Source: Betaproteobacteria bacterium (lineage in GTDB: Bacteria > Pseudomonadota > Gammaproteobacteria > Burkholderiales > Usitatibacteraceae). Taken from it: a stretch of 33,581 nt of DNA. Both the position numbers and the translations under genes were made by a program. The notes beneath the pieces were generated by a model that worked only from the letters and a program-made list of their open reading frames with translations, was not told where the DNA came from and did no database searches. The stretch is from the NCBI GenBank assembly GCA_019449455.1, contig JAGRPO010000222.1, positions 1-33,581 on the forward strand, read 5' to 3'. Shown here one piece after another: positions 1-33,581 of this stretch (positions within the stretch are counted from its first letter, which is position 1; each line of letters begins with the position of its first letter).

Positions 1-411
1 GCGGCCGTCGGCGGGCAAGGCGGGGTAGGTCCAGACGTCCGCGCTCCCGGCGAAGTTGATCGTGCCGCCGCCGGTCGAGAGGAAGCCGTTGGGCACCGTG
101 TAGTCGGGGGCGACCACGCCCGCTGCGGCGAATCCCGCGGTGCCGACCAGGAAGCGGCGCCCCGAGGAATCGTCCGGGAGGTTGGTCGGGAAGGTGAAGG
201 AGCGGGTGGGAACACCGCCTCCGGAGGCGGTCAGCTTTTGCCCGGCGAGGAATTCCTGCCCGCCGGTCAGGGCGATGAACTCGACGAACTGCACGCTGCC
301 GTCGGCATTGGAGAACACTTCGCCGATCGACCAGAGGTGGAAGGAGGCCGAGGCGGGAAGGGCGGCAGCGGCCAGCAGGGAAGCGAGGAATCGGAGTACG
401 GCAAGGCGCAT
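1..411 (-). CDS. Exported protein of unknown function, 3' end outside window
   Basis: The first 137 codons of an open reading frame run off the left edge. The ATG at 411 starts a clear signal peptide: a short basic start (MRL), a hydrophobic Leu/Ala core and a probable cleavage after ASA near residue 24, so the product is exported. The mature part begins SFHLWSIGEVFSNADGSVQF and continues with Gly-, Thr- and Phe-rich sequence suggesting beta structure. I do not recognise a catalytic motif. It resembles exported beta-sandwich proteins that often carry a C-terminal anchor, but that end is not visible. It lies downstream of mlaA on the same strand, with an 87-nt gap containing two small hairpins, so it may be a separate transcript. 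Function unknown. Confidence 0.7.
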   Translation of the reverse strand, partial: MRLAVLRFLASLLAAAALPASASFHLWSIGEVFSNADGSVQFVEFIALTGGQEFLAGQKLTASGGGVPTRSFTFPTNLPDDSSGRRFLVGTAGFAAAGVVAPDYTVPNGFLSTGGGTINFAGSADVWTYPALPADGR

Positions 412-429
412 GGAAGGCTCCAGGAACGG

Positions 430-463
430 CGGGGGAAATCCCCGATGCGGGGTGAACACCCGC
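430..463 (-). terminator. Two adjacent hairpins between mlaA and the next gene
   Basis: Reading the minus strand past the mlaA stop, a GCGGGTG/CACCCCGC hairpin (463-447, one bulge, 2-nt loop) is followed by a CGGGG/CCCCG hairpin (444-430, 5-nt loop). Neither is followed by a T-run, so this is at best a GC-rich terminator or a structured leader of the downstream gene. Confidence 0.3.
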
Positions 464-498
464 AGGGAGCTTCCTATTCCGTTCCCGGACGCCGGGGC

Positions 499-1197
499 TT
501 ACTCGTCCTCGGGGCCGCGGGGCGGGCTGCCGTCGTAGACCTTGCTGCGCCGCCGCTGCAGCCACGCGTCGCGCGTGAAGGTGTACTTGTCGAGCGCCGC
601 CTCGTCGAGGACCTTCTCCGCCTTGAGCAGCCCGGCGCGGCTCCTCACCGCATCGAGCGCGTAGATGGAATACCAGATTCCGGCCGGGTCGATCGCGCGG
701 CTGTAGACCGTGCTCGGGTCGACGTATCGCGCGGGAGCGTCGCGAAGCGTCGAAGGGCCCAGCACCGGGATGATGAAATAAGGCCCCGGGGGCACGCCCC
801 ACCAGCCGAGCGTCTGGCCGAAATCCTCGAAGTGCCTCTCCAGGCCCATGGGGGTGGCCACGTCCCAGAGCCCCCCGATGCCGACGACGGTATTGAGCGC
901 GAAGCGGGCAAGGTCGGTGGCGCCGTCCGCGAACTTGCCCTGCAGGAGGTTGTTGAGCCCCGTGCCGATGTCCTCGAGGTTGCCGAAGAAGTTCGAGACC
1001 CCCTCCTGCACGAACTCCGGCGTGCCTTCCTGGTAGGAAATCGCGGCGGGCCGGAGGATGTGGCGGTCGAGGGTGTCGTTGAATTCGTGCATGCCCCGGT
1101 TGTAGCTCTCCCACGGATCCTCCGGGCGCAGCGGTCCCGGGACGGTGGCGCAGCCGCAGGCGAGTGCCACGAGGGCCAGGGCGAAGAGGTTCCTCAT
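499..1197 (-). CDS. mlaA: MlaA/VacJ outer-membrane lipoprotein
   Basis: This 232-residue protein matches MlaA, which removes mislocalised phospholipid from the outer leaflet of the outer membrane and passes it to the Mla shuttle system. The start [19 protein letters not shown] is a lipoprotein signal; Cys16 after ACG is the likely acylated residue. Family signatures follow: [25 protein letters not shown], the hydrophobic stretch around [14 protein letters not shown], and [23 protein letters not shown]. The length is close to the usual 230-250. The ATG overlaps the nadC stop as ATGA, so its translation is probably coupled to nadC. No other mla genes are in the window, which is common because mlaA often lies apart from mlaFEDCB. 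Confidence 0.95.
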
Positions 1198-2051
1198 GCG
1201 GCCGCGTGCACGAGGCGAAGCGAGAGGTCGACGGCCTTGACGTCCTTGGTGAGGGAGCCCACCGAGATCCGGTGCACCCCCGTCTCCGCGATCTCGCGCA
1301 CGGTGGCGAATTCGATGCCTCCCGACGCCTCGAGCTCCGCGCGCTCGCCCGTGATCTCGACCGCCTCGCGCATGCGGGGGAGGGTGAAATTGTCCAGCAG
1401 GACGAGCTTCGCCCCGGCCTCCAGCGCCTCGCGAAGCTGGGCGATGGTCTCCACCTCCACCTGCACCATCGCCCCCGGGGTGGCCGCGTGCAGCGCGGCG
1501 CGCACGGCCGCCTTCACGCCCCCGGCCGCCGCGATGTGGTTTTCCTTGAGGAGGATGCCGTCGTAGAGGCCGATGCGGTGGTTGGTGCCGCCGCCCACTT
1601 TCACCGCGTACTTCTGCGCGATGCGAAGCCCCGGCAGGGTCTTGCGCGTATCGAGGATCTTCGCGCGCGTGCCCTCCACGAGCTTCACGAAGGCCCGCGT
1701 GCGCGTGGCCACGGCCGAGAGCAGCTGCAGGAAGTTGATGGCGGTGCGCTCCGCGGTGAGGAGCGCGCGCACGTCGCCCTCCACCTCGCACAGTGAAGTG
1801 CCGGCGACCACCTCGTCGCCGTCGGCGTGGTGCCAGAAGACTTCGGCTTCGGGATCGAGCGATTCGAGCGTGCGGTCGAACCATTGCGTGCCGCAGAGCA
1901 CCGCGTCCTGGCGGGTGAGGAGGCGGGCGCGGACGACCTTGCCCTCCGGCAGGAGGGCGGCAGTGAGGTCCCCGGAGCCGACGTCCTCGGCGAGGGCGCG
2001 ACGGACATCCGAGGTGATGGCTTCTTCGAGGGCGTGGATGGAATCGGGCAT
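1194..2051 (-). CDS. nadC: Nicotinate-nucleotide pyrophosphorylase (carboxylating)
   Basis: This 285-residue protein is quinolinate phosphoribosyltransferase, which makes nicotinate mononucleotide from quinolinate and PRPP in de novo NAD synthesis. The N-terminal signature [10 protein letters not shown] (residues 22-31) and the barrel motifs [21 protein letters not shown] and [12 protein letters not shown] carry the quinolinate/PRPP-binding Arg, Lys and His residues. [12 protein letters not shown] and LVLLDNF complete the family pattern. I chose the ATG at 2051 ([10 protein letters not shown]) because homologues begin close to this point. The open frame extends to 2159, but that extension would overlap the clpB promoter and matches nothing. 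The 3' end overlaps mlaA by 4 nt. Confidence 0.95.
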
Positions 2052-2067
2052 GACGATGGCGAAAAGG

Positions 2068-2095
2068 CTTGAAACGGAGCCGGTTTGCCCCATTT
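2068..2095 (+). promoter_or_regulatory. Sigma-32 heat-shock promoter of clpB
   Basis: CTTGAAA at 2068-2074 and CCCCATTT at 2088-2095, 13 nt apart, match the sigma-32 (RpoH) -35 and -10 consensus almost perfectly. The predicted start of transcription is near 2102, giving a leader of about 60 nt before the clpB ATG. The elements lie just upstream of the divergent nadC start at 2051. The -35 box would be about 17 bp from it. Confidence 0.85.
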
Positions 2096-2117
2096 TCCGG
2101 GTTGAAACCGCGATTTC

Positions 2118-2131
2118 CGGGAAAATTCCCG
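2118..2131. repeat. Short inverted repeat in the clpB leader
   Basis: CGGGAA-AA-TTCCCG is a perfect 6-bp inverted repeat with a 2-nt centre, lying between the heat-shock promoter and the clpB ribosome-binding site. It could be an operator half-site pair or a chance palindrome. It does not match the CIRCE element bound by HrcA. Confidence 0.35.
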
Positions 2132-2161
2132 AGCAAATCCGTTGGAAAAAGGATACCACCG

Positions 2162-4765
<2,604 letters not shown>

Positions 4766-4766
4766 C

Positions 4767-4790
4767 GCGCCGCCCCGCCGGGAGCGGCGC
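4767..4790. terminator. Hairpin between convergent clpB and the glycine-zipper gene
   Basis: GCGCCGC (4767-4773) and GCGGCGC (4784-4790) form a perfect 7-bp stem with a 10-nt loop in the 28-nt gap between two convergent stops. There is no T-run on either side. The position suggests a bidirectional terminator. Confidence 0.45.
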
Positions 4791-4793
4791 CGG

Positions 4794-5294
4794 CTAGCGC
4801 CAGCGGCGGCCGTCCCCGTCGCGATCGCCGCGGCGGTCGCGACCTTCGTGGCGCCACTCGTGTCGCCGTTCCACGACGACCGGCGCGTAGACCACCCGTC
4901 GCGGCGCATGGGCATGCACGATCACGGGCCGCGGGCGGACCACGACGGGCGGGGGCGCGTAATACACGGGAGCGGGCCGGTAGTAGGGGCGCGGCTCGTA
5001 GTAGGCGGGCGCGGGAGCGTAATAGGTGGCTGGCGGGCCGGCATAGCCGGGCTCGTAATAGCCGCGCTCGTAATAGCCGCCGGAGTTCGCGGCGATGCTC
5101 GCGCCGGTCACCGCGCCCAGCACGCCGCCCACCACGGCGCCGTGGTGGCCGTTGACGTTGTGCCCGATCGCGGCACCGACGGCGGCTCCGAAAAGGGCTC
5201 CCAGCCCCGGGTCTGCGGCGGACGCTTGCGTGGATGCCAGCGCGGCGGTCGTGGCGACTGCAACGGCGGCGATCGCAAGGGGTTTCTTCAGCAT
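4794..5294 (-). CDS. Exported glycine-zipper protein with Tyr/Pro-rich tail
   Basis: A 166-residue exported protein. Residues 1-26 form a signal peptide (MLKKPLAIAAVAV start, cleavage after ASTQASA). Residues about 31-70 repeat Gly every four residues (GLGALFGAAVGAAIG, then GGVLGAVTGASIA), the glycine-zipper pattern of small outer-membrane or envelope proteins. The rest is low-complexity: Tyr/Pro/Ala-rich (GYYEPGY, PAYYEPRPYY), then Val/Pro/Arg, ending in a His/Arg/Asp-rich tail. The ATG at 5294 was chosen because GGAG lies exactly 6 nt before it. The in-frame ATG at 5306 lacks a comparable site. Such proteins are usually annotated as glycine-zipper or YMGG-like; the precise role, perhaps envelope stability, is not known. 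Confidence 0.8.
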   Translation of the reverse strand: MLKKPLAIAAVAVATTAALASTQASAADPGLGALFGAAVGAAIGHNVNGHHGAVVGGVLGAVTGASIAANSGGYYERGYYEPGYAGPPATYYAPAPAYYEPRPYYRPAPVYYAPPPVVVRPRPVIVHAHAPRRVVYAPVVVERRHEWRHEGRDRRGDRDGDGRRWR

Positions 5295-5508
5295 GGTCGT
5301 CTCCATCGTCTCGTTGACCGTCGGGCCGGGTGGCCTTCCGGGCGGCGCCCATTTGCCGGCGCCCGAGCCCAATAACGCCGCGGGCAGCCGCCGGTGGACA
5401 GGCTCACAAACTGTTACAACGTGGCCGCCTGCCCGGCCCCCGCGTTATAGTTGTCACGAGCCGGGCGGCATCCCGCCCTCCATCCCTGCGAAGACGGAGT
5501 CAAGGACC

Positions 5509-5625
5509 ATGAGCCACAGCAAGGACAAGGACACGAAGAAGATGACGAAGAAGGAGCCGCTGAAGACTCCCAAGGAAAAGAAGGAAGCCAAGCGCCTCAA
5601 GAAGCTCGAGCGCCAGCGCGGGTGA
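5509..5625 (+). CDS. Lysine-rich 38-residue microprotein
   Basis: A short frame with ATG at 5509 and GGAG 9 nt upstream encodes a 38-residue, highly basic peptide: 13 Lys and 3 Arg, with runs such as KTPKEKKEAKRLKK. Its charged helix-forming pattern suggests a nucleic-acid- or ribosome-associated peptide, or one folding only on a partner. I do not recognise a named family. Its TGA (5623-5625) overlaps the GTG start of nnrS (5622-5624) as GTGA, so ribosomes finishing this peptide could re-initiate on nnrS. It may be a real product, a translational leader, or both. The good Shine-Dalgarno and the overlap are the main evidence that it is translated. Confidence 0.65.
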   Translation: MSHSKDKDTKKMTKKEPLKTPKEKKEAKRLKKLERQRG

Positions 5626-6791
5626 CGCCGGCCGGCCCGCCGGCGGGCTTCGCGCTCTGGGCCCTCGGCTTCCGTCCGTTCTACCTCCTCGCGAGCTTGT
5701 ACAGCGCCGCCGGCATCGCCGTGTGGGCGGTGCAGTTCCTCGGCTGGCTGCCGTCGGGGGCGTACCTGCAGGGATACCTGTGGCATGCCCACGAGATGCT
5801 CTTCGGCTACACCGTGGCCGTGGTGGCCGGGTTCCTGCTCACGGCGGTGCGCGCCTGGACCAACCAGCCTACCGCCAGCGGGGTGCCGCTGATGCTCCTT
5901 GCCGCGCTGTGGGTCGCCGGGCGCATCCTCGTCCTCACGCCCAACGCGATGGCGGCGGCCTGGGTCAACGCGGCCTTCCCCGTCGCGGTGGCCATCGCGA
6001 TCGCCGTGCCGCTCGCCCGCAGCGCCAACCGGCGCAACTATTTCTTCGCGGGATTGCTCGTGCTCATGGGCGGCGCGGTGCTCGCGTTCCACCTCGCGAA
6101 CCAGGGCGCGTTGTCGCTGCCCCCGCGACTGGGGCTGCTGGCCGGCCTGGACATCGTGCTCTTCGTGATGGCGGTGATGGGCGGGCGGGTCATCCCGATG
6201 TTCACCAACAACGGCGTGCCCGGCACCAACGCCCGGCGGACGCTCGCCACGGAACGGCTCGCGCTCGGGAGCGTCCTCGCGCTTCTCGCGGCGGATCTCG
6301 CGCAGGCGCCCGCGGCCGCGATCGGCGTGCTGGCGCTGGCCGCCGCCGTCGCGCACGCCGTGCGGCTGTGGCTGTGGCAGCCGTGGCGCACCGTGCGCAC
6401 GCCGCTGGTGTGGGTTCTGCACGCGGCCTACGCGTGGATCGTGGTCCACCTCGCGCTGCGCGCCTTGTCGGCCGCCGGGCTGGTGGGCGAATCGCTCGCG
6501 CTGCACGCGTTGACGCTCGGCGCCATCGGCGGCCTCACGATCGGCATGATGACGCGCACCGCGCGCGGGCACACCGGGCGGCCGCTCCGGGCGGACCGCT
6601 TCGAAATCGCGGCCTATGGCCTCGTGATGGCCGCGGCGGTGGTCCGCGTCGCCGGGGGGATCGTCGTTCCCCAGGCCTATGTCGCGACCGTGGTCGGCTC
6701 CGCCGTGCTCTGGTCGGCTGCCTTCGCGATCTACGCCGTGCGCTACTGGCCCGTGCTCACGCGCCCGCGACTGGACGGCAAGCCGGGGTAG
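5622..6791 (+). CDS. nnrS: NnrS family haem-copper membrane protein
   Basis: A 389-residue, very hydrophobic protein with about 12 predicted membrane spans, in the inner membrane. Family signatures are present: GFRPFYLLA near the N terminus, WHAHEMLFGYT (from residue 54), NRRNYFF, GGRVIPMFTNNGVPG, and GMMTRTARGHTGRPL near the C terminus. NnrS proteins bind haem and copper and are linked to nitric-oxide and denitrification stress; their biochemical activity is not settled. I chose the GTG at 5622 because the N-terminal signature begins soon after it, giving the usual length of about 390-400. It overlaps the upstream microprotein stop by 4 nt and has no strong ribosome site of its own, consistent with coupling. 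No denitrification genes lie in the window. Confidence 0.88.
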   Translation: MTPAGPPAGFALWALGFRPFYLLASLYSAAGIAVWAVQFLGWLPSGAYLQGYLWHAHEMLFGYTVAVVAGFLLTAVRAWTNQPTASGVPLMLLAALWVAGRILVLTPNAMAAAWVNAAFPVAVAIAIAVPLARSANRRNYFFAGLLVLMGGAVLAFHLANQGALSLPPRLGLLAGLDIVLFVMAVMGGRVIPMFTNNGVPGTNARRTLATERLALGSVLALLAADLAQAPAAAIGVLALAAAVAHAVRLWLWQPWRTVRTPLVWVLHAAYAWIVVHLALRALSAAGLVGESLALHALTLGAIGGLTIGMMTRTARGHTGRPLRADRFEIAAYGLVMAAAVVRVAGGIVVPQAYVATVVGSAVLWSAAFAIYAVRYWPVLTRPRLDGKPG

Positions 6792-6894
6792 GACGGTGAT
6801 CGCCGTCGACCAATTCGAAGTCGTGCGCCGCGCGTAGCCGGGCCGCGGCCGGATGGCACAATGCGGGAAATTGTTTCCGACCGCCGACTCGGCC

Positions 6895-7923
6895 ATGCCC
6901 CCTGAAACCCTTTACGACGCGCTCGGCGTCGCGCGTGACGCGCGGCACGCGGACATCGTTCGCGCCTACGATCGCCTCTGCGCGGAAATCCACAAGGACT
7001 CCTCGCCCCCCGACCCCCGGCGGGAGGCGCGCATCCGCGAAGCCTTCGAGGCGCTCTCCGACGAGGGAAGCCGTGCCGCGTACGACGAGATCCTCGCTTT
7101 CGACGCGGCGGCCTCCAAGCGCAAGCGGGTGGTTGCCATCGCCGGCATCGCGACCGCGGCCGCGGTCGTGGCGACCGGCGCGTGGCTTTACCTTCGTCGC
7201 GACTCGTCGCAGGAGAAGGCCGGGCTCGCCGTGATGGAGTTCCATGCCGAGGTCGTCAATTCGGTGGGCCGCGTGCAGAGCATCGACATTTCCGGGAAGG
7301 CGACTCCCACGGGACTGGCGTTCACCGTCGCGAAGGGATTCATGGCGACGACCTGCGAAGGGCTCTCCCCGGGATCGCAACTGGTGGTGACGATCGGCAC
7401 GCGCCCCGTGCCCGCGCGCATCGCGATGGCCGACGAGGCGCTGGGGCTGTGCAAGCTCGCGGTCGACGGCGCCGGAAGCTGGCCGCTGCGGGTGGGCAGC
7501 TCGCAGCCCCGGGCAGGCGACAAGGTGTACGCGGTGGACGTGAACACCACCGGGGATGCCGTGCTGGTCGAGGGCGCCGTGAAGCGGGTGACCGCCGTGG
7601 CGCCGGCGGTTTACGTCGAGGCCAGCGTACCGGTCGCCGCGGGGATGGGGGGCCGGCCGCTGCTCGACCGCCATGGCCGGGTCGTGGCGGTGGCGACTGC
7701 GCGGCAGCCTGGCGCTCCCGCGCGGCACGTGTTCCTGCCCCCGGGATGGGGTGCCGAATCCCCGCCGCCCGCTCCCGCTGCCGCGCCGTCTCCTGCCGAG
7801 CCTTCCCCATCGCAGCCGGATGAAGCCGCGCGGCCGGCCGCATCGAATGACCCGGTCCAGCGCCGCGCGGAAGAGATCGCCCGGAAGTTGCGCCCGCCGC
7901 CCACCGTGCCGGACGACCTGTAG
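6895..7923 (+). CDS. Membrane J-like protein with degenerate trypsin-like domain
   Basis: A 342-residue protein. Residues 1-65 read as a J-domain ([22 protein letters not shown], then [17 protein letters not shown]), but the HPD motif at 33-35 is HKD. A transmembrane helix spans about 79-99 after SKRKR, placing the rest outside the inner membrane if the J-part is cytoplasmic. Residues about 110-280 follow a trypsin/HtrA-like pattern without the triad. The histidine site reads TTCEG (Glu155 after Cys154), the aspartate site reads GLCKL, and the serine site reads GMGGRPLLD (Gly252). A Pro/Ala-rich linker and a basic C-terminal helix follow. It therefore looks like a non-catalytic sensor or scaffold rather than a chaperone or protease. 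The ATG at 6895 aligns with family J-domains. The stop touches the next start. Confidence 0.75.
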
Positions 7924-8861
7924 TGGCCGCTTCCAGCCTTCTCGCGCTGATCGACGACATCGCGACGATCCTCGACGACGTTGCCGTCATGACGAAGGTC
8001 GCCGCGCAGAAGACGGCGGGCGTGCTGGGCGACGACCTCGCCCTCAACGCGCAGCAGGTGACGGGAGTGAAGGCCGACCGCGAGTTGCCCGTGGTATGGG
8101 CCGTGGCCAAGGGGTCGTTGCGCAACAAGCTGATCCTCGTCCCCGCGGCGCTCGCCGTCAGCGCGCTGGCGCCCTGGGCCGTCACGCCGCTCCTGATGGT
8201 GGGCGGGGTGTTCCTCTGCTACGAGGGCTTCGAGAAGCTCGCGCACAAGCTCACGCACGCCGCGTCGGAGGACGAGGCTCGCCATGGGCGGATGATCGAC
8301 GCCCTGGCCGACCCTGCCGTCGACCTCGTCGCATTCGAGGCCGGGAAGATCCGGGGCGCCGTCCGCACCGATTTCATCCTGTCGGCGGAGATCATCGTCA
8401 TTTCCCTCGGCACGGTGGCGGCCGCTTCGTTCGGCCAGCAGGTGGCGGTGCTCGCGGGCATCGCCGTCATCATGACCGTGGGCGTCTACGGACTCGTGGC
8501 CGGGATCGTGAAGCTGGACGACGGCGGCCTCCATCTCAGCACGCACGGCGGCGAGGGCGCGTCGGCGCGGGTGCAACGCGCTCTCGGCCGCGCGATCCTG
8601 GCGGCCGCGCCAGGGCTGATGAAGGCGTTGTCGATCGTCGGCACGGCGGCCATGTTCCTCGTGGGCGGCGGAATCCTCGCCCACGGGATCCCGGGAGCGG
8701 AAGCGCTCGTCCACGGACTGGCCGGCGCCGCGGGTTCATGGGCCGTCGGCCCCGCTGCCGATGCCGTCGTTGCCCCGGTCATGAACGCCGTGCTCGGCCT
8801 GGTGGCGGGCGCCGTGGCGCTCGGCCTGGTGACGCTGCTGGCGCGCATGCGGGCGCGCTGA
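7923..8861 (+). CDS. DUF808 (YedI-like) inner-membrane protein
   Basis: A 312-residue hydrophobic protein beginning with GTG at 7923, whose G is the last base of the preceding TAG. The pattern [19 protein letters not shown], the conserved [21 protein letters not shown] segment, and [12 protein letters not shown] match the DUF808 family, of which E. coli YedI is a member. Several membrane helices follow (for example [19 protein letters not shown] and [17 protein letters not shown]). The family has no assigned biochemical function. The 1-nt overlap with the J-like/protease-like gene suggests one transcript and perhaps a shared envelope role. Confidence 0.9.
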
Positions 8862-8872
8862 GCGGGCATCCG

Positions 8873-8896
8873 GGCCCAGGCGCGTGCGCCCGGGCC
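8873..8896. terminator. Hairpin between convergent DUF808 and acyl-CoA dehydrogenase genes
   Basis: GGCCC-A-GGCGC-GT-GCGCC-C-GGGCC folds into two 5-bp helices separated by one A/C mismatch, with a 2-nt apex that would open in practice. It fills the 42-nt gap between two convergent stops. There is no T-run, and a bidirectional termination role is inferred from position. Confidence 0.45.
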
Positions 8897-8903
8897 GCGG
8901 GGC

Positions 8904-10664
8904 TCAGGCGTCCGTCGGCGTCTCGACCGTCAGCGAACCCGTCTCGAGGGCGCGCTCGGCCAGGCTCTTCAGCCGCGCGTCCTGGTTTCGTTCCAGTGCG
9001 CGCAGCGCGCGCCGCGTGCGCCGCATCGCCATGGAGACGAAGATGCGCGCGTTGTCGATGTCGGCCACGGCCAGCTCGGGGCTGCCGGCCTTCGCGATCG
9101 CCCAGGTGGCCCGCGACAGCGCCGCCGTCGAGAGATAGATGTCGATGGCGGAGTTGGCGAGGCGCTCCTGGTGGAACTGGCGCTCGATCACGTCCTTGCC
9201 GTGCACGACGAGGAGCTTCTCGACGGCGAGCGCGAGGTCATGCACGGCCTGCGCCACCGACTCGGCCTCGTCCTTCAGCGCCGCGTGCACGCGCGAGAAT
9301 TCCGGCTTCGCCAGCTGGCGCTTCACGCGCCCCCCGATGTAGGAGCCGATGGCGCCCAGGGAGCGCAGCGGGTCGCGAAAGGCCCGGCCCAGCTCCTTCA
9401 GCTGCTCGCCCGGCTGCTGCAGGCCGGACAGGGCGATGAGGGCGCGCAGGATCTCGTTCGTTCCCTCGAAGATCAGCATGATCCGGGAATCGCGCACCGC
9501 CTGCTCGTACGGGTACTCCTTCGAGTAGCCCAGGCCGCCGGCGACCTGCTGCGCATCGCACGACGCGCGGAACGCGAGCTCCGAGGCGAAGACCTTGCAG
9601 GCTGCCGTCTCGAGGGAGAAATCGACGCCGCCGCGGTCGACCATCGCGGCGCAAATCATCCACCCGGCGTCCGCCGCGTAGCATTCGGCGGCGGCGACGG
9701 CGAACTTGCGCTGGATCATCTCGAAGCTGCCGATCGGGCGCCCGAACTGCTTGCGCTCCTTCGCGTAGGAAAGCGCCAGGTCGAGGATCCTGCGCGCTCC
9801 GCGGGAGGATCCGGCGGCGAGCCCCAGCCTTCCGGAGTTGAGGATCTCGAGCGCGATCCGGAAGCCGCCGCCCACCTCGCCCAGGCGGTCCTCCACCGGC
9901 ACGCGGACGTTCTCGAACGACACCGAGCGCGTGTCGCTCGCCTTGATGCCCATCTTCTCCTCGATCTTGCCGAGCTTCACCCCGGGCGCGCGGGCGTCGA
10001 CGATGAAGGCGGTGACGCGCTGCTTCGGCTTTCCGTCGACCTCGACGGGCACCTTGGCGAACACGGTGAAGACGCCGGCATAGCCGGCGTTGGAGATCCA
10101 GATCTTCTCGCCGTTGAGCACGTAATGCGTGCCGTCCGCCGCCGGCACGGCCGTGGTCCGCATGGCCTGCGCGTCCGAGCCCGAGCCCGGCTCGGTGAGG
10201 CAGAACGCCGCCACGCGCTCGCCGGTGGCGCATTGCGTGAGCCAGCGCCGCTTCTGCTCGTCGGTGCCGAAGAGCGTGATCCCCTTGCACCCGATCGACT
10301 GGTGGGCGCCGAAGTAGACCGCGAGCGCGGCGTCGGTCGTGCCGACTTCGCCGAAGACGCGGCTGAAGAGCAGGGCCGAGGCGCCGAAGCCGCCGTATTC
10401 CTCCGGGATGTTGAGGCCCATCATGCCCAGCTCCGCCATGCCGGCGCGAACGTCGTCGCCGAAGCGGCCGTCGCGATCGAGGCGGGCGGTGTCCACCGTG
10501 GCCGACGCCCAGGTGCGGAACGCGTCCAGGATGGCGTCGAGGTCCTCGCGTTGCGCCGGCGGCAGCTCAGGGAACGGGAACACGAGGTCCTCGCGAAGCT
10601 CGCCGAGGAAGATGCCCCGGGTGAACGAGGGATTGTGGTCGGGGTCGGCGAGGTGGGTCGTCAT
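8904..10664 (-). CDS. Acyl-CoA dehydrogenase, VLCAD/ACAD9-like
   Basis: A 586-residue flavoprotein of fatty-acid beta-oxidation that introduces the 2,3 double bond into an acyl-CoA and passes electrons to ETF. The FAD/substrate region FCLTEPGSGSDAQAMRT and NGEKIWISNAGYAG are clear, as is VAGGLGYSKEYPYEQAVRDS. The catalytic base is predicted to be Glu400 in IFEGTNEIL. The extra C-terminal domain of about 180 residues after the core, and the length near 590, place it with the long VLCAD/ACAD9-type enzymes rather than the usual 380-residue type, so long-chain substrates are likely. The ATG at 10664 (MTTHLADPDHNPSF) was preferred. The frame is open to 10748, but that part has no family similarity. 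No strong ribosome site is visible. Confidence 0.93.
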   Translation of the reverse strand: MTTHLADPDHNPSFTRGIFLGELREDLVFPFPELPPAQREDLDAILDAFRTWASATVDTARLDRDGRFGDDVRAGMAELGMMGLNIPEEYGGFGASALLFSRVFGEVGTTDAALAVYFGAHQSIGCKGITLFGTDEQKRRWLTQCATGERVAAFCLTEPGSGSDAQAMRTTAVPAADGTHYVLNGEKIWISNAGYAGVFTVFAKVPVEVDGKPKQRVTAFIVDARAPGVKLGKIEEKMGIKASDTRSVSFENVRVPVEDRLGEVGGGFRIALEILNSGRLGLAAGSSRGARRILDLALSYAKERKQFGRPIGSFEMIQRKFAVAAAECYAADAGWMICAAMVDRGGVDFSLETAACKVFASELAFRASCDAQQVAGGLGYSKEYPYEQAVRDSRIMLIFEGTNEILRALIALSGLQQPGEQLKELGRAFRDPLRSLGAIGSYIGGRVKRQLAKPEFSRVHAALKDEAESVAQAVHDLALAVEKLLVVHGKDVIERQFHQERLANSAIDIYLSTAALSRATWAIAKAGSPELAVADIDNARIFVSMAMRRTRRALRALERNQDARLKSLAERALETGSLTVETPTDA

Positions 10665-10749
10665 GGCGGTGGTTCGCGCGGGATCGTCGGACTTCGATTC
10701 TAGGGTGATCAGGGGGGCAGCGCGAGGGCGAGCGCGGAAGGCGGGCATG

Positions 10750-10772
10750 CCAATCGCTCTCGTTACGATTGG
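10750..10772. promoter_or_regulatory. Inverted repeat in the divergent acyl-CoA dehydrogenase / HD-GYP gap
   Basis: CCAATCG (10750-10756) and CGATTGG (10766-10772) are perfect 7-bp arms around a 9-nt spacer, and a second palindrome TCGTTACGA (10760-10768) is nested within. It lies 86 bp upstream of the acyl-CoA dehydrogenase start and 91 bp upstream of the HD-GYP gene start. The dyad size suits a dimeric repressor such as a TetR-type regulator, but no regulator is identified. Confidence 0.4.
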
Positions 10773-10862
10773 AATCCCGGGGTGTGGAGCGGGAACTATG
10801 CGGCGCCCGGCTACATGCGTAGAATCCGGGGTCAGACCGGTTAACAGGAATCAATCTCCATC

Positions 10863-12638
10863 GTGACGGCGGTACCCGAAGCCCGGACTGACGCGTATTG
10901 CGTTGATTTCCTGAGGCAACTCGAGCCTCGGGTGTCGCAGCTCGATCGCCCTGAGCTCGCGGATGCGCTCGCGCCGCTGATCGCCCGGCTGAACGAGCCG
11001 ATCCCCGGACCGGAACGGGACGCGGTGACCGAGGCGGTGCTCGCCTTCTGCCGCCGGCTCTACGCCAACTCCCGCTCCGGCGACGCGCTGCCCCTGGCCC
11101 GCGGCCTGCTCTCTCAGGCTGCCCTGGCCGGCGACCCCGTGCTCGAACGCCGGGCTGCGGGCACTTGCGGGTTGCTGGCCGCCGACACGGCCGACATCGT
11201 TTCCGCGATCGCCTATCAGGTGCGGACGCTGGCGCTCGCGAATGCCGAGTGCAATCCCCGTTATCAGGGCGGGACCTGGAACAACATCGGCCTCGCGTTC
11301 TCGGTCGCCGGCAACGACGAGATGGCAGTCCGGTGCTATCGCAGGGCGCTGGCAATCGTCGAGGGCCTGCCGGGGCCGGTCAGGGTGCGGCATACGCTGT
11401 GCAGCAACCTCGCCAACGGCTTGTATCTGCTCGGGGAGACCGAGGAGGGGCTCAATTTCGGGCTGCGCGCGCTGCGGGAATCGGAGCCCACCTACGCGGA
11501 ACAGGACTTGCACGCCGCAATCCTCCTGCGTCGCAACCTCGTCTGGCTGCTCATCGCGACGGGTCGGGTTGCGGAGGCCAAGGCGCACGTGGCCGAAGTA
11601 TCGATCCTGGCGACGCAGGCAGCGACCCCGCGCGCCCGCATCGCGGCGGCGACAACGCGCGCGACCTACGAACTCGCCATGGGCCAGTCGGACATCGCCC
11701 TCACCCGGCTCGAGGAAGCGCTGGCGCAGGCACGCAGCGTTCCCGCGTCCTTGCGCGACACCTTGAGCTGCGTGATCCGCGCGGAGGAAGCGGCCGGCCA
11801 TGCCGAGCGCGCGCTCCTGCGCCTGCAGGAACTCTCCGACCACTTCTACCGTTTCGCCGTGGACCGCGCCCGCGACCACCTGGAGCTCTCGGCCCTGTGC
11901 GATTCGCCTTGCCGGGGCCTGGAAGCGATCCACGAGCAGGCCCGCGCGCGCCTCGTGTCGCACCTGAGTCGGCCGGACGAGCCGGAGGACTGGAAGGCGC
12001 TTCAGCGCCTGAGCGTCGCCGCGGTGCTGCGCATGGACAATACCGGCTGGCACGGACTGCGCGTGGGCGCGCTCACCAAGGCGCTGGCGCTCGCCTGCGG
12101 CCTCGCACCGTTGCAGGCGCTGGAGATCGGCCTCGCCGCGGAACTCCACGACATCGGCCTCTCCTCGGTTCCCGAAGCCATCCTCTCGAAGAAGGGGGAG
12201 CTCAACGACGCCGAGCGATCCCTGGTCGAGCGCCACACGGATGCCGGGGCCGAGATCCTGCGCGACGATGGCCACCCGCGCATCCTGATGGCGCGCGACA
12301 TCGCCAGGTACCACCACGCGCGCTGGGACGGCGCGGGATACCCGCCTCGCGTCGGCGGCAAGTTCATTCCGCCCGCCGCCCGCATGTGCGCCGTGGCGGA
12401 TGCGTACGACTCGATGGTCTGCGGCCTCGACGGCCATCGCGCGATGTCCATGGGCACCGCGCTCGTCGAGCTTCGGCGCGGGGCCGGAACGCAGTTCGAC
12501 CCGGAGCTCGTCGCCCGATTCGAGGCGATGATCCGCGACGAGACGGCAGATCTCGGCATCGATCCTTCCACCGCGGCGGGCCTGGAGAGTTTCCAGGAGC
12601 TCGTCGACTCCCTCCAAGAAGACAGGGGATTCCTCTGA
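10863..12638 (+). CDS. TPR-repeat protein with C-terminal HD-GYP domain
   Basis: A 591-residue cytoplasmic protein without signal or membrane segments. Residues about 70-370 are helical repeats of TPR type (for example TWNNIGLAFSVAGNDEMAVR followed by CYRRALAIVE), a fold that binds peptides or proteins. Residues about 390-570 form an HD-GYP domain, the cyclic-di-GMP phosphodiesterase type. Candidate metal ligands are His397, His429-Asp430, His458, His484-His485 and Asp513, and the GYP motif is at 492-494. The signature HDxGK reads HDIGL: the conserved Lys is Leu433, so activity may be altered. The start is a GTG at 10863 with only a distant AGGA, so it is uncertain. The stop shares one base with the next gene's ATG, so the TPR/HD-GYP protein and the LuxR-type regulator should be co-produced. 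Confidence 0.85.
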   Translation: MTAVPEARTDAYCVDFLRQLEPRVSQLDRPELADALAPLIARLNEPIPGPERDAVTEAVLAFCRRLYANSRSGDALPLARGLLSQAALAGDPVLERRAAGTCGLLAADTADIVSAIAYQVRTLALANAECNPRYQGGTWNNIGLAFSVAGNDEMAVRCYRRALAIVEGLPGPVRVRHTLCSNLANGLYLLGETEEGLNFGLRALRESEPTYAEQDLHAAILLRRNLVWLLIATGRVAEAKAHVAEVSILATQAATPRARIAAATTRATYELAMGQSDIALTRLEEALAQARSVPASLRDTLSCVIRAEEAAGHAERALLRLQELSDHFYRFAVDRARDHLELSALCDSPCRGLEAIHEQARARLVSHLSRPDEPEDWKALQRLSVAAVLRMDNTGWHGLRVGALTKALALACGLAPLQALEIGLAAELHDIGLSSVPEAILSKKGELNDAERSLVERHTDAGAEILRDDGHPRILMARDIARYHHARWDGAGYPPRVGGKFIPPAARMCAVADAYDSMVCGLDGHRAMSMGTALVELRRGAGTQFDPELVARFEAMIRDETADLGIDPSTAAGLESFQELVDSLQEDRGFL

Positions 12639-13609
12639 TGAAGACTATCGAAATCAACGACCGCGACCGGCAAATGCTGGAGCTGCTCTCCCAGGGCTCG
12701 TCCAACCGGTCGATCGCCGACAGCCTGGGCTATCGCGAAGGCACGATGCGGGTCTACCTGCACGGGCTCTACAAGAAGCTCGGCGTCGCCAACAAGACCA
12801 GCGCGGTGATCTGGTATTTCGAGCGCCTGAAGGCCGAGGGCGTGGCCGCGGGCGTCCTTCCCGATACCGGACCGGCGCCCGTGGAGGAGACGTTCGGCGA
12901 CATCGCCCTGCGGACGAACCTGCGCGCGGCCCTGGGGGCGATGAACGTGTTCCTGGGGGCGTACGGCCGGACGTGGGAAGTCGCGAACCGGCTGAAGGGC
13001 GTGGCCGCCGACCCCAAGGTCGACCGCCGCCGGCTCCAGTCGCGCCAGCTGTGGGAGGCCATGCTCGAGGGCGACTTCGCCTACGCCAAGAGGCTTTTCG
13101 ACGACGACCAGGTCGCCCGCCTCATCGTGGACTCGCCGCCGGACTGCGTGCTGCTCGGATGCATGCTGCGGGTCGGCGGCTACACGCGCGCCGCCGACCG
13201 CGTCATGGCGCAGCTCGCCCGGCGCCGCAAGGGACGCCCCGGCGTGTCGACCAAGGAGTTCGCCCTGGTCACCGCGCTTCGCGATGCCATGGATTCCAGC
13301 GGGGAGGGGGCCATGGCCGGCCTCTACCGGCTGGCGGTCGAGAGCTCGTCCAAGCCGTTCCCGCGGCACGCCGCGCAGGTGTGCCTGTACTGGGCGTACC
13401 TCGCGCACAAGGACCGCGACCGCGCCCGCCAGGCGGCCAACGCCGTCTGCGCCGAGGCGGAAGCCGTCCGGCAGCAACTTCACGCGATGGGAGAGCGGCC
13501 CCTTTACCGGGACGCGTCCATTCCGCAGCCCGGTCCGGTCGGCGCCAAGGCGCCGGCGTCCCGCAAGTCGAAGTCCGCGACCTCCCGCGCGGTTGCCGTG
13601 GTTTCCTAG
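12638..13609 (+). CDS. Regulator with N-terminal LuxR-type helix-turn-helix
   Basis: A 323-residue protein. Residues about 5-65 are a LuxR/GerE-type DNA-binding helix-turn-helix: INDRDRQMLELLSQGSSNRS, then IADSLGYREGTMRVYLHGLY and KKLGV. In most LuxR-family proteins this domain is C-terminal; here it is at the very N terminus. The remaining 250 residues are helical with a repeat-like feel (YTRAADRVMAQLARR, RHAAQVCLYWAYLAHKDRDR), possibly TPR-like, and end in a disordered Lys/Ser/Ala tail. The ATG at 12638 follows AGGGGA by 9 nt and overlaps the upstream TGA by one base. It probably acts with the HD-GYP protein and may control the divergent region at 13.9 kb. Target and ligand are unknown. Confidence 0.8.
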   Translation: MKTIEINDRDRQMLELLSQGSSNRSIADSLGYREGTMRVYLHGLYKKLGVANKTSAVIWYFERLKAEGVAAGVLPDTGPAPVEETFGDIALRTNLRAALGAMNVFLGAYGRTWEVANRLKGVAADPKVDRRRLQSRQLWEAMLEGDFAYAKRLFDDDQVARLIVDSPPDCVLLGCMLRVGGYTRAADRVMAQLARRRKGRPGVSTKEFALVTALRDAMDSSGEGAMAGLYRLAVESSSKPFPRHAAQVCLYWAYLAHKDRDRARQAANAVCAEAEAVRQQLHAMGERPLYRDASIPQPGPVGAKAPASRKSKSATSRAVAVVS

Positions 13610-13625
13610 TCCTCCCCGAGCGTCC

Positions 13626-13654
13626 CGCAGCGGGCGTGGATCACGCCCGCTGCG
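13626..13654. terminator. Perfect 13-bp hairpin between convergent genes
   Basis: CGCAGCGGGCGTG (13626-13638) and CACGCCCGCTGCG (13642-13654) pair without mismatch around a GAT loop. It lies between the stop of the LuxR-type gene (13609) and the stop of the convergent small ORF (13680). No T-run follows on either strand, yet the stem is the strongest in the window, and a bidirectional terminator is the simplest reading. Confidence 0.65.
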
Positions 13655-13679
13655 CCATCACGGCCCTCGACGGGTCGCG

Positions 13680-13841
13680 TCACGGCCAGTCGGGAGTGAC
13701 GTCGCCGCCGGCCGCCAGCGCCAGCTCCCAGTCGGCAAGACGGCGAAACTCGACCGTCGGTTGCTCCCGTGCGTTCCTCGGGGCGAGGAGTTCCTCGGCC
13801 AACGTGTTCCCTTGCGCGCTTTCGATCCTGATGGTGTCCAT
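13680..13841 (-). CDS. 53-residue peptide with double-glycine-like segment (possible secreted or signal peptide precursor)
   Basis: The ATG at 13841 has AAAGGA 6 nt upstream, among the best ribosome sites in the window, which strongly supports translation. The 53-residue product starts MDTIRIESAQGNTLAEELL and is acidic and helix-prone. It ends with ADWELALAAGGDVTPDWP. The segment ELALAAGG resembles the double-glycine leader ends of bacteriocin and peptide-pheromone precursors, cut after GG by C39 peptidase transporters. Cleavage would release DVTPDWP. No C39 transporter or modifying enzyme is in the window, so this remains a resemblance. The in-frame ATG at 13940 would override the good ribosome site and pass through AT-rich promoter-like DNA, so it is rejected. 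The peptide gene is divergent from the 14.0 kb operon and convergent to the LuxR-type regulator. Confidence 0.6.
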   Translation of the reverse strand: MDTIRIESAQGNTLAEELLAPRNAREQPTVEFRRLADWELALAAGGDVTPDWP

Positions 13842-13922
13842 CTGGATTCCTTTCGTTTTTTGGGTTGGAGAAAGTCGGGATGCCGCGAGGGCCTTCCCGG
13901 CGACTAGTATTACAGATGTTAT

Positions 13923-13951
13923 TTGACACTGGTAAGACACTTAACAACAAT
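13923..13951 (+). promoter_or_regulatory. Sigma-70 promoter for the 14.0-15.3 kb genes
   Basis: TTGACA (13923-13928, perfect -35) and AACAAT (13946-13951, 4 of 6 for -10) are separated by exactly 17 nt. The predicted start near 13958 leaves a leader of about 75 nt before the ATG at 14032. On the minus strand TTGTTA (13947-13942) and AATAAC (13923-13918), 18 nt apart, could serve the divergent small peptide gene, so the two promoters would overlap and compete. Confidence 0.6.
13925..13941 (+). promoter_or_regulatory. Direct repeats GACACT with 11-bp period inside the promoter
   Basis: GACACT occurs at 13925-13930 and 13936-13941, one helical turn apart, overlapping the -35 element and spacer. 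A palindrome ACAATTGT (13947-13954) covers the -10. These could be half-sites for a regulator, for example the nearby LuxR-type protein. That link is inferred. Confidence 0.4.
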
Positions 13952-14031
13952 TGTAACGAACGAGCGTGGCCGGCCGGTGCCGACCCGCCGCCCGTAAGTA
14001 GAAACGAATTTTCGGCGCGAGCCCACGAAGA

Positions 14032-14745
14032 ATGGACATTGGCGAGATCGTCTCCAGATTCTCGGAACCCCCGGAAGCGATCGCCCTCGGCATCTCCGCG
14101 CTGGAGGCGCTGGCCAACGAGGATCTTTCGCTCGCCGAGGCGGGCGCCATCGCCGTGCCGGACAACCTGCTGCGCCTCGCGACGCTCGTGCGCAAGGGCA
14201 GCGCCGGGCACCGCGACTTCCTGGTCCGGGTGATCCGGTATTTTCGCGGACGCGCCATGACGTTCCGGCACCAGGACGACGACGGCGACCATCGCCAGGT
14301 TCGCCGGATCATCGGCGCGCTGTGGGATCTGGAACGCGCCGGCCGCCTGCTGGTGATCCACGAGGCCATGGTCGACCCCCGCCTCGAGGCGGCCCTGGGG
14401 CCGCTCTATCCCGGCGCGACCTTCGAGATCGCCCTCAGTCCCTTGCGCAATTTCCTGCGCGACTATCTCGTGAGGGTCTATTCGTGGACGGAAGGAGCGG
14501 GCTGCGTCGCGGTCGAGCGGACCAGGAGGGTGTTCAGCGACCTGGGCCATCACGTCGCCACGCTCCAGTTCCCCGACCAGCTGGATCGCGACGCGGACCT
14601 CAAGGGCCGCTACGTGAGCCGCGCTTTCGCTTCCCGGAGCGGCCGGCGCGCCGGCTTCCTGGTCGGCGTGACGGCGGACACGGAGGGGGAGGCGGGGGCG
14701 GACGCCGGCGTGGCGGGCCTCGTCATCGCGTTCGCGGACCTTTGA
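14032..14745 (+). CDS. Unrecognised 237-residue protein
   Basis: I do not recognise this family. The 237-residue product has no signal peptide or membrane helix, so it is probably cytoplasmic. Residues 1-110 look all-helical (RFSEPPEAIALGISALEALA, LLRLATLVRKGSAGHRDFLV). Residues 110-190 are mixed (FEIALSPLRNFLRDYLVRVY), and the C-terminal part alternates hydrophobic strands with glycines (RRAGFLVGVTADTEGEAGAD, VAGLVIAFADL). The ATG at 14032 has only a weak GAAGA nearby. It sits about 75 nt after the strongest sigma-70-like promoter in the region and 13 nt before the PIN-like gene, so the two form a small operon divergent from the double-glycine peptide. G+C-rich codon use is like its neighbours, so recent foreign origin is not evident. 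Confidence 0.7.
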   Translation: MDIGEIVSRFSEPPEAIALGISALEALANEDLSLAEAGAIAVPDNLLRLATLVRKGSAGHRDFLVRVIRYFRGRAMTFRHQDDDGDHRQVRRIIGALWDLERAGRLLVIHEAMVDPRLEAALGPLYPGATFEIALSPLRNFLRDYLVRVYSWTEGAGCVAVERTRRVFSDLGHHVATLQFPDQLDRDADLKGRYVSRAFASRSGRRAGFLVGVTADTEGEAGADAGVAGLVIAFADL

Positions 14746-14758
14746 CGCGGGGCGCCCG

Positions 14759-15292
14759 TTGAAGGTGACGCTCGACCATCGCTGCATCGTCCAGCTGGCC
14801 GACCGCACGGAAGCCGGCGCCTGCCTCGGGAGACTGGTCTCGAGCGAGGCCATGCGCTGCTTCGTCGTGAACATCGGCGCCGCGCGGATGCGCCGTCGCG
14901 GGGCGAGGCCGCAGCACTACGGGCGCTTCGAGGAACTGCTGGCCGCCGCGGGCTGCGGGCACCTGCCGAGGCTCGACCCCATGTTCATCGTCGACCTCAC
15001 GTTCTGGGGAAAGTGCGTGTCCGCCGGCGATGACGACGTGCGGCTCGCGCGCGACATCGGCGAGGCTCTCTTCGGCGAAGCGCCCGGCGTGGACATACCG
15101 GACGACGGACTCGACTCGCCGGCCGGCCGGAAGTGGATCGACCAGCACTGCGACGTCCAGACGATGTGGACCCACATCCGCAGCCGCAACGACGTCTACG
15201 TCACCACCGAAGAGCGCTTCGTGAAGGAGTCCCGGCGTCCGAGGCTGAGCGCCCTCGGTGTCGGACGAATCTGCCTGCCGGGGGAGGTCTGA
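14759..15292 (+). CDS. PIN-like domain protein
   Basis: A 177-residue protein with the layout of PIN-fold proteins, many of which are metal-dependent RNases. The first strand MKVTLDHRCIVQL places Asp6 where the first PIN acidic residue lies. The C-terminal part THIRSRNDVYVTTEERFVKE places Asp145 and Glu151/Glu152 at the last acidic positions, where classical PIN domains have Asp; the final segment GVGRICLPGE is also typical. The match is by pattern only, so catalytic activity is uncertain. The TTG at 14759 gives the first strand intact; a GTG at 14765 is the alternative. It begins 13 nt after the orphan gene and likely shares its transcript. A toxin-antitoxin role is possible in principle, but neither size nor order is typical. 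Confidence 0.55.
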   Translation: MKVTLDHRCIVQLADRTEAGACLGRLVSSEAMRCFVVNIGAARMRRRGARPQHYGRFEELLAAAGCGHLPRLDPMFIVDLTFWGKCVSAGDDDVRLARDIGEALFGEAPGVDIPDDGLDSPAGRKWIDQHCDVQTMWTHIRSRNDVYVTTEERFVKESRRPRLSALGVGRICLPGEV

Positions 15293-15387
15293 GCCGGGGC
15301 ACGGCGGGGCCCGGCGGACGCGCGGGCCGCGAAGGGCGGCTAAACTGCAGTCCATTGCCCCGAATCGGGCCGATCGCCGGAGCGACC

Positions 15388-17241
15388 ATGCTTTTCCGCC
15401 TACTTGCCGCCATCGTCATCGTCGCCGGGATTCCGGCGGCCGCCCTGGCGCAGCGCACGCAGAAGCCGCCGTTGCACGGCCAGGACTGGATGGCCGTCAC
15501 CGGCAAGCCGCTGGGCGCGGCCGCGGGCGCGAAAGTGTTCCTCAAGGGCGGCAATGCCGTGGACGCGGCGTGCGCGATGATCGCGGCCACCGCCACGATG
15601 TGGGACACGCTGCACTGGGGAGGCGAGACGCAGGCGCTCGTCTACGACCCGCACGCGAAGAAGGTCGTCGGCATCAACGCCCTGGGCGTGGCGCCGACGG
15701 GCGCGACGGTGGAATTCTTCCGCGCGAAGGGCATGGGCTACCCACCGCCCTACGGACCGCTCGCCGCCGTCACGCCCGGGACGCCGGGCGGCATCATGAC
15801 GATGCTCGCGCAGTACGGGAAGCTTTCGCTCGCCGAGGTGCTCGAGCCCGCCATCCGCCTGGCCGAGGGCTTCCCGATCGAGGCGCAGCTGGCGAACTAC
15901 ATCGAGCGCCAGCGCGAGCACCTCGTGCAATGGCCGGACTCGCGACGCATCATGCTGCCGAGGGCGGGCGGGCACGCGCCCGAGGCGGGCGAGATCTTCC
16001 GCCAGCCCGAACTCGCCGCGACGCTGCGCAAGCTGGTCGAGACGGAGAAGGCCGCGCTCGCGGCCGGCAAGTCGCGCAAGGAGGCCATCCTGGCCGCGCA
16101 GGACCGCTTCTATCGCGGAGACATCGCGAAGGAGCTCGTGGCGAGCGTGCGCGCGCAGGGCGGGCTCTTCACCGAGTCCGACCTCGCCGGGTGGAAGGTC
16201 CTCGTCGAGGAACCCGTGAGCACCCGCTACAAGGGCATCGACGTCTTCAAGCTCACGGCGTGGACCCAGGGCCCCGTGATGCTGCAGGCGCTGAACATCC
16301 TCGAGAATTTCGACCTGAAGGCGATGGGCTACAACAGCACGCGCTACATCCATACGGTCTACCAGGCGATGAATCTCGCCTACGCCGACCGCGACTTCTA
16401 CTACGGCGACACCTACACGCCGCCCGAGGAGCCGGTGCCCGGGCTGCTCTCGAAGGAGTACGCGCGCGACCGCGCGAGGCTCATCGATCCGGCGAGGAAC
16501 GACGCGAAGGCCTCGCCCGGCGACCCGTATCCCTACCAGCGCGCGAAGAACCCTTACATCGAGCTGCTCGAGCGCTGGAACGCGCCGAGGAAGAAGGGCC
16601 CGGGCGGCGGCGGCACCCCGATGGCGGCCAACGACGCGGACTTCGAGCGCGCCTTCTACGCCGGCACCACCTCCGTCATCGCGGCCGACAAGGAAGGCTG
16701 GGTCGTATCGGTGACGCCCAGCGGCGGCTGGGTGCCCGCCGTCATCGCGGGCTCCACCGGCATCGGCCTTTCGCAGCGCATGCAGAGCTTCGTGACGGAC
16801 GAGTCCGAGAATCCGTTCAACGTCGTCGCCCCCGGCAAGCGCCCGCGGGTGACGCTCACCCCGAGCCTCGCGCTGAGGGACGGGCGCCCCTGGCTCGCCT
16901 TCGCCGTGCAGGGAGGCGACGGGCAGGACCAGGACTTGCTGCAGTACTTCCTCAACGTGGCCGAGTTCGGCATGACGCCGCAGGAAGCCGCCGAGGCGCC
17001 CGGGTTCAACAGCTTCCAGATGCGCGCCTCCTTCGAGGCGCACGAGTCGCGCCCGGGGCGCATCATGGTGAACGATGCCACGCCCCCGTACGTGCGCAAG
17101 GAACTTCGCGCGATGGGATACGACGCCTTCTCCCGCGACAGGACCTCGGGTCCCGTGAACGCGATCATGATCGACCGCCGGCACGGCACCCTCTGGGGGG
17201 CCTCGAGCAACCACGGCGAGGATTACGGGATCGGGTGGTGA
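15388..17241 (+). CDS. Gamma-glutamyltransferase family protein, periplasmic
   Basis: A 617-residue N-terminal-nucleophile hydrolase of the gamma-glutamyltransferase family. Residues 1-21 form a signal peptide (cleavage after AALA), so it is exported. The large-subunit part has the family segments KGGNAVDAACAMIAA, AVTPGTPGGIMTML and KLSLAEVLEPAIRLAEGF. The self-processing nucleophile should be Thr427 in AGTTSVIAADKEGWVVSVT. Two glutamyl-pocket motifs differ from classical enzymes. The usual PLSSM after GKRP reads RVTLT (487-491), and the GSPGG loop reads QGGDGQDQ (508-515). Substrate is therefore more likely a different gamma-glutamyl or acyl amide than glutathione; cephalosporin-acylase-like members have similar changes. 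The ATG at 15388 has GGAG 5 nt upstream. A TAAACT -10-like hexamer at 15341 lacks a clear -35. Confidence 0.88.
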   Translation: MLFRLLAAIVIVAGIPAAALAQRTQKPPLHGQDWMAVTGKPLGAAAGAKVFLKGGNAVDAACAMIAATATMWDTLHWGGETQALVYDPHAKKVVGINALGVAPTGATVEFFRAKGMGYPPPYGPLAAVTPGTPGGIMTMLAQYGKLSLAEVLEPAIRLAEGFPIEAQLANYIERQREHLVQWPDSRRIMLPRAGGHAPEAGEIFRQPELAATLRKLVETEKAALAAGKSRKEAILAAQDRFYRGDIAKELVASVRAQGGLFTESDLAGWKVLVEEPVSTRYKGIDVFKLTAWTQGPVMLQALNILENFDLKAMGYNSTRYIHTVYQAMNLAYADRDFYYGDTYTPPEEPVPGLLSKEYARDRARLIDPARNDAKASPGDPYPYQRAKNPYIELLERWNAPRKKGPGGGGTPMAANDADFERAFYAGTTSVIAADKEGWVVSVTPSGGWVPAVIAGSTGIGLSQRMQSFVTDESENPFNVVAPGKRPRVTLTPSLALRDGRPWLAFAVQGGDGQDQDLLQYFLNVAEFGMTPQEAAEAPGFNSFQMRASFEAHESRPGRIMVNDATPPYVRKELRAMGYDAFSRDRTSGPVNAIMIDRRHGTLWGASSNHGEDYGIGW

Positions 17242-17258
17242 TGAGAGGAGCCCCGCAC

Positions 17259-18773
17259 ATGCGCCTCGCCCCGGGACCCGCGCGCCGCGCGCTCGCCGCG
17301 CTGCTCGTCGCCTTTCTCGCGGGTTGCGGAGGCGGGGGAGGAGGCGGGGCCGACGTCGTGGCCCCCTCGTCGGGGGCGTCGTCGTTCCCGCCGTCGTCCA
17401 GCCTGGCGGCGCGCTGCGAAGTTCCACGTCCGGGGACGGACCCGTACAACGGCAACCGCCCCTTTCCCGACGCGCAGGGGACTCTCGACGAGGAGAAGCG
17501 CTGGGTGCGCTCGTGGATCGACGAGACCTACCTCTGGTACCGCGAGGTGCCGGACCTGGCGGCGTCCGCCTATGCGGGGCCGGTCGAGTACTTCAACGTC
17601 CTGAAGACGCCGGCGGTGACCGCCTCCGGCAACCCCCGCGACCGCTTCCACTTCGTCTACGACACGCAGGTGTGGAACAGGCTGTCGGTGTCGGGCGTCG
17701 AGGCGGGCTACGGCATCGAGTGGGCGCTGCTGTCGCGTTCGCCGCCGCGCCGCATGGTGGTGGCCTACGTGGACCCCGGTTCTCCCGCCGCCTTCGCCGG
17801 CATCGGGCGCGGGACCGAGGTGGTGTCCATCGACGGGGTCGATTTCGCGAACGGCGCGGACGTGGCGACGATCAACGCGGGCGCCTTCCCCGACCGGGCG
17901 GGAAGGCAGGCGACCTTCGTGTTCCGCGAACCCGGAGCCGCGGCACCGCGCACGGTGACGATGACCGCGGTCGAGGTCACGAAGGTGCCGGTGCAGGGCG
18001 TCGCCACCGTCGACACGCCTGCCGGACGCGTGGGCTACCTCCATTTCACCGACCACATCGCCACGGCCGAAGCGGGCCTCGCGGCGGCGATCGGGCAACT
18101 GAGTGCCGCGGGCGTGTCCGACCTGGTGCTGGACCTGCGCTACAACGGCGGCGGCTACCTCGACATCGCCTCGGCGCTCGCATTCATGATCGCGGGCCCG
18201 GAACGCACCGCGGGCCGCGTGTTCGAGCGCCTGCGCTTCAACGACCGCGACCCGTTCCGCGTCGGCCCGGCGGGGTTGGTCACGCCGTTCCACGCCACGG
18301 CGCAGGGTTTTTCGACCCCGGCCGGCACGCCGCTGCCCTCGCTGGGGCTCGCGCGGGTCGCGGTGCTCACGAGCTCGGGCACGTGCTCGGCGAGCGAGTC
18401 GGTGATCAACGCATTGCGCGGCGTCGACGTGGAGGTGAGCCTCGTGGGCGGCGCCACCTGCGGCAAGCCCTACGGGTTCCTGCCGCGGGACAACTGCGGG
18501 ACGACCTATTTCGCGATCCAGTTCGAAGGGGTGAACGACAAGGGCTTCGGCGATTACGCCGACGGCTTCGCGCCCACCTGCACCGTCCCCGACGACTTCA
18601 CGCGGCCGCTGGGCGACCCGGCGGAGGCGCGCTTCGCCGCCGCGCTGGAACTGCTGGCTACCGGCGCCTGTCCGGCCGCCGTGGCCAAGGCCGCGGCACC
18701 GGATCCGTGGCTCGTGCGCTCGCCGGCGCGCGAGAACCGGATCCTTCGACCGCAACCGGAAAGCCATCGATGA
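17259..18773 (+). CDS. S41 family (C-terminal-processing type) lipoprotein protease
   Basis: A 504-residue lipoprotein with lipobox LAGC at Cys23, then a Gly- and Ser-rich linker. Residues about 60-150 contain the conserved RSWIDETYLWYREVPDL, residues about 150-240 a PDZ domain (VDPGSPAAFAGIGRGTEVVS), and residues about 250-450 the S41 peptidase core. Predicted catalytic residues are Ser377 in TCSASESV and Lys403 in CGKPYGF, 26 apart as in CtpB. LVLDLRYNGGGYLDIASALA is the family hallmark. It should act in the periplasm on misfolded or tail-marked proteins. AGAGGAG lies 8 nt before the ATG at 17259. An earlier ATG at 17241 overlaps the upstream stop and would spoil the lipoprotein start only slightly (six more residues), so it remains possible. 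Its stop overlaps the PaaI-type gene by 4 nt. Confidence 0.9.
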   Translation: MRLAPGPARRALAALLVAFLAGCGGGGGGGADVVAPSSGASSFPPSSSLAARCEVPRPGTDPYNGNRPFPDAQGTLDEEKRWVRSWIDETYLWYREVPDLAASAYAGPVEYFNVLKTPAVTASGNPRDRFHFVYDTQVWNRLSVSGVEAGYGIEWALLSRSPPRRMVVAYVDPGSPAAFAGIGRGTEVVSIDGVDFANGADVATINAGAFPDRAGRQATFVFREPGAAAPRTVTMTAVEVTKVPVQGVATVDTPAGRVGYLHFTDHIATAEAGLAAAIGQLSAAGVSDLVLDLRYNGGGYLDIASALAFMIAGPERTAGRVFERLRFNDRDPFRVGPAGLVTPFHATAQGFSTPAGTPLPSLGLARVAVLTSSGTCSASESVINALRGVDVEVSLVGGATCGKPYGFLPRDNCGTTYFAIQFEGVNDKGFGDYADGFAPTCTVPDDFTRPLGDPAEARFAAALELLATGACPAAVAKAAAPDPWLVRSPARENRILRPQPESHR

Positions 18774-19171
18774 GCCCGTTTCCGCAACTGCAGGACGAGA
18801 CCCTCCTCACCACGCTCGGCATCGAGATCGTCGAGGCGACGAAGGAGCGCGTGGTCGCCCGCATGAGCGTCGGCCCGAAGGTGCACCAGCCGTTCGGGCT
18901 GCTGCACGGGGGCGCCTCCGTGGCGCTCGCCGAGACGGTCGCCTCGACCGCGGCGTGGATGAACGTGGACCAGGCCACGCAGATCGTGGTGGGCATCGAG
19001 ATCAACGCGAATCACCTGCGCGCCAAGCGCGACGGCATCGTCACCGCGACGGCCACGCCGCTGCACGTGGGACGGCTCACCCAGGTGTGGGACGTGCGCA
19101 TCGCCGACGAGCACGGAAAGGCCGTGTGCGCGTCGCGCTGCACGCTGGCCGTAGTGCCCAGGCCGCAGTGA
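18770..19171 (+). CDS. PaaI-type hotdog thioesterase
   Basis: A 133-residue single hotdog-domain acyl-CoA thioesterase. The motif LLHGGASVALAETVAS carries the His-Gly-Gly and catalytic Glu/Asp position typical of the PaaI/YdiI/EntH group, and GIEINANHLRAKRDGIVTA is the central strand pair. The phenylacetate and menaquinone clades cannot be separated by eye; 1,4-dihydroxy-2-naphthoyl-CoA or aryl-CoA hydrolysis are the usual options. The ATG overlaps the S41 gene's TGA as ATGA, so the two are translationally coupled although their functions seem unrelated. Confidence 0.9.
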   Translation: MSPFPQLQDETLLTTLGIEIVEATKERVVARMSVGPKVHQPFGLLHGGASVALAETVASTAAWMNVDQATQIVVGIEINANHLRAKRDGIVTATATPLHVGRLTQVWDVRIADEHGKAVCASRCTLAVVPRPQ

Positions 19172-19205
19172 TGGGAGTCGCCGCCCCCCGGCTACACTGT
19201 CTCCC

Positions 19206-20180
19206 ATGAAGTACAAGGACTATTACGCCACTCTCGGCGTCGCGAGGGACGCGTCCGCGGACGCCATCCGGGATTCGTACCGCAAGCTCGCGCGCAAGTA
19301 CCACCCGGACGTGTCCAGGGACCCGAAGGGCGAGGAGAAATTCAAGGAGATCGCCGAGGCATACCAGACGCTCAAGGATCCGGAGAAGCGCGCCGCCTAC
19401 GACCGGCTCGGCAGCGGTTACCAGCCGGGCCAGGATTTCCGCCCGCCGCCCGGCTGGGAGCAGCAGTTCCGTCGCGAGGGCCCCTTCGGCGACGGCGGCT
19501 ATTCGTTCGACGACCTCGACCTGTCCGATCTCTTCGCGAGCATCCAGGGGGCCGGGCACCGGGGCGCCCGTTCGCGCGCGAGCATGCCCATGCCCGGGGC
19601 CGATTTCGAGGTCACGGTGCGCCTCGCGCTGGAGGATGCCCACCGCGGCACGCAGGTGGACCTCAACCTGAGCGTGCCGGAGGCCGACGGCGAGGGCCGC
19701 GTGCGCCACGTGCCGAAGAACCTCAAGGCGCGCATCCCGAAAGGCGCCTCCGACGGGCAGCGGCTGCGCCTGCGCGGTCAGGGCGGCAAGGGCGCCCGCG
19801 GCGGCCGCGACGGTGACCTCTACCTGAACATCGTGCTCGATCCCCATCCGCTTTTCCGCCCGAGCGGGCACGATCTCTACCTCGATCTCCCGCTCGCCCC
19901 GTGGGAAGCGGCGCTCGGCGCCACGGTCGAGGTGCCCACGCTCGCCGGCACCGTGAGCGTCAAGGTGCCGCCCGGAACGCCCGCGGGACGCAAGCTCCGC
20001 TTCCCCGGAAAGGGGCTCGCCAGGCCCGGCGGCGGCGACGGCGATCTCTACGCCATCGTGCAGATCGTCAATCCCCCGGAGCTGGGCAGCCGCGAGCGCG
20101 AGCTCTTCCGCGCCCTCGCCGAGGAATCGCGCTTCGATCCGCGCGGCCATTTTTCCGGAGGCAAGCCCCATGCCGGCTGA
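19206..20180 (+). CDS. cbpA: DnaJ-type co-chaperone CbpA
   Basis: A 324-residue J-protein of the CbpA type, without the zinc-finger domain of DnaJ. The J-domain (1-65) has an intact HPD within RKYHPDVSRDPKG. A Gly/Phe-rich stretch follows (EGPFGDGGYSFDDLDLSDLF), then the two client-binding beta-domains (GTQVDLNLSVPEADG; LYLDLPLAPWEAALGATVEV) and the C-terminal part with VSVKVPPGTPAGRKLRFPGK. It stimulates DnaK and in E. coli also binds DNA. The downstream gene overlaps it by 11 nt and encodes its modulator CbpM, which fixes the assignment. The gene's own ATG has no clear Shine-Dalgarno in the 34-nt gap after the thioesterase gene. Confidence 0.95.
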   Translation: MKYKDYYATLGVARDASADAIRDSYRKLARKYHPDVSRDPKGEEKFKEIAEAYQTLKDPEKRAAYDRLGSGYQPGQDFRPPPGWEQQFRREGPFGDGGYSFDDLDLSDLFASIQGAGHRGARSRASMPMPGADFEVTVRLALEDAHRGTQVDLNLSVPEADGEGRVRHVPKNLKARIPKGASDGQRLRLRGQGGKGARGGRDGDLYLNIVLDPHPLFRPSGHDLYLDLPLAPWEAALGATVEVPTLAGTVSVKVPPGTPAGRKLRFPGKGLARPGGGDGDLYAIVQIVNPPELGSRERELFRALAEESRFDPRGHFSGGKPHAG

Positions 20181-20496
20181 ACGCGACTTCGTGCTGTGGC
20201 TGGACGCGCGCGAGCAGGTCTCGCTCGTCGAGCTCTCGGAGTGCGCCGGGCTGTCGGTTGCGCAGCTGCGCGAGCTGGTGGAATGCGGGGCGCTCGCTCC
20301 GGCCGACCCGCATGCCGACGAGTGGGTGTTCGGCGCCGACTGCGTGGTGAGCCTGCGCGCGGCCGCGCGCGTGTGCCGCGACCTGGAGCTGGAGACGGCC
20401 GCGCTGGCGCTCGTGCTCTCCTACCTCGAGCGCATCCACCGCCTCGAGGAGGAGGTGCGCGACCTGAGCGCGCGGCTGGGCGGGTTGCGCCCGTGA
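20170..20496 (+). CDS. cbpM: Chaperone modulator CbpM
   Basis: A 108-residue small protein that binds the CbpA J-domain and blocks its action on DnaK. The N-terminal part (LSECAGLSVAQLRELVECGA) forms a MerR-like helix-turn-helix fold. The C-terminal helix contains DLELETAALALVLSYLERIH, then a heptad (RLEEEVRDLSARLGGL). The gene starts 11 nt inside cbpA and ends overlapping the flavin oxidoreductase start by 4 nt, so it is firmly embedded in the operon. Confidence 0.92.
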   Translation: MPAERDFVLWLDAREQVSLVELSECAGLSVAQLRELVECGALAPADPHADEWVFGADCVVSLRAAARVCRDLELETAALALVLSYLERIHRLEEEVRDLSARLGGLRP

Positions 20497-21494
20497 GGCT
20501 CTCCGTCCTGGACCAGTCTCCCGCCGCGCAGGAGAGGTCGCAGGACCACGCCATCCGGGAATCGCTGGCGCTCGCGCGGCATTGCGAGGCGCTGGGCTAC
20601 CACCGGTACTGGGTCTCCGAGCACCACAACAGCGCGAGCATCGTGGGCACCGCGCCGGAGATCCTGATGGCCGCCATCGCCGCCACGACCACGCGCATCC
20701 GGGTGGGCAGCGCGGGCGTCATGCTCCCGCACTATGCGGCGCTCAAGGTGGCCGAGCAGTTCCGCGTGCTGGAGGCCATCGCGCCGGGGCGCATCGATCT
20801 CGGCCTGGGGCGGGCGCCCGGCTCCGACCGGCTCACGGCCATGGCGCTCAATCCCGATCCGGGCGCGGCCGAGAACTTTCCCAGCCAGGTCCAGGAGCTG
20901 GACCTGTGGCTGCGTGGCGAGGCGCTCCCGGAGGGCCATCCCTTCCGGTCCATCCGCGCCCATCCGGCGGGGCCGACGAGCCCGGAGATCTGGATCCTCG
21001 GCAGCTCCGACTACGGGGCGCAGCTCGCCGCGTTCCTCGGCTACCCCTACGCGTACGCCTATTTCTTCACCGACGGGCGCGGCACCGAGGAGGCGCTGGC
21101 GCTCTACCGCGCCAGCTACCGGCCCAGCGCGCGCCATCCGGATCCCGTGGCGACCATCTGCGTGTGGGCGCTGGCGGCCGACACGGAAGCCGAGGCGCGG
21201 CGCCTGCTGGCGACGCGCGAGCACTGGCGCGTGGGCTTCGAGAAGGGGCTGCGCACGGCGCTCGTCTCGCCGGAGGATGCGGCGGCGCATCCCTACACCG
21301 ACGCCGAGCTCGCGATCGTCCGGCGCCTGCGCGAGAGGGCCATCGTGGGCACCGGCGCGCAGGTGGCCGCGAGGCTGCGCGAGCTGGCCGCGCAATTCGC
21401 GCTCGACGAGATCGTCGTCAACACCTGGACCCACGACCCCGCCGCGCGCCGCCACTCGTACGAGCTGATCGCGCGGTCCCTTCCGCCGGAATGA
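20493..21494 (+). CDS. Luciferase-like (LLM class) flavin-dependent oxidoreductase
   Basis: A 333-residue TIM-barrel flavoprotein of the luciferase-like family, close in pattern to E. coli YhbW. The signature HRYWVSEHHNSASI near residue 40, GSAGVMLPHYAALKVAEQF, GRIDLGLGRAPGSDRLT, and WILGSSDYGAQLAA are all present. It probably uses reduced flavin (FMNH2) with oxygen on an unknown substrate. Family members of this type are often mis-annotated as alkane monooxygenases. The start is the GTG at 20493 overlapping the cbpM TGA as GTGA. It is the last gene of the run; a weak CGGGC/GCCCG hairpin (21496-21511) follows. Confidence 0.9.
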   Translation: MRLSVLDQSPAAQERSQDHAIRESLALARHCEALGYHRYWVSEHHNSASIVGTAPEILMAAIAATTTRIRVGSAGVMLPHYAALKVAEQFRVLEAIAPGRIDLGLGRAPGSDRLTAMALNPDPGAAENFPSQVQELDLWLRGEALPEGHPFRSIRAHPAGPTSPEIWILGSSDYGAQLAAFLGYPYAYAYFFTDGRGTEEALALYRASYRPSARHPDPVATICVWALAADTEAEARRLLATREHWRVGFEKGLRTALVSPEDAAAHPYTDAELAIVRRLRERAIVGTGAQVAARLRELAAQFALDEIVVNTWTHDPAARRHSYELIARSLPPE

Positions 21495-21564
21495 CCGGGC
21501 CATGAAGCCCGCCGCCCGGACCATTGCCGCGGGGCAGCCGTGATGGAGTGAGAATTAACAAAGG

Positions 21565-21593
21565 TTGACGGGGGCGCGGCCGCGCCCAAGAAT
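21565..21593 (+). promoter_or_regulatory. Sigma-70 promoter of the GGDEF-EAL gene
   Basis: TTGACG (21565-21570, 5 of 6) and AAGAAT (21588-21593, 4 of 6) lie 17 nt apart. Transcription should begin near 21600, leaving a leader of about 50 nt before the preferred ATG at 21651, which has AGGGG 6 nt upstream. Confidence 0.6.
21572..21587. promoter_or_regulatory. Perfect 16-bp palindrome filling the promoter spacer
   Basis: GGGCGCGGCCGCGCCC reads the same on both strands and occupies 16 of the 17 spacer bases between the -35 and -10 elements. Such a position is typical of an operator bound by a dimeric repressor or MerR-type activator. The base composition of the genome makes GC palindromes more likely, so chance is not excluded. 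Confidence 0.45.
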
Positions 21594-21650
21594 GCAGTCA
21601 TGGGTACGGACATCGTTTGGCTTCATCCACCTGGCAGACAGGGGCACGGC

Positions 21651-24347
21651 ATGGATCGGACTCGGGCGGAACCGGGATTTCGCGCCCAGGCGCAGCAGGC
21701 CGCGCTTTTCGCTCTCCTGAAGAGCGGGATCCCGACCGCGGGGGAGGCGACGGCGTGGCGCGCGCTCACCGAGGCGGCCGGCCGCACGCTGGAAGTGGCA
21801 CGGGCTTCGGTGTGGCTCCTGTCGGAGGACCGCGAGCGCCTGGTGCTCGCCGACCTTTTCGAGCGGGAGGGGGGCGGTCACGAGGCGGGCGCCGAACTGC
21901 AGGCTTCGCGCTACCCGGCCTATTTCCAGGCCCTGAAATGGAACCGCGCCGTTGTCGCGCCCGACGCGGCCGCCGATCCGCGCACCCGCGAATACGCGGC
22001 CGACCACCCTGGCGCCCACGGCATCGCCTCGCTGCTCGTCGCCGGCATCTGGCAGGAAGGCGAGGCACGCGGCGTGGTGTGCCTGGAGTCCGCCGGCGAA
22101 CGGCGCGACTGGACCGGGGACGAGCAGCAATTCGCCAGTTCGCTCGCCGACATCGCGGCGACCGTCCTGGTGCACGAGTCGCTGCGGGCCGCGCGCGCGC
22201 GCCTGCAGGAGACCCAGGATCTCTTCGCGGGCGCCATCCGGGCGAGCCCCGACCCGATCGCCGTGGTGCGTCTCACCGACAACCGCATCCTGCTCGTGAA
22301 CGACAATTTCCTGCGCGTGTCGGGCTTTCGCGAGGACGAGACGATCGGGCGCACGTCCATCGAGCTGGGCTTCTGGACGAACCCCTCGCAGCGCGAGGAG
22401 TGGGCGCGCCGGATGCGCGACGAGGGCACGGTGCGCGATTTCGAGGTGGAGTTCGTGGTGAAGGACGGCCGTCGGCGCAACTTCGCGCTCTCCGGGGAGC
22501 GCATCGAGATCCGCGGCGAGCCCTGCCTGGTGCTCGTGGCCCGCGACGTCACCGACCGCAAGCGCCAGGAGGTGCTCGTGTCGCAGATCGCGCAGGGCGT
22601 GGTCGCGCAGACGGGCGAGTCGTTCTTCCGCTCGCTCGTCGGGCACCTGGCGCGCGTGCTGGAGGCCGACTTCGCCTTCGTCGGAGAGATCCATCCCACG
22701 GACGCGGGTCTCGTGCGCACGATCGCGGTGCATGCCGGCGGCCGCCCGGCGCCCGATTTCGAGTACCGGCTTGCCGGCTCGCCGTGCGAGACGATACTCG
22801 GGCGCGGCGTCTGCGCTTTTCCCGAGCACGTCGCCAGGCTCTTCCCGCGCGACCTCGACCTCGCGAAGAAGGGCATCGAGGCCTATGTCGGCGCACCCCT
22901 CAACGACTCGAAGGGCCGCCCGCTGGGCCTCATGGTGGTGCTGTTCCGCCGCCGGCTGGAGGACTCGCGGCTCGCCGAGAACCTGCTGCGGATCTTCGCC
23001 ACGCGCGCCTCGGGAGAACTGGAGCGCGGCCACGACCTTCGCGCCCTCGAGCACCTGGCGCACCACGATTCGCTCACGGGGCTGTGCAACCGGATCGGCC
23101 TCAAGCAGTGCGTGGAGACCGCGCTGCTGCCGGAGACGGACGAGCGCTCGGGCGCGGGCGCGCTGCTCCTGGTCGACCTGGACCGGTTCAAGGAAGTGAA
23201 CGACACGCTCGGGCACCCGGTGGGCGACGTGCTGCTCCAGCGCGTGGCCGAGGCGCTGCGCGCGGGGTTGGCCCGTTACCCCCGGAGCTGCGTCGCGCGG
23301 CTGGGTGGCGACGAGTTCGCCATGTGGATCCCAGGGGTGGCCGACCGCGCGGCGGGCGAGGAGGCCGCCGCCTACGTCATGGGCATCCTCACCGCGCCGA
23401 TCGACATCGAGGGCTATCGCCTGGAGGTGGGCGCGAGCATCGGCATCGCGCTGGCGCCCGTGCATGCCACCACGTCGAGCGGGTTGCTGCGCTGCGCGGA
23501 CGTCGCGATGTACGCGGCCAAGCGGACCGGGTCGAGTCATTCCACCTACGACGCCTCGCAGGACCCGTACTCGACCGAGCGGCTGGCGCTGCTCTCCGAG
23601 CTGGGCGGGGCCGTGCGCGCCGGGGAGCTGCGCGTGCATTACCAGCCGCGCGTGCGGCTCGCCGACGGCGTCGTGCGCGGGTTCGAGGCCCTCGTGCGCT
23701 GGCAGCATCCCCGCCACGGGCTGCTGCTGCCGGCGCGCTTCGTGCCGCTGGCAGAGCTCTCCGACGTGATCCGCCCTCTCACGATGTGGGTGCTGGGGGA
23801 GGCCCTGAGGCAGCAGCGCGAATGGCGCGAAAGCGGGCGCGACGTGCGCATCGCGGTGAACCTGTCGGCGCGGCACCTCATGGACGAGAGTTGCGCCTCG
23901 CGCATCGAGAGCCTGCTCATCGCGAACGGCGTGGACCCGGCCGCGCTGGAGCTCGAGATCACGGAAAGCGCCATCATCGCCGATCCCGAACGCGCGACTG
24001 CCACGCTCGAGCGCGTGCGGGCGCTGGGCGTGCGCGTCGCGATCGACGACTTCGGCACCGGGTTCTCGTCCCTGTCGCACCTGAAGCGGCTGCCGCTCAA
24101 CCTGCTCAAGATCGACGTGTCCTTCGTGCGCCAGATGCTCTCGAGCCCGACCGACCGCGCGATCGTCGAGTCGACGATCCACCTGGCGCACGACCTCGGC
24201 CTGACGGTCGTCGCGGAGGGCATCGAGGACGAGCAGACGAGCAGGGCGCTGCGCGCGCACGGCTGCGACGAAGGGCAGGGGTTCTGGATCAGCCCTCCCT
24301 TGCCGGCGGCGGAAGCCTCGGCCTGGCTCGCCGGCAGATCCGTGTAG
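21651..24347 (+). CDS. GAF-PAS-GAF-GGDEF-EAL cyclic-di-GMP protein
   Basis: An 898-residue soluble sensor enzyme. A GAF domain (about 40-185), a PAS domain (about 195-305, DLFAGAIRASPDPIAVVRLT start) and a second GAF-like region (about 315-460) precede a GGDEF domain and an EAL domain. GGDEF is intact (552-556) but the allosteric RxxD inhibition site five residues before it is absent. The EAL domain has EALVRW (Glu679), NLSARHL, EITESA, DDFGTGFSSL and VAEGIED, so phosphodiesterase activity looks intact too. The protein may therefore make and degrade cyclic-di-GMP according to the sensed signal. I chose ATG 21651 over 21600, because the latter sits at the predicted transcription start while 21651 has a good ribosome site. 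Confidence 0.92.
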   Translation: MDRTRAEPGFRAQAQQAALFALLKSGIPTAGEATAWRALTEAAGRTLEVARASVWLLSEDRERLVLADLFEREGGGHEAGAELQASRYPAYFQALKWNRAVVAPDAAADPRTREYAADHPGAHGIASLLVAGIWQEGEARGVVCLESAGERRDWTGDEQQFASSLADIAATVLVHESLRAARARLQETQDLFAGAIRASPDPIAVVRLTDNRILLVNDNFLRVSGFREDETIGRTSIELGFWTNPSQREEWARRMRDEGTVRDFEVEFVVKDGRRRNFALSGERIEIRGEPCLVLVARDVTDRKRQEVLVSQIAQGVVAQTGESFFRSLVGHLARVLEADFAFVGEIHPTDAGLVRTIAVHAGGRPAPDFEYRLAGSPCETILGRGVCAFPEHVARLFPRDLDLAKKGIEAYVGAPLNDSKGRPLGLMVVLFRRRLEDSRLAENLLRIFATRASGELERGHDLRALEHLAHHDSLTGLCNRIGLKQCVETALLPETDERSGAGALLLVDLDRFKEVNDTLGHPVGDVLLQRVAEALRAGLARYPRSCVARLGGDEFAMWIPGVADRAAGEEAAAYVMGILTAPIDIEGYRLEVGASIGIALAPVHATTSSGLLRCADVAMYAAKRTGSSHSTYDASQDPYSTERLALLSELGGAVRAGELRVHYQPRVRLADGVVRGFEALVRWQHPRHGLLLPARFVPLAELSDVIRPLTMWVLGEALRQQREWRESGRDVRIAVNLSARHLMDESCASRIESLLIANGVDPAALELEITESAIIADPERATATLERVRALGVRVAIDDFGTGFSSLSHLKRLPLNLLKIDVSFVRQMLSSPTDRAIVESTIHLAHDLGLTVVAEGIEDEQTSRALRAHGCDEGQGFWISPPLPAAEASAWLAGRSV

Positions 24348-24361
24348 CGCGGCAAACCGGC

Positions 24362-27300
24362 TCAGGAGCGCGGGCCGCGCTCCCTGGCCAGGTCCCGGGC
24401 GGCCTGCGCGCCGACCGGCGTCTCCCAGAGCGCGTCCGTGTCGACGCCGATCCTTCGCCGCCAGTTGGCGCGCTCGCGGTCCGTTCCCGGCAGGTTCAGC
24501 GCCGTCGTCTCGGCGGCAAGGTCGTCGGCCTGGACGAGCGCGAGGGCGCAAGGGGTCGCGCCGAGGAAGCGGTGCAGCGCGCCCGCGACCGCGGCGTCCG
24601 GCGCGCCGGCGGCATCCGCGGATAGGTCCGTGACGCCCGCGTCCTTCATCGCGTTCGACAGCGCCTGCCTCTCCACGCGGCGCGCGGCATGGGCCGTGGC
24701 CGACTCGGCGTCTCCGGCGAGGCCCAGCGAGCGGCGCTCGTCGATGTCCGCTCCGGTCCACCATCCGCGGATCGTGGGCAGGTCGTGCGTCGAAGCGCAC
24801 GCCGCGGCTTTCACCGGATAGCCGCGCGGCCCGCGGAAGCCGGCTCCTTCACGCTCGAACCACAGGACGCGGTAGGACAGGACGTCGGCGGCATCGAGAC
24901 GCGCGCGAAAGCCCTCGGGCACGGTGCCCAGGTCCTCGCCGACGATGAGGCAGCGCGCGCGGCGGCTCTCCAGCGCCAGCGCGCCCACGAGGTCGTGGAA
25001 CGGATAGCGCACGTAGGCGCCCTCCGCCGCGGTCGCGCCGTCGGGCACCCAGAAGAGCCTCGACAGCCCCATGACGTGATCGATGCGCAGCGCCCCGGCG
25101 TGGCGCGCGTTGGCGGCGATGAGCGTGCGCAGTCCCTCGTAGCCCGAGGCGGCGAGGGCGTCGGGCTGCGGCGGCGGCAGGTTCCAGACCTGCCCCTCGG
25201 CGCAGAACGGGTCCGGAGGCGCGCCGATCGAAACGCCGCGCGCGAGCGCGGCCTGCGTGGCCCAGGCTTCCGCCCCGTCGGGCGCGGCGCCGACGGCGAG
25301 GTCGCGGTAGAAGCCGATGGCGAGGCCGCTCTCCTTCGCCGATTGCGCTGCCTGCGCGAGCTGGCGATCCGCCAGCCACTGCAGGTAGGCCGCGAAGTCC
25401 ACGTCGCGCGCGTGGCGCGCCGCGAAGCGCGCCACGCCCGGGTCGTCGGGCCGGCGCAGCTCCTCCGGCCAGCGCTGCCAGGGCACGCCCGGGCGCGCGC
25501 CGGCGATGGCCTCGAACGCCGCGAACCGGCGAAGCCGCTCCCCGCCGCCGGCCACGAACCGGCCGTAGTCGGCGACCAGGTCATCGCCGGCGCCGCGGCG
25601 CGCGAAGGCGTCGAAGCACGCTTCGAGAGCCGGACGCTTCCATGCCCACACGCGCGGATAATCGACGGCCGCGTCGTTCGCCGCGAGCGCTCGGCGCGCC
25701 GCCTCCGAGCCCGCGAAATCGGGAACCGCCGTGACGTCGATGTAGATGGCGTCGAGAAACCGCCGGTCGGAAGGGTGGTAGGGGCTCGCCCGTTCGCGCT
25801 CGCCCGCGAAGAGCGCGTGCAGGGGATTGATGCCCACTACCGATCCGCCCGCGCGCGCGGTCGCCCGCGCCGCTTGCGCGAGGGTGGTGAAGTCGCCGAT
25901 GCCCTGGTCGCCCGGCCTGCGCAACGCGTAGAGGTGCGCGGCGAGGCCGAAGCGCCGCCCGCCCTCGAGGAGTTCGGGCGGAAGGTGGCATCGGCGCGGC
26001 ACGATGAGCAGGTGGCAGGCCTCGGGCTCGTCGTCGATCGACGCCGTGTAGGCGCCAGCGGGCAGCGCCGGCAGCGCGATGGCGCGCCGGGCGACCGTCC
26101 TGCCGTCGGCGGCGACGACCCGGTGCTCCTCGCCGTGCGCGAGATCGAATGGCACGCGGCGCACGGCGCCGTCCTCGCCGGCGAGGCGCAGGACGCCCCG
26201 CGCGGGCCGGGCCGGCAGGCTGGCGATCGCGAGTCGCGGAGCCTCGTCCTCGCGCAGCACGGCCACCCTCGGCAGGCGGCGGCATTCGCGCGCGGCCGCG
26301 AGCGCGGCGAGCCGTTCTCGGGCCTGCGCGGTCGTGGCCGCGTCGAGCCCCATCGCGGCGAGCAGCGCGCGCCGGGTTTCGTCGCCGACGAGGTGCTCCT
26401 TCCCGGTCACGTCGCGCCAGGTCGGGGCGATTCCCGCCGCGCCCGCGAGGCGGTCGAGGACGGCCGGCTCGATGCCGGTCGGGCGCGCGACGGCGGCCGG
26501 GGCGGCGTCCTCGACGAGAACGACGACACTGCGCGCGGCGAGCCAATCCGGGGCCCCGGCTGCCGGCGAATCGGGCTTGCCGCCGGGCCGCGACGTATCC
26601 ACCGCCACGCGCCAGCGCGTGCCGTCGCGCGAGTCCGGCCAACGGACCGCGACCGGCTCCGGCCCGGCATTGAGGCCGACGACGACGCGGTCGGCCGGCG
26701 CTTCGCCCTCCGGCGGCGCGTAGAGCGCGGCGACGAGCGCGCGGCCCCGCGGGTGCTCCCAGTCCTCCCGGGTCATCGCCCGGCCGTCCGGGTGGCGCCA
26801 CTCGACGTCCGGAATGCCGCTCGACTCGCGCGGCTCGCCCGCGAGCCATTCGTCGTTGCGCAGCGCGCGATGGGTGCGCCGCAGGGCCGCGAGGTCCGCC
26901 ACCAGGCTGGACAGCTCGCCGTCGGCCCGGGTCCAGTCGATCCAGGCGAGCGCGTTGTCCTGCGCGTACGCGTTGTTGTTGCCGCGCTGCGTGCGGCCCA
27001 GCTCGTCGCCCATCGACAGCATGGGCGTGCCGCGGGAGACGAACAGCGTGGCGAGAAGGCCTTGAACGTCGCGGCGCCTGGCGGCGGCGACCTCGGCGCC
27101 GGCCGCCGGCCCTTCCACGCCGTGGTTCCAGGAGTGGTTCGCCTCGGTCCCGTCGCGGTTGGCCTCGCCGTTGGCCTCGTTGTGCTTGCGCTCGTGCGCG
27201 ACGAGATCGGCCAGCGTGAACCCGTCGTGGGCGCACACGAAGTTGACCGAGCGCGACGGCCGGCGCCTGCGCCCCGCGAAGACGTCGGCCGAGCCTGCCA

Positions 27301-28564
27301 GGCGCGTGGCCAGTTCGCCCGTCATCGCCTCGTCGCCGCGCCAGAAGCGGCGCACGGCGTCCCGGTAGCGATCGTTCCATTCGCCCCAGGCCGCGGGGAA
27401 GGCGCCGAGGCGATGGCCGCCGGGCCCCAGGTCCCAGGGCTCGGCGACGAGCTTCAGTTCCCGCAGCGCCGGGTCCTGCGCGACGGCCTGGAGGAACGGG
27501 GCCGCGGGATCGAAGCCGTGGTCGCGGCGCGCGAGCGTCGTGGCGAGGTCGAAGCGGAAGCCGTCGACCCCGGCGGCGCGCGCGTAGTGGCGCAGCGCGT
27601 CCAGCGCGAGGCGCATCACCGGCGCGCGGTCGAGCGCCAGCGTGTTGCCGCATCCCGCGTCGTTGGCATAGCGCGCGCGATCGCCGGGGAGCGTGCGGTA
27701 GTAGGTCGCGTTGTCCAGGCCGCGAAGCGACAGCGTCGGCCCCAGCGCGTCGCCCTCGCCGGTGTGGTTGAGCACGACGTCGAGCAGGACCTCGATGCCC
27801 GCCTCGTGCAGCGCGGCCACGCACGCGGCGAGCTCCGCCATGCCGCCCGGGGCGAGCCGCGGATCGGGCGCCATCAGGGCGACGGGATTGTAGCCCCAGT
27901 AGTTCGACAGCCCCAGCGGGCCGAGGTGGCGCTCGTCCACCCACGCGGCGATCGGCATCAGCTCGACGGTCGTGACGCCGAGCCGGGCGAGGTGCGCGAC
28001 GGCCGCCGGGTGGGCCAGCGCGGCGCAGGTGCCGCGCATCGCCTCCGGCACGCCGGGGTGGGTCCTGGTGAATCCGCGCACGTGCAGCTCGTAGATGACG
28101 GTGTCGCTCCACGCGACGCGGGCGGGGAGGGACCGCGCGGGCGGCGAGGGCGCGGCCGCCACGGCCTTGGGCACGAAGCGCGCGCTGTCCGCGTCGTTTC
28201 GCGTCACGCCGTCGGGCATCTCCCCGAACACGGACGGGTGCAGGGCGAAGCGGCGGTCGAGCGCGGTGGCATGGGGGTCGACCAGCAGCTTGGCGGGATT
28301 GAAGCGATGGCCGTGGGGCGGATCATAGGGGCCGTGCGCGCGCAGGCCGTAGCGCCGTCCCGGCTCGATGCCGGCGACGAATCCGTGGAAGACGTCTCCC
28401 GTGCGCTCCGGCAGCGCGATCCGCTCCAGCTCGGCGTCTCCCGACGCGTCGAACAGGCACAGCTCGACGCGGGTCGCGTGGGCGGAAAAGACCGCGACGT
28501 TGGCTCCGCCCGCGGCCAGCGTGACTCCGAGCGGCTCCGGGCTTCCGGGGGCGAGGGCGCGCAT
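24362..28564 (-). CDS. GlgX-MalQ fusion: glycogen debranching enzyme and 4-alpha-glucanotransferase
   Basis: A single 1400-residue frame. Residues 1 to about 690 are a GlgX/isoamylase-type debranching enzyme: an N-terminal CBM48 (PLGVTLAAGGANVAVFSAHA) and a GH13 barrel with the predicted nucleophile Asp339 (DGFRFDLAT), acid Glu375 (VAEPWDLGPGG) and Asp447 (CAHDGF). Residues about 700-1400 are a MalQ/GH77 amylomaltase with Asp1162 (LRIDHVMGLS), Glu1210 (VGEDLGTVP) and Asp1261 (STHDLPTIRGWW). Both catalytic sets are complete. The junction (about 690-705, TGIEPAVLDRLAG) has no stop and no in-frame ATG or GTG, so MalQ cannot start separately there. It would cleave the alpha-1,6 branches of trimmed glycogen and disproportionate the released maltooligosaccharides. 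It starts 31 nt after glgA as the last gene of the operon. Confidence 0.93.
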   Translation of the reverse strand: MRALAPGSPEPLGVTLAAGGANVAVFSAHATRVELCLFDASGDAELERIALPERTGDVFHGFVAGIEPGRRYGLRAHGPYDPPHGHRFNPAKLLVDPHATALDRRFALHPSVFGEMPDGVTRNDADSARFVPKAVAAAPSPPARSLPARVAWSDTVIYELHVRGFTRTHPGVPEAMRGTCAALAHPAAVAHLARLGVTTVELMPIAAWVDERHLGPLGLSNYWGYNPVALMAPDPRLAPGGMAELAACVAALHEAGIEVLLDVVLNHTGEGDALGPTLSLRGLDNATYYRTLPGDRARYANDAGCGNTLALDRAPVMRLALDALRHYARAAGVDGFRFDLATTLARRDHGFDPAAPFLQAVAQDPALRELKLVAEPWDLGPGGHRLGAFPAAWGEWNDRYRDAVRRFWRGDEAMTGELATRLAGSADVFAGRRRRPSRSVNFVCAHDGFTLADLVAHERKHNEANGEANRDGTEANHSWNHGVEGPAAGAEVAAARRRDVQGLLATLFVSRGTPMLSMGDELGRTQRGNNNAYAQDNALAWIDWTRADGELSSLVADLAALRRTHRALRNDEWLAGEPRESSGIPDVEWRHPDGRAMTREDWEHPRGRALVAALYAPPEGEAPADRVVVGLNAGPEPVAVRWPDSRDGTRWRVAVDTSRPGGKPDSPAAGAPDWLAARSVVVLVEDAAPAAVARPTGIEPAVLDRLAGAAGIAPTWRDVTGKEHLVGDETRRALLAAMGLDAATTAQARERLAALAAARECRRLPRVAVLREDEAPRLAIASLPARPARGVLRLAGEDGAVRRVPFDLAHGEEHRVVAADGRTVARRAIALPALPAGAYTASIDDEPEACHLLIVPRRCHLPPELLEGGRRFGLAAHLYALRRPGDQGIGDFTTLAQAARATARAGGSVVGINPLHALFAGERERASPYHPSDRRFLDAIYIDVTAVPDFAGSEAARRALAANDAAVDYPRVWAWKRPALEACFDAFARRGAGDDLVADYGRFVAGGGERLRRFAAFEAIAGARPGVPWQRWPEELRRPDDPGVARFAARHARDVDFAAYLQWLADRQLAQAAQSAKESGLAIGFYRDLAVGAAPDGAEAWATQAALARGVSIGAPPDPFCAEGQVWNLPPPQPDALAASGYEGLRTLIAANARHAGALRIDHVMGLSRLFWVPDGATAAEGAYVRYPFHDLVGALALESRRARCLIVGEDLGTVPEGFRARLDAADVLSYRVLWFEREGAGFRGPRGYPVKAAACASTHDLPTIRGWWTGADIDERRSLGLAGDAESATAHAARRVERQALSNAMKDAGVTDLSADAAGAPDAAVAGALHRFLGATPCALALVQADDLAAETTALNLPGTDRERANWRRRIGVDTDALWETPVGAQAARDLARERGPRS

Positions 28565-28595
28565 GTCGACGGCCGGCTCGATCCTCGACCGCGGA

Positions 28596-30053
28596 TCAGG
28601 CGGCCGGGCTCGCCGCGAGTTCGCGGTAGAGGGCCGCGTACTGCTTCGCCGGGCGCCGCCAGCCCACGTCGGCCGCCATGGCGTGCTGCTGCAGCCGGCG
28701 CCAGGTGGCGCGATCGCGCCAGAGCGAGACCGCGCGCTCGAGCGTGAGGACGAGCGCCTCGCTCGTCACCGGGGCGAACTGCAGGCCGTTGCCCGCGGAC
28801 GGGACGAGGGCCATCTCGTTCGCGTCGCTCACGGTGTCGGCGAGTCCCCCGACGCGGGCCGCGACGGGAATGGTGCCGTAGCGCAGCGCGCACAGCTGCG
28901 TGAGGCCGCAGGGCTCGAAGCGCGACGGCACGATGAGCGCGTCCGCGCCGCCCTGGACGAGGTGCGCGGCGGACTCGTCGAAGCCGACCATGGCGCCGAC
29001 GAGGCCGGGGTATGCCGAGGACGCGGCGCGGAACCCTGCCTCGAGCGCGCTCTCGCCGGAGCCGACCAGCACGAGCTGCGCGCCGAGCGCGACGAGGTCC
29101 GGCACCGATTCCAGGAGAACGTCCATCCCTTTCTGCCAGGTGAGGCGGCTCACCACGCCGAAAAGCGGCGCGCCGGCGTCGGGATCGAGGCCGAACCTCT
29201 CGCGCAGCGCGGCCTTGTTCGCCTCGCGGTTGGCGACCCGCTTCGCGTCGAACGGGGAAGGCAGGTACGGGTCCGTCGCGGGATTCCAGTACTCGGTGTC
29301 GATGCCGTTGAGGATGCCCGTCATCACGCCGGCCCGATGGCGCAGGAGCCCGTCGAGCCCCATGCCGAACTCGGGGGTGCGGATCTCCATCGCGTAGCGC
29401 GGCGACACGGTGGTGAGGCGGTCGGCGAGCGCGAGCCCCGCCTTCAGGTAGCCGATCGTGCCGAAGTACTCCACGCCGTCCATCGAGAACGCGTGCGCGG
29501 GCAGGCCCAGCTCCGCGAGGAGCGTGCCCGGGAACTGGCCCTGGAAGGCGAGGTTGTGGACCGTCATCACCGTGCGCGGCCGGCGCGCGCCGCCGTAGTG
29601 GAGGTAGGCCGGCGCGAGCCCGGCCTGCCAGTCGTGCGCGTGCACGATGTCGGGCACGAAGGCCGGAAGGATTCCCCGGCCGACCTGCGCCGCGGCAAGG
29701 GACAGCGCCGCGAATCGCTGCGCATTGTCGGGCCACTCCTTGCCGTCGTCGCCGACGTAGGGGTTGCCGGGGCGCGCGTACAGGTGCGGGGCGTCGAGGA
29801 CGAGCAGGTCGAGGCCCGCGGCGCGCGCGGCGAGCAGGCGCGCCGGCCCGCCCTGGAGCTGCGCCCAGGCGTGGACCGGCTCGGCCCCACGTGTCGCTTC
29901 CAGCACGGCCGGGTAGCCGGGCAGGAGCGTGCGCACCGCCACGCCCTCGGCGGCGAGCGCGGGGGGCAGGGCGCCGGCGACGTCGGCAAGCCCGCCGGTC
30001 TTCACCAGCGGGAAGACTTCGGAGGCGACCGACAGGACGGTCGGGGCCGTCAT
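28596..30053 (-). CDS. glgA: Glycogen synthase (ADP-glucose type)
   Basis: A 485-residue GT5 glycosyltransferase that extends alpha-1,4-glucan chains from ADP-glucose. The N-terminal motif [14 protein letters not shown] (Lys18) binds ADP-glucose; [18 protein letters not shown], the central [17 protein letters not shown], and the C-terminal [20 protein letters not shown] with VGGLADTV complete the family pattern. The ATG overlaps the glgC stop as ATGA, so the synthase is coupled to production of its own substrate. The length is close to the usual 475-480. Confidence 0.97.
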
Positions 30054-31357
30054 TGCGCGAGGCGGTCGATCATGGGCTGCGTGATGAGGCAGATGCCGCC
30101 GTCGGTGCGCCGGAAGCGCTTCGCGTCGGCCACCGGATCCTCGCCCACCACGAGGCCCTGGGGGATCTTCACGCCCGCGTCGATCACGACGTTCTTCAGG
30201 CGGGCGTGCCGCGCGACGTCGACGTGGGGCAGGATCACGGCGTTGGAGATGTCCACGTACGAGTGGACGTGCGCCCCGGTGAAGAGCAGCGACCGGTGCA
30301 CCGTCGCGCCCGACACGATGCAGCCGCCGGAGATGAGGGACGAGACGCCGATGCCGCGCCGGCCCTCCACGTCGTGCACGAACTTGGCCGGCGGCGTGAT
30401 CCCCGAGTAGGTCCAGATCGGCCAGTCGGCGTCGAAGAGATCGAGCTCGGGGACGACGTCGGTCAGGTCGATGTTGGCCTCCCAGTAGGCGTCGATCGTG
30501 CCCACGTCGCGCCAGTACGGCTCGGACTCCGCCCGTGACCGGACGCACGAGTCCGCGAAGCGGTGCGCGATGGCTTTCGCGTTGGCGACCATCCACGGGA
30601 TGATGTCCTTGCCGAAGTCGCGGCTCGAGCGCGGGTCGGCGGCGTCGCGGCGCAGCTGGTCGTTGAGGAGCTCGCGGCGGAAGACGTAGATGCCCATGCT
30701 CGCGAGCGCCCAGCCGGGCCGGTCCGGCATCTCGGGCGGGACCTCGGGCTTCTCGACGAAGGAGATGATGCGGTCCTGGGCGTCCACGTGCATCACGCCG
30801 AAGCCGCGGGCCTGCGCCGCCGGCACCTCGAGGCAGGCCACCGTCACGTCGGCGCCCGAGTTGACGTGCTGCACGAGCATGCGCTCGTAGTCCATCTTGT
30901 AGATGTGGTCGCCCGCGAGGATCACGAGGTAGTCGGGCTCGTAGCCGTCGATGATGTCGATGTTCTGGAATACCGCGTCCGCGGTGCCCGCGTACCACTC
31001 GTTGCCGCCGAGGCGCTGGCTCGCGGGCAGGATGTCGAAGGACTCGTTCCTCACCGGCTGCAGGAAGTTCCAGCCCCGTTGCAGGTGGCGGATGAGGCTG
31101 TGCGCCTTGTACTGCGTGGCCACCGCGAGGCGCCGGATGCCGGAATTGAGCGCGTTGGAGAGCGCGAAATCGACGATGCGCGACTTGCCGCCGAAATAGA
31201 CGGCGGGCTTGGCGCGCCGGTCGGTGAGCTCCATGAGGCGCGTGCCCCGGCCGCCGGCGAGCACGTAGGCCATCGCGGAGCGCGCGATCGGCGTCGCGTA
31301 GGAGACCTTCCGGCGGTCGTGGAATTCGGCGCGCGTCTGGTTCGGGGCTGTGTTCAT
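30050..31357 (-). CDS. glgC: Glucose-1-phosphate adenylyltransferase
   Basis: A 435-residue ADP-glucose pyrophosphorylase, the committing step of bacterial glycogen synthesis. The nucleotide-binding loop LAGGRGTRL (33-41), the [20 protein letters not shown] segment, and [13 protein letters not shown] are clear. [20 protein letters not shown] leads into the left-handed beta-helix C terminus. Allosteric control by sugar phosphates is expected for the family. GAGGAG stands 5 nt before the ATG at 31357. The gene follows glgB by 31 nt and overlaps glgA by 4 nt. Confidence 0.97.
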
Positions 31358-31388
31358 GGCATCTCCTCGGTTGCTCGGGCGGGGCCGT

Positions 31389-33572
31389 TCAGGCGCCTTC
31401 GTGGACGAGCCACAGCGTGGCGAGCGGGGGCAAGGTGAGGGAAGCGGAAAAAGGCAGTCCGTGGCCGGGTTCGCCGGAGGCGGTCACGCCGCCCGCATTG
31501 CCGGCGTTGGAGCCGCCGTAGGCGGCCGAATCGGTATTGAGGATCTCGCGCCAGCGCCCCGGCCAGGGCAGGCCGAGGCGGTAGCCGGCGCGCGGCACCG
31601 GCGTGAAATTGCACACCGCCACGACGGGACGCGCGCCCTCGCCGCCCGTGCGCAGCCAGGCGAACACGGAGTTGTCGCGGTCGTCCACCGCGATCCAGCG
31701 GAAGCCCTCGGCCTCGCAGTCGCGCTCGTGCAGCGCGCGCTCGGCGCGGTAGGCGCCATTGAGGTCGCGCACCAGCGCCTGCACGCCGCGGTGCCAGTCG
31801 ACGCCCGCGAGCCCCCATTCGAGCTCGCCCTCGAAGTCCCATTCGCGGCCCTGCCCGAACTCCTGTCCCATGAAGAGCAGCTTCTTGCCGGGATGCGCCC
31901 ACATGAACCCATAGTAGGCGCGCAGCCCGGCGAATTTCTGCCAGGCATCGCCGGGCATGCGCGCAAGGAGCGACCCCTTGCCGTGCACGACCTCGTCGTG
32001 GGAGATCGGCAGGATGAAGTTTTCCGTGAAGGCGTAGATGAGGCCGAAGGTCATGCGGTCGTGGTGCCAGGGGCGGTGCACGGGGTCCTCGCGCTGGTAG
32101 GCGAGCGTGTCGTTCATCCACCCCATGTTCCACTTGAACCCGAACCCGAGCCCGCCCGAGGAAGTGGGCTGCGAGACCGCGGGCCAGGCGGTGCTTTCCT
32201 CGGCGATCGTGATCGCGCCGGGGTGCAGCGCGTACACGGTCTCGTTCAGGTGGCGCAGGAACGCGACCGCCTCGATGTTCTCGTTGCCGCCGTGCGGGTT
32301 GGGGATCCACTCGCCCGGCTTGCGCGAGTAGTCGAGGTAGAGCATCGAGGCCACCGCGTCCACGCGCAGCCCGTCGACGTGGTAGCGCTCGAGCCAGAAG
32401 AGCGCGTTGGCGACGAGGTAATTGGAGACCTCGCGCCGGCCGAAGTTGAAGACGGCCGTGTTCCAGTCCGGCTGGAATCCCTTGCGCGGGTCGGCGTGCT
32501 CGTAGAGGGCCGTGCCGTCGAACCACGCCAGGCCGTGCGGGTCCACGGGGAAGTGCGCCGGCACCCAGTCGAGGATCACGCCCAGGCCCGCCGCGTGGCA
32601 GCGGTCGACGAAGCGCGCGAACCCGGCGGGCTCGCCGAAACGCGCGGTCGGCGCGAAGAGGCCGATGGGCTGGTAGCCCCACGAGGCGTCGAGCGGGTGC
32701 TCGTTCACCGGCATCAGCTCCAGGTGCGTGAACCCCATGCCCGACGCGTACGGCAGCAGGGCGTCGGCGAGCCCGTCCCAGTCGAGCCAGCGCCCGCCCT
32801 CGCCGCGGCGCCACGATCCCGCGTGCACCTCGTAGATCGACATCGGGGCGCGGCGGTGATCCCGCGCCGCCCGCGCCGCCATCCACGCCTGGTCGGTCCA
32901 CGCGTAGGACGACGTGTCCTGGACGACGGAGGCGGTCGAGGGCCGGAGCTCGGCGCCGAACCCCACCGGATCGGCCTTGAGCGGCAGGAGCTCGCCCGCG
33001 GCGCCGACGATCTCGTACTTGTAGAGCGCGCCGGCGCCGAGCCCGGGCACGAAGATCTCCCAGACGCCGTTGTCGACGCGCCGGCGCATGACGTGCCGGC
33101 GCCCGTCCCAGGCGTTGAAATCGCCGACGACGGAGACCCTGCGCGCGTTGGGCGCCCAGACCGCGAAGTGCACGCCGGCCGAGCCTTCGTGCCCGATCGC
33201 GTGCGCGCCCAGGCGGTCGTAGAGGCGCGCGTGCGTGCCCTCGACGAGGAGCCAGTCGTCCATGGGGCCGAGCACGGGTCCGTAGGCGTACGGGTCGTCC
33301 ACCGTCCACGCGTCCTCGCCGCGGCGCGCGCGCAGCCGGTAGGGCACGCGGCGCGCGAGACGCCCTTCGAAGAACCCGGCCGGGTGGACGCGCGAGAGAG
33401 GGGCCAGAAGCTCGCCCTCGCGCGAGACCGCCTCCAGCGATTCGGCGCCGGCGACGAAGGCGCGCACGATGCAGGCGCCGCCGGCGTCGTGGGGACCCAG
33501 CACCGCGAACGGGTCGTCGTGGCGGCCCGCGACGATCGCCTCGATGACGCCGGAGGGGACGGTCGGGGTCAC
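31389..33572 (-). CDS. glgB: 1,4-alpha-glucan branching enzyme
   Basis: A 727-residue GH13 enzyme that makes the alpha-1,6 branches of glycogen. Two N-terminal carbohydrate-binding-like segments ([33 protein letters not shown]) precede the barrel with nucleophile Asp405 ([11 protein letters not shown]), acid Glu458 (IAEESTAWP) and the third acidic residue in [12 protein letters not shown]. These numbers equal those I recall for the E. coli enzyme. The start is a GTG at 33572 with GGGG just upstream. It lies 9 nt from the window edge, so an earlier start outside is possible, but length and alignment suggest it is nearly or fully complete. It is the first glycogen gene visible in this operon. 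Confidence 0.95.
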
Positions 33573-33581
33573 GGGCGCCCC

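Follow-up and report, generated by a model that had tools for sequence, protein, structure and literature searches.

A short double-glycine peptide linked to a TPR-HD-GYP protein: a candidate peptide signalling system in Burkholderiales

In the window, the 33.6-kb stretch of betaproteobacterial DNA that was analysed as a whole, a tiny gene appears to make a secreted message of seven amino acids. The frame of this gene, its leader, the double glycine (GG) and the short core are conserved, and the gene is co-conserved with two others that code for a TPR-HD-GYP protein (TPR-HD) and a LuxR-type regulator; TPR-HD genes and short GG peptide genes are also linked elsewhere, and the TPR part has a Rap-like predicted fold. 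We favour, with modest confidence, the interpretation that an exported peptide signal is read by the TPR-HD-GYP protein as its receptor and that the LuxR-type partner acts on the peptide promoter. This hints at communication by peptides in bacteria known mainly for signals of another nature. The features are:

10863..12638, plus strand: TPR and HD-GYP protein, 591 aa, candidate peptide receptor (Pfam, motifs, model, fold comparison, link to the peptide)
12638..13609, plus strand: LuxR/GerE-type HTH regulator, 323 aa (Pfam PF00196), whose C-terminal part is helical, convergent with the peptide gene
13680..13841, minus strand: gene for a 53-aa precursor peptide with a double-glycine-type leader (translation, homologues, chance control)
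13683..13703, minus strand: predicted mature heptapeptide DVTPDWP, cleavage anchored on L-12/E-8/L-7/GG
13704..13739, minus strand: leader end LADWELALAAGG with L(-12), E(-8), L(-7), A(-4), G(-2) and G(-1) (sequence, conservation and the consensus in excerpts of PMC6363468)
13842..13853, minus strand: ribosome binding region AAAGGAATCCAG, near-identical in several relatives of the same genus
13906..13922, minus strand: conserved promoter element ATAACATCTGTAATACT, candidate regulator site, overlapping the presumed -10

The 53-codon reading frame described in the earlier note, which gave no strand, is real and lies on the minus strand: 13680-13841 translates into MDTIRIESAQGNTLAEELLAPRNAREQPTVEFRRLADWELALAAGGDVTPDWP* (53 aa), ending in ELALAAGG and then DVTPDWP, as that note had read it. 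Its good ribosome site is confirmed as AAAGGA, 12 to 7 bases ahead of the ATG. According to excerpts of PMC6363468, PCATs recognise L(-12)-x3-E(-8)-L(-7) before a double glycine and take up positions -4, -7 and -12 in hydrophobic pockets; the window peptide has L(-12)-x3-E(-8)-L(-7) and GG at -2/-1. On reading of the sequence no hydrophobic signal stretch was found in the peptide, the double-glycine leader standing in its place, and neither Pfam nor NCBIfam gave a match at E 10. A strict search for a start with a ribosome site, L-x3-[EQ]-[LMIVF]..GG and a tail of 3-20 aa returned exactly one ORF from the 33.6-kb window, the peptide gene, and 0 matches from 2.0 Mb of Markov-shuffled window. From the sequence, a C39 peptidase is predicted to cleave the precursor after GG.

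Loss of the frame in relatives had been set beforehand as refuting, but the frame is conserved: the peptide was found in six of the seven genomes of the same genus and in further members of the family. Homologues devoid of GG had been named as a second check; M1, L35, the two glycines and W52 are invariant in an alignment of 11 homologues, and GG is present at 16 of 17 regulator loci. The W is kept in 15 of the 16 cassette loci (the exception is G008). Cores in the cassettes, anchored on L-12/E-8/L-7, have 6-8 residues, with longer ones of 11 residues in G001 and G007 and of 12 in one of the two G012 copies. Synonymous changes gave a mixed picture, with dN below dS in four of five peptide pairs and above it in one, judged not decisive at 53 codons; the G001/G007 pair (dN 0.118, dS 0.079) speaks against our interpretation. 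Because dN/dS is not uniformly low, the case rests on motif, ribosome site and neighbourhood.

The six named matches to the peptide are betaproteobacterial or so placed; five are metagenome-assembled genomes and the sixth is the complete genome of Betaproteobacteria bacterium GR16-43 (CP019169), which has both the cassette and an exporter array, with DSTPNW, GGDIHWG and CGDVIWG as predicted cores. A metagenome-assembled genome labelled Lysobacter sp. (L087, JAMPXV010000025.1) carries an otherwise betaproteobacterial cassette, and its label may be wrong. Among 398 genomes of the phylum, the peptide profile matched only the window's own at E 0.001. A profile search of viral contigs gave no confirmed relative that would point to a mobile origin. 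Plasmid origin was rejected: none of 38 records extended over 80% of the LuxR protein, and those listed match the HTH part only.

The peptide gene converges on the LuxR-HTH gene (12638-13609), as the earlier note had seen, and diverges from its unknown operon, two genes without Pfam match at E 0.1 (14032-14745 and 14759-15292). These two are co-directional, and at E 1e-3 the loci of relatives used for comparison gave no match to them. The regulator has a GerE helix-turn-helix (PF00196, E 3.7e-11, and PDB profile matches); its C-terminal part was modelled with a pLDDT of 76 and had no strong fold match beyond the HTH. The stop codon of the TPR-HD-GYP gene overlaps the LuxR start codon by one base.

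In 28 genomes of the family, 17 strong LuxR homologues (E below 1e-50) were found, five weaker matches (E 2e-36 to 8e-7) being left out of this count. At 16 of the 17 strong loci, all from one Burkholderiales family, a short GG ORF lies on the 3' side of the LuxR gene, 15 times convergent and once (G024) on the same strand. The remaining locus, G015:C68, had no GG ORF in the 447 bases before the contig end; a GG match on the other side of its LuxR gene (L125, 38 aa, TTG start) was judged a chance hit. None was found at the five weaker loci, including the paralogue G015:C60 (E 2e-36). A TPR-HD gene adjoins 16 of the 17 strong LuxR genes, and at the 17th (G003) the contig ends inside LuxR. Eight window proteins were checked against the loci of nine relatives, and TPR-HD and LuxR alone accompanied the peptide throughout, the G003 contig end excepted; the acyl-CoA dehydrogenase, gamma-glutamyltransferase and DUF808 genes of the window stand beside the cassette in some relatives only. 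At E 1e-15 LuxR matched 8 of 399 genomes of the order, all of the window's family and none outside it. At G008:C1:2794713-2797470 the TPR-HD match is split in two, the LuxR match is interrupted by a stop and a divergent peptide lies alongside, which possibly marks a decaying cassette. The window also codes, at 6853-7923, for a protein in which a trypsin-like peptidase domain comes after a DnaJ domain.

Upstream regions of the cassettes share a TTAACANNTGNAATACT-like sequence at the presumed -10, which in G010 has six-base inverted arms (TTAACA-AA-TGTTAA). A matrix built from 13 of 16 sites scored 18.8 or more at 12 of the 14 cassette stretches scanned, 11 of these 12 being training sites and G021 not; the stretches of G018 and G024 fail it. 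Since the best score outside cassettes is 18.6 (L182), the weakest cassette site, that of G010, is not separated from background. With one mismatch allowed, the element pattern had nine matches in 28 genomes, eight at cassettes and one at G011:C71, and a reversed control pattern had 15, none of them in the eight same-genus genomes that include the window's. A wide regulon was rejected on this distribution, and the element reads as local to the cassettes. Against our interpretation, the one-mismatch pattern fits just 8 of the 16 cassettes. We infer that the LuxR-type protein binds the element, and we regard the identity of the binding protein and the sign of its effect as presumptive in the same way.

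The earlier note found no exporter in the window, which is true for C39 exporters, and proposed to look for C39-peptidase transporters elsewhere in the genome. The window's genome has one C39 match, an HlyD and C39 ABC pair on a 5.5-kb contig (G000:C72). The customary, not defining, linkage of transporter and precursor is absent at the window locus; sister peptides are linked to their transporters. At least one C39 match was found in 27 of the 28 family genomes, including all 17 with the LuxR gene. Sorted by identity to the G000:C72 transporter, the family's transporters form groups at about 78-90%, 57%, 45-50% and 30%, besides copies that have diverged further. Short GG peptides, often in tandem, accompany the 45-50% group at 11 of 15 longer stretches and are found weakly by the cassette-peptide profile (E from 3.5e-6 upward). 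The double-glycine reading of the earlier note, backed by the L-12/E-8/L-7 consensus, is strengthened by these sister peptides, since they have the same type of leader and adjoin C39-peptidase transporters.

Besides the missing C39 exporter at the window locus, two observations speak against our interpretation. The 78-90% group, the only one seen in the window's genome, has GG peptides of about 60 aa nearby in 3 of 11 stretches and the short type in 0 of 11; the G000:C72 exporter is thus no more than a candidate transporter of DVTPDWP. In G003 the peptide is present together with an exporter of the most distant type only. The 30% group has GG peptides with TVTAKR-like repeats alongside in 7 of 10 stretches. 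The most distant C39 group (tandem ABC genes) adjoins GG peptides such as GELSDQQLDNVSGGQ..., with KLEKITVTAKRE-like units repeated in the core (L152:2964 (+), L155:2557 (+), L157:11437 (-); also L150, L151, L153 and L154). The GG peptides of about 60 aa near the exporter group kept by the window's genome form a second family, and most of them share a YENLVDFTSHVI-like end (L168:9586 (-), L169:3328 and 4434 (+), L176:4337 (+)).

A locus without exporter could also be that of a micropeptide that stays in the cell and inhibits LuxR or TPR-HD by feedback binding, GG being structural; the peptide promoter, the only matrix match in the window, would suit this as well. We consider it improbable: the positions contacted by C39 are kept while the N-terminal part drifts, and the sister peptides adjoin C39 exporters.

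The link between TPR-HD and short peptides extends beyond the cassettes. A TPR-HD query alone returned the cassettes and, in addition, paralogues at short-peptide arrays; the paralogous genes flank tandem short-GG arrays beside HlyD and C39 exporters, also in a second family. In the regions examined, which were chosen by peptide, C39 or TPR-HD matches and are not a random sample, a short GG ORF lies within 3.5 kb of 35 of the 45 TPR-HD genes and is missing near the other 10. Neighbouring TPR-HD genes share arrays, so that the 35 genes correspond to 30 distinct peptide loci. Shuffles of comparable sequence gave 2 GG-ORF matches in 1.04 Mb; 3 of the 12 stretches fetched on TPR-HD matches alone had a GG ORF by that gene. 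A search of the order with the TPR part led to G403, which belongs to another family and has HlyD, a C39 exporter with 65% identity to the G012 one and three precursors with the common core QAVMVFL; a peptide/TPR-HD pair in a third family (G220) has the core EGLFNFQ.

Nine tandem arrays of two to six copies each were compared. Mean identity over aligned positions was 0.91 in the core, 0.73 in the last 14 leader residues and 0.38 in the N-terminal part; over the longer sequence it was 0.84 in the core and 0.37 in the N-terminal part. The core exceeded the N-terminal part in all nine arrays, narrowly in the G012 exporter array and, by the longer-sequence count, in the G012 cassette. A core of 10 residues occurs in one array.

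Tandem precursors with related cores at exporter loci would also suit a secreted antimicrobial or modified peptide (bacteriocin or RiPP), in which case LuxR and TPR-HD would simply be regulators of the ordinary sort; excerpts of PMC6363468 describe double-glycine leaders as typical of such precursors. The family libraries gave sub-threshold matches only for ten related or sister peptides: a G010 sister peptide matched the CTB bacteriocin family (E 0.037) and the G001 peptide Mersacidin (0.19), both short of the cut-off. What speaks against a signal is the match of one sister peptide to the bacteriocin family NF038167, which at 14.2 bits is below the cut-off of 32. Cys is only scattered in the cores, and TPR-HD and LuxR, the constant partners, are neither modification nor immunity proteins, which makes this explanation unlikely. 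The earlier note had left the choice between a signal and a bacteriocin; the signal fits better, given cores of mostly 6-8 residues and, as invariable companions, a regulator together with a TPR receptor-like protein.

The candidate receptor has TPRs by Pfam and was predicted to have a superhelical TPR part. The model had a mean pLDDT of 71, with a good TPR part (77-95 over the block of residues 11-310) and a poor HD part. In a fold alignment that took in 963 of Foldseek's 1000 best chains, the top match was 8rsv, a peptide-bound Rap (Z 25.1, 297 aligned, 4.0 A), and RapJ 4gyo (24.1), RapF 4i9c (23.2), NprR 5dbk (21.4), PlcR 3u3w (18.7) and AimR 5y24 (18.6) were also found. Rap or NprR took 10 of the first 13 rows and APPBP2 (24.9, 24.8) and MalT (23.3) the rest. 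Against our interpretation, Foldseek's own order had LGN first and RapJ at rank 39. TPR superhelices are alike, APPBP2 and MalT score as high, and a shared fold does not show peptide binding.

The HD, HH and GYP motifs are present as H429 D430, H484 H485 and G492 Y493 P494, invariant in 6 sequences, and the HD-GYP part matched PDB 4mcw in a profile search (E 1.4e-31). From its sequence, the domain is probably of the cyclic-di-GMP phosphodiesterase type and may be active as such. The residue after HDxG is usually Lys in HD-GYP proteins; in the window protein it is Leu, which speaks against our interpretation.

A cyclic-di-GMP connection could exist even if the exported signal were detected by an unlinked sensor in the periplasm or on the cell surface, with the role of TPR-HD and LuxR confined to its production, for example as a c-di-GMP-dependent regulator. 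The best PDB match of the LuxR profile is VpsT, one entry title giving it as bound to c-di-GMP; the element lies at the peptide promoter; and the receptor interpretation additionally requires that a Gram-negative cell take up a heptapeptide. A comparison of 20 exporter or TPR-HD stretches revealed no LuxR homologue, so the link of TPR-HD and peptide holds without LuxR at exporter loci, and the modelled TPR fold resembles peptide-bound pheromone receptors. Such sensing seems to us quite unlikely.

In the receptor interpretation, the ORF would encode a precursor from which a short peptide signal is made and secreted. Having recognised L(-12)/E(-8)/L(-7), a C39-peptidase ABC exporter with its HlyD partner would cut after GG and export DVTPDWP, which would return to the cytoplasm and bind the co-conserved TPR-HD-GYP protein at its TPR superhelix. 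Binding may alter the HD-GYP output, presumably enzymatic, and/or contact with the LuxR-type protein of the same operon, which would then act at the TTAACANNTGNAATACT-like element in the peptide promoter. It is tempting to speculate further, and we do so tentatively, that Burkholderiales have quorum sensing by peptides and intracellular receptors, with C39-exported messages, TPR-HD-GYP receptors coupled to cyclic di-GMP, precursors in tandem and, in the branch to which the window belongs, a LuxR-type partner that acts on one promoter. If true, a genetically encoded message, legible in the genome sequence and linked to a receptor-like protein with a second-messenger domain, would make peptide communication in Burkholderiales directly testable with synthetic peptides. 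Among the matches listed in the open-licence PubMed Central literature, judged by titles and abstract openings, this combination was not found described.

Its parts resemble known systems. The receptor candidate shares the HD, HH and GYP motifs with HD-GYP cyclic-di-GMP phosphodiesterases (PDB 4mcw, 4r8z) but is fused to an N-terminal TPR superhelix and has Leu after HDxG. The peptide is like PCAT-exported double-glycine peptides in L(-12), E(-8), L(-7) and GG and in sister genes beside C39 transporters; it differs in the very short core, the repeated pairing with TPR-HD-GYP and an exporter that is not linked in the window. The pneumococcal rtg locus is, in excerpts of PMC7018657, a PCAT locus under the control of an Rgg system. 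GG peptides, PCAT and an RRNPP-type regulator come together in it, as similar parts do here. In rtg the Rgg pheromone and the GG cargo are reportedly separate peptides, whereas one short GG peptide would itself be the message in the window system.

In logic the proposed system parallels RRNPP quorum sensing (Rap, Rgg, NprR, PlcR, PrgX and also AimR; Firmicutes and their phages). Excerpts of PMC10075063 give Sec export of the propeptide, with PptAB for SHP and PrgQ, a receptor of 250-500 aa, a propeptide of 10-100 aa, a TPR receptor that binds the peptide, and directly adjacent genes; they describe peptides as the signals of Firmicutes and enzyme-made small molecules as typical of Proteobacteria. 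As in RRNPP, the propeptide is small (46-58 aa at the 16 loci, within that range), its last residues are the presumed message, and its gene lies near that of a TPR receptor-like protein whose predicted TPR fold is similar to that of peptide-bound Rap; the two genes are neighbours at exporter loci and are separated by the LuxR gene in the window. Unlike RRNPP, the host is Gram-negative, the leader is of the double-glycine (C39) type instead of Sec or PptAB, and the receptor candidate has 591 aa with an HD-GYP domain, the LuxR-type regulator being separate. Since leader and receptor length depart from RRNPP in this way, we do not file the window system there. If the interpretation is true, RRNPP-like logic operates in Gram-negative bacteria with another export route and another output.
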